From contig CAIIXF020000005.1 in assembly GCA_903813345.2 (NCBI GenBank), positions 13,519,375 to 13,583,374 of the forward strand: a stretch of DNA of 64,000 bases, written 5' to 3'. The notes beneath the pieces were generated by a model. That model searched no databases. It was not told the DNA's origin and worked only from the letters and a program-made list of their open reading frames with translations. Source of the DNA: Owenia fusiformis. Taxonomy: Eukaryota > Annelida > Polychaeta > Sabellida > Oweniidae. The translations under genes were made by a program, and so were the position numbers. Each line of letters begins with the position of its first letter. Within the stretch, counting starts at the first letter, position 1. This document shows, one piece after another, positions 1 through 64,000 of the stretch.

Positions 1-6
1 CCCCAG

Positions 7-753
7 GTATATCCTGAATGACCTCTACATCACAGACTATTGCGTATGGATACAATCGGTCAGCTCAAATAAACTAGAGTCATTTGCAACAAGTCTGGCA
101 GAGGTAGGATGATTTATGAATGATTGTTTCCTCATAGTATTACGTGCAATACAAAATTGTGTAATGATTCGATCAAATGCTTTAATATGTACTTTTCACT
201 TGGTTTTGTAACACTTTGAGAAAAAGTATGATCCCTAGCTTAGTGTTCCTGTAAGTCATGCAAATTTTTTTCAAATTTCAAATTCACCCCTATAATGCCT
301 GGGTCGCATTTGCTCAGATCCATCGGCCGGCGCCTGGCAGATTGAGTGTTTTGCTCAATATTGTATTCAATTTTGTTTTGAACAAAATACTCAATCGGCC
401 GGGCGCTGTAGTGAAAATTGGAGCAAATGTGACCAAGGCATAAAAGAAAACCATTTCACTAGGGAGTTTTGACTTTTTCAAAAAGTGTGCAGCATGACTT
501 TGAACCACATCTGTTCACTTTAAAATTTATATTCCAGGTTGAGGTCAGCAAAGAGGATGTGAACTTTGACCTTGTTGAACTTGAGCAAGCAGCCTCATTG
601 GTTCAATCTGAGGAGAACACAATTGATTCTATGACATCACAAACAGAACAATTGAATATACACACACCTAGCCATACAGGCTCTGGAGACAATACAGAGA
701 ATAGTAAGGCTACCAGCCATGGGCTAGAATCCCCTGGTATTGACTCTAGGTGA
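7..753 (+). CDS. 3' end (last two exons) of an unrecognised protein-coding gene
   Basis: Two exons are readable: 7-103 after a CCCCAG acceptor and ending at GAG|GTAGGA, and 538-753 after TATATTCCAG, ending at TGA. They join in phase 0. The first encodes about 32 residues of mixed polarity ([15 protein letters not shown]...); the second gives 71 residues, acidic and probably helical at first ([19 protein letters not shown]), then a Ser/Thr/Gly/His-rich disordered tail. The upstream part of the gene is outside the window. The tail gives no domain I recognise, so no function is assigned. The joined frame, good splice sites and residue composition support a real gene end. The intron between the exons carries a palindromic MITE at 295-441. 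Confidence 0.6.
295..441. mobile_element. Palindromic MITE, about 147 bp
   Basis: Terminal inverted repeats read ATGCCTGGGTCGCATTTGCTC-like on the left and GAGCAAATGTGACCAAGGCAT on the right, and an inner inverted repeat around CGGCCG/GCGC flanks a short AT-rich centre. It has no coding capacity. The end motif GTCACATTTGCTC recurs at 2335-2504 and 60784-60921, so the three look like one family. It lies in the last intron of the gene at 7-753. Confidence 0.6.
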
Positions 754-1700
754 CATCTGAGATGACAAGTCTGAGACCACAGTGGTGGTCTCCATGACAT
801 CACAGTGGTCTCTATGACATCACAGTGATTTTTATGCCAATATAAACAGCAATAATTTACTGAAATCATAGTATGATAGAGTGCTCAGATATCATTGAAT
901 TTACAATGATTACATCCTGTCAGTACACATATCATTCCAAATATTGTCCAAAAAGCACAGAATATTCAAACATGGACCCAATTTTCCCAAAAAATGAAAT
1001 TGAAGAGTTGTTTTATTTTAAATGTATGAGTTGTCTAGAATTTTAAGGGACAAAATATACTGTCTTCCATGGGTCGGTGTAATCCATTTTAAGGGTTTAT
1101 AGGGGTTTTGGGCTTTGCTTTATAATGTTGCCCTTTGTGTTGCTTTCTCAGAATATGACTTAGGATTACCACAAAAAGAACAAACAATTAATTCCCTTGC
1201 TTATTTTGTACATTTTATTTTGCCCAACGACATGTAAGAATAAGCTATACTGCTAAATCCACAAAATGTACATCTTTTATTTTTATATGTGCTGTACATC
1301 AAAGCATTTTATAGCATATTAGCTATTTTTATTCGCTTAAGGTTAGATGATTTGAAAAATGGAACAATATTCTGAGCAGACTTCAAATATGTAGATACGT
1401 AAACAAAAACTTAAATATGCTGGTGCAATATTTTGCACTCTATACCCAATGACTGAGGGTGACTGAAAGTGAAATAAACACTTAACTAAATCACAAATAC
1501 ATTTATTTTTTGTTATTGTTACTTTACAGAGAACAAAATACATTATGGCTATCATATTTCCACCTTCTTCACTGCACTATATTTCATTTATAAACTATTA
1601 TATACATTTTGTTTTACATTTTTCACCTATATATTATTCATATTAATCCTCTTTAATATTATTCTTTTAATGAGATGTACCTGGTGAGGCTACACATGGG
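754..1700. other. Intergenic / 3' flank, no gene seen
   Basis: Begins with the 3' UTR of the upstream gene, including a short tandem of TGACATCACAGTGGTC-like units around 785-830. The rest is AT-rich with no splice-bounded open frame. Confidence 0.5.
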
Positions 1701-1701
1701 C

Positions 1702-2016
1702 ATAGCCAGGATATAAAATTTAGTGAGGCAAAAGTTGATAGCTGAGGTCAATTTAAGCTAGAGAAGCCGGTAGGCCTATATTACTACCTTTGAAGTTAAT
1801 TTTCACAATTTGAGTGAAACAAATATGTTTCTGCAAAACTTTCGTAATGCCTCAAAACGTTGGTAATGCCTCCTAAATTTGGTAATGCCTCATAACTTTG
1901 GTAATGCCTCAAAACGTTGGTAATGCCTCCTAAATTTGGTAATGCCTCATAACTTTGGTAATGCCTCAAAACTTTGGTAATGCCTCAAAACCTTGTTAAT
2001 GACCCATGCCTGGCTA
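1702..2016. mobile_element. MITE with an internal minisatellite
   Basis: Short terminal inverted repeats ATAGCCAGG (left) and CCTGGCTAT (right) enclose about 315 bp. The centre (about 1831-2000) is a tandem array of roughly seven 19-bp units of the type TTGGTAATGCCTCAAAAC. Related sequences with the words GTAGCCAGA, GAGGCAAAA and ATGCCTCA occur at about 14641-14776, 19334-19510 and 22399-22510, so this is a dispersed family in the window. Confidence 0.5.
1831..2000. repeat. 19-bp tandem minisatellite (TTGGTAATGCCTC...)
   Basis: Consecutive units end in GGTAATGCCTC and differ only in the next few bases (AAAACG, CTAAAT, ATAACT). About seven to eight copies. It lies inside the MITE at 1702-2016. 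Confidence 0.8.
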
Positions 2017-2334
2017 TTTCCATGCATTGCCACAGTACAAGGTTTAACACTATGTTAACATTGTTGAGGCAGATACAACAGCATTATATAAGTGACTATA
2101 ATCTCACTATATTTTGATTCATATTTGTCCTGTTTGCTATTCACACAATATCAGTAAAATCCATTGATGATCGATCTGCAAATTGCAGAATTTTATCAAG
2201 TTCAAGAACATAACATTTTTAAGCCTGTTTAAAGTTGAGAATTTTTAACTCATGGATAGGCATTAAGTTTTTAAGGATATCCATAAAGTTTTTAATTAAT
2301 ATCTTTACAGGCTTGCTGCACTATAACTTGAGCC

Positions 2335-2504
2335 TCAGTCACATTTGCTCTTAATAATGGCGGGTAAATGGCGGAAGTAGCTTTAAAAAATCGATGTGGA
2401 AAATCTACATCGTACTGCTTATCCCTACATTTTATGCTGCATATTTCTCTCGATTTTGGGAAGCTACGACTGCCATACTTTTGCCATAGATCAAACGTGA
2501 CTGA
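2335..2504. mobile_element. Short inverted-repeat element of the CAGTCACATTTGCTC family
   Basis: Left end CTCAGTCACATTTGCTCTT; right end ATAGATCAAACGTGACTGA, which is the inverted match. The interior includes a TTTCTCTCG...TTTTGGGAAG block also present in the copy at 60784-60921. No coding capacity. Confidence 0.5.
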
Positions 2505-3013
2505 AGCATAATAATCGAAAAAACAAAACCATGGACAAGTCTATACATAGACCATTATCCATCACTGGAATATATATTTTAGAGTTTGATGCTCAAACAT
2601 GAAAGAACAGTTCATCATGTGATCTTCTTTTAGTGTTACATCAATTTTTGAAAAAGAAAACAAATTCAGCTTCGTTTTAAAGACAAAGATACCATACACA
2701 ATTTAAGGGGCAAGGTTTTAGCATTCTAATTTTAGCGCAAAGATGAAACAATTTTATTATTATTAATCAAGCGTCCCATAGCCTGAGTGGCCATGTGATG
2801 ACTATACCCCTGTGTGAAATATACAAATTAAATATTTATCAAAATTAAACTAACTTAGTTCATTTTATATTTTGAGCTTTTCAAAAACTAATATTAAAAT
2901 GTTCTAGACAATCAGGACAAGATTCACGAACATTTTCAACTAACACACTGTCTGTGTATATACTTAAATTTTCCAATCTCGCTTCTCACTCCACCAAGGC
3001 ACCTTGGAATGTT

Positions 3014-6000
3014 TTATTTCCTTGCTTCTCCCAAGATCCTCAGGATGTATAGGAACAGGTTAATAATATCCAAATATAGATTGATCGAAGCGAGAATATA
3101 TTCCTCTGGGGATAATTTATGCATCAGCATGTGTGTGTCGAAGATTATGAAGAGAGAGAATACCAAAGCACCACCGAAAGCTATCGCACGGTCCAAGAAT
3201 GGGCTCATGAAGAAGAACTGGAAAATATCAAAGTTTATGATTAAGAGACATATCAATAATGCTACATACTACATATGTAAATCAATGACTAAGGACTCAA
3301 TGAAACCTAAATGAAATAGTTATCAATTTTATTCAATACATTCTCATCCAACACATACTAATTTAATGCATTAAATATTCATTCAATATATACTTATTCA
3401 CTACATGATTCAACACACTCTCATTCAATACATTATCGTTCGATACATAATCATCTAATATAATAATATAATGTAGTCATTCACTACATATGATTCAATA
3501 CATTATCATTCTATACATATTCAGTCAATATATACTCATTCACTACATATGATTCAACACACTCTCATTCAATACATTATCATTCAATATATACTCATTC
3601 ACTACATATGATTCAACACACTCTCATTCAATACATTATCGTTCAATACATATTCATCTAATATGATAATATAATCTAGTCATTCACTACATATGATTCA
3701 CTACATATGATTCAATACATTATCATTCAATACATATTCACTCAATATATACTCATTCACTTCACATGATTCAATACAACCTCATTTAATACATACCTGC
3801 AAGAATCCTGACAGGATAAGAATCCAGAGGCAAGCAAACAATCTGCAGATAAACAAAAATATTCCAATACAGCAATTATCACTAGTACAGGGTGTCAAAT
3901 GGCGTTGTGCCCCCCTTCCATAGCATGAACTTAGAAAGGTACCTACACATTATGTATGTCATTGGAAAGAGCATTCAATTCTGGATAAAATAAACCCTAG
4001 ATGACCTAGGTCAGATATTACTACATAGTGTCACATGCATTTGAAATGTACTAGTGTAGTGCTCTATTTCATTGATTTTTGAGAAGTGGCTGACTGTAAA
4101 GTGTAGTGCCTTATTTTATTTATTTAGACTAAAGCTAGTTCACAGTTGAAATAAAGGTGACAAAACAACTTTTTGATGATGATAATCAGCAATATAGAGA
4201 CAGAATAAGGTGTATTGCATATAGAGAATGAGGGTGCTAGTTTCATTACGAAGTATTAAAATCTCTTGAGAAAGACACAGCCCTTTCCCATCCCCCTTTA
4301 GCTTCATATCCGGCTAATTTGGCAGCAGTTAAGGCTGCCCAAGGGGGTCATACTCACTTTTAAAAGTAAGTTGAAAATATATCTTATTTTCCATCATGCA
4401 TCTTCATCTTTTCACATGTTAACAACAATTAAATGCTTTTTCCAATGGTATATGGTATATGTGTGTATCTTTCCTAGTTTATGCCATGGAAGGGGGGCAC
4501 AACACCGTTTGACACCCTGTATATACAATTTATGAAATACAAATATTGAATTCTGTGGAGTTGAATATCTGTATATATTTCTGAAGGTGTATTCACCGTG
4601 GCGAGGTGAATACAATCCTAAAGAAATATATACAGATATTAAATGATCACAGAATTCAATATTTGTTTTATTATTTCCTCATTAAAGTAGCACACAATAT
4701 TAAAGTTAGAAGTATACAATATTGTTATGATATGAAGTTTAGTTTCAACGTATTTCTAAATGTTTGCCAATATTCCGTTATAAATCACGATCTCTGTCAC
4801 ACCATAATATATAAAAATTAGATTTAGATCTTCCATGTTAAAGTCCATAGTCTTCGTACTTTTAATAGTTGACATTTTGAATACATTTATAAAATCTTTA
4901 TCCTGTGTTTGTTATACAGTATTGAACCTTTTATTAGAATGACTGCCTGATACAACTTCACTGTCTGTCATATTGGATGAAAATACTTTTTACTAAATTC
5001 CCGGGAATTAAGTGATGTGACGTCATTTTAATTGAATATATAGTGGTATTCACTAAAAATGACGTCACTGCCGGTGAATACACTCTTCACACATTTTCTA
5101 AGCAGGGAGATATGGAATACCTCTATATATTTTTATTCACATGGTATCTAACTGACCAATGAGAGAATGAGTATCACTGCATGGAAATAATAATATAAGT
5201 TATTGAATGATTTTAAGTGCAATACAGGATATACTCTGCTCCAGAATTCCGTATTGGAACGAGATGAAGTCTAGTGCCAATACAGAATATCGAGAGCAGA
5301 ATATATCCTGTGTTGCATTTCAAATCATTCTATAATGTTTTTAACGTGTGATCCTCTGTATTGCTACTGAGAATGTCCCCTCCGTACCAATATTTTCTGT
5401 ATTGCAACGGAGATGATCAATGGGGACAATCTCAGTAGCAATACAGATCGGTACAGCACAAGAACTGACCAATCAGAAGGCTTCATTTTACAAAGCATAC
5501 GATAATATAAGTTATTGAATGATTTGAAGTACAATAGAGGATATATTCTGCTCGAGAAATTCTGTATTGGAACGAGAGGAGATGATCAATATAGACAATT
5601 TCAGTAGCAATACAAATTGGTACAGCACAAGAACTGACCAATCAGGGGCCGTCATTTTACAGATCATACGATAATAATATATATAATGAGTGATAATTGT
5701 AGAATGCAATACAGTGTTATAAATTTCTAGCTGGGCTGACAAAAGAAATATTCAAAACTGATCAAAATACCCAAAATATCAAAATTATCAACTGAATGAG
5801 TACTGGGAAAAGGTAATATAATTTTCATGTTCTTATTATTTTATATACAAATTATATGGTCGCAATACCTGGGTGCTTATCATTAATATATCCCTCGTTT
5901 GCAGATTAAACACTGACAGTTTACAAGAAAACACTAAACATACCCTGCTCCAATAGAGCTAAAATCTCTTTTGCTTTGTAGAGTGTAAATAGTCAAAGCC

Positions 6001-9000
6001 ACTGTTACACCAGTTGTAAGAGCAAATGCTTCGATCACAACCTGTACATCATAGAATGTCACGATGACACCCACTGTGTAGGCCTCAACTACAGTCTGAA
6101 ATGAAATTGAACACTGACTCTATATTGACTAGACATCTATGATATAAAGGGTGGCATCAAAATATCAATGTGTGATAAGACACTAAATAAATTTAGTTTT
6201 CCTAAACATATAAATGAGTCGCTACCTTCTAGGGATGTCACGGGACAAAAATATTTTGGGACGTGATGGGAATTATCCATTTAGGGATGGGACGGGACAT
6301 AACCAATAAAATAGTTAATAAGGGGAGGCATCAAAAGTTTGATGTCGGATAGAAAACTAAATAAATCTAGTTAGGGGGGGAGGGGGTTCAAACCCATTTC
6401 AGTTTGCTATTCGACAAATTTCAACATTTCAAATTTTTGGCAATTTTGACTCAAAATGCCTTGGAATGGTTTAAAAATAAAGATTTTACCTGAATTTTCG
6501 TTTATTATAATCACTTATAGTAATTGCCACTAGATGGCATTTACACATGAACGTAATCCGGCAGATAAGTTGCAAAAACGAAAGTAAATTCTAGTTTAGA
6601 TCATATTTGTCGAGCATTTGGGAAGTTTTAGGGTCATATACAGGAGAAATAGTACATCCTGAACATGGACCAAATTCTTCAGTACACAAGGATTGTCCCG
6701 TCCTGTACCCTCCTGAGACCAAAGTCCTGAGGGACAGGACAATATCGAGAAACAGTGACATCCCTACTACCTACGCCATTCAAATACTTACAGTAGAACA
6801 TAACAGATTGATAGAACATTTATGACCATGGAAATTACAAAGGAAATAAAAGTGAGAAGAGCAATGGTGTGTCTTTAAAACTCATATTTTATTTCTTGGG
6901 ACAGACAAGGTCAAAACTAATTTTATTTAACTTCCTATCAGACATTTATACTTTGAAGCCACCTCTAAATATGACGATTTATTAAACAACACAGATGTTA
7001 TAGTTGTCATTATGCTACAATTCATTTCCAATGTTCCAGATTACAAAAAAAATTAAGAGAACATGTGAAGTTTCCAAACTAAAACTGATGTTATCTTCAC
7101 ACATCAGACCTACATTTTAGGCCACCAAATACTTGTGCACCTTCAATAGGTATGCAGTTTTACTAAAATATCAATTGACTATTCAGTTATTCCTCACGAG
7201 TCAGATATATAGATGATATAAATAAAACGTTTTAAGACACCAATACATGTACTTACAAATGCTGCCAATAGATAGAAGTTTGTTGGTGTCTCATGTCGCT
7301 TCCACATCAAAGCAAATATAAGGCCTAGACTTCCAAATGCAGCAATACCCATCAACCAGTTACTGGAATATTTAATACAAAACGTTGGATAAAAGAGCCT
7401 GGGAAAATTCTATGGAAATTGTTTGAAAAAACAGAAAAAATTGTTATTTTGTAAACTTAGAGCTCAATCCCCCAAGAATAATTTTTCAAGTTTACCAAAA
7501 CTATTATATTTTGCTGAACCTATGGTTTTGTGGCTATCTCTTGAAACATAGTCATTGCTTGTTTAGCTTTTAATTACAATAAGATATAATAAAGGTCACT
7601 TTATAGATTGAGGAGATGGTATTTGATCAAAGTCAGTTTTTTACGAGAGCTACTGAGCCCTGTGTGTGACTTGTGAGAAAAAATCAAAATGTTTTATGCC
7701 TGGGACACAACTGTATTTCGGAGTACTTACTTTTCTCTGACAAATCCTTTGATTGGGTCAACTGTCATAAACAGCGCTCCGACGATAGTTGTCAACACGA
7801 GCTGGGTAGTAAGAATTCCATACACCTTCCGCAAAAATCCTGGAATCAATCACAGATCATTGATTAAACATAGAGTGGCATGAAAGAATTGGTTTTTCAG
7901 CACATAGCGTAATTGAACTCTATACTAGAAAATGGTTTGCTTGTTGCATGGGCTTTCAAGAGACCTTTCCTCTTGAAAGACCATTCTTGAAATGAGTAGT
8001 CATTTGGCACTTAAGGGATGTTTAATATTATTCTATTCATAAACAGCAAGAATTTGAAGAAAGTGAAAGCACAAGTAAAATCTGGTGAATGAACATGTAT
8101 TATTGGCTATATTACTTAGGAAAGGCCAGAATAGTGATACACCATTCGATAGAAAGAAGGTAAACCCTGGATACAGACACTGATGGTCATTAACAGAACT
8201 TTCGCGAATTCGTAATTTTATGAAATTCATAGATATTTGAAAAGTTACGAATGACTTACGAATTCGTAAAGTTACGAATTGGCCTTTAACAGAACACTTT
8301 CGTAAGTCATTCATAAGTTTTATCGTTCGTTAATGAATTTCAAATTGTGACGTCATCCTATATCATTATTTAGCACAAATAGAAATATGATGTAATTTGA
8401 TATCATTGTGCGCTGTTATTAAACCTGTGTCCGCGATTTCAAAGATTCCCAGCTCAGGAATATATTTGCTTATCATGTAAGAATGGGTGGATATTTTAGC
8501 TTGAAATTTAGCATGCATATAAAGAACAATTTATTTCTGCCAACCTGTATACCTTACATAAGAACTGGATAAGAAATATGCCATTCGCAAAGTTATGAAA
8601 GGGTCTGAGGTGCTATTAAAGTTACGAACGAAAGCATACGTGACATCATTTTTTCGTAACTTTGCGAATCGTTCGTAACTTTACGAAAGTTCTGTTAATG
8701 CACATTTACCAAATTCGTAAAATTAACAATTGACTTGCGAATTCATAACTTTGCAAAAGTTCTGTTAATGATCCCCAGTTTACTTTTAATTTAATTTAAA
8801 ACAAAAATACATCTTGATTCGTAAAAAAAACGAATTCCAGGTTAAGTAATACTTTAACCCATATTTTGGTAATGGCACAGTGCCGCTGTGACTGCTACGC
8901 GGAGAAGCCCCACTTGAGTACAATCCAATAGACCGAATATACAGTGGGGAACATAAAGAATTACAAAAGCTATGAAAATTACATGCTGTCGCACATGTAA

Positions 9001-10132
9001 TTGAGAATTATTTTGCAGCTTGGGAGAGTTTGAGACACGAAACTTAGAATTTAGCTCATTGTGACAACTTTTGATGGTTGAGTTTTATTGGTCCACACTT
9101 TAATATTCAGACGAAGGATTCAGTCTACCACTTGAGTACTATTTTTTTTATGGCCTGAGTTCGTCGCTATAATGCTAAATATAAGAGTAAGCTGACGTTT
9201 GGGAGTCTGACTTATCTTCTAAAGGTTAGAACCTGAATCTTAATGAAACCATATCACCTTTGTTGCGTCGATGATGATGCATAAACACAGCATTTGATAG
9301 AAGTTAGTGTAAATGCTTTTCCGACTTTTTCATTTTTCATCAATGTTGACTTCCGGGAAGGCGTTGTAGTTATCACGAAATAACGCATTGACCCTTGAAC
9401 TTTACTTTGTTGATGTGTCAACCAAGCATGTCTGGTGTGAAAATTAAAAGAATATTAAGCAATGTTCTACATCCGCCAAGCTAAGTGAAGTAGCCAATAT
9501 TTAAAATTACCAATTTCAAGTGAAGTACGCAACGAACTAAACTGCGTGATCTGCACTCCCACTATTGGTCTGAACGAAATGCTAAGTAGAAATATGAGCC
9601 GTCTGCTGTATTAGTCGATTAATAGAGTAAGACCTGTTGGTGATGCTTTATAATTTAGACCAAAACATTGGAGAACAAACGAACCTGTAAATCGTGAAAA
9701 CAACGAACAAATATTCGGTTTTCACATATGTTCGGTAATTTTTCGTATTGAAACTTCCGGAACTTACAAGGAAATCATTCATTTTCACGGTCAATGATTT
9801 ACTTCTTGGATGTTGTGGCAAATGCTCCATGGTTGACGGAACAAATGTGATATGGTTTCATTAAGATTCGGGTTCTAACCTTTAGAAGGTAAGTCAGACT
9901 CCCAAACGTCAGCTAACTCTTATGTTTAGCATGTTAGCGACGAACTCAGGCCATGAAAAAAATAGTAATGGCCTTGAACATTTACATTATTTACTATTAA
10001 CCTACCCATACGAACGTAAACGTGAGATGTGGCGACATTGGAACCATACATAAAGTCATCTACTATTGAATGCTCCTCCTTCGCTTGCTTATGTGCCGTT
10101 TCACCAGTCTCAGGAAAAAGTGATGTGGCCAT
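3014..10132 (-). CDS. TMBIM4: TMBIM4 / protein lifeguard 4 (Bax-inhibitor-1 family membrane protein), complete
   Basis: Six exons on the minus strand: 10006-10132, 7731-7839, 7257-7362, 5944-6095, 3797-3842 and 3014-3217, giving 247 residues (vertebrate LFG4 about 238). All introns have GT-AG borders and phases agree. The start is the ATG at 10132, after which the N-terminus leads to [20 protein letters not shown], the family signature. Seven hydrophobic segments follow. The C-terminal block contains [15 protein letters not shown] and [14 protein letters not shown]; Asp207 and Asp230 match the paired acidic residues proposed as the pH/Ca2+-sensing site of this family. LFG4 proteins sit in Golgi/ER membranes and modulate Ca2+ release and apoptosis (family knowledge). 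An AATAAA (3018-3013) overlaps the stop codon. Introns are loaded with MITEs. Confidence 0.95.
3321..3790. repeat. Degenerate minisatellite based on ATTCAATACATT / CATTCACTACATATG
   Basis: About 470 bp of tandem, variable 12-bp words (CATTCAATACATT, CATTCACTACATATGATT, CACTCTCATT) organised into a longer period of roughly 115 bp that repeats the order of the words. It fills most of the last intron of TMBIM4. Confidence 0.8.
3886..4521. mobile_element. Non-autonomous Tc1/mariner-like element, about 636 bp
   Basis: Terminal inverted repeats of about 40 bp: left TACAGGGTGTCAAATGGCG, right CGTTTGACACCCTGTA, both followed inward by a G/C-run block matching in inverted orientation (TGCCCCCCTTCCAT). 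The TA at each edge fits a TA target duplication typical of Tc1/mariner. No transposase frame remains. It sits in the intron between TMBIM4 exons 4 and 5. Confidence 0.7.
4540..4665. repeat. Inverted repeat with about 55-bp arms
   Basis: Left arm CAAATATTGAATTCTGTG...ATATCTGTATATATTTCT...GTATTCACC and right arm its reverse complement, around a short GTGGC-containing loop. Probably a small foldback/MITE; a related GGTGAATAC word occurs near 5074. Confidence 0.75.
5100..5740. repeat. Cluster of interleaved inverted and direct repeats
   Basis: Blocks such as ATAATATAAGTTATTGAATGA (seen near 5191 and 5503), GCAATACAGGATATACTCTG with its inverse AGCAGAATATATCCTGTG, and GTAGCAATACAGATCGGTAC with its inverse recur in both orientations. 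The whole looks like two partial copies of one palindromic element. It lies in a TMBIM4 intron. Confidence 0.65.
6230..6766. mobile_element. hAT-type MITE, 537 bp, with 8-bp target duplication
   Basis: Ends TAGGGATGTCACGGGAC (left) and GTGACATCCCTA (right) form the inverted repeat typical of hAT elements. The flanks CTACCTTC (6222-6229) and CTACCTAC (6767-6774) agree in seven of eight positions, as expected of an aged 8-bp duplication. No transposase frame. Sits between TMBIM4 exons 3 and 4. Confidence 0.75.
8187..8771. mobile_element. Palindrome-rich MITE, about 585 bp (TCATTAACAGAACTTT ends)
   Basis: Left end TCATTAACAGAACTTTCGCG, right end GCAAAAGTTCTGTTAATGA. Inside, words such as TTACGAATTCGTAA, CGTAACTTTGCGAA and AGTTCTGTTAATG recur in both orientations, so the element folds on itself several times. 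No coding capacity. In TMBIM4 intron 1. Confidence 0.65.
9137..9967. mobile_element. Non-autonomous DNA transposon with about 115-bp terminal inverted repeats
   Basis: The left end (TACTATTTTTTTTATGGCC) and right end (GGCCATGAAAAAAATAGTA) continue inward as an imperfect inverted repeat of about 115 bp, through the words GACGTTTGGGAGTCTGACTT, AGGTTAGAACC and AATGAAACCATATCAC. Total 831 bp. No convincing transposase frame inside. Located in TMBIM4 intron 1, close to exon 1. Confidence 0.7.
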
Positions 10133-10213
10133 CTTGAAAACTCTGAAAATGATAAAATATTGAAACTGGTTATTCGATATTTTGTTGCTTACAATAAATA
10201 AACCTGTATCCAT

Positions 10214-12050
10214 TTATGATAATACGAATGTTCGTCTTTAGAAGTATATGTAAATAGCACGTTAATGCTTGCGATAGAGTGATGGTGACACAAACGAGCA
10301 AATTATCTCCAAATTCAGAAAATCGTACCTGTTTTTAGCCGAATTACTATGTTTTTGTGGAATTGCAATGCCCATCCACTCCAGAATATATTTCTTCTTA
10401 AACTGCTTTTCTCACAAAGTATTCCAAAAGTTAATGGTGAATTATTAATTCCAACTAATTTAAATGTATTAGTTATTCATATATACGAGGTTCGAACGCT
10501 TCTAATCAAGGAAAAGGTTGTATCAATGCGGATGAATATAATGTAGTTCCGTGATTCATGGTCAGTTACGGGGATTCCCCTTTACACAGTTATTGGGACG
10601 GGTCATTTTTTATTCGATCACTTTCACTTTCACTTTCACTTTCTCTTTGTTCAAACAAAAAGCTTTTTTGAGCTGACCATGGTTGAACTTGAGTATGCAA
10701 TACTTTGTCTCGGATTAAATAGGTATATGATGTTCATCGAGTTTAATTTTCTTTTTTTCGAAATGTATCAAATGTAACAAAATATGGGATTATTCTTTGG
10801 GTGAAAAATTATTTATGTTAAAAAGTGTTGAACTGACAAGACAGGATAGAAAGTGTAAAATGTTTCAAGCAATCTGTGCAAATAGCATTTGCTTATCTTC
10901 CAACCCTAAATTTATTATCTCAAAAAAGATTTGAGATATTTGATCAAATATAGAAGTTTTGCAGAGATATGACTATAAAATGAAAAAAATAGTAATACAT
11001 ACAATTGTTGCCAGTGAAACTATTATAATGAAATGAAATCTGACTCAGAACTCTAGACATTTGACGAAAATTGGCACAATAACAAGGAATATGCTATGAT
11101 AAGGGTTTGTGCCTAAAACATTATTCAATTTGCTAAGTATATTTGAACAAATAATTGTGTACATCTAATTGTATATATAAATTAATGCACAAAATGATTT
11201 AGGGTTAAACATTTTTATTTTTATAACTTTGTGTAGTAAATCAACATAAAATACATACATATATGAATGGTAATTTATGCAATCATTTTGAAATCATGTA
11301 ACAATACCTGTTACATTATGGCATATGATAAATCAATGTACAAGAATAGTTCATAATGAACATACCAATCCATGTTTTATAAAAAGTCACTCTAATTTTC
11401 CCTGAATTGTATTTTCTCAATAAGCTACATAACAATGAAATAAACAATAAATTAAATCAGGTATAAAAAATTTAGGCATTTGGCTTTTCTATAAGTCTGC
11501 CTAATTTTTTAAAGTAATCTTGCTAATTGGAAATGTCTGTATTTTTACATAATACAAGGGGCATCAGGGGAGGATCATTAAAATTGGATTATTAAATTTT
11601 TTTCCGAAAAATGTTACACAAGTAGCTAATACCTTCACTAAACAATTAAAATAATAATCAAAAATAAAATAATCTTGATAATTTTTTGCCACTTGAGTTC
11701 GAGGATATTTGTCATTTGAATACAACATAAAATGTAAACATGGGCTACGAACAATCTTCTCTTGCTTCATGTCCCCCTTATGAACTGTTTCCCTCACGGG
11801 GGAGGGAGTCTAGGACAATTTGAAAAAATTCAACATGAATTCACAAAATTTGTCCAAAACCAAGAGAAATCTGTAATACTGTATATACATCAATCAGAAA
11901 ATATGTTGTTGAAAATTCTTTCCAAATATATAATGGGAATCATCAAAATATAAAGAAGCGACTCCATTCTAAAGTACATGCAGTGGCAGATCCAGGAGCT
12001 AACAAGGTGCAGGGCCCAGATTTCCGCGGAAAAAAATTTGAAAAATATTT
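10214..12050. other. Upstream region of TMBIM4 and intergenic DNA, no gene seen
   Basis: The likely TMBIM4 promoter lies here. A TTTCAC microsatellite (about 10618-10644) is the only notable feature. The remainder is AT-rich with no splice-bounded frames on either strand. Confidence 0.4.
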
Positions 12051-12396
12051 TCTTTATTTTATTTACATCAATATTTGTATGTAATGGTTCAACTATGTGT
12101 ACAGTATAGGCAATATTGTACATGAAGGTGCAACTCCATGTCTATATGCAACATTTAATATAAAGGTGCAGCTACATTTACATCAATATTGTGCAACTAC
12201 TGTACATGTGTATTTGCAATATTGTATATATGAAGGTGCAACTACATTTACCTCAATATTGTATGTAATGATTCAAATAGTAAAGGCAACATTTTGCAAC
12301 TTCATGGGTACATGCAATATTGTAAATAAAGGTGCAATTATATTTATATCAATATTGTACATATGCATATTTATACTGTATATATAATGGTTCAAC

Positions 12397-12919
12397 TACT
12401 GTAGATTGGGTTAATTTGGCGCCCGCTTTAATTTGGCGAATTTGGCGAAATTGAAAAATTCGCTAATATAAATCTTCGCCAAAATTTAGAATGAATCCCC
12501 GGGAATAATCGAGGGTATTTCGTCTAGTGTATTTAGGTCACTTTCGGTTTATTTTTTTCCAAAAATATGAAAAATGTCTCTCATAATTTGGCTCAGAACT
12601 GGTCAGTCACTCATTAATACTCAGGGAAAAACTAGAACGGAAAAGCGCAGTATAGTAGCAGCATCGATCAAGGAGCAAAATGTAAAGGATGATCTCACAA
12701 AAATGTACAAACGTGGTGAATATCGCCAGTGGTCCTCAAAAGAAAAATGAACATAGCCAAACATGCCCATTTACATGGTTTATAAATCGCAAACAGCACA
12801 TAAATTTAACATTGCATTAACATTTTTTGCATATATCCGCCAAATTAAATAGCCGCCAATATGCCAAAAATGACAAAATCGCCAAATTAAGTAGCGCCAA
12901 ATTAACCCAATCTACAGTA
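12397..12919. mobile_element. MITE, 523 bp, TA target site, CTGTAGATTGGGTTAATTT ends
   Basis: The left end CTGTAGATTGGGTTAATTT is matched inverted at the right end (AAATTAACCCAATCTACAG), each preceded or followed by TA. Subterminal TTTGGCG/CGCCAAA words also repeat. No coding frame. The TA duplication suggests a Tc1/mariner-type mobiliser. Confidence 0.8.
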
Positions 12920-13077
12920 TGTGTAAAGTATACACAATATTGTATATAAAGTTGCAAATGTAGGTTAAATTCAAAACTGTACATGAAGGTGACTCTACAT
13001 GTACATCTATATCAATATTGTATATAAAGAGGCAAATACATGTAGGTTAAATTCAATACTGTATATGAAGATGACTC

Positions 13078-13473
13078 TATAGTCAAAACAGTAATGTTTG
13101 TGACTACTTTGAATTTTAAAAATAAGCAATCAAATCACCATATTGAAACAGTTTATGTAAAAATAGAAACATTTATATTTATCCTAACTTTTGTTTATTA
13201 CAGATAGTAATGTATAATGTGCAGCAAAGCTGTGGCCTTTTGTAATTTAGGGAGTTTCAGCCATGTTAATTTTTCCGAAAATAACATGGCAGAGAAGTTT
13301 CAAAATATAAGAGGACACAGATATGATAGCTAAACTAGAAAACAAACTAAAATATACAAAAGTTAGGGAGAAATATAAATGTTTCCATTTTTACATAAAC
13401 TGTTTCAAGATGGTCATTTGATTGCTTATTTTTTTAATTCAAAGTAGTCACAAACATTACTGTTTTGACTATA
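13078..13473. mobile_element. MITE, about 396 bp, with about 115-bp inverted repeats and TA target site
   Basis: Ends TATAGTCAAAACAGTAATG (left) and CATTACTGTTTTGACTATA (right) extend inward as a near-perfect inverted repeat of about 115 bp, through ATAAGCAATCAAAT and GAAACAGTTTATGTAAAAAT. No coding capacity. Confidence 0.8.
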
Positions 13474-13610
13474 CATGTAAATCTATATCAATATTGTATA
13501 TAAAGAGGCAAATACATGTATATAGACTATAAAGTTGCAAGTACATGTATAAGCAATATTGTATATGAAAGTGCTACTACAAAATATGCAGTATTGTATA
13601 TATTCATCTA

Positions 13611-14640
13611 CTGCAAATTAACAGCTGCTCTGTATATATAATCATGGATTTTATTTGGAAGACTTGTCCATTTTATATCAAAATATTCCTACCAATGAGC
13701 AAAGTCAATGCAATAGTAATGTATGTAAATAATCTAAAATCTATTCTCCGACAACTTACTGCATTACAGTACCCCCCCCCCCCAGCAAGTACCTCCCCAC
13801 ACACACACTGCTAGAAGCTTATCTATCAACACCTCAAGTGGCTGAAATATGAGTGGGTAATTTGATTCAAGATTTACCCCAAGGGAACTATTTGCATCTT
13901 TGCACTGAAGGAACACTGAAGGGGAGGGGGTAGATTTAAATATTTTCTGGTTTTCCGGGGAATGAATCCTGTATCTGAAACTGGCTATCAATCACTGCTT
14001 TATCTTATACAAAGTAGAGTTTCTCATTTATCTTCAGAGTTTATTCTGGTTTTAACCAGACATGTGATCCAAGTGGTCCAAATGCTCATCTATTTAATTC
14101 CTAAAACCTCCCTAAGTATGAGATAAATGGTGATCCTTATTGCACATTTTATTACATTTGATACCCATTCTAAAGAAGAAAACAAAGAATCATTAAGTTG
14201 ATGTATGTATCTTGTGAAAAATGTTTAGCAGATGGAAACATAGAAAGAAGATCCAAAACAGGGAGAAATCATTAAGGTACCATCACCTGTTCTATATGAA
14301 GTCAAAATAGTTTGTACATTGGTTAACAAAAAGGCATATAATACAAAAATGTCTGGTGATAACAGTTTTAGTGAAGGGAACAATTATAACGTATAATAAA
14401 AAGGCAACCCTCAGGAACTCATTACTTTATCTACACAAGAAAATTCAAGAAGACTCAATCCTAATTGAAAAGTTTGAGGGTTGCATGCATTTTTCGGTTA
14501 CTCTGTAAATACATGAATTCTTTAAATGCATGAAGTTGTCGGCACGAGTTGAGACATTGTGGTCTTTGCATCACATCTCTTTGCATTAGGCATAGTACTC
14601 TCTATTAAAATCATTAGATTTATAACTTAACTAAACAATA
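13611..14640. other. Intergenic, no gene seen
   Basis: AT-rich DNA with a C-run at about 13771-13783. Open frames here lack splice context or recognisable protein features. Confidence 0.4.
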
Positions 14641-14776
14641 TAGGGATGTAGCCAGAATTTCAAAACAGGCAAGGCAGATTTAAAAAGGTGAGGCAAAATT
14701 TGAGTTTAAGACTATTTTCATGGTTAAATTTTGGTGAGGCAATTGACTCGCATGCCTCATCTCTAGCTACACTCAT
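14641..14776. mobile_element. MITE copy of the GTAGCCAG...GAGGCA family
   Basis: Left words AGGGATGTAGCCAGAATTTC and GTGAGGCAAAATT, right words ATGCCTCATCTCTAGCTACAC. It resembles the MITE at 1702-2016 and the ones in the first introns of the two transferase genes. Confidence 0.45.
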
Positions 14777-14857
14777 GTACTTGTAATATACATATATCTC
14801 CTTTCATCCAAAATATATCATCAAAAATATATATATATTATATCTATAGAGGTACAT

Positions 14858-14962
14858 TAGCCTTGCCCAAGTCAGTATTTTTTACTTATCTGATCTTAAT
14901 TATTACCGCGGCAGTCATAATAGAAATCAAGATAAGTAAACAGACCGACTTGGGCAAGGCTA
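14858..14962. mobile_element. Short palindromic MITE, about 105 bp
   Basis: Inverted repeat TAGCCTTGCCCAAGTC ... GACTTGGGCAAGGCTA, continued inward by ACTTATCTGAT/ATCAAGATAAGT. The spacer is about 30 bp. Confidence 0.7.
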
Positions 14963-15817
14963 GATGTACATCAGTAAGTAAATTATTTACGGTACGGATA
15001 AACTGAAATTATCCATGAAGTGGAATTCTACATTCCTACAAATATAATAACATGAAATAAAGAACATATGCATGATCTTCTTGGATTTAAGTATTTTCTG
15101 ATTTTTTGTCAAAACTTGTACAACTTTTTGCTGAAATTGTATACATCTTTGAAATGTTTTTAAACAGTCCGATTTCATATTAAAAGAGTGAGCAAAGAGA
15201 CAGTTGGTCTCTTTGACAACTGGGAACATGGAGAACCTCGACAATACAAGGTGAGCAACTTATCATGTCTTTTATGCACCATTCACAGGTTTGTGTGAGA
15301 CCCCGTGCAGGTAGGCATGGGGATTTTGACAAAATCAAAATTGAGCTTTCAAATGCTCTACCCTGAGAGCAACATAATTAGTTAATTTATAGTGAGAAAC
15401 ATAGTTAGCAAAAATGGCACATTAAATAGGGTCAAAATTCAGATCACCAGGAATATGCATTTAAAAAAGCCTACTCCTGGGACAAAGTGTTATGTCGAAG
15501 TTCCACCAACTGACAATAATGCTTGTCAAATTTCCCACATTCTTTGCGTGGGGTCCTTACACAATCCTTTAAATGGTGCATTGCAAGTTGAATTCTTAAG
15601 ATTTGATTACATTTGTGTCTGAACATTTGTTTAAAAGTATATTGATGGATCATTATGTTTGAAAACAATCTGCACATTTTAGGATTACAGGGTAAGTCAT
15701 TCAATGCGAAGATACCTAGTATTGCGCTATGGTCAAGTGAGAAACCAAGCCATTTTAAGTATCATTATTATCCTGCATTCTCAATTAAGCATCATTGGTA
15801 TCCTAGTTTCTTAGGTT

Positions 15818-18800
15818 TCAGTCAATATCCAATCCAACTGCAAGTTCAAGCTGCTGGAGGTATCGGTTCTTTATGGGTAGAAAGTGTCTCCTTTCTTCTG
15901 GTATTTTTTTACACTAAAAAAATAATGCATAATAAGTACATTTGTAAATTATGATAGACCCAGTACAAATTAGATCTTTTTATCATATTGTTTTGATGAT
16001 TTTGTGATATATGATGTTAAAATACAAAAAAATACATATGTACTTTAAATAGGGAACTAACTTTTATGACCTAAAATCTATTATATCTTCAGGGCTTGCA
16101 TTAACGGCGTCCCGTACATGTTAAGGACTCAAAAATAATTTGGAGGACGCAAAAATTGAAAATATTTCCGTTTTTTGGACGCAAAATTTTTTAGGTCAAT
16201 ACTACAATGTGTTTACAACGATACCTAACAAAAACAAATAATTATGATCTCTCACCTTTATTTGAATCGTAAATAAGGCTCAACATGTTGAATATTTACA
16301 AATAATCATGATTCTCTCGAATTTTTTCGACTTTGTTTATTTTTATTTTTAGATTTGAAACCATGACACGCCACAGTTTTTCCTATTCAGAAACAAATAT
16401 TAGGTTATTCATGAAATAAAATGTATTCATTGTCGAATGAACGAACATGCATTTATTCAGTCCGTACTTAACATTTACTTCCGTTTTAAATTCGCGGCAA
16501 GATTAATTAACTTCAAGGTGTTTTGGTAAAAAATGCTTTTAAAATAAAGTTATACCTCAAAACAGGCTAGAAATAGGGGACACACTTTTTTTTTCAAAGG
16601 ACACACTTTTTAAAAAAATTGCGTCCTTGGGATCACAAATTTTCTAACCTAATGCAAGCGCTGTATCTTTCATTCATATTCTAGGTGAGCTTTATTCAAG
16701 TTTTGATAAAGAAGATGTTTAGATGATAGATACATTTTAAAAAATATCTTCACAGTACTTACATTAAATAAGGTGGAATTATTATTTCTAGCATCTACTG
16801 TTACAGTATCAGACTGGAATTCTTCCTTTTCCTCATCCTGTAGAATCTTCCGTCGTATACTCTTGAATTCTTTGTTGAAAAATAGGTTGGAAGTATGTTT
16901 TCTGTACTCATATTTTACTGGAAGAATGTGGCCCTCAGTTGTAAAGAGGTATTCTTGAGCATTTTTATTGATGTAATTGTCTTTGTCAAAGAGCTGGAAA
17001 TATATGGAAATAAAAAATATTTTGGAATTATTATTATAACAAGAAAAAGACTACACCTTTTATTGATATCATTTCCAAACTATGTTTCTTTTGTCAGTTT
17101 TACACATCACAGCTGAAAATTCAAAATACTGTAAAACCTGTCTTAGTGGAACACCTTTGGTACCTCTAAAAGTGTTCCACTTGGGAGGTGTTCTACTGAC
17201 TATAGGTGTTCTACTTGTAGAGGTTTTCTGCTTCATAGATTTCTATGTACATGTAAGCTGTCTGTGTCACCCATTAAATTGCATCATTCAAAAGCCTTAA
17301 TTGCTTTTGGATAAGATTAGAACACCAATCGACAGAAACAAAAATGCCAATTTGCAATTTGAATCAAGAGCAGAGTAGAAAAAGGCAATAACACGCATAA
17401 TGGTATTGAAGAAAGATTTGAGTAATTCTATTCATGGGCTTAGGACTGATGATCAGATAGCACATAATGAAAAGTATGTTTGCCTTGAGGACCAAGACAT
17501 TACATGTTGATTTATACTACAGAGATTTATATATGACCTAGGTTAAGAGAATACCTGTAAGATGCTAGATGCTTTTATAATTTGTGTAAAAAATGAATAG
17601 ATAAGAAACCTAACAAGAGGGTTGAAAAATTGGATTGGAAGACATATTTGCAACAATCAAACTATCAAATCTGAGAGTAATAAATTCAACAGCTAATTGA
17701 ATAAACATTCAACTAGATGAAGAGGCATTTCAAGGTGTAATTAGCATTGCTAACCATAAAAAACTTGCGGGAGAAGAAATTTTCCCCCTTGTGACTTACA
17801 GGCTGAATAAAGTTTGTGCTTTGTACTACTAGTCTACTAGACTGCTAAACCATATATCTGCTTTAAATGGGCTTCTTAGCCTTTTATAGATTATTGATGG
17901 AGATGGAGATTATAAGACTTTCAAGACAGCTTTAAGGTGGGCACTCATATACCTCTTACATATAAGTGCAGTATGTAAATGTATGTGCAAAAGCTCTAAG
18001 GATATCACACTCAGCCTAACTTAAAAACATGGCAGCAATATTCAAACTGAAGTTAACCTTAGTGAGGTTAAGCTTAGTTGCTCTATCAGGGCTTGTGATT
18101 CTTCGTTACATAGAGCTGGTGACATCTTGGAATCAAAGGACCCCATATATACAGAACAATCAAAAACAATCAATAGATGTGATGAATAAAGTCCAAGACA
18201 GAAATAACTTTGGAGAGGAAGAGGAAAATTCTGCAGGAGGGGAGGGAATTTCTGCAAGAGGGGAGGGAATTCCTGCCGATCAGGGAGAATGGGGAGTGAA
18301 ACGTGGTGAAATATCAGAGACCTTTTTTGAGTTATTTAAAGACAGAAAAGCACCAGTGATAAACACTGATAAGACAGAAGATAAGTTACCATGGGAGGTT
18401 TTACGTGGTGAATCCGCAGAGAGGTATTTATTTAGACAAAATGGTGTGTCATCACACAATGATGACATGTCAAAAGATGATGACATGTCAAAACCACTGA
18501 ATGACTCTGAACAAACCGCTTTATTAGCTTCAGAAATTGAATTCATGATGGATATTATAAAGGCTAACAGAAGTGGAACTGGGAAAATTATTACACACCC
18601 TTACATAAGGGACAATATAGATGACAAAGACACAACAATCAAAGAAAAATCAGCAGATAATTATTTGCCAAAAGAATCCGTTGATAATCAGGGAAGAGAT
18701 GAAAATGCTGACATACCAAACTTCAGTTGCACTACAACTGTAGAATTGATAAATCCAGAGAAAGGATTTGGAAAAGAAGAATATTTCGACAACTCTTCTT

Positions 18801-21800
18801 ATTCATATCCAAGCCTCAAATTTGTTTATGAAAGACTTTACCTCAACAAAATATCAACTATTCTAAACTCAGATTTTGTTCAGGAATTGAAATGTTTAGT
18901 GAGAAAAATTCCATCAAAAAGAATTGTGCTGATAGCTGGGAGTGAAAACTATGAGGAAGATGTTTTTAATTGGATTACGGCTGCAGTTCTTAACAATAAT
19001 CCACCGATAGAAAACATACTTGTGATGAGTTTTGACAAAGTTTTTCAGAAAAATTTGAACCAACGAGGATTCTACCCTTTGTATATTAATGTGACAGGTG
19101 ACATTATGAGACCAAGGTATGCATTCTATTACAGACATTAACATAAAACTATATACACATGTACAATAAGTAAAACCCATCCAAGTAAAATTGTTCATTT
19201 AGACAACATGAGATTAAATGGCCTTAAATTTATCCAAGTTCATGTTTTTAGATTCGAGGTCCACCAACATTTTCTGTAAAGTACATGCACAGAAATTACA
19301 TGTATGCACTATTCCTATGAGTTCCTATTTATGTAGGCCAGAGACAGGGTATAAAATGAGGTGAGACAAAAGTCAATGGGTGAGGCAAAGTTATACTGCT
19401 ATCTTTGGACTCAGTCCCAATTTAAAGTTTGATATCTGTAAAAATATAGTTCTGTAAAATGTTGGTGAGAACCTTGACATCCTCATGCCTCAGGCTTTGC
19501 TCATTTCGACAAATAGAAAATATCAAATGAGGTAATGTTTAGAGACTCGGGCATAGACATCTGCTAAAACAAAAATCCATTTTAAATTCCCAATTTAAGC
19601 TGATAATTTGATTCTTTTTTAACATAGGGTGAAATTCAGATCAGGGAAACAAAACATCTGGGTGGCTAGAATGGTGATATGGAGAATATTCCACTATGTT
19701 GGCTTTGAAAAAATTGACAACTTTGATCTAGATGCTATCCCGCTGAAGAACCCTCTTAAAGTATTTGATGAAATTAAAGCTGCAGATATAGTTGCTGCCA
19801 CTGGGACATATCCTATAGATATTGGCAGGTTATACGGATTCACACTGAACATGGGCAGTGTGGAGCTAAGGAACTCAAAAAGAATGAGTGAGTTTAATTT
19901 ATCTTAGCCATTTTAGTGATATGCCTAAGAAATATTGAATCGATTTGGTAGATTATGGTTGCATTATTTGTTTGACATCATAAGTCAAATGATTGAGGTG
20001 CAAGCCTAGTTCATTATGACTGGTCCTTTCAAAGGTGCATTTAATTCTTTATTTGCAGATCAGTTGTGGGACAGCATAGCCAGGGAGAGCGTTTTTAGTG
20101 TCCCAGATGACCAACTCCTGATAAACCGTGCATTACATGAGGAAGGCATCACATGGACAATTAAGAAACCCTATACCTTCACCTCCTATAATGACAGTGC
20201 CATCATGTTTGGTTCAGTACGTGGTGTGACGAGAAATGGATTTGTCGCTGTGGCATTATCAGCGAAACAGTTCTGTAGGGATACTTGTGAGAGAAATAAC
20301 TCAAAAGATGTTGTTGTATCACATTCCAAAGATGTAGTTTATAGCTATCTAGCTCCTGGATTCATGAATGCCACTGAAATACCTGGGTTAAGTGGATTAA
20401 ATTGGTTGGCTTATCACAGTGTAAATGAAACATTGATTGATATACCATGACAGCTTAGGAACTTCAAGACAAGATTTAACAAAAAAAATTGAAAAAATCA
20501 AAAATAGCATCAAATATACTTCACATCAACCAAACTCTTTATGGGATGTTCATCCAAAAAAAGAAGAAATTAATAAAAGATGTAGCTTTTATTGGTATCA
20601 TTTCCAAAACTAACACTAATAATTTTCGTGAAACATACACACAAAGAAACAAACTACATGTATAACAAATTGTTACTGTTTTTGTCTGAATTCTATGTCA
20701 ATTTGAAAATAGCCGAAGGATTTTTAATTTGATGGACTTGTAAATAAAATTTCGCATGTGGTGATTATGTTCTTATATGAAAATGAGAGAAAAAAATGTT
20801 GAATCAGCATGGAACAAAACGCAGAACAATGTACATATACATGCATAATGGAGAACTGGTATGGAAGAAAGTTTTTATTATAAGTAGATTTAAGCATGGG
20901 TCATGGTTAATGGAATGGGATTGTGGGTAATATGCAATTTTAGCAGATGATAAAGATGTATGTTTCCCTTGGGCACAAAGACATTACATGTAAATATATA
21001 CAACATGCTTTTTGCACCATAATGAAACTTTCAAGACAGCTTAAGGTGGGCATACATATATCTGTTGGTATAGTATGTAAAACATGTATAAAGAAGCACA
21101 TCATACTAGGCTAGGCCTACCTTAAAATATGACAGCAAATTTCAAACTGATGTTAACCTTAGTGAGGTTATGTTTATTTGCAATATCGGGACTTGTGATA
21201 TTCCGTTACATGACTTTATGTGGGGAATCTACAGAGGGGTATTTATTGAGACAAAATGGAGTGTCAACATACAATGGTGTGTCAAAACCACTGAATGACT
21301 CTGAACAAACAGTTTTGTCTGCTTCAGCAACTGAATTCATGAGGGACGAAATAAAAGCTGATGACAGAAGTGTTACTGGGAAAATTGTTTCACATCCTTA
21401 CATTGGAGAAATCATCATAAATGATAAACACGCATCAACCAAAGAAAACCCATCAGACAATGATTTACCAAAAGAACCAAGTGATAAAGAGGGAAGACAT
21501 GAAAATGCTGATATTCCTAATTTCAGCTGCAAAACTACTGTGAAACTGATAAATCCCGAGAAAGGATTTGGACAAAAAGAGTATTTCGATAATTCTCCTT
21601 ATGTATATCCAAGCCTCAAATTTGTTTATGGAAGGATGTACCTTAACAACATCTCACACATTTTAGAATCAAATTTTGTTCAAGAACTGAAGTGTTTAGT
21701 GAGAAAAATCCCATCAAAAAGAATTGTACTGATAGCCGGAAGTGAAAACTATGAGGAAGATGTTTTTAATTGGATTACGGCTGCAGTTCTTAACAATAAT

Positions 21801-24800
21801 CCACCAATAGAAAACATACTTGTGATAAGTTTTGACAAAGTATTTCAGAAAAATTTGAACCAACAAGGATTCTACCCTTTGTATATAAATGTGACAGGTG
21901 ACATTATGAGACCAAGGTATGCTCTCTTTTAATAATATTAAAACCTTACAAATGATCAGTAAAAGGTTAAAATATGTCACATTAAGATAATGTTACTGGA
22001 AGTCAATGGTACGAGGGTTGTTCAATAAATACTGAAATAAATGCTCTCATTTTCATGTTTATATAGGAATCAAGCTGAAAATTCCAGAGATTGGAGCCAG
22101 TGTATTTGTCTTAAATCTGCCAAAATATTACTTCATTTAATATATATATGTATGGTTACTATAGCAACCACAGAAATGCCCTTATGTATGCTACTGCTAC
22201 CAAACTTTGTAGGTATATTTTGTAGATTCAATTCACATATGCAACAATTCCTTAAAATTTCACATAGGCTCCTCTAGAAACCTTAACTGAAAGCATTGGT
22301 CTCAGTATTCATTGAACAACAGTTAGGTGCACAATTTAGAGAAGTTTTCACATACCAGTTTTTACTGATTATACATATATATTTCAAATTGGATTGACCA
22401 GGGATGTAGCAAAGATCTAAAATTTGGCGAGGCAAAAGATAATAGATGAGGCTAAGACTATTAGATTACGTGACATGTTGCGTCCACCTGCCTAGCCAGA
22501 CCCATGTTGGCAAATAGAAAATCTAGACAAAGGTAAGGTTTAAAGAATGTTTCTCTGTTTAAAGAGATAATAAGTTGTTAATTTGATTCTTTTTTTACTA
22601 CAGATTCAAATTCCAAACAGCAAAACAAAACATCTGGGTGGCTAGAATGGTGATTTGGAGAATATTCCACTATGTTGGCTTTGAAAAAATTGACAACTTT
22701 GACTTAGATGCTATCCCATTGAAGAACCCACTGAAAGTCTTTGACAAAATCAAAACTGCAGACATAATAGCAGCCACTGGGATATATCCAATTGGTATTG
22801 GGAAATCATATGGATTCACACTCAACATGGGCAGTGTGGAACTAAGGAACTCAAAAAGAATGGGTGAGTTCAATTTAAATGTGTATTTCTATCTTTTAAC
22901 ATTTTAACCATTTTAGGTGATCTAAGGAATATACATGTAGAATGGATATTTTTGCTTCCATTTAATTTATTTAGATCATTATAACTCTATAATTGTAGCG
23001 TTAAATTCATAGAATGCCAAGTACTTGCAGAGGTAACTTCATTGAACACCCTGTCATAGCAGAATTTAGTTCAAACAACATCCTTAGTACTGGAAGAGTT
23101 TAATTCATAGAACACCTTGTTCTGGCAAAATCTAATACAAAGAATACTGGCAGACTTGAACTCATATCAGAAGCCTGAACTTTCAGAATATAATTCATAG
23201 AACGCCATGTCCTGGTAGAATTTAGTAAAAAGACCTTCCTGTACTTACAGAGTTCAATTCATAGAACACCATGTACTTGCAGAATCTAATTCACAAAACA
23301 ACCTGTATTTGCAGACCAGTTTTGGGACAGCCTTGCTAGAGAAAGTATATCTAGACTCCCTGATGATCAGCTTCTGCTTAACCGTGCCTTGTATGAAGAA
23401 GGAATAACATGGAAAATCAAGAAACCCTATAACTTTACATCCTATAATGACAGTGCCGTCATGTTTGGTTCAGTGCATGGTGTAACAAGAAATGGATTTG
23501 TCGCAGTAGCATTATCAGCGAAACAATTCTGCAGGAGAACGTGTGACAGATATAACACAAAAGATGTAGTTGTATCTCACAACAAGACTATAGTGTATAG
23601 GTACCTAGCACCTGGATTTATGAATGCAAATGCAATGCCTGGGTTAAGTGGATTGAATTGGTTGGCTTATTATCATGTCAATAAAACATTGATTGATGCA
23701 CCTTGACTGCTTGGTGTTAATTTTGAGATTAAGAGCTATATGTAATTGAAAGTTATCTTCCAATTTCGCCAATATGTTCCTACCCTATGTCGTAGTTATC
23801 TAAATACAATAAAAGGTGTCTAAAATATGTACTGATTTTCATTTAATGATTTGGTGCCCATTTTACACTTGTATTTGATCATTATCCAAAATCCCATACT
23901 ATTCAAGGGAGGAAGTGATTCATACTTACAAGGTATAAATATTTACAAGTTTCGCTGAGGAAAAAACTTTCCATCCTATCTTCAAGGTCCTTATCATTGA
24001 CATTATGTATAGTAGCATAGCCACACCTGGAAAAAAACAGAGGAATACAGCATATATGATATATGTGATAAAAATGTCAGTTTGATCAGTATAGACCTTG
24101 TGTTCAATCTCTTTTTTCTATCTACATTTTTTTAATCTTTGAACACTCTAAATGTGATTCACATCTTATTTCCCAACCTCCTGGAGCCCGCCTCAGCCAC
24201 TGTTTTATAGCAGTTAACAAAAGGTGGACAAGCATATTTTATATGATGGAAGAGTTTAGAGTATGGGGACTATATACTCAGTAGTGTGTGGCGTCCTATC
24301 CTAGGAAGTCAGCCCATCACAGATGAAACTATTGGAGGGATTATATTGACAAGGGGTTCAATCTTTTCTTGATCTTAACAAAACTTCTCATATATCCCTT
24401 TTTAAACATTTGGGCCCATTTTTCCAAAATTGGCCTTTTTAATATGAAGGTCCACTTTTTCCAAAAAACACACATTTCACCTAAATTACTTTAAAGATTC
24501 TCGCAATCTTTATCCAATCAGCGTTTGCGATGTGTACCAGCTCACGTATAAAAGGCGAATCCAACTCAAATCCATGCAGGGGTGTATGAGGTACTCAAAT
24601 AGGAAAGAGCTCGTGAAATCTGAATTTATATGCACATGGTCAATGTTTACACATGTTTGGAGTTATTGAAGAAAATGTGATATGGGGGTGGTTCCGAATT
24701 TGAAGTCATTGCTGGAAAATATGATTTTAATACGTGAAATCATATCTATAAATACAGCACTAAAAATAACAGTACACATGAAGTACATGTATGATTGTGT

Positions 24801-27800
24801 CCAGAAATGTTTGAAACCCTTACGGAAAATTCGGTCTGCATTTTGTCACCATTGCTCTTTCTTCCCGCATTCTAGTGCTGTTTGAATGAATATATTTATT
24901 AATGTATTTCCAACTAAAATATATCACATTTTTTTATAAACCACAAACATTTAGATCATAAAAAAATTATTCAATACTTGAGTGAGCACGATATGCAAGG
25001 GTTACTAAGTTGACACAGTAAATGACCACTGACATTGTGTTAGTCCATGCACACAGCGTATTCTGCTAATACACATTTGCCTTGAACACCCCTAACTTTT
25101 ATAGTGAAGTGATCGTCTGACTAATTGGTTTATGTTTACGTTTTAATGTGTTTTGTGTTCCTTGTTACAGCAAGGGGGGCCAGTAAAGTAGACTAACATG
25201 TTTGCATGGCAAATTTTGATCGAATATGTGAGACACTTTAAGAGTGAAGGTTGAGGGCCAGTAGTAAAAGAACACTTACTACAGGATTCATAACTTTTTC
25301 CCTGCTGATTACATCTTTTCAAACCTATCTTTTTAAAACATGACCTTGACATTACTTACTCTGCTTTTGTGTGGTTGTTGAGACTGTTCAAAATGTCCTT
25401 TCCAACGTGCAGATAGAAAGGATTCTTGGTTGCTTGGTACAGAATATAAGTGGACTCAACTAATTCTGGACGTAGGGGGTAGAAAGTTACATCCGGGGCC
25501 TAATGAAGAGAAATAAAATTCACAATAAAAATTTAAAATACAGCACTTTTCCAAAATGCAGTAAAAAGTGGAACAAATTATGTTTGTTGATGAAGAAACC
25601 AGATTCTTAATGTATATTGAGAAAAAAATAAAAATAAATAGAAACCAGATTCTGACAGTCAGTAAACAGTCGGCCAATGACTGCTTATTATATGTTTGCC
25701 TTCTGCCATAAATATGACTGCATTGCTTTTCTTACCCTACTATCACACCAAACTAGTTCTCACTACGTTCTAGAAAACGGGCTTAAACTGTGCACAAACG
25801 GATTTGACGTACTAAGAACCTACTAAGAACCGTTTGGGATCTGTGAGCATGCTCAAAATTTTCTGGTGATCGTTAAAACGTTGTCGAATCGGTTTTAAAC
25901 TGTGTGCGAACTGAATGAACGTAGCTACAACGTTCTACAGTCTGTTTACAAACTTCATGGACTTTCATGGACGGGATATGTGATTTAGAATTTTGAATCG
26001 ATTCAAAATTCGATGGTGACCATACCATTCTGCAATAAGGTCATGATGAGCTTCTAGACTAAGGGACACGTTATACGACGTTGCACACAGATGTGGTGCG
26101 ACCTGAACAAACTGCGAATGAGATGGATGTATTGAAGACTGTTTATGAACGAAGTAACTAATTATTTTAGACATATTTCCCGACCATAGCCAGATTGAGC
26201 TTGTTTTACCACGTTTTCGTAGGACTGGCAAGAACGGGTAAGAACTAGTTTGGTGTGATAGGGGGGTTAGCTGTTGGTTGATTCTGAGTTGATAAAATTA
26301 CTTGTTCTTTACACAATCAAATTTTTTTTCAAATTATTGGATCAGCATGATCAAGTAGAAAATACAAATTCTTCGTTTACCTTTAGGTGCCAGTTATAAC
26401 GCTCAGGAAGAGCTCCATATTTCCTCCATATTGCATAGTAGACAGCATGGGAGCATATAGCTTCTTCTATGTCCCCATTTAATACCTATAATGTCAAATA
26501 AAACATAAAAATAAAGTGTAAATATCTCCATAATACTGGTACATAACAAAAAGAGGAATCCAATTGATTCCAACTCATAAGTGCAGAATTCTGAAGATTC
26601 TGTATTGTGAATTTGAAACAATTAAAACCAGAACAACGGCAATGCCAAAGCGTAGCGAATCCCATTGAACAGAAAAAGCTGGCATTTTTACAAAAGAAAT
26701 ATATAGCAAATATCATAAAATAACACACATAAGAAAGTTGTCATCAGAAGAAGTAATATGCTTTTTTATAGTATTCACATGCCAAATATGAACAAAATTC
26801 GCTCCACTACTTTTCGAGTTATAGTAAAATACTTTAAAATGGTGGCCATTTTTCAAAATGGCCGCCTTCTACCAAAAGTGTCATTAGACAGTGTGCCATG
26901 CTAATAGTATTCACATACCAAATATGAATAAAATCGCTCCACTACTTTTCAAGTTACAGCAAAAATCGTAAAATAACGAGTAAAGGCCGAGTAAAATACG
27001 TTTAAACGGCGGCCATTTTTCAAATTCCATTTTTTGTCATCAGAAGAAGTCATATGCTTTTTTTATAGTATTCACATGGCAAATATGAACAAAATCGCTC
27101 CACTACTTTTCGAGTTACAGTAAAATACTTTAAAATGTTGGCCATTTTTCAAAATGGCCGCCTTCTACCAGAAGTGTCATTAGACAGTGTGCCATGCTTA
27201 TGTTATTCACATACCAAATATGAACAAAATCGCTCCACTACTTTTTGAGTTAAAGTAAAATATGTTAAAATGGCGGCCATTTTTCAAAATGGTGGCCATT
27301 TTTCAAAATGGCGGCCAATTTTTAAAATGGCCTCCTCCTACCAAAAGTGTCATTAGACAGTGAGCCATGCTTATAGTATTCACATACCAAATATGAACAA
27401 GATCGCTCCAATACTTCTTGAGTTACAGCAAAAATCGTAAAATAACGAGTAAAGGCCGCCATTTTTCAAGATGGCTGCCATGTGCTATTTTAATATCTAC
27501 ATTTCTAGCTTTATCAATGTCCTATATAATTTTTTTACATTTAAAACATATTGCTATCACAGTTTTACATATTGCACCTAAATTACTGTAAAATCGGTAC
27601 TAAAATGGCCGCCATTTTTAAATGAGCGGCCATTTTAAAAATCGGCTTTTGAGCAGAACTTCTATCCCCATAGGGTATATCTGAACAAAATCAGGCCAAC
27701 GGTATTTGAGTTATTGCCCGGACGGATGGACGGACAGACGGACGGACGGAGCCGTTCCCTATATCCCTCCGAACTTCGTTCGATGGGATAATTAAATGAA

Positions 27801-30800
27801 GTGTATCAAGATTCTTCCTGAATGCTTTCTGTTTACTGAGTTTTTTATGTTATTTTCTTTGCTTCCTTGAACCAAGGAATAACAAATGTGACATTTAAAA
27901 TCTAAAATGTGTTAATGTAGCCAAATCACATCAGTCTTTGTGACCTTTACAATTATAACATGTACACAAGTTCATAGTCAAGATACCTGTACAGTTGCAT
28001 GGATGACCAAATCTCAAAGAATAATAAGTACTGTATTTGAAAAAACATCAAATGATCAATTAATACACATACCTGATTTGCTGGCCAAGAGGCTTGTAGG
28101 GCATCAATCCAATTATTAGAAGTTTCCCCATTCTGCATATTAACATTGACATACAATGGAGGATTGCCTCTGCCTTGGTTACACTCAGCCCTCCTTAAAA
28201 ATCAAAAATCATAATAAGAATAAGTTACATGTACTTAAAACTCAGATTCAAATTGGTAACTAAAATCTATATTGAAGGATATTGGCTGCAAAATACCACA
28301 CTGCAAGAAAATCCACAGAAAGACTCTTATCTCTTCCCTGATATCCTGTATATAAAACATATCAATTATGTGACCTTTCCAATAAATCCTGATTTCTCTT
28401 GGTGATCTATGGAGCTAGCCTGTATTAGCCTTTATCAGATTTATGATGCCATTCTTAGCAGTCAGTAATGTTTGTAAACAGAACTGCAAGAAATTCTTGA
28501 ACATTCGTGGTAAGTTCATCCGATTTCTGTCCTGACACAGTAAGTATGACATCATAACCAATAGATGTCATGAACTCTTACCCCTTCCTCATATGTGACT
28601 TGATGTTTTCATAAGACTCATTGAACATTGCGAGATACGATTCATCACCAAACATGATGTAAGCCTGAAAAATATGAAAACATATCAGTGTAAACATGCT
28701 TTTTCACACAACTTTCTCCTTAATATATCACACTGTTATAATCAAGAAACTATTTGTGAGACACCAATCATAAGAAATACGTGAAAACCTTTTTACGAGA
28801 CACCAACCTTAAAGAGGTACTCATAGAAGGAGTCAATACCAGCGCCTAGTCCACTCATCTGTCCAATCCATTCTCCAGTCTGGATGTTTATCACATTACC
28901 TGGAATTATTCAATAACATTCATAACTTATGACATCATTACAATTCAATCTCAGTGTGATTACAAGTTTTAGCAAAGAATTGAGGATAGTCGTTAAAGAA
29001 AAAGTAAATGTGGTTAAATGTACACTTCAAATTATATACAAATGCCAGAAATATGTAACTTCAGTCACATTCCAGAGAGATACAGAGTAAATTAAGCATG
29101 ACTTGATATGACATTTTCAGTTTGGGTCTAAACATTCTCTATATGCATTTCTGAATATGCATTTCCATACCAAATAGTCCAGTAACATTAGACCTATAGC
29201 TCCACAGTGCAGAAAGAGCCCTCTTGGCCACAGATTCATATACAGGGTCATCTAGGAGCTTACTAAGGATGCCAAACTCTAAGAGCAAAGTTCCAACACC
29301 TGCTGTACATGTCTCATTGATGCAATCAAATGGAACACCATGTAGGAGATTTATCTAAAATATACCAAACAATTAGAGTAAACATATTTTTGCATTTTGT
29401 AAGAATGATGCAAACGATGTCATCAATTTTTTTAAAAACTAAAATAAATGTTACATTTTTTTTTTCATCATATTATGTCAAAATCATTTGTGAATAGCAT
29501 TTACTGATAAATCTTCAATATAGTTTTATATTCACTTTCATGAAACTTTTCAATTGATTTCAAAAAGAACAGAATTAGTTGATTAGAATTCAGGCTGGTA
29601 CAAGAATAATTATTTTCTAATGCTTATCTCATTATTTTTTCTTTCATCCTATAAATACACTTTCAAAAAGCTATAATAACTAAAAAAATTAACTCTTTGG
29701 CATCCCATTATTACCTGTATAGCATAGTTAATTTGGATATACATGTACAATACACTGCACTACATACCCTAGGATAAGGCATCCCAGTGAGTGTATCTTC
29801 AAAGGCAGGAAGAAGTCTTCCGGCTACATCATGCGCCAGTTCTAAAAGTTCGTTGTCATAGAAATCTGGTACCATATCTCCAAAGGGCTGCTTTGGGTCA
29901 ATCACAATCAAATGAGCAGAAATTAAGGCACCTAATATCCTGAAGGAAAAATACATCATATTAGTAGAATGGCATTTTTTGTGTAATAGGGCCAATGTGA
30001 AAGGCATAAACTTTAGTCATACCAGGTCCTCTAGTAACCCTCTCATTTTGCCTAATATTCTGAAGGAAAAATACATTGCCTATTAAAATGGCACTTTTTA
30101 TGTGGGCATAATAGGACCAAGGCCAAAGGCATAAACTTTAGTCCCTATAGGTAAAACCCTCTTTGTTGTTATAAAGACATTTTGCCTCACATAAGTACAT
30201 GTTTATAGGGCACAATTAAGGCACAATGAAAAAAATGCATTATGTTTATACACAGGTATATCAATTTTGTGCCACTAAAGAAATTGGGAAATTTGATCCA
30301 TATTACTCTACCTTGATTTGAAATAAATAACAAAACGGAATTTAGGATATCATATTATGAATATATTATATACTTTTCTTAAAATAACAAAACATGATCA
30401 TTGTCCTAATTTTTCAATATTCCAATTACTGTAAATTATTATTTTACATTAATATGTCTTTATATAGAATATACAGTAGGTGTATACCAACCTAATTGTA
30501 GCTTCAAATACTTGAACTGTGTTTGGTTTATCAAAATTAACATGTTGTATGACAAGATCTACTGCACGTTTAAACTCACTGCTATTTCCCATTATCTGAA
30601 ACAATGATAATCATAATTCAAAGTAGAATGGAAAAGACACTGGGCAATTCAATAAAAATTGCACTAAATAATATCGCTTGATAACATAAATATCAGTATG
30701 GGGTCTTTGGAAGTGTTAATAATTTGGTTCGATTTTTCTTTGTTTGGTATAAATTAATATTTAGATATCTTATTGCAAACTTACAGCTAATGTGTCTAGG

Positions 30801-32894
30801 GTATCCACTAAAGTCAATGAGAAATCCCCAAGCACGTCATTGATATTAATGTTACTCCTATAAACAAATAATTGAAGTAATATATAACATACAAGTGCTT
30901 TTATATTATTACAAGAAATATGTAAATATAATTTATATTATATCAAAAAGAGTAAAAGACACCAGACAACACTGATTTTTTTTTTTTTTTATTAGGTTAT
31001 TGTTATTTATTTCTATAATATTCAACATAATTATTTACATAGATTGTGAGGGGCCGAGGCTACATAGCATTATTGGCCCCCCTCTAGAAAGTTAAAAACA
31101 TATAATAAATCACTGGAGTGTGTAGGATTGCAACGGACAGACGGTCGTCCACCAGGTCTTGCCCATGATGATGTATATGAGTGTTAATGAGAGATGATGT
31201 GAAATGAGGAGGATGGTCATTCTAAGATGTTATCGATATAATTTGAAGATAGTTGAAGGCATTTTGTATTCAGTTCACTATTTAAATTTTCATCTCCATA
31301 AAGTATAAATTCTATTTTTTGCTTTCTGGTTTTTCCAAAATAGCACATAATATCAAGATTGTCTAACTTTAGGATGTTCTGTATGTAATCATTTCTATGT
31401 ATGGCGGTTAGAGGGCAGTCGAGTAAAAGATGAATCTTATCTTGATTTCGGTGGCCGCAGGGGCAAGAAGGATCTATGATGTTGTTGAAATTATGTCTAA
31501 AAAAGTCACTTTTAAGGGCAAGGTCGCTTCTTATTTTATTAAGTTTAGTTTCAGAAGACCTTTTCAAATTAAGATTTTTTGTTAAAATATTCTTTTTATG
31601 AAATGTATATTTCTTATTATAGTTTTTCTTGAAGATTGCTAGGGTTGGCGATGTTTTTATTTCAGTTGAAAGATTTTTCCAAATGGAGATAGGCTTTATG
31701 GCTGGTGAATTTAGGTATTTCACAGACGCTCTCACTGGTAAAACATATTCTCTTCTGGAGCGGAGCTCCCTTTCGGCACCAGGATTGGACAGTTTTTCAT
31801 ATATAGAGACTACATAAGAGGGGGTCAAATTTGATCGGACTTTGAACATGTGAATACTTTGTTTTTCTTCTCTTCTCTCCGCTAGGGTTTTCCAGTTTAA
31901 ACATTTATATAATTTTGATTGTTACAATACAAGTCCCAAAATATATAATCGGGCATTTGTGTGTCTCAAATGACAAGTCTGATCATTAGTATGTATCCAA
32001 CAGACTGACTAGAAGTCAGTATGTTATGATTTACTACTTTCCTGTGGAAATTGCAGTGAAATTTTTGCACAAAATTATCAATTAGAGGAACCATTTCTTC
32101 AATAAAATAAACATTACAAAATTTCAATTAAGTAGTAAGGTACAATTAAATGCAATAAAAAGTAACACAGCATATTGTCAAGTGGAAATAAAGCTACATG
32201 AAGTAACAAATATGCAAATAAATTTTACCCAATCAGACATTTTGAATACCACTTCCTATGTAAACAAATATTTAGAATTACCAAACCCTAACATAGGTAC
32301 CCTATAGTCTGAATATGATTCAGACTAAATAGGATATACATTTAGTCTAGTCTGATCATGGGCATTCAATAGAAAGCCCATGGTCTTATGTATCAATCAA
32401 GTTCGTTTCAGGTCAGGTACTTGATATCTATTTTTACTATAGGTATCAAGCATAACAGTACATGATGATCATGAGGAGTGTCAGAAGTTCAAGTTGCGGT
32501 GTAGAAACCGAAACTGCGAAGAGTCCAGTTCAGTTGTGGGCGATAATTGAGTGACTTCCTGATAGTGATCTAAAAGTTATTTTTTAGCAACAAAACTCAC
32601 TTAGAACCACCGAAACTAAACACACAATAATAATACATACGGATTGTCATAATCAGGCCCTCTTCCTTCACAAAATATAGGATTAAGTTCGTCTTTAGGA
32701 AAGGCATATTTCATGTAATTGTCCCAACCAAATTGGAACATTTTTCGAGTTTCGTCCAACATTCGAACCCGCTCTTCTTCAGGAAAATAGCCATATTTGT
32801 TGTCATTTGGTTCCCAGTGGTCTCGGAATAAGTTATAACTACATTGTACTGTATGAAACAAGGCTATTATGAATGTCCAGCACGAGATTTTCAT
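15818..32894 (-). CDS. EDEM1: ER degradation-enhancing alpha-mannosidase-like protein 1 (EDEM1), GH47 family, complete
   Basis: Thirteen exons on the minus strand: 32641-32894, 30785-30857, 30492-30595, 29768-29939, 29171-29354, 28808-28899, 28582-28664, 28073-28193, 26381-26485, 25360-25499, 23930-24026, 16763-16993 and 15818-15913. Phases and GT-AG sites agree; product 583 residues. The start ATG gives a signal peptide ([18 protein letters not shown]). The GH47 (alpha/alpha)7-barrel core follows, with acidic residues in VFEATIR (Glu140), [11 protein letters not shown] (Asp285) and RPELVEST (Glu408/411), and the Ca2+-site FTTEGH (Thr494). [18 protein letters not shown] and PPLYVNVN favour EDEM1 over EDEM2/3. 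The last exon, [14 protein letters not shown]...AVGLDID, matches the vertebrate EDEM1 C-terminus. EDEM1 trims mannose and routes misfolded glycoproteins to ERAD (family knowledge). Several N-glycosylation sequons are present. Exons 11 and 12 are about 6.9 kb apart, with two + strand genes between them. Confidence 0.95.
16090..16663. mobile_element. MITE, about 574 bp, CAGGGCTTGCATTA ends (hAT-like)
   Basis: Left end CAGGGCTTGCATTA; right end TAATGCAAGCGCTG, an inverted match with one interior difference. Inner words GGACGCAAAA and TTGCGTCC also pair. Flanks share TATCTT (TTATATCTT before, TATCTTTC after), compatible with a worn target duplication. It lies in the last intron of EDEM1. Confidence 0.65.
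16994..18028. other. EDEM1 intron 11 and promoter region of the first transferase gene
   Basis: A short palindromic stretch at about 17129-17225 repeats AGTGGAACACCT/AGTGTTCCACTTG. From about 17450 to 18028 the sequence resembles the region upstream of the second transferase gene (20930-21128): shared words are GACATTACATGT, ACTTTCAAGACAGC and TTAAGGTGGGCA. This is likely the duplicated promoter. No further coding exon seen. Confidence 0.5.
18029..20450 (+). CDS. Type II membrane nucleotide-diphospho-sugar transferase-like protein, copy A
   Basis: Three exons: 18029-19116, 19628-19887 and 20059-20450, joined with matching phases, 579 residues. A short cytoplasmic N-terminus precedes one membrane span (about residues 10-28), then a long low-complexity stem with small internal repeats (GGEGIS/RGEGIP; DDMSK twice), then a catalytic region of about 330 residues. 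The block [15 protein letters not shown], the DLD motif (396-398, in [12 protein letters not shown]) and the following [11 protein letters not shown] resemble the Nucleotid_trans family (Pfam PF03407), where DxD binds the metal-nucleotide sugar. A Golgi location is inferred from topology; donor and acceptor are unknown. The gene is a tandem paralogue of the one at 21129-23706 and lies within EDEM1 intron 11 on the opposite strand. The start is supported by the duplicated upstream context and the membrane anchor. Confidence 0.85.
19334..19510. mobile_element. Decayed MITE in intron 1 of transferase copy A
   Basis: Words TAGGCCAGAGACAGGGTATAAA, GTGAGGCAAAG and CTCATGCCTCAGGC match the GTAGCCAG...ATGCCTC family. 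It is followed by CAAATAGAAAAT, as is the related sequence in copy B. Confidence 0.4.
20451..21128. other. Spacer between the two transferase genes (3' UTR of A and promoter of B)
   Basis: The first half is the 3' UTR of copy A. The half from about 20930 resembles the region before copy A (GACATTACATGTAA, ACTTTCAAGACAGC, AAGGTGGGCA), so the promoter was part of the duplicated unit. No other gene. Confidence 0.5.
21129..23706 (+). CDS. Type II membrane nucleotide-diphospho-sugar transferase-like protein, copy B
   Basis: Three exons: 21129-21916, 22604-22863 and 23315-23706, 479 residues. Exon 2 (260 nt) and exon 3 (392 nt) are exactly as long as in copy A; exon 1 is 300 nt shorter, all the loss being in the stem between the membrane anchor ([16 protein letters not shown]...) and the catalytic region. 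The catalytic part is very similar to copy A, with DLD at 296-298, [15 protein letters not shown] and the C-terminal [10 protein letters not shown]. It is expected to act in the secretory pathway on an unknown substrate (inference). An AATAAA lies at 23808-23813, about 100 bases after the stop. Like copy A, it sits antisense inside the EDEM1 intron. Confidence 0.85.
22399..22510. mobile_element. Decayed MITE in intron 1 of transferase copy B
   Basis: AGGGATGTAGCAAAGATC, GGCGAGGCAAAAG and CTGCCTAGCCAG are the family words. It occupies the same place as the copy in gene A and is followed by the same CAAATAGAAAAT, so the insertion probably predates the gene duplication. Confidence 0.45.
22990..23310. 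repeat. Imperfect tandem repeat in intron 2 of transferase copy B
   Basis: Loose units of about 55-65 bp contain TTCATAGAACACC(A/T)TGT, CTTGCAGA and AATTCA. Roughly six copies fill the intron; copy A has a much shorter intron (171 bp) without them. Confidence 0.6.
24027..25359. other. EDEM1 intron 10, no gene seen
   Basis: AT-rich intron DNA between the exons at 23930-24026 and 25360-25499. Open frames here have no splice context or recognisable protein. Confidence 0.5.
25740..26261. mobile_element. MITE, about 522 bp, CTATCACACCAAACTAGTT ends
   Basis: The left end CTATCACACCAAACTAGTTC is repeated inverted at the right end (AACTAGTTTGGTGTGATAG), and inner AACGTT/CGTTTT words pair. It has no coding capacity and lies in the EDEM1 intron between exons 9 and 10. 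Confidence 0.7.
26729..27790. repeat. Tandem repeat array rich in AATGGCGGCCATTTT, ending in a GGAC microsatellite
   Basis: Four to five imperfect units of about 165 bp carry ATAGTATTCACAT, CAAATATGAACAAAATCGC, TCCACTACTTTT, AATGGCGGCCATTTTTC and GTGTCATTAGACAGTG. The array ends with a GACGGACGGAC run and GTTCCCTATATCCCTCC. The end pattern resembles dispersed repeats common in marine invertebrates (recollection, not checked). It is within EDEM1 intron 8. Confidence 0.75.
30978..31920 (-). mobile_element. 5'-truncated non-LTR retrotransposon (LINE), ORF2 C-terminus
   Basis: An uninterrupted minus-strand frame runs from about 31918 to 31217. It starts in [18 protein letters not shown] and includes a terminal zinc-knuckle-like [20 protein letters not shown] (CxC-x8-H-x4-C spacing) typical of the C-terminal region after the reverse transcriptase in Jockey/CR1/L2-like LINEs. 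A T-run at about 30978-30991 on the + strand is the poly(A) end, and about 240 bp of 3' UTR separates it from the stop. Everything upstream of the ORF2 tail is missing, as in typical 5' truncation. It is inserted in EDEM1 intron 1 in the same orientation as the gene. The intact frame suggests a recent insertion. Confidence 0.75.
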
Positions 32895-33417
32895 CCTAAA
32901 TGTAACATATCCATCGATTTAAAAGTTTTATTTTTTTTGACCGAAGAACACTTTTTTCATGTCATTCCGCACTATATATAAAGTAGTTCTCAAAATATAG
33001 TTCCAATATAGTAAAGTCTCTGATGCATAATTTAACGAATAGCCATTGATATATAAGCTTTTAATACCCTCATTAGGTATTTTAGTATGGGAAATTTAAG
33101 AAGAAATCACATATGAAATTTATTTTACAAGCTTTCGCGGAAGGATTACGTGTACTTAGTTACACTATATTTCCGAACGAGCTTTACTACAGTTTAAAGA
33201 GAATCTCGAACACATGTTCTTTTGAGAATATGCCTTTCGGCACACCGAGTGGAAATTATTACCTATTGTGATTATATTGTACTCACTTAAATAGAGTCGT
33301 TCTCACTTCATATCGACGCAAAGCCACCTTCTACTTTTTAACCCCCCCCGCCTAAAAAAAACTTTGAAACATTCCGACTATTACTCGAGTCTCTAGCCAA
33401 TACAGTGGCCTTAGAAG

Positions 33418-33509
33418 ACACAGATGGCAGAATTTTTCTTAGAATACATCCTAAAGAAAATATGTATTTTCTTTAGGATGTATTCTAAGAAAAATTCTGC
33501 CATCTGTGT
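33418..33509. repeat. Perfect palindrome, 45-bp arms with a 2-bp centre
   Basis: Starts ACACAGATGGCAG and ends CTGCCATCTGTGT; every base of the 45-bp left arm has its complement on the right, separated only by TG. It would form a perfect hairpin or cruciform. Perfect identity suggests a recent origin or gene conversion. Confidence 0.9.
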
Positions 33510-33633
33510 TAGAAGAAGGTAAATTCACTGTAAGATATCTGAAAAAGTCATTTATATGTGATAACATACGTGTGATATGACAGTGGTGTATGAAAAGGCC
33601 GAAAAGCGCAAGAGGCCCCAAGAATATGTTACA

Positions 33634-33988
33634 TACGGTAAAATAGGACTATCCCTAAAACCCCGGCAATGTATTAAAATAGTATCATATTTACAAGTTA
33701 TATATAGTACGTAGTAATGAACATACATGTATGTATTAAAATAGTATTTTTACAAGTTAGTTAAAAAACACTATTTTAATGCATTCCCCGGGTGTAAAAG
33801 GGTAGGTGGTCCTATCAAATTTTGCTCCTACTCTCTATTGATTTATATGGTGACCTAATTACAATTATTTTCCTTATTATTTATACACAGTCAGGGCCAG
33901 TAAGGACTGTAAGGAAAGGGGACCATAATCCCCAGGGGACCATAATTTCGTTTACACCGGGTTTAAGGGTATAGTCCTATTTTACGTA
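33634..33988. mobile_element. MITE, about 355 bp, TA target site
   Basis: Left end TACGGTAAAATAGGACTAT; right end ATAGTCCTATTTTACGTA, followed inward by CCCGG/CCGGG. The outer TA on each side fits a TA duplication. Interior AATAGTATTTTTACAAGTTA words repeat twice. No coding frame. Confidence 0.7.
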
Positions 33989-34700
33989 ATGGTTTATCTA
34001 ACTTAAACAACCACAATGACACTTATGAAAGGTGAATGGTCCATGGTCCATTTGAGCCACACTGGTTTTTGATAGCTTGCCTAGTGTCCATTCTTTAAGA
34101 AAAACAGAACAAGAATGTACCCATCTTTTGTTACAGCTGTGCATTCTAAACAAAATACAGTTCATTCTATTGTGTTTCACATGGGTTTTAAAAATCCAAA
34201 TATTTAACTTAGCAAGGTACAAACAAAATCATTCGGCATAAACCTTACACATCGTTGAAATACAGTCAACTTATATGGTATAGTAATATATCGACATGGG
34301 GTTTATACTGGCAAGTATATGAACGTGTAGCTGGAGTCACATGAATCAGTAAAATGAAACAAACAACTTCAAAACAGCATTAAAGTCAATGTTCAATATT
34401 TATGATAATTTTCTAAAGTTCAGATATTGGGTACGAGATTGGGATAACCTCTAACAATGTTGGATAAGATCGGAATAAGTTGGACTTTAAACTCTCATCT
34501 CGAGAAGTGGCTTATATCTTATTGAAAATCAAATAAAAGTTTTAAAGTGACTCTTTACTGGACTCCGAGTAATTTATGGCTTGTGTGACTTGAAACATGA
34601 TCAGAACACAACACTTTTGATGTTTAAATACGCACATATCCGCACACAGATACTATACTATATGTTAAATATAAACAATACCGATTGCTGTACATGATAT

Positions 34701-34757
34701 AAGGAATAAAAGTAAATATAAGGAATTAAAGGAATAAAAGTAAATATAAGGAATAAA
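34701..34757. repeat. Short direct repeat just before the CD20-like start codon
   Basis: AAGGAATAAAAGTAAATAT occurs twice in a row, immediately upstream of the ATG at 34765, so it lies in the 5' UTR or core promoter. Confidence 0.7.
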
Positions 34758-34764
34758 TAATAGG

Positions 34765-37700
34765 ATGTCTCAGGGAACACCATGGATATCACCAACCCTC
34801 TTGTCCGAGAGAACAATACGGATATTGAGCATAGTGACGGTAGTATGTGGTGGTCTCAGCATCGTACTTGGTATAGTATCTCTTAACATTGGCGTAGGGA
34901 CGAGCGTTGGGGCAACGGCGTTACTCGCAGGGCCCTTTGTAAGTCTAGTCAGTAATATCTGATGTTTATTTGTGTGTTCATTGCTCATTGTTTGTTTGTT
35001 TGTTCATTCTTCGTATTTGAGCTTATATTACTAGTATTAATTACGATTGATTTTCACTTTAGAAGCCATACAATCTTACATTAATCTCTGGTACATAATC
35101 TCTTAAAAGAGAAGCCATTGGTGTCAGTAGCATTGACTATTAATCAGAGTCAGATGATGCTCCGATTGGTTCATTGAGTGCATTTGAGTTTGTGATTGAA
35201 TGAGTTCGAATGATATGAATGCAAAAACACGACATTGTGGAAACCACAGTCTCTACTATCCTCTTTCACAAGCTTTAGATAAAGAGAGACTCTGATAAGT
35301 AAGAATGTGTAAACAGGAGAAAGGCTTACCATTTAAGTCACTTCAACATTGTTTTTGAAAAATAGATGTCACCACCATTTGTGTGGATGAGACCCATTCT
35401 GATAACCAAATAGTCCAGACTGCTAGTATTCGCGAATAAACTATCGGGTTCACTATCGACTGACGGGTGACGATTTGATTGTTACTGGCTATATTATGGC
35501 CGATTCATTTAAATATGAATACTATTCATATGGATGAGTTGGCCATAAAATAGTTATTAAACCGTCAGGCATTAGTCAACAGTTGAATTAGTGAGTGCTA
35601 GTTCTGTAGTTATATCTTTGCTAGAAAGATGCTCGCAATAAATGGGAAAAGTGAATGAGTAGTTGAATGAGTGACAAGGTGAGGGCAGTGAGTGAGTAAA
35701 TTGAATGTACTACAGATAATTGAGTTTGAATATGGTGTCCATGAAGTCCCTTTACAATTACAAAATAAAGTCTGTCTAAGGTGTGAAGAGACTTTATAGA
35801 TACCCTGTATGTATCTATTTTCAGCTTCTTGTCGCTGGTTTGTTCGGAATTGTGTCCATGCACTCGAAAACACGATGCGCAGTAAGTTGTGTTAAATTCA
35901 AAGACTAAATGTGACATTTGATATCTTGCCAAATACCACAATGTTCTGAAAATCTTTTTCTGAAATGAGGTATTTAATAAGGCAATATAATAGAAGTTAT
36001 TGAAAAAGAGAACGTCTCTTTTATAGCCTATTTGTCAATTTAAAATCAAAGGATAAATTTAATCACAAAAAATCAGAATCACTGTCGAAACATTAGAAAA
36101 TGGGTTTTGACATGGAATAATGGGTAGAAAACTCTGTAAAGTTGTGTAGTTTTGTTCTTATCACTTGCTATGGCATCGTCTCCTTTCCTTTCTACTTTCT
36201 TAATCACGGACCTCTATCCTCTGGAGGTTCATGCTTTAAATTAACGAGGTGTCCTCAAAGAAGAATTTGATGGATATTTCACGATTTTCCGTCAATTGAA
36301 TTATCGAGTTAACGCCATTGTTTTCAAACCAAATAGACTAGGTAGTAAATAAACGAATCCCAGCGATCGAAGAACTATTAACCAAGGGGCTAATGCAATA
36401 AAACATCCTAGGAAATGGAGCATTTGGGACTTTGGTTGAATTACAATTCTTAAATTAACATTTAGCACCTACATTCAGACATTTGTTGCTGTATTTTACA
36501 CAGGGTGTCTCATTTAGCGCTCTGCTTGCCAGAATAAATTCTTGTAACAATGACGTTACAATATTAGCTTGTAATTTAAGTTTCTGGTTCTTCAAATCTT
36601 CCACTCGGTGGATTTTTATGACCAGAGTTCGTTGGTTGGAATTCGGCGTTCAGCGTCTGTAACAAATTGTCACAGTTTTGTAACCTTTTGCAACCATTTT
36701 AAAAAAATGTTTAGATGACAAATTCTTTATGTGAAAACACAGACATGTTGCATGGTTAAATCTATTTTTGGCATTATTTGTTACCATAGCAACGAATTAA
36801 GAGACTTAAAACATATTTGTGACAAAGCCTTAATTCAAGGAGTAATGGGGAGCTGGTTAGAGTGACCTTAAATTCACTCGATGATTGCCCATAGAATCGA
36901 TGTTACAAGTTTGCAAATGTGTTAGAATTTTGGGGGACAGAGAATTTAAGTCACTTGTTCACTTGTTTTGTGCGCGAACGCACTGGCGGATCTGGGGAGT
37001 GGCAGGGGCCCGCCCCCCCTTCCCTTGGGTGGACCCAGAAAAAAATTGAGCCCAAAAATTGAGCCTAATAAGGCCTTAAGGCCCCAAAAAGTGGGCATTT
37101 TTGGTTATAAATGGGCCTTCTAAGGCCTTATTTTTTATTTTTAGGCCAAATTTTGAAGAAAATGGGCCTCAAAATTTGGGGCCACTTTTTGGTTTTAGGG
37201 GCCCAAATTCTTTTTTCACAGACCAGAAGTTTGGGTCCCCCCTTTTTGGTTCCCAGCTCCGCCCCTGCGAACTTGTATAATCAAGGTACTCGAGGGTTCG
37301 TTCTCTTCCACGTAACATCTACTTGCAAGATTGAGTGTTAGGAATAAGGGGAATTATTTATTTTATTTTTTTATATACATTCTATTTATTCTGGCAGAAA
37401 GTTGAAAGCTAATCGTTTTCTTCGGATTACAATGTTTTTTTAACTTATCAACATGAATATAGGGTTGGGACCTCAAAACCACGGAATGCCGGAGCGGCAC
37501 CCTTGGGCAACTCTCTACAGAGCATTTCTTATACCCCCCTTATAAAATTTACAGGGGGTACTATAAGACATCTTTATATCTCAGGCACTAATAAAGATAA
37601 AGACTTGAAATTTTCAGGAAGTATTCTTAGTATGATGCTTCATCAGTATAGAGAAAATCAAGAAAAAATATTTATCCGTTGCTATAGCAACAGCTATAGA

Positions 37701-40700
37701 ACACTATTTGTTACCTTAGAAATGTATTATTTTGTGTGTTTTCATCATTTTCTTCATATTCTTGATTCTTAAACTCTCTGAAGCATAATAAGCATGATTA
37801 GAAGTGAAGATAAAATAATTCATCATATCATTTATGTAATATGTCTAATATTTCAGTTGCTATGGCAACACCACTTGATAATCAGGTTCTTACATTTCAC
37901 TTTCTTGAATGAGTATAAAGGTCGGGTCCAAAATAACACTTATGTGTTATGCTCTCTAGTTAAAGAGAGCTCCTTTAGAGGTAAATAGTCACATGAATTT
38001 AAAAAAAATGTATAACTTGTAGTTGTAGAACCCCTCCCCGCAGCCCCCAAAGTTTGACGATTGGTGAAAACTGGCAAAAAAAGTTCATTTTCTAGGTTCA
38101 AATTAAAAATGCATTGGGATGCAACACTTATTAATATTCAAGGAACATCTACTGACTTTTTCTGATATTAATAACAATATGAAGATTTTAATTATTAGAC
38201 AATGGGAAGTATTTTATTTGAAACATTTTAGAATCCTATCCCATAAAAAATGTTGAAAAGAGGGTGTGGTCAATTTTACCATTTTGCAGCATTTAAAGTT
38301 TGAAATAAATACAAACCAAGGCATTAAAACATCTTCAAATGTTACTTGACATTGATTCATGTATAACTTCTGTATAGGACACCAATTTTATATGTTGATT
38401 ATATGTTTTTAGTATCAGAATGAAATCCAATACAATCATACAGTAGAGACGTGCATACAATTCAGACATTGGAATCCTTTACAACCCATTTAGCAGAATC
38501 ATTCACAATTCAGAGCCAGGTGTTTGAAATGTTGATTATTTAAAACGACTAAATATGGCTTTCAATTGGTCAACCAAGCAGCAATATGCATTAAGTCTGA
38601 CCAGGTTTGCTATCGTTCATAGTTACAGGTGTGACGTTGCAGCCAACATTTGCTTCTCATTATTCGTGGACAGATCGTCAACTTGCCAATTATGCCAGAA
38701 ACGGTTTACTCCACACACAAGATACCAAAGATGCTACCTCACACGAGCGCACTCACTCACACTAGATACTTTCCACCACCTGGCTCTGATGCTCCATGAT
38801 TTTACAAGGATTCTTGTATATATTAAGATGATGAGAACTAAGAGTTTTTAAGGACCTTGCTGTAACTGCCTGTAAGGAGTCTTGAAAATTTGAAGACATC
38901 ATCTTTAATGATTTACATTAATCTTTTTAGCTACTGTTCAAACACCTGGCTCTGATTTATAGCTTAACAAAAACTGCCATTTGTTCAGATGAAGAGAATT
39001 AAGTGTTTTATATAATAAGAATTTTTGCCATGCTTTGCACATTGTATATGACGCTGCTGATTGAAAAGAAAAGGATAAGAAACGTACGGCCAAAATGACT
39101 GACCCAACATATCAGGATACAACTGTGCATGATGACCATCGACTTCTGGCTAATGAGATGAGTTGCTTATGTGTTGACTTTATGCCAATGTCCAGATTAT
39201 GCCAACCTCTCTATTATATGGTTACGTTTCATTAGATTTCATTATGATACATGTACTAAATATTAAACTTACGTATAGAACTGTACTCATTCATGATAAC
39301 CATCATACTGTGATTGCTCAGATGAGAAAAACTAATGGTTTTAATAATTAGACATTATGCCAATGTCGAGACTATGCCAACCTCTCTACTGCATAACATT
39401 AGATTTCATTATGATACATGTACTAAATATAAAACTTATATAAAGAACTGTATTCATTCATGATAGCCATCATAGTCTGATTGCTCAGATGAGAAAAACT
39501 AATGGTTGTAGTAATTAGACATTTTGCATGTCTAGACTATGCCAACCTCTCTACTGTATGATACCATTATTAGATTTCATTATGATACATGTAGTAAATA
39601 TAAAACTTACATATAGAACTGTACTCATTCATGATAACCATCATAGTCTTTGCTCAGATGAGAAAAAATAATAGTTGTGATAATTAGACATTATGCCAAT
39701 GTCTATACTATGCCAACCTCTCTACAGAGCATTTCTCATATCCCTCTAATAAAATCTACAGGGGGTACTATGAGACACCTTTATATCTCAGACACTAATA
39801 ATGATATTGACTTGAAATTTGCAGGGAGTATTCTTAGTATGATGTTCGATCCATATGACAAAAATTAAGAAAATATAAATTTATCCGTTGCTAAAGCAAC
39901 TGTAATAGAACACTATTTGTTACCTTGGAAATGCACTAAATACAAAATTAACATATAAAATTTAGTGTCCCATATACAAGTAATACATGAATCAATGTCA
40001 AGTAACATTTGAAGATGTTTTAATGCCTTGGTTTGTATCTATTTCAAACTTTAAATGCTGCAAAATGGTAAAATTGACCACACCCTCTTTTCAACATTTT
40101 TATGGGATAGGGTTCTAAAATGTTTCAAATAAAATACTTCCCATTGTCTAATAATTAAAATCTTCATATTGTTATATCAGAAAAAGTCAGTAGATGTTCC
40201 TTGAATACCAATAAGTGTTGCATCCCTATGCATTTTTAATTTGAACCTAGGAAATGAACGTTTTTTTGCCAGTTTTCACCAATCGTCAAACTTTGGGGGC
40301 TGTGGGGAGGGGTTCTTCAACTACAAGTTATACATTTTTTTACAAATTCATGTGACTATTTACCTCTAAAGGAGCTCTTCTTTACCTAGAGAGCATAACA
40401 CATAAGTGTTATTTTGGACCCGACCTTTATACTCATTCAAGAAAGTGAAATGTAAGAACCTGATTATCAAGTGGTGTTGCCATAGCAACTGAAATGTTAG
40501 ACATATTTCATAAATGATATGATGAATTATTCTATCTTCACTTCTAATCATGCTTATTATGCTTCAGAGAGTTTAAGAATCAAGAATATGAAGAAAATGA
40601 CGAAAACACACAAAATAATACATTTCTAAGGTAACAAATAGTGTTCTATAACTGTTGCTATAGCAACAGATTAATATTTTTTTCTTGATTTTCACCATGC

Positions 40701-43520
40701 AGATTGAGCATCATACTAAAAATACTTCCTGAAAATTTCAAGTTTTTATCTTTATTAGTGTCTGAGATATAAAGGTGTCTTATAGTACCCCCTGTAGATT
40801 TTATTAGGGGGGTATAAGAAATGCTCTGTAGAGAGTTGCCCAAGGGTGCCACTCCGGCATTCCGTGGTTTTGAGGTCCCAACCCTATATTCATGCTGAAA
40901 AGTTAAAAAAACATTGTAATCCGAAGAAAACGATTGATCCTCAAAATACCCTATATTTCTTCCAGACTAATTTCTTTATTTCAAATTGTAACAATAATCA
41001 CAAATACATAGGCGGCCTGTAAGGTACATTTTAAGCCACTTTTAAGATGATGGTTCACAAAGCTAGGTCGGCAAATGATCTGATAGTAATGATACTATAA
41101 TCACAATAGGTCACTAGACATATTTTTGATTTGGTCTTTGGTAAAAAGACCTATTGAATTTCCGAGGTCATTATGTTTCACCTTTACGTACGTGTTATCT
41201 TAGAAACGTGTAGCTTAACCTCCCCACTGTATATCTACGGCAACGAATTAGGAATTTTGAAACCATTTGTAACTAAGAGCATAAGAAGTCAGTCATAATG
41301 TAAACAAACTTAAGTATTTCAAAATACGGTCTGGTGCACAAATAACGAATGCCTAACATCCCCCGATTCAAGAATCACTGTCGAAATCCAGAACCACAAA
41401 AAGGAAACATTTCATTCATACGAAAGCCATTACATTTACAATAGTCCAAATTTTACTAAAATTGGTTACTTTGGCCACGAACCAAGGAACTCGTGCAGCT
41501 GATACTATACTAGTACTTGTATATATTCCAGAACAAAGTTTTGTTTATTACTTGATATTTCAACAATATTTGCACCGTACTTTGAATTTCAAAACAAGAA
41601 ACACTGGCGGATCCAGGGAGCTTCTGGATCCGCCAGTGTGAAACAAAGCATTGTTTCTATATCAGTTTTGAATTGCAGGTATTGACATTCTTTATCTTGT
41701 CTGTGATTGCCTGCTGTATGTGTATGGTTCTCGCAGTTGCGTGCGCAGTCTTCTTGAGGAAGGAGGTCGACGATGATACCACCTCAAAGGTAATTCGAAT
41801 AAATTAAATTTTGACATTTTTTTAATTGGTTTTCAAATTTTTCCGACATTCAGTTAAATTTTCCGCGAAACGTTTTGAACAAGCTTGCGAAAATAGAGGA
41901 TTGACGTAATGGCAAATTCGGCGTTTCAACCGATTGCATCTCTATGGTAACATGTGGATGTGTTTTTGAAAAAGAATTCTCATTGAGCTACAGACACACT
42001 CCACGATTTGCTCATTACGGTTTCAAATGATTCCAAATGAAAGATTACGAGGGGAGATAGAAAAGAAGGGGGACTAGCAAGATACGAGAGATTAAAATAC
42101 ATTCCAAATCGTTCAGAAACACTCGGACACGTTTACTCGTCCAAATCCACTTCACAATTTTTCAGTTCACCTCCAAAAACGTAAACAGGGGTGAAAACGT
42201 GTAACATTTTGAATCAAACGTACATGAAAAGAAATTGTATTTAACACAGAATGTTATCTTTCGTCGAACTTTGAGATAGGAAAATGGTTCACATATTTGA
42301 CCACCTCTCCTAAGTGACATAAAACCCAGATTTATTTATCCCAGGGAATTCAGTAAGTTAATGAAAGTGTGTATAAATCTCCGTTATAAGAAATCACCAT
42401 TGATCAGACGTCTCGTATGCCTACATGTATATAGTTGAATACAATGTTAAATCATTTTCGTCGCCAAGGGAGTTCAAAGGGTTAATATGAAGCTGTGCGC
42501 ATCCCCACGATTAGAAGTCACTCCAACCAGAATGGAGGCTGATCAACGTCTAAGCCACAACTGCCGTAAATTCCTAAAATCTTTAAGTGGATTAAAAGAA
42601 AGAGTTTTAAACAGACAATTTCAAACGTTTGTCTTGAGTGTCTAGAAACAATTCAGCAATTTAAGACTTTAACTTCGTAATTTAACAATTCCAACAAATG
42701 ATTGTCGAGAGTAAATCTTTATGTACATTGACAAACCCTCTCCAATCCCGCTCTATTTCATTGCAATTTTGTCGAGTCGCTTTTCTCAATCCTTGAACAG
42801 TTACAATTGCGACAATTTTTATTTTCCTCTCAATTTGTCTCAGTCTCTTTTACTTTAGATGAGTAGCACTGTACTTAATGATTAGGGGTAAATGATGAAA
42901 ATTACAAAGGTCTATACTAAACGTATTCGTTTATTTTGTAATTTTAGGGAGCAAAGGTGGCTGTTGATACTCTTCTCATATTGGCCGCCCTGACTGCGTT
43001 AGTGACGACACTCTGGGCATGCGCACTGTGTGCAATAGCGCTCAATATGGTCTGTGGGAAACAGGTAAAGGCCCCGTGTGCGAGTAAAGCGAGCCTGACA
43101 ATAATGACTCTGTTTGTTAATTGAAGATTCACACAATAAATAAGACCCATATGTTTAGAAAATTAAGAGAGGGCTTGACTAACTAGGCTCCTACTTCATC
43201 AATCATGCGCATATCGGCATGTTTTCTTATGACAATATGTCCAGTGAAGAAATTCTGTTTGAATACGTAAGAACAGAACAGTATACCATACCATGATACC
43301 AGTGAAGTTTGATTCACATTTGTAAACCCACTCCTTTTTAAAACCCCTATCACTTTGTATGTAGGAATTTCATATTTCCTTGCACATGTTTCAGATGGAT
43401 TCCGATGAGATGACTGCGAACAAAGGATTCGACAACCCTGGTAGCACAACCGTTGACAATGTTGAACAATCTAATCCCAAAGGACAGAAAACCGATGAGA
43501 ATATATTAGTCACTAGCTGA
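34765..43520 (+). CDS. Four-transmembrane CD20/MS4A-like protein, complete
   Basis: Five exons, all introns in phase 0: 34765-34938, 35825-35881, 41679-41789, 42948-43064 and 43395-43520; product 194 residues. Four hydrophobic segments are visible: about residues 19-43 (RILSIVTVVCGGLSIVLG), 46-72 (ending FGIVSM), 78-102 (VLTFFILSVIACC) and 118-150 (LLILAALTALVTTLWAC). The C-terminus is cytoplasmic, polar and acidic (MDSDEMTANKGFDNPG). Span count, size, short loops and the GxPF...G.FGI pattern at the second span resemble the MS4A/CD20-like family (PF04103), but other four-span families cannot be excluded. Members act as regulators of membrane receptors or channels (family knowledge, role here unknown). 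AATAAA occurs at 43618-43623. Intron 2 is 5.8 kb and holds the 3.5-kb foldback. Confidence 0.8.
36981..37268. mobile_element. Dispersed repeat, TGGCGGATC...CCGCCCCTG type
   Basis: Starts CACTGGCGGATCTGGGGAG and ends CAGCTCCGCCCCTGCG; the interior has many TTTTTGG and GGGCC runs. A similar left end (GCAGTGGCAGATCCAGGAG) is near 11980, and a mini palindrome with the same ends lies at 41601-41639. Non-coding. Confidence 0.5.
38510..38955. mobile_element. Nested inverted-repeat element, 446 bp
   Basis: Ends TCAGAGCCAGGTGTTTGAA and TTCAAACACCTGGCTCTGA are exact complements; a partial extra copy CACCTGGCTCTGATG is at about 38778. It sits in the centre of the 3.5-kb foldback. Confidence 0.75.
39183..39715. 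repeat. Tandem repeat, about 170-bp unit, three to four copies
   Basis: Each unit runs through GCCAATGTC, ACTATGCCAACCTCTCTA, TTAGATTTCATTATGATACATGTA, ATTCATGATA and TTGCTCAGATGAGAAAAACTA. Copies differ by small gaps and substitutions. Confidence 0.8.
41601..41639. repeat. Short perfect inverted repeat with 16-bp arms
   Basis: ACACTGGCGGATCCAG and CTGGATCCGCCAGTGT are separated by 7 bp. The arm matches the start of the dispersed repeat at 36981-37268, so this may be a much-reduced copy. It is 39 bp before exon 3 of the CD20-like gene. Confidence 0.8.
42460..42620. repeat. Dispersed repeat shared with 60475-60620
   Basis: Shared words: TCGCCAAGGG/TCGCCCTTGGG, GATTAGAAGTCACT(C/T)CAACCAG, GGCTGATCAAC and CTAAGCCA. 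About 70-75% alike over 150 bp by eye. Non-coding; family unknown. Confidence 0.5.
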
Positions 43521-43905
43521 TAGTGTTTTAAATGTGTTTGTTATTACTGATTACTGAATCAGTCAATGATCTTTCGAATACTAAGTCTGCTCGTTCGGTG
43601 TGTCAAAATACATATTAAATAAAAATAGAAATAAATGTTCAAAGACAACAGGTCAATCATAGTATCAGATGAAAGATCTAATTCGTGTTTTTAAACTTTG
43701 GTACCTTATTTTAATAAGAAGGTTGTAAAATACTGATTTGTGTGGTAGGGGTCAGTGGTATAGGGGAAGTATTTACAGCAAAAATAGATTAATTCATTTG
43801 CAGTATCATTAAATTGATTTATACTTACTGTTTGTCTCAAATTACTGCTGGTCTTGTTCTATTTTAATTGAGGTTTTCAGTACTTTTTCACATTTCCAGT
43901 TCGTA

Positions 43906-44500
43906 TACAGGGTGTCCCAAAGTATGCCCCCCCCCCATAGGCATACATATACCGATGTCTCCATTGTATGTGTCATATATCATTTTAAAGCTTATCCAAA
44001 CTTACGTTGATTTGCCAAGTATCATGGTTCAACTCACAAATGGTAAAAAATTACAGGCATTTCAAAACTTAGTGTTTTGTCAAAAATATAGTTCACTTCA
44101 GTTTCCCGGAAACAGCCCAGATCTGGATGGGACCAATTAAAATATTGGTGCGATTGTCGAAGACGGATATTGAGTTTTAAAAAGAGGACGTCGAGGGTAG
44201 ATTCTCCAAGAAAACTCTTTCACAATGCCTAAAAAGGTTTTATGAGGATTACAAAATGCCACGTCCCTATTTAAAGCACGTTTAAGGTCATATATGGAAA
44301 GCATTGCTGCTGATAACATGGGTTAGGGAGACACACCGAATTTTGGTGTAAAACTGACTTAAATTTTTACCAAACACTAAATTTTGACATGCCTGTAACT
44401 TTTTCCCTTTTTCCCGAAACATAATTTTGTGTTAAGAGTTTACGCATGAAACCTTCTGAAAGGACCAAATTAAGCTATACATACTGCATGTGAAAATATA
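43906..44500 (+). mobile_element. Decayed Tc1/mariner-type transposon remnant
   Basis: The left edge TACAGGGTGTCCCAAAGTAT is a common mariner-type terminus. Around 44105-44330 a broken + frame still shows PGNSPDLD (compare WPGNSPDLNPIE around the second Asp of Tc1/mariner transposases) followed by SLFKARLRSYMESIA, resembling the helix after the last catalytic residue. The rest of the transposase is gone and the surviving frame contains stops. The right terminus was not identified, so the end is approximate. Confidence 0.5.
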
Positions 44501-47130
44501 TTTTCTGGGATGTATTTATTTAACATTTTGATAATACTCGTATAGAGTATTTTTTCGAAATTATATTGTTTGCAAATTGTTAAGTAAACAGATCCAGTTG
44601 TAATTGCCATGGTCGTTTCATATCCTGGTGGAAAATATCCATCTAATCTAATCCTGCATATACTGTTTCTAATCTACTTCTAAGAGATATTAACTGAAAC
44701 ACAATTACAAGTGACTGGATTGTTTTTAGTTCACGTTGTGCTATTAAAACACAAGTGACTAGATTGCTTTCATTTCACTTTGTGCTGTACCCTGGTAATT
44801 CAAAATGACATTTTCTAACAATTTCATTAAACAGAGTGTTCTTGAATATTATATGCTTGGGTTTGACACCATATGTCCACCATGGCAATTTCTAGAGAGC
44901 ATAACGTAGCAGGAAAGGAGGCGCGACGATAGCATAGCCTTGTAGGAAAGGAGGCGCGACGATGCCAGATACCTGCCTATATTATGCTTGTATTATCTAA
45001 AACATTTTCTTAATCCACAGGGATTGAATACTTAAGACGTAAGACATGTCTGGATACCTAATTGCATTTAACATATCACTACAACTTGTTTTAGATAGAA
45101 GTAAATGGCGCTAATAAATATCATTAATAAAGTAAAGCGATGCCCAAATGGCCCTATTATACTCGTATGTCATTCTGATACTCATAGCATCTCTCTCTGT
45201 TGCATCTCCAGAAGGATAGAGATGGAGAGGGCGTGGCTTACCACATGCTCGTATGTGCTTTATGTTGCTCATCTTTAGACCCATTTCAATATAAAAGTGT
45301 GTGTCATCTCATAAATAAAAATTGTTAAAATATTGTACTGTTGGTACTTGATAAATGAAAGATTCTAAATATCCTACTTGGGATAATGTTTGCATTTAGA
45401 AATAGGATGTAATACGTTATGATTTTCCAAAAAATTCCAGTAAGATTGAATTAAGTATACAGAAATTATGAAATTATTATTTCATTTTCTATTGCCAATG
45501 TTGAATTAAGTTGTTGCGACGGCCATTTTGGAATCATAAATTGATAAATTCGAAATGGTTCTTTTTGTTTCTGTATTAATAATTTTTAGAGATTTTTAAT
45601 TTAGACAATTTTAAAATCCCAAGTGAGTAACAAAAGGTAAAACCAGCAGTCTCTCAGTTGTTTAAGAAATGCTGATTTGGAAAAAATGGATCCACAGTTT
45701 CTACAATTCCCGCCTTAGAATAGAGAACCGCAAGCTTTACATAAGACACTGATAAATCAGAATGGATATACATGTACTACTCAAAATATATAATTCATTT
45801 ATAAGTATTTTCTCAGTATCATATCTTTTCTTTCAATGTATCAACAGTATCAACTGCAGTTTTCCGATATTTTTTTTAGAAAGTAGCCTAGCAGAGTTGG
45901 CGGATTGATATGGTCCTGTAAGATCGTATTCAGTATTCTCCACGTTATCAAACCTAATATAACGCTAATTGGTATGTAATTTCCCATCATCAAAGTTCTT
46001 TATACTACGCTTACTACGGATTAATATCAATCTAAAGTTTGTAGAAGAAACTAAGCCAAATCCATAAAATATTTTTAATGGTTTCTTACAACAAACATTA
46101 AAATTATTTCTGCATGTAATTTTTATGAAGGTCTCAGGATGATAATTTAACTTTTGATGTGGATGTCCCAATCCTATTTCTAAATTGTGTGCTTTCAAGT
46201 TCAGGATTTGAATATACACGACGTCTTATGCAGTGAAATAGCGAGCACGATACGGTCCAGTTATTACCGTGACGTTCGACCGACCTTGGTGGTAGTGAAT
46301 GCACCAATTACACTTTAAATGCATGTTAGAAATAGACGCCTCTAGATATTATTGGCCCCTTTCCATTGGTATATAATGTGATGTAATGACATTTTTCTTA
46401 TTAGTTTTTAATGAGGATGATCTAAATTTATAGGTATGATAGTGTGGGATGTAAGATCGTAAGGTCTTTATGACCTCATCTATCGAAGTAGATTTTATGA
46501 CATTTCATCGGGATTTAATTATGAATGTCAGTTCTGAATAGGTAAATGCAACGGAGTCTTTGTAGAAATTCTAATGTAACTTGTTTGTACACCCCATTCT
46601 TAGGGTTCTTATTAGAAAGGCTAGATAGATCAAAGGATTATTTCTAAATGAAATTATGAATTGATGCTCATATTAGAGATGCGAAGTCACATTCTGTACA
46701 AAAGGTACTTTTTATTATGAAAATAAGTACATGTGCCAAGAGAAATCAAACAGAAATACAAAACACAACTAGAAAAAAGAACAACATCGAAAAAAGTTGT
46801 AGAATCACAAACGATGTTTCAGAATTAGTATCAATAAATCGACACTAAGAGATGTGATCCGTATCACCTGATCACGGCGTAGATTCATGTGTGTGATATT
46901 TTTTATAAAAAGAGATCTCATTTGAGCACCAACAGTCACTCACTGATGACATTCACAAATGATCCTATATGGATTAACGTCAAAATGCCATGACAGACTG
47001 AGATTATCAAATATCCCCATAACGATCCAAGCGCACTTTGAGGACATCTTGACACCTATTTTTAATCCATTAACTCCTTCATTCGAATTATCTGCCTCCT
47101 AACAAAGGCCCCCAGAACTCATACCTCCTT
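44501..47130. other. Intergenic, no gene seen
   Basis: A small direct repeat GGAAAGGAGGCGCGACGAT occurs twice at about 44912-44955. No splice-bounded coding exon is evident on either strand. Confidence 0.4.
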
Positions 47131-47135
47131 CTTCC

Positions 47136-47230
47136 ATCCTCCGAACGCAGGGCTCCAGACAGACCCCACCCAATATGTTCCTTCATTCGATCAATGAGGT
47201 ACGAGTTATGGAGCCCTGCGTTCGGAGGAT
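47136..47230. repeat. Inverted repeat with perfect 23-bp arms
   Basis: CATCCTCCGAACGCAGGGCT... on the left and its exact complement ending ...TGCGTTCGGAGGATG on the right, spacer about 49 bp. It lies about 30 bp beyond the stop codon of the minus-strand exon at 47263-47579, so it would be in that transcript's 3' UTR. Confidence 0.75.
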
Positions 47231-47262
47231 GCAGTCGAAGTGACGTCAGTTGTCCCATCTTG

Positions 47263-47579
47263 CTACGTTTCGCAGTCAGATTGGAAGACTGGGTTGACGA
47301 TTGCTCCAACCGGAAGTGACACATCCGGTTCGTCCGCCGCGTCAATATCAATAGTCTCTGTAGTGTCTGTATTCATGTCACTTCCTTCAGAAGATGTTTT
47401 AATTTTACAAATCCTCATGCAGAGCTTGCGTAAACAGCCACAACAGCAAAGTAAGATAATTGCTAAAACTGCGCAAGATATCGGAATGGCAATTCCGAGT
47501 CCATACCAGAACTGTTTTGAGTCTGTTATTGACGTTGTATTGCGATTAGAGCCAGATATGATATTATGAAACATCACTC
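47263..47579 (-). CDS. Terminal exon of a single-pass membrane protein (rest of gene not found)
   Basis: The exon follows a TGTTTCAG acceptor at 47580-47582, begins in phase with two leftover bases, and ends at a stop at 47263 after 104 complete codons. It encodes a short juxtamembrane region with two sequons (NRNTT), one strong membrane span (GLGIAIPISCAVLAIILLCC), a Cys/basic stop-transfer stretch (CCGCLRKLCMRICK) and an acidic Thr-rich cytoplasmic tail ending NPVFQSDCET. The layout is that of a type I receptor or adhesion protein. No upstream extracellular exons were recognised between here and 64000, so family is unknown. Confidence 0.6.
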
Positions 47580-48440
47580 CTGAAACATAAAATGATAACT
47601 CTCAATTAATAAATGAACTCGTGTTTTAAAACCAGAAAACGGCAAGTTACATTACCAATGCCATGCTCTGTAGTATATACGATATTTCCAATGTCTTGAA
47701 AAATACCTCTTTTGAATCAATCAGGTTTATTGAAGGTATTACTGTCAAATGAAAAACAACAACATGTGACATACAAAAGTTAAATTCACGAATACGTATG
47801 CAAGTATTTGCCTGGATATGATATTCATGAATCACTCCGGTAATGCCTATAAAATTGCGCAGATGGATAGAAAAATCTCAAGTGATAAGTATATTTCAAG
47901 GATCGTTTAATATGATAGTGCTTATCATCTCAAACAATTCATATCGAATGTAAAACACATTTGTTATGTATGATAGTGCTTATCGCCTCAAACAATTCAT
48001 AATTAATTAATTAAAATACTTTTGCTTTACTGCTAGCTTATGTGTGTGGCATTTTTTTATCCATCGTTTCGAATCGCCATATTCTTTGTTGACCATGGAT
48101 CACGATCGTTATCCTAATTGCCGACGGCCTGGCAAAAGTCATGTGTCCGTAACGTCCATAAAAATGATATATTAAAGTAATAATTTCGAGGTCCGGTTAC
48201 TTCTGATGGTGTTGGCTGTGCTGTATATTTTTGGTTTCCGGCGTCGCGTCATAATTTTATTTTATGGCCTAGCTGAAGGGTTATCTCCTTGTAAGCAAAC
48301 ACCTTGTAGCGCTATACGTTGATTACAATGTGATCTTCACTTAATGTGCATTTGCAAAGAGTTACATCAGTATATTTCCTTATTATCTCCAGCAATATCT
48401 GCGCGCAGGGTACTGCTTGAATTATATTGTTAACAATAAG

Positions 48441-48722
48441 GAGGATTGGCTCCCAGGGACGCAACTCGATATTTTCCAACAATGAAAATGTCAGAATGTC
48501 GTTATTTTCTGACATTATGACTAGAAAAACAACAGTCAACAGTCCAAAAGTTTCGAAACAATATCTCGATCACCTCTTGCGTGTTTTGGAAATTTTGTTA
48601 GGAAAAAAGACCAAATCTCGCGATTCAAATTCTGAAGTGAAAAAAAGGCGGCTGTTTGAATTCGAATTTTGTTATCACAACATGTCCAGAATATCGCGTT
48701 TGCACCCTGGGAGCCAATCCTC
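48441..48722. mobile_element. MITE, 282 bp, GAGGATTGGCTCCCAGGG ends
   Basis: Left end GAGGATTGGCTCCCAGGG, right end CCCTGGGAGCCAATCCTC; pairing continues weakly inward (CGATATT/AATATCG). It contains open frames on both strands with no recognisable protein. Confidence 0.75.
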
Positions 48723-49004
48723 ATTGGGTTACAAACGGACAATTTCCAAATCAATCAGATCTTGAATGTTATATGCGATGTTAAATAAGATGCATTCGTA
48801 TTTCATACTTCTACAATGCATTCTATATTCGTTAATGCTCAGTTAAATTGTTTGATTTTGTATCTTAAAGTTAGTAAATGGTAATACGGATTTACAATAC
48901 GTTAAACTTTAGAAGTATAAATCGTCTACAATGTGTTTTGAATCCCTATAAAGAAATTTACAATGTGATTAATTTGAGAAACAGAATCCTGCATTTAATA
49001 TATG

Positions 49005-49896
49005 CACCCTTGGTATACGCAGCTAACGAAAATTGACCGGTACGGGTCAAAAGCTGGACCGGTACGGGTTAACGGTTTTATTTGAATTTAAAATAGCCAT
49101 AACTTGCTCAATATTGACTTCCTCGTGTCTAATTTGAAATATATGATTCCTCCCGATGCTTTGAGGTACCCCAATTTTTTACAGATTTTTAAACGGACCA
49201 AAACTCTCTAAATGCGCATTTATGCTCTTTTCTCTCGAGAACGACTGTCTCATTTTCACGATAACTTTTATTTAGTACTTCTAACATATACGATCTATTT
49301 TTCCCCATCAAGGTATGATGTAAATGACATGATATTTACATCTTGTGAGTTTCAATGACGCGCGTTTGATTTTTTATAAAAAATGCCAAACTTTGTGACA
49401 AAGAATTTCATCCTGCTTGCAGCGAGAAGACGGACCGGTTCGGGGCAATCTGCTTGCAGTGAGAAGACGGACCGGTTCGGGGCAATAGCTGATGGAATTC
49501 TTTGTCACAAAGTTTGGCATTTTTTATAAAATCAAACGCGCGTCATTGAAACTCACAAGATGTAAATAGCATGTCATTTACATCATACCTTGATGGGGAA
49601 AAATAGATCTTATATGTTAGAAGAACTAAATAAAAGTTATCGTGAAAATGAGACAGTCGTTCTCGAGAGAAAAGAGCATAAATGCGCATTTAGAGAGTTT
49701 TGGTCCGTTTAAAAATCTGTAAAAAATTGGGGCACTTAAAAGCATCGGGAGGTATCATATATTTCAAATTAGACACGAGGAAGTCAATATTGAGCAAGTT
49801 ATGGCTGTTTTAAATTCAAATAAAACCGTTAACCCGTACCGGTCCAGCTTTTGACCCGTACCGGTCAATTTTCGTTAGCTGCGTATACCAAGGGTG
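49005..49896. mobile_element. Giant near-perfect foldback element, 892 bp, with ATATG target duplication
   Basis: Arms of about 400 bp begin CACCCTTGGTATACGC and end GCGTATACCAAGGGTG; identity looks above 97%. The spacer of about 90 bp contains a tandem duplication of GAGAAGACGGACCGGTTCGG. Direct ATATG flanks (49000-49004 and 49897-49901) are a clean 5-bp target duplication. No protein-coding potential. It would form a very long hairpin if transcribed. Confidence 0.9.
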
Positions 49897-50509
49897 ATAT
49901 GAGACCTTTAATAACTATTCATACATAGCTAGACCAAAGTGTCTAATTCCAACCAAATCGAACACAGTATTCCATATAACTGTACTGCATTATATAACCA
50001 ATAACTCACCCAAGGTCATTCGTTAAATGGTTGTCAAGGTGACAACTTGACTTTACAGATTGAAATTGATGCTTTGCCAACTTGACCATTGCAAAAAGTC
50101 TTTCTGAAAATATGTTCTTTTAGTGATGTCGAATCTCGTAGGTGATTCCGTTGAAAATATTTTGCAATGAGTGAATTTTAAGCCCAAGACTTGATACACT
50201 GTGGCTGAGACTGAGAGACTAAAAATGGTTTCTACAACTGCGCATAAGTATTAACGTTTGCTTCGAGGTTTAATGAATGCGTTGAAATCGTAATGGAATA
50301 AAATCTATGTGAAAATAGTTTGTCACATCTCAATAAATATGATTTAATTAATAATACCGAAAATAGTTCATAATATTGCAGTAAATGATAAATCTGTTCG
50401 CCTTATTGCAAATCTTTACATGCCTCACGCGTCGATTACAATCTGACAGAATACTGCAAGTTTGTATTTTACTGCAAGTCATCGCTTTATTCTCTCGGGA
50501 GGTATTTCT

Positions 50510-50857
50510 TATAATGCCATGGAAAAAGGTTATCTCCAAAGAACTCTCATATGGAGAAATCATGCTTTTCGTCAAATGTCAATTTTATACCCAACCCTGC
50601 AGTTGATCACGTTTTTATTATTGCACGTTGAATTGCGGTTGTTTTTATATCCAATAGCACGCGTTTTGAATTTTGCACGTCAACGTCTAGTTTGGTTTTT
50701 AACGATTTAATGTCCGGTGTATTGATTGTTCCTTCTAATGTCATGGAAAAACTGTCTCACAAGAACTCCATTCTAAAGAAATCATGCTTCCCGTCAAGTT
50801 CAATTTTATACCCAACCCTGCAGTTGATCACGTTTTTATTATTGCACGTCAATAGCC
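50510..50857. repeat. Tandem duplication of flanking sequence, second copy split by the big transposon
   Basis: The block with CATGGAAAAA, CAATTTTATACCCAACCCTG and TGATCACGTTTTTATTATTG occurs at about 50516-50624 and again at about 50741-50847. What follows the first copy (GGTTGTTTTTATATCC at about 50637) follows the second copy only after the transposon, at about 58751. Confidence 0.75.
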
Positions 50858-52133
50858 TACTCAGGGACCCAGGCTGAATATTTTGGGTATTGAATATTGG
50901 AGAGTATTACGCGAGATTTTTTCATTTTCTTGTTGGAAAATAAGTTATTTTTGTGATAGGGGGTGATATCTAGTGTTTGAGACTTGCGAAAATTAGATAT
51001 CCTCATCTTTATACCCCCACCCTATTATTTTAGGGGGGTCAGAAGGAAAATAAACTTTAATATATAACTTCGGAAGTATATAAAGTACCAACTTCATTTT
51101 TTCACCAAAATTTATAAAATGACATCAGTAATGGGGAAAAAAATATTTTGAAACAAAAAAAGCTAATTTGCATAATTTAACCCTTAAACCGCCATAAAAA
51201 CGGTTAAATGGCGGAGTGATGATGCATAATTTTTACTGTAATTGCCTTCATATGATGTTATAACTTATGAAATAATTCCTAAAAATGCATTCATATATGT
51301 ATAACAGATGTGCAAAATATAAAAAGTGTAACTTACATAACGATTGTGAAAAAAATTAATCCCCAACCCAGATATTCGGGGGGGGGGGTCAAATTAACAT
51401 GAACTTATTTCGTAAGTTTGGAACCATATAAGATACAAGTATAATTTTTTCACCAAAATAACATCAGTAATTTAGAAAAGTTATTTTGATATGCAAATAA
51501 GCTAATTTGCACAATTTAACCCTTAAACAGTTATAAAACTGTTAAATGACAAAGTGATAATATACGACATTTACTGTAATTGACTTCCTATGAAGTTATA
51601 ACTTATGAGATAATTGCAAGAAATATATTTTCATGGGGTATGCACAATATAAAAAGAGTATCTTGTATAATGATAGCAAAAAGAATCTTACACCCTACTC
51701 CAATATTTTGAGAAGGGGGGGGGGGGGTTAATGAAAATAAACTTTAATTTTTAACTTTGAAATCGTATAAGATAAAACTTAGAAATCGCATCAAGAAATG
51801 TTAGGTGGGGACAATGCTATATTTCAATATAAAAACAAACTATTTTGCATAATTTAACCTTTAAACAGTCATGAAAATCATTATGAGGCAAAGTGGTTCT
51901 ATACTTAAACTGACTTAACATGAAGTTATAACTTTGACAATATATCCTCTCTCAATAATAGTAACTTGCAGTGTTTCAGAATAATTCTTAAAAAGGTTAC
52001 CATAAATTACCACAAATTCAGACTTGTATTGAACCATATTCATAGTCACTGTCAATTGTTAGGACTGATGTGATATTCTAGTTTGGAGATATTTGGTGCA
52101 GTGAAAATTTCATATCTCTTTTGGTTAATCCAC

Positions 52134-55100
52134 TTATTCCCTTCCACACTCACTTTCCTTTGAGCCGCATGAACATGCAGCTAAACATTCTGTACCTGCA
52201 GTGGCACATGGGCAAGTGGTTAAACATAATGCTTTACCCTTGTATCGTTTGCACGCGCAATTTGACTTTGGGATTTTTGTCATATCAGGTTTTGGTTTTT
52301 TGGTCATTTTAATGGTCTGAAGAGTACCATCAACCACTTGACGTCCAAATCCATTCCACGGTTCTGGGATCTCAAAAAGAGGCTTGTCTGCATTTTTTGA
52401 AATGTATAATTGATATAAACCCCTGCTTGCATGATGCAAAAATGCATCTTCAGTTGGTGGTAACGTTCTGATGTCATTTTTGGATCCTGCAAACAGGTGT
52501 TCTCGTAATACATCCAAAGATTTGAAGGCTGGTTTGTTATAAAGAGATGTTATGATGAGTCTAACATCCCGTATAACCTCGTCGGTTATCTCCCAGCCTT
52601 CTTCACCATAGTTTGCAATTGATTCAAGCTTGTTCTCCCTGATAAGGGTCAGAGCAACTTTAAAAGCCTTCTTTTTCCCCTTGCTGAAGATATGGCTCAC
52701 TGTATCACACCCTGTCACTATATACACTGCTAGCAAGCAGGATGCAATGTGTTTGGCTGTTTTGTTTAATTTGCAACTAATTTCCCAAATAAGGGAATGT
52801 ATGGGAATGAAATTCCCCATTCTGTGAATCCATAATTCTGTAGTTTTGCATTTGATATAGTGATACAAGCACATCATTACCACATCTGTGTCATCAGATT
52901 GTACAACGATTCTCTGAATGTGGAAGCTGTCTACACATACCTTAATGTGGGACATGATGCGAGTATCTGCTTCTTCATGGTCAGCACAGTCAAGTTCAGG
53001 CATTTCATTTACAGACTCTGATGTTATTGCTATTGTCTTTGTTGAACTCTTAGATGTGCCTCCCATTACTAGTGTAACTGGACCCAGTTTTTCTCTCTGT
53101 TCCTGTTTCTGCCATTCTGTTGTCAGATAATCCAAAAGATTTACCTTTGATTTCTCATTGGCCATAAGTTTAACCCAAGAGGGAAGCATGACACCATTGG
53201 CAGGCACATATTCTGCTGCTTTCATTTTGGATCTTTTTTCCCGCTCTTCGTGTTTCAAACTTTTCTCAGGACCAAAATCATAGCGATCTCCAATGAAATG
53301 GATTAGCATGCATCCAGCTGGTTTCATTTGTAATATTTTCTCAATGTAAACATCCCTCAAGTCTTCATAGGTGCCCGCACCAAGATTTCGAAATCGCTGT
53401 ATAAAGGCCATGCCATCGACAATGAGAGCACTGTTGATTTCTGATGCTGGGAGGTGGTAGGTTTCTTCTAGATTTGAAAATTTGGCTAGTTCTTTGAAGT
53501 AGTCACTCTTACACCCCTTTCGCATTTTTATAGTACTGTTTTGTGGGTCAGGCTCAAACAGGGAAGATGGGTAATGTGTCCATTCATGGCTAAATGATTC
53601 AGTCCTCACTTCTCGCCTTTTGTCACCAGCTACAAAACACAGGGAACGAGTTACAGAAGTCTCATCTTCATATATCTTTTTAATGTGTACTTTTTTCTTT
53701 GATTTCATTGGTTCAGCAAAAGGTGTGACTGTAGGAGAAGTTATTTTGTTGTGATTGTTCTGTCTGGCTTGTTCAATGGCTTCTATACCCTTTTCACTGG
53801 CAAAGGCTAGACTCGTATCAGGGGATTTCTGCCCAGTTGATATATTGATAAGGGCTTCCTCATTGTCTGAGAATGGATTTATCATCTCGGCTTTGATCAT
53901 AGTCTTGATTCTTGATATAATGACCATTTCTTCTTTGGCAGTACTATTACTTGAGAACTTCTGCTCACCATCCATGTGTGCCATTGATTTTACATTGTCT
54001 GCTGCACCTGTCATGAATGGCACAGACCTGATGTATTTCTCTCTAGCATTTGTGTTGAGACTTACTCCCTTGAATAGTGAAGTTTTGCCTTCTCTATTGT
54101 AAGTTTGTTCTAACCCCATGTCAGTCCAAACTCCATTAAATTTACCTTTAGACTGTCTCACATTGAACTTGCCTTCTAGGAATTGAAGGTATGTCGCTGG
54201 GTGTGTTGTAGGGAGTTGTCTCATCTCATGTAGATATTGTGGCAAACATGCCATGTAATTGTGATGTTTTGCTGCAACCACAATAGGTATCATTTTCTCC
54301 ACTTCATTCAGATGCTGCTCCCATATTCCTTTGCGTTCAGCCTCGATGTACCCAAGGATGATTGCCACCATATCAATGTATGAGTTCCAGTATTTCCCGG
54401 TAGTAGACAGAGTTTGGGTAAAATCTTTCCACAGTTGATTTATATCAGTGGATTGTACAAACTCCATAATAGTGTGAAGGTTCTCCTCTGACACAAGCTC
54501 TGCAAACTCACATAGATGATCTGCCAAACCACTTAATACATCAGTATTACCATTCTGCTCAAGCCAATGCTCAAATGCCTCCCATTTCAAGCTAAAGAAT
54601 GCTTCTCCAACAATTGAATGGCATCTTACCATCTTGTAGTAATCACCCCCTGCTATAACCTTGTTTGCTGTTCCTCTCTTACAAAGTTCAGACTTTTCTA
54701 TTATATCTTCCAGTCCACTGTCTTTCATCAGTCTTCCAACAGCTCCCATGTAGTTTGAAAGAATATGAAATCCTCCTAGTCGCTTAACAATCCTACCATA
54801 TTTCATTGGGAACTTGGCAGCAAGTGCTTTGACTATATCATAAATTGCTTGATCAGCAGTTACAACGACATCCCGATTCTCTAGGAAGGCTGCACTTTCT
54901 ATGCAATAATCAAGTGATTTCTGAACAATGTCAGGATTGGTTGGTGATTCTGGAAAGCATGGACCATATCCTTGAATCGTTGCCTCTAGAATAGGATTTA
55001 GATCTTTGTTCATTTCCTTCCAGGTAAATTGTGATGTGTGGTCAGCTGGTAAAAGGTTTGTTGGTATCAGCCTTGTCAGCATGAATATGATATTAGCATC

Positions 55101-57254
55101 ATCTAACCTGTGTACCAGTGAATCACGTGTCAAGTTAGGGAACATTTCCTGATCCAACAGTCTAGTCTTCCTTCGATCCTTAATACCAACAAAGGACATA
55201 TCTGCTCTAAAGGGTTGAGGAGTCTCTACAGTCACCTTGCGTGTTCTTTGGCTTGGTATTATTGTGACAGGGTCTTCAGTCGGGTTTACATTGTCACCAT
55301 ACTGATAAAGTATATGTGTTGTTGCATTCAAAGTAGTCCCATCTTTGGTGTTCTCCTGAAAATTCAGGTTATCAAAAGCAAATTGTGTAAAGCTACCTAC
55401 TTTCATGTTTTGAGGAATGAAAACACCTGCTATTTGAGTATTTTCATTTGCCTGATCTGCAGCATTTGTAATAACTCTTTGAACATCATTGTAGCCTGCG
55501 CTGTTACCAAACCTGTTTAACAATGTTATGATATCTTTACTGCGAGTTTGCTTGAAAACATAGAGACCTATGCCAATATGTTTTGGTATTGTGGTTGATA
55601 TTCCTAAGGTGCTACCCATGATGTCTTGACAGACATTAAGAACCCTTTCATGCAACATTTGATCTAATTCAACACGCCCAGACTTTGAAAATTCACAGTT
55701 AGTGATTAAATATGCTACATGATTATACAAGTCTGTGGTAACAAGTCTGTTTGCACAGTCATAAGATATCATTGATTCAGATGTGGAATTCACAACTTTT
55801 GTATGGTCTCTTAGTCCAGCTTGGATTGATTTAGCCACATGGTAAGATTCACGATCGAGGTTTGTAACTGACTCAGCCTCCCCTTGTTCTTCTATAGCTA
55901 TTTCAACATCATTGTCAGTAGATTCTGAAAACATGAACATGAATATGTCAAATGAGTTTTACACTCCTATTTATAGGTATCTTAGCTAAATAAAAAAGAT
56001 TTATATGTTTCGACAATGATGGTCTACAACAAGCTGTTTATCCAATAAAATCAGAATTTAGATAACATTCTGGTTGAAAAACTTCCAATTTAGGAAAAGA
56101 CCAACAATGGTTTAATTATATATTATATATCATTGAATGGAATTATGTCAAAAAAAGAAATGAATTAGGTAATATCATGCAAAAAGTCACCTGCCATTTG
56201 TAACAGATGCTGACTGCTGAACACCAACTGGAAAACTCTGACCAATAGAGACTATAACAAAAAACTGATTGAATCAAAGTATAAACATACCATCACTCCC
56301 ATTTGTAGCATCCACATCATCACTCAGTGCATGCCTCACAGTATCCAGCTCGTTATATGATAGATCAGCAAGCGTAACAACAAATGATTTATTCTTCCCA
56401 AACAAATAATGGAAAGATAGTACATCACTCCCAAAATGTGCTAACAAACGGGATTTCATATTACCATTGGTATATGCCATTCCTCCATCAACTCCACAAA
56501 GTTCCATATAATGCTGATATTGTTCAGTTATTTTATCAATGAAAATACCTTCTTTTTTCTTTAAGACTGGATAGATTTTTTCAAGTAGCAGTTCAAATGC
56601 AGAGTCTAATTTACTGGTACTTCCTTTAGGAACCTTGCTTGTTTCAGGCTTTTGATTCATGAATTTCACCATACATAGCTTATGATAACTAAAGTCGTCT
56701 GCAATCAAATCTGCACATTCGTTTCCATGACCTTGTATTCGTATCAATAATTTTTCATCTTGAATAAGTTTTGCTTGATTATGAATTCTGACTTGCTTTT
56801 CGGATTCTGCAACTTTATACATGGTACGGGACCCCTTTCTGTCTCTTTCCTTTTCACATAGGAAACAGACTTGTTTCTTAGATTTCAGTTTGGTTGACTC
56901 TCTACTAATAGTCTTGCCTAACATACTTGGTGACGTTTTCCCATCGTTATTTTCATTAACTTGCTCAGTTGATTTTCTTCGCTTTGGCACAGTAATCTTG
57001 ACATTGATTTCATCAAGGTGTCTTTTCAGGGTAAACACAGAGTAACATGTCTTGTGGTACATAGGAGTCATTGCCAAGAATCCAGTTTTGTTGTCAATAT
57101 GAGAATTCTGGAGCCTCTCATATATCTCAGTGTTTTCATGTTTTCTTATATCCAAAGCATGATTAAAAGTATCATAGCCTTTTGATGTTAAATGCCTCAA
57201 AGGTTCATTGTCCGCTCGACTCTCCTGACAAATAATGCATTTTGTAGGGTCCAT
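52134..57254 (-). CDS. Transposon-encoded protein: zinc knuckles, DDE-like region, XPG/FEN1-like nuclease, CXC tail
   Basis: Two exons, 56291-57254 and 52134-55924, join as AGTGATG|GTATGT ... TTTTCAG|AATCT to give 1584 residues without interruption. The N-terminus has two similar Cys/His units, CIICQ...YHKTC (from residue 6) and CFLCEK...YHKLC (about 129-194). In exon 2, VTADQAIYDIV, LGGFHILSNYMGAVGRLMK and GEAFFSLKWEAF look like the catalytic stretch of an RNase-H-fold DDE transposase. Further on, IVDGMAF, FIGDRYDFG, EADTRIMSH, QSDDTDVVM and TGCDTVSHIFSKGKK match the acidic-motif order of XPG/FEN1-type nucleases. The last 45 residues hold a CACKR...CLTTCPC...CLAACSC array like tesmin/TSO1 CXC DNA-binding domains. 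Likely role: cutting and joining the element's own ends, with the Cys regions contacting DNA (inference). Confidence 0.8.
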
Positions 57255-58000
57255 TATTTAAAGTGTGGAACTTGCCATAGTTTATCTTGATTCTGGATAG
57301 TCCATAATATCTGCATAGAACCTGAAATAAGGTATCAACGTGTTCTTGTTACCCATTGTATACATGTAGACCATTGTATATGGCATCAATGGTTGTCAAT
57401 GTACACATTTCTCAAACCATGATCTAACATCAATCATTAAACGATTCATATTGTATATATTATTCATATATATATATTCAAATTGCAATTTGACACACAA
57501 ACCTATCATGGCCAGATTCTGCCATCTACTTGAGTCATTTAAGCCACTCATAACAACAACTCGTACTCATTTCATTCTGTTTTAAACATCACATAAAATT
57601 CAGATCTTAAATCATCAAAGTGATTATTATTCGAAAATACAGAATGGCATAAGGTATCCATATCATAGGAGGCACAAGGGATGCACTTGAGAAAGAAGAA
57701 AATGATACAAATGTTGACTAGAAGTAGAGAACATACCTGATAATAAAGGTACATCCAACAGTGACTTCCTGCATGATGACTGCTGGGGAGTGTCAAAGAC
57801 ACCATACAGTATCTACTCTTTTAAAACAAGTTATGACAGGACACTGACTGTTTCTATGTGAGCTACATTAGGCATGCAGTTTGATTAAATAATATAACCA
57901 GTTTAATTAACTGTTAGCAATTATAAACAAGTGCAAATCTACATGATAGCAGCAATGCATATCTCTTATCTCCTTTGTTAAAGCAAGGGAAGTCAATTTA
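57255..58000. other. Leader region of the transposon gene
   Basis: Between the start codon of the transposon protein and the right subterminal repeats. Probably promoter and 5' UTR. No recognisable coding exon. Confidence 0.4.
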
Positions 58001-58735
58001 AAAAATGTGGTAGATTATCACTTTGCGGATAAACAGTTTTATGACCATTTATGGATTACATTATGCAAATTAGCTTATTGTTATATCAAAACAGTTTTCA
58101 TCCATTTATGATGTCATGGCATAAATTTTGGTGACGAAATTAAGTTTGTATCTTATATGGTTCCAAACTTATGAACGAAGTTCATTTTCAATTGACCCCC
58201 CCCTCAAATATCTGGGTTGGGGAGTATTTTTTTTCACAGTCGTTATGTAAGATACACTTCTTATATTTTGCACATCTGTTATACATACATGGATGCATTT
58301 ATAGGAATTATTTCATAAGTTATAACATCATATGAAGGCAATTACAGTAAATGTCGTTTACAATCACTTCATCATTTTACCGTTTTTATGGCAGTTTAAG
58401 GGTTAAAATATGCAAATTAGCTTATTTTTGTAACAAAATATTTTTTTATCAATTATTGATGTTATTTTATAAATTTTGGTGAAAAAATTAAGTTTGTACC
58501 TCATATACTTTCAAAGTTATGAATTAAAGTTTATTTTCCTCCCGACCCCCCTAAAATAATAGGGTGGGGGTATAAAGATGAGGATATCTTATTTTCGCAA
58601 GTCTCAAACTCTAGATATCACCCCACATCATAAAGGCAACTTATTTTCCAACAAGAAAATGAAAAAATCTCGCGTAATACTTTCAAATATCCATTTTCAC
58701 TTTCTAGCTGTTTCTCAGAACTTGGGTCCCTGAGT

Positions 58736-59833
58736 ATGTATTGTTTTAACGGTTGTTTTTATATCCAACGGCACTTTGAATAATGCACGTAAAGTCTATT
58801 CTCATTGCACTCTTGGGTGCTATAATTGTGATCAATTTTCCGGGCGAGATGGCGGTCGGTCGGTCGGTTTCCAGCCAAACCGTTTCAGGGATCCATCTGA
58901 AATCTTTGGGGATGTTTCTTAGTATGAAGGTCTACAACTGATTAGTTTTGGGGCATTTTGGGGTAAATGTTAGGGGTGGGAGGTGGGAGGGAGGGTTCAA
59001 GCACCCCCTTGCAAAAGCTGGCTAAGGGCCTAATACACACCATGTTTCTAGTCTAATTATTTTAAAGGTTTGTTGGTAGTGCAATATCTCTTTCATAGCA
59101 ATCCTAATCAGTAAATTGGGGAATAATATAAATAAAATGTCAATGGAACGATTGTTAAAATTGTGCTTTTCTCAATTATTTTTTATCCCTCTGTCTGGTA
59201 TTTCATTTTTGTTAATATACTTTGAGTGATTCCGCATATGTCAATAAATGTTCAGATGTCTATATAGTTTAGATTCATCACATTTATTGTTTTTATAAAG
59301 CAGTATTTCATTAACAATTCGGTTTATTATACCCTCCGGACCCAATTGTAGATTTCTTCATTAATTTTTATGGTACACTGCTGAATATAATATTAAACAT
59401 AGTACTATGTTCCAAGTTTAATTATTTCCCTCCAATATACAGTATACACTTACGTATTACTGTATGGCAAAACGGGATAAATAATATTATATATTTTATT
59501 TCCCCAAAAAATATTTAGAGAAATATAATTTTCATAGTAATCAAAAGTTGAGAGACCCGAAGCAAACATATAATAAACTATCAACGATTTTTGTGTTGTT
59601 AACTTTTTATTCTCCTTTATTAACTATTTTGAAAATGATTTTTGGTCACTATGGCAACTGCTTTTTTTAAAGTTAAGATTTTCAAAGGGATAGTCTTTAA
59701 GGAGTTAATTAAATGCCATTAAATGTTGCCTTATCTTTGTAAATGTCATAAAAAAAAATCGAAAAACTAAAAATATGAGAACTTTATGACTACCCCTCCT
59801 ATAGTAAGTTATTTAATTCTAACGTTATTTCAG
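58736..59833. other. Intergenic, no firm gene
   Basis: Starts with the continuation of the split tandem copy (GGTTGTTTTTATATCC). A GGTC microsatellite with GATGGCGGTCGGTCGG at about 58848 opens a dispersed-looking repeat. Confidence 0.4.
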
Positions 59834-59902
59834 GATTCCATCCACGTCTTTTGTTAATTGCTACAGATGCTGAATGTGATAGTTTGGATGCAGAGCAAGA
59901 TA
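59834..59902 (+). CDS. Possible isolated 69-nt exon (integrin-beta/VWA-like?)
   Basis: Bounded by ACGTTATTTCAG and GATA|GTAAGT, and open in only one frame, where it reads FHPRLLLIATDAECDSLDAEQD. The RLLLIATDAE stretch resembles the strand before the metal site loop in integrin-beta A domains (RLLVFSTDA...). No neighbouring exons were recognised, so it may be a relic or a chance match. The following text has an AATG microsatellite (about 59934-59950). Confidence 0.25.
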
Positions 59903-60474
59903 GTAAGTAGCTAGGAGCATACGGACTAGGCGAATGAATGAATGAATGAGTGATAGAAAGACAAGTGATAGAACAAATGATTGACTAGCTGTTTCCAAAC
60001 GTGAATGTGTTTTAAAATGAAATAGTAACCTATTTTTTCTTTATTGGCATTACATAAACATCCCTGCCTTTGGCTACTGATTTCATGCATTGCTATACAT
60101 TTCGGTATTTAGCATATTCATAAGAATAATATAAACAAAGCTACTGGTGGTAACGTTTCAAACATTGTCAGTCACATTTTCAAATCAAAATGACAGGTGT
60201 GACAGGTGTGACAGGTATCATACTTTCGACTTAGAGAGAGTGTATATGGCAGTTCATTTGCACACAAACATTATGGCAGATTTTATGTCTTTTCTCCAAT
60301 ACAAGCCATGTTCGATAGGGTTGTTGTGACAGTCATTTTGGAATCATTAATCAATTGCTTGGTTTCTTCATATCGACCAATAAAGCTGTTTTAAGCAATG
60401 CAAATGAAAAAATGTTAGAGTGTACTCCTACCTAACTGCACATTAGAAGAACACACCATAATAACTTTCAATTT

Positions 60475-60620
60475 ATTGTCGCCCTTGGGTTTCAAGAGGT
60501 TAATTTTCTAAGATGAAAACTGCACATCTTCATGATTAGAAGTCACTTCAACCAGGAACCAGGCTGATCAACCTCTAAGCCAACACGCCTGTAAATCACT
60601 AAATAATCTCCAAAGCTTCT
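60475..60620. repeat. Second copy of the repeat at 42460-42620
   Basis: Carries ATTAGAAGTCACTTCAACCAG, GGCTGATCAACCTCTAAGCC and GTAAATC in the same order. Non-coding. Confidence 0.5.
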
Positions 60621-60783
60621 ACTGTGGAATGAAGTAAAGAGTTATTTTGCTCTTAATGGAACTTGTAGTATCTGTTTTGTGTCACGGAGTACCTAATGAT
60701 AGGAAGTAGTGAAGAGACAACGTCATTTGTTCTTCGCGAGTTCTGTAAACGATCAAACAATTTTTTTGTTTTTTGCTTTGACT

Positions 60784-60921
60784 CAGCCTCAGTCACACTT
60801 GCTCTTCGGCAGTTGAGCTTCATAAAACCGAAATAGAAAATATACATATAGTAATGCTTATTTCTCTCGTTTTTGGGAAGTTACGGCCGTCGCAAGGTTG
60901 CCGTAGATCAAATGTGACTGA
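60784..60921. mobile_element. Short element of the CAGTCACATTTGCTC family
   Basis: Left CAGCCTCAGTCACACTTGCTC and right GTAGATCAAATGTGACTGA pair. Shares TTTCTCTCGTTTTTGGGAAG with the copy at 2335-2504. Confidence 0.55.
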
Positions 60922-61157
60922 TGCCATTAGCTACAAGTGTCAATGATATCTAGTTGACTTAATAGGCTATCACTTATGTTGCCTACCCAGTTTCTAATTA
61001 CCTTCACAAATAAAGAATTTGCACAGGTTGAAGAAATCTTAAACTATCAACAAGCCTATGGTTCACTTTTCAAACATTGCAGGACAAATTCGAAAGTCAA
61101 TTGTCTATCATTTGCAATAAACATAAAAACCTGCCAGATTCACATTAAAAAGCTGTT

Positions 61158-61932
61158 GTAGAGGAAGGTCTAAACTTTTTGTTGGTACCATATACTTTTC
61201 GTAGTATGAAATTTGCAGAAATTATAAGCCCTAACCAAATATCACTGAAAATCGATAAAATGTGAACTTCAATTTAGCCGCCGTCTGAAAATCCTAATGC
61301 TTTCTGACTTTGTTTTGATTTGAATCCTGCACATTATGGTGTAAAAATTAGCATCCTGCCTCCGTTAGTTGCAAAGTTATTGTGATGCAAAGAAATGTTA
61401 GATAAGTTTCCAAAGACGAGAACATCTTCCAGTGAAATTGCAACATACCCCTATATGGTCTTAAAACGTCAATATCTCTATTAATCATCGATTAATTCTA
61501 ATGAAATATGGCCCAAAACACTGAATATTAGATTTCACTTTTATTTTTGCAAGATATTTATATGACGGGCTTCTCAGAGTTTGGGTCACAAGGGGTAAAA
61601 TTGCCCCCCACCCCCGACTAACCGTTTGTGTAGGCAATACGCCCCCAACAGCTGTTGAATGGTTAAAACTGCTTCAAAATGGTCAATGAAAATGTAAAAT
61701 GTGTTTTCTTCTCAAAAAGTGTCCCATTTGTCATATGATATGGTTTGACTTATATCTCTCCCTAATAAGCTTTTTTTAAGATCATCCGATGTGTTTCAAC
61801 AATATCCGTGAATCACATTGGTAGTTTTGCACAATTTCTAATTTTAGGCATGTTTAAGTCTTGTAATTTCTTCAAAATTCAAGACTGAGAATAAATAATG
61901 GCATCAACAAAAATGTTAGACCTTCCTCTACA
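61158..61932. mobile_element. Possible inverted-repeat element, about 775 bp
   Basis: GTAGAGGAAGGTCTAAAC on the left is matched by GTTAGACCTTCCTCTAC on the right, with weak pairing further in (TTTTTGTTG). No coding frame and no target duplication seen, so its status is uncertain. Confidence 0.45.
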
Positions 61933-62019
61933 AGATGTGATAATATGAGCCAATTCATGCGTGTATTAAGAAAAATATAGCCTGTTTCAAGGGTTCACTT
62001 TTTTGACCACCCTGTACAT

Positions 62020-62165
62020 GTATAGTCATGTAATTTGAATAGTCAAATATTTTTATAGCCATCTATTTTGTATAGTCATGTATTTTTATAGCCATATATT
62101 TTGTATAGTCATGTATTTTTATTGCCATGTCTATTTTGTATAGTCATGTATTTTTATTGCCATTT
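62020..62165. repeat. Tandem repeat, about 37-bp unit (TATAGTCATGTATTTTTAT)
   Basis: Four imperfect units of TATTTTGTATAGTCATGTATTTTTATTGCCA type. Non-coding. Confidence 0.8.
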
Positions 62166-62955
62166 TGTGCACGAGATACACAATTAACAGCTATGTAATC
62201 ATTGTAGTCAATCTTGTTTGAGTCATAGATAATCTTTGTATACGGTGTGGGTACACCCGATGTCCTCCATGAACTCCTTGTGCAAGAAAGCTTTAGACCA
62301 TTTGCGGAATGAACTGCGCGTAACTGAAAATAGCATGGGATTCCAATTTTGAAGCTGTCAAATTTTCTGAAATAGTTTGAATACTTTGAATCTGTAGTAT
62401 GAGTTCTCGTTCGTTCAGTTTTCTTGTTTTTGTCCTTTTAATTGTAAACACTTTAACATAACACGTGTGTTAGCTACAGGTAATTAGTTCTAAACGTAAT
62501 CCGATTATTTCAATGGGCCAGGTAATGTGCCAAAATATATAGCTCATTTTCTTTGACGTATCCACACAAACCTACTCACTTATACCGTTTAGTGACCGAT
62601 CAAGACACCTCAATTCCACAAATCGGCTTACTTTGGCGTGGTCCCTTTTCATTTCTTTCAAACTCAATTGATATTTTAGCACAATTGCAACGGCATGCGA
62701 ATCACGTTTTTCTTTATTTTGGGATCATTCTCTATCTAGCCTAGTATTCATACAGTAGATTGTTTTTAGATATTATTATAAAGATCGATCAAGAATACCT
62801 TTTTAATTGGGCTTTACAACTTCCATTCACATTTGTGAGAGTTGTTGAGTTCATTGCGCATTTTCTTGATCGTTGGACAATCTTGATTCCAACTAAATTA
62901 GATTATCGAATCAAATAACTACAACAACTACATCATTTTTAGCAGTCCTAACACC

Positions 62956-63305
62956 TAAGCAGGGTAGCCTAGTGGTGTAGACTGAGGCTACTTTGCGGTT
63001 GAACGTCGTGGGATACGGAGGTCCCGCGTTCGAGCCCCAGGTACGGAGTTGTTGATCATTGCACTACAGGACATCCGGTCCGAAGGTCCAACCGTTTACC
63101 GGCCCTTGGCATGGGTTGGTTCTCTGACCGCTTTTGTCGGGGACAGATTGTGAGACTGTGGTTGGTTCCTCCACTGACGTGCTTTAGTAGACCCCGGGAG
63201 TCATACAGTATGGTAGCGAGCCCCCACCAAGGGCAGTAGTGGAACGACACGAATCGGTCCCAGTATGGTTGCCTTGCAACTGAAGAGACTCGAGGAAATC
63301 ATGCC
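62956..63305 (+). mobile_element. tRNA-derived SINE, about 350 bp
   Basis: The head looks like a tRNA: an A-box-like GGTAGCCTAGTGG at 62962-62974 and a B-box GCGTTCGAGCC at 63026-63036 give an internal RNA polymerase III promoter. A tRNA-unrelated body of about 250 bp follows (GACCGCTTTTGTCGGGGAC, GTGGTTGGTTCCTCCACTGA, ACACGAATCGGTCC). The body has higher GC than its surroundings, as expected of a recent insertion. The head does not fold as a normal tRNA (A-B spacing too long), so it is not called as a tRNA gene. Confidence 0.7.
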
Positions 63306-64000
63306 ATTCGCGGTGACCCAGAAAATACTTTTGCTCTTTGATATAACAATCAACTTTTAATTAATATTATTTATTGAAAACGAGTTAATTACTATACTTT
63401 AATCTTCCTGCATACTCCACACTGCAGACAGTCGCAACGTTTCTCCTTCACACTCCAGTAGCAGTTGATACGGCACAATCCTGCCCGCCCTGCACGGAGA
63501 ATTATTTCCTAAACTTTCCTGAAATATTTCAATTCTACACTCGAATTTCTGTCAATATCAATGAATAAAGCTACTCATCAACACATTGGTAACATGTACA
63601 GAGTTCATATCTTAACTTTGACGAAAAAATTATACAAAATGAACCCATTAACTATTGAGTAATCGAGAGAAGAATATTGAGTGAAACTCCACTTTATCTC
63701 TAAGAAATTCGGTAGCAACAATCACCAAGTGCACTCTCCGTAAATGCGCAAAAAGATGGAGTCTCGTGATACTTCGAGAAAAAGCAAGTGAATTACGGCT
63801 TTTGCTCGGTTATATCCGGGCAACACGCGAGACTTCGCCTCCGCACCCAATCAGAATTCGAGCTAAATCTGAGCAAGATCTTGACCATTATGGGATCCAC
63901 ATTCTCTACTGTCCCTTGGAATAGCGCTTTAGATAGAGACACTGATAGATCATAGATCATTGACCATTAAGGAAAAAGATTGTGAGCAAGGATTGCAGCC
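63306..64000. other. Intergenic to window edge, no gene seen
   Basis: No splice-bounded open frame recognised on either strand. GC is somewhat higher towards the end (about 63700-63900), which might indicate a promoter of a gene beyond the window. Confidence 0.35.

Follow-up and report, generated by a model that had tools for sequence, protein, structure and literature searches.

The AcademX lineage of the Academ superfamily is covered by Repbase and reportedly by Kapitonov and Jurka 2010 and Kojima 2020. Elements of this lineage carry a nuclease of the XPG type. Academ is counted among the DDD/E superfamilies of Repbase in the portion of PMC9587614 consulted, and the curated bivalve Academ elements covered by an excerpt of PMC10294476 have a mean length of 5.6 kb. 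According to the pertinent part of PMC10045372, AcademX elements encode a nuclease and generate target site duplications (TSDs) of 3 or 4 bp, AcademH elements encode a helicase and generate TSDs of 9 or 10 bp, and TSD length is related to the encoded nuclease or helicase. A literature search combining Academ and XPG gave nothing on topic, as judged by titles. Here we describe a locus in a window of 64,000 nucleotides from the annelid Owenia fusiformis (C5:13519375-13583374), the whole stretch of DNA that was analysed and to which all coordinates refer. The locus is very probably a whole DNA transposon that moved in the recent past and belongs to the AcademX (nuclease) lineage of Academ, with the match to AcademX made by description. 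Compared with Repbase Academ elements by description only, it fits a new family of a known superfamily and an ordinary member of that superfamily.

The transposon occupies positions 50858 to 58736 (7879 bp, with no strand assigned to the whole) and reads TACTCAGGGACCCA...TGGGTCCCTGAGTA, ends that are common to the sampled copies. A preliminary description of this DNA had proposed a whole element at 50858-58735; its completeness stands, and its right end is now placed at 58736, the terminal TA being counted as element sequence (see below). The first 14 bases are TACTCAGGGACCCA, with an inverted copy at the opposite end, in agreement with the matching ends and long inverted repeats reported earlier. 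The left inverted repeat (50858..51588, plus strand), which includes subterminal units, and the right inverted repeat (57988..58736, minus strand) both have approximate inner limits. They are ~0.7 kb long and ~85% identical overall, with blocks of 87-90%, so their divergence is larger than the "several percent" first estimated. Within them, the inverted arm pair 50891-51159/58425-58693 is 90% identical over 269 nt and the pair 51137-51387/58196-58446 is 87% identical over 251 nt. The five subterminal repeat units noted before, each ~340 bp long, were recovered, three in the left part and two in the right part, every unit starting near the first position of its core. The cores of left units 1, 2 and 3 lie at 51155..51218, 51494..51557 and 51832..51895 (plus strand, family D1), and those of the right inner and outer units at 58037..58109 and 58384..58456 (minus strand, families D4/D5); altogether, direct-repeat families D1-D5 are present in the element.

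A single minus-strand gene with two exons is open over 1584 codons with no internal stop, as the preliminary description had claimed. Exon 1 (56291..57254) provides the start codon and two Cys/His modules that by eye look zinc-binding. It is followed by a predicted GT-AG intron of 366 bp (55925..56290, minus strand, with GT at 56290 and AG ending at 55925) and by exon 2 (52134..55924), which encodes the transposase core, the FEN1/XPG-like nuclease and a C-terminal Cys-rich tail, CXC-like by eye, up to the stop codon. Exon 1 resembles the N-terminal parts of five related loci (L012, L014, L015, L021 and L031). In L012 a single unbroken ORF aligns with residues 6-1574 of the spliced product, and in L014 one aligns with residues 2-1574; because these two loci hold both parts in one unbroken ORF, the two-exon model is sound, although predicted.

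The putative RNase H-like D/D/E core, assigned by eye to D506, D679 and E927, lies at 54108..55373 on the minus strand. A search of the genome with the exon-2 protein gave 42 matches, the best 37 of 553 candidates being scored. Besides the two full copies, at least 14 places have an open frame 1400 aa or more in length whose match is free of stops, and the genome therefore contains many long open Academ-like frames. Twelve proteins chosen from the loci of this search were aligned (alignment A1). D679 and E927 are invariant in all 12, and D506 is nearly so, L011 not covering that position. The Pfam search with both exons gave no significant match (best E 0.082). When the 12 aligned proteins were searched, 14 families appeared, each matched by one protein, the best being DUF6589 at 1e-4 and the next at 0.013. 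The former match (PF20231, DUF6589) came from L015, one of the 12, with its E of 1e-4 below the family cut-off; the same family is matched at 1.7e-12 by 1461 C-terminal aa of an Academ-like ORF of 2641 aa on another contig (C11). Comparison of exon 2 with PDB by sequence gave no convincing match (best E 0.94), and a profile of the 12-protein alignment reached an E of 0.0072 at best, with a DnaA domain, which was judged to be chance. Viral contigs scanned with the single protein, a search that finds close relatives only, yielded no such relative.

Downstream of the D/D/E residues, a FEN1/XPG-like nuclease domain was delimited by motif order at 52674..53417 (minus strand), with D1158, D1201, E1306, D1308, D1333, D1335 and D1395 as its acidic residues. 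All seven are invariant in the 12 proteins of A1, where the motifs read, in the spelling of the window, IVDGMA, GDRY...SLKHEEREKR, HEEADTRI, SDDTDV and TGCD. These motifs align in order with FEN1 D34, D86 (together with K93 and R100), the E158/E160 region, D179/D181 and D233, using what we take to be the FEN1 residue numbering and the human FEN1 sequence. The FEN1 profile combined the human sequence with 20 archaeal FEN1 proteins (23 were chosen of 53 archaeal loci and three were dropped for internal stops). Against this profile hhalign gave a collinear alignment with a score of 28.3, the maximum of 40 column shuffles being 20.8. The alignment shifts the E158/E160 pair by two residues from its proper register, hhalign assigns a low probability (6%), and a score of 29.0 was reached, though across only 32 columns, by one of the two control regions. 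With exons from four host XPG-family genes, a profile comparison reached P=0.0003 at a probability of 39.6%. The proposed likeness to FEN1, weak statistically, is argued from motif order and not from score. The same order of acidic residues is found in the FEN1, XPG, EXO1 and GEN1 nucleases, and one host XPG-family gene, read as EXO1 (L066), spells EAD, DxD and GCD as the transposon protein does. Unlike these nucleases, that of the transposon is embedded in a transposase, and its overall similarity is too weak for Pfam. AlphaFold run on the 316-aa nuclease region alone, as a single sequence, gave no usable model (pLDDT 36.7).

The preliminary description had proposed counting genomic copies with the same terminal inverted repeats, and such copies proved to be numerous, so that the first outcome it had named as refuting, an absence of other copies, did not arise. 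Each end was used in a DNA search of the genome (498 Mb in 525 contigs), with the best 40 of 111 candidates scored for one end and the best 40 of 107 for the other. Each end occurred at 40 of its 40 scored places, which excludes chance, and the copy counts are lower bounds because only these candidates were scored. At least 33 end pairs were obtained, namely the window copy, a second copy on contig C483 and 31 others, of which 29 measure 4.16-5.58 kb, one 7.69 kb and one 11.0 kb. A 4.86-kb copy, of which 4508 bp were examined, is made up mostly of arrays of subterminal repeats together with a degraded 3' transposase remnant, and a similar C-terminal remnant with stops occurs at two further places (L035 and L038). 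Over a stretch of 1.45-1.7 kb in the left part, identity is 96-98% among six copies, namely the 7.69-kb copy and five that measure 4.9-5.4 kb. The ends of the window element are ~89-94% identical to those of the other scored copies, and the ~4.9-kb family may therefore have been driven by a sister lineage of autonomous elements. Among non-autonomous copies, all 12 sampled left ends read CTTAGGGACCCAGCCTG and all 13 sampled right ends read CTCAGGGACCCAAGTTC. Over the first ~45 bases, left and right ends differ in the same way in all sampled copies; this difference at the very ends is therefore ancestral, and the divergence of the inverted repeats is no measure of the age of the window copy.

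Target sites were examined at both ends in 14 of the 33 end pairs. An exact 3-bp direct repeat stands outside the terminal TA in 12 of the 14 copies, compared with 10 of 182 mismatched left/right combinations. The duplications read AAT, TAC, ATT, ATA, GAT, AAT, TAT, ATA, TAT, CTC, GGA and TAC, that of the C483 copy being AAT; none was seen at the window copy or at L004. Related families in the same genome also have 3-bp TSDs, ACA in one (L011) and TAG (L029) and TAC (L031) in the other, these being the two families that could be read, with the L013/L014 family left out.

The family thus described resembles AcademX in its 3-bp TSD, its long multidomain transposase with conserved D/D/E residues, its XPG-like nuclease and its inverted repeats; the TACTYAGGGACCC ends, the five subterminal units and the single intron are its own. 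The TSD is exactly 3 bp in all copies of the sample of 14 save the window copy and L004, within the range of 3-4 bp given for AcademX, and the nuclease agrees by motif order, through seven invariant acidic residues collinear with FEN1 (hhalign probability 6%). AcademH, a lineage of the same superfamily, differs by its helicase and its TSDs of 9-10 bp; the Pfam search of both exons gave no helicase match, and the TSDs here are 3 bp. It is improbable that the element belongs to a superfamily of its own, with nothing but the 3-bp TSD and a FEN1-like nuclease in common with AcademX. That reading can draw on the Pfam and PDB searches, which gave no significant match for the window protein and none that convinced for the 12-protein alignment; however, the AcademX combination of a nuclease with a 3-4 bp TSD, as given in the part of PMC10045372 consulted, is present in the window family, and both related families with readable TSDs share the length of 3 bp. 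The earlier assignment to an Academ-like element with an XPG-type nuclease is accordingly upheld, by the 12 of 14 TSDs, the empty sites of the C483 copy, the invariant FEN1/XPG-type acidic residues and the many copies.

Tc1/mariner-like elements duplicate a 2-bp TA. A transposon of this TA-duplicating type would account for the TA found directly outside CTYAGGGACCC in 14 of 14 pairs, but not for the further exact 3-bp duplication outside that TA in 12 of the 14 copies. The search for empty sites, another check suggested at the outset, bears on the same point. The C483 copy lies close to one end of a dispersed repeat. When its joined flanks were used as a query, with the best 40 of 194 candidates scored, 42 matches were obtained, of which two belonged to the copy itself, two were short and spanned the junction, and 38 were long. 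The long matches, all outside C483, are 96-98% identical; they begin ~20-25 bases to the left of the junction, cross it and continue as far as the right flank reaches. Three pre-insertion sites in the same genome were read letter by letter, two from this search (L123 and L125) and one from the flank of another copy (L051). At the junction all three are the same as the joined C483 flanks; AAT occurs there once, and the TA is absent. For the window insertion, none of the matches listed (best 40 of 741 candidates) crosses the junction of the joined flanks. Since 3-bp repeats lie outside the TA and the empty sites of the C483 copy are without it, the TA belongs to the element itself and the duplication has a length of 3 bp; a 2-bp TA duplication was rejected on these two grounds. 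The TA-duplicating type, already refuted for the C483 copy by inspected sites that lack both TAs, is thus very improbable for the family.

The copy on C483 is a second full-length element, 99.7% identical to that of the window (15 mismatches plus 4 gaps in 7.87 kb); its exon 2 frame is open, with no stop. Its flanks differ from those of the window copy and the two sites are unrelated, which rules out an allelic duplicate of the window locus. A copy so nearly identical at an unrelated site shows, as judged from this pair of sequences, that the element moved recently. The coding regions of the two copies differ at seven positions, five synonymous and two nonsynonymous (D35N and S1448Y); the chance of two or fewer replacements in seven changes is P ~0.006, or 0.04 if all are transitions, which lends modest support to selection on the protein. 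The original suggestion of either a fairly young element or a protein under selection is therefore borne out modestly in its second half, while an age drawn from the divergence of the inverted repeats is not. A domesticated gene or a relic at a single locus, to which the absence of a TSD at the window copy and the mere two places encoding exon 2 at about 100% identity (among the best 37 of 553 candidates) might point, is the least probable reading of all, given that the C483 copy, inserted at an unrelated site, has both a 3-bp TSD and empty sites and that at least 31 more pairs share the ends.

How such an AcademX element might move can be outlined as follows. The 1584-aa protein would bind the ends and the subterminal repeats through its Cys/His modules, and the RNase H-like D/D/E centre would attach the ends to target DNA at points staggered by 3 bp, so that repair would leave the 3-bp duplication outside TACTYAGGG... 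The FEN1/XPG-like nuclease would cut the other strand or remove 5' flaps, either as the element excises or once its ends have been joined. The same protein, or that of a sister lineage, could mobilise the ~4.9-kb derivatives with shared ends in trans. We put forward only tentatively, as a possibility we hold to be rather unlikely, that the family is active today and that its transposase works with two catalytic centres, strand transfer falling to the D/D/E centre and cleavage of the second strand or of flaps to the FEN1/XPG-like nuclease. We know of no experimental work on Academ transposition, our literature search not having been aimed at that question. If the proposal is true, the two catalytic centres would constitute an unusual two-nuclease route of eukaryotic cut-and-paste transposition, testable with an intact copy. 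The intact element is a good candidate for laboratory study, and together with its near-identical sister, the exact empty sites and the large non-autonomous family it would make a defined test system for the role of the XPG-like nuclease.

Repeats border the window copy of the element on both sides. A tandem repeat of ~222 bp, present as two units, lies next to it at window 50505-50857, and part of this unit was found again in the right flank, at 58750. A further repeat, at 58866-58975, lies a short way to the right of the element. It matches well over 100 places in the genome: the DNA search with the joined flanks of the window copy gave at least 181 matches, the copy's own two counted. Its other genomic places form clusters with a spacing of ~162 bp, and this repeat is satellite-like. 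The second, full-length copy (G000:C483:202700-210994) is inserted near an end of the dispersed repeat CATGGCGTAGAATAATGG..., for which the search with that copy's joined flanks found at least 38 other long matches at 96-98% identity. The same search places this repeat in the flanks of the second copy and also at two inspected empty sites, L123 and L125.

Besides the family of the window element, another Academ-like family (L029-L033 and L036) has been amplified recently. Its TIR is TAGTGGAATGGG, with TSDs of TAG at L029 and TAC at L031. Among the matches listed, its six places share 98.9-99.8% identity, and half of them (3/6) carry stop-free open frames of 1526 aa. In the Academ-like family of L015, L016, L017 and L023, a long tandem array, its period ~49 bp, comes after the gene.

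An uninterrupted Academ-like ORF of 2641 aa was observed on contig C11 (L069 and L068, G000:C11:14703262-14711184). Its N-terminal part resembles, by eye alone, an SGNH hydrolase; after it come a PF20231 core, then XPG-like motifs, and last a Cys-rich tail. This ORF possibly represents an Academ element with an extra enzyme domain. The core of Academ transposases may be what PF20231 (DUF6589) describes.
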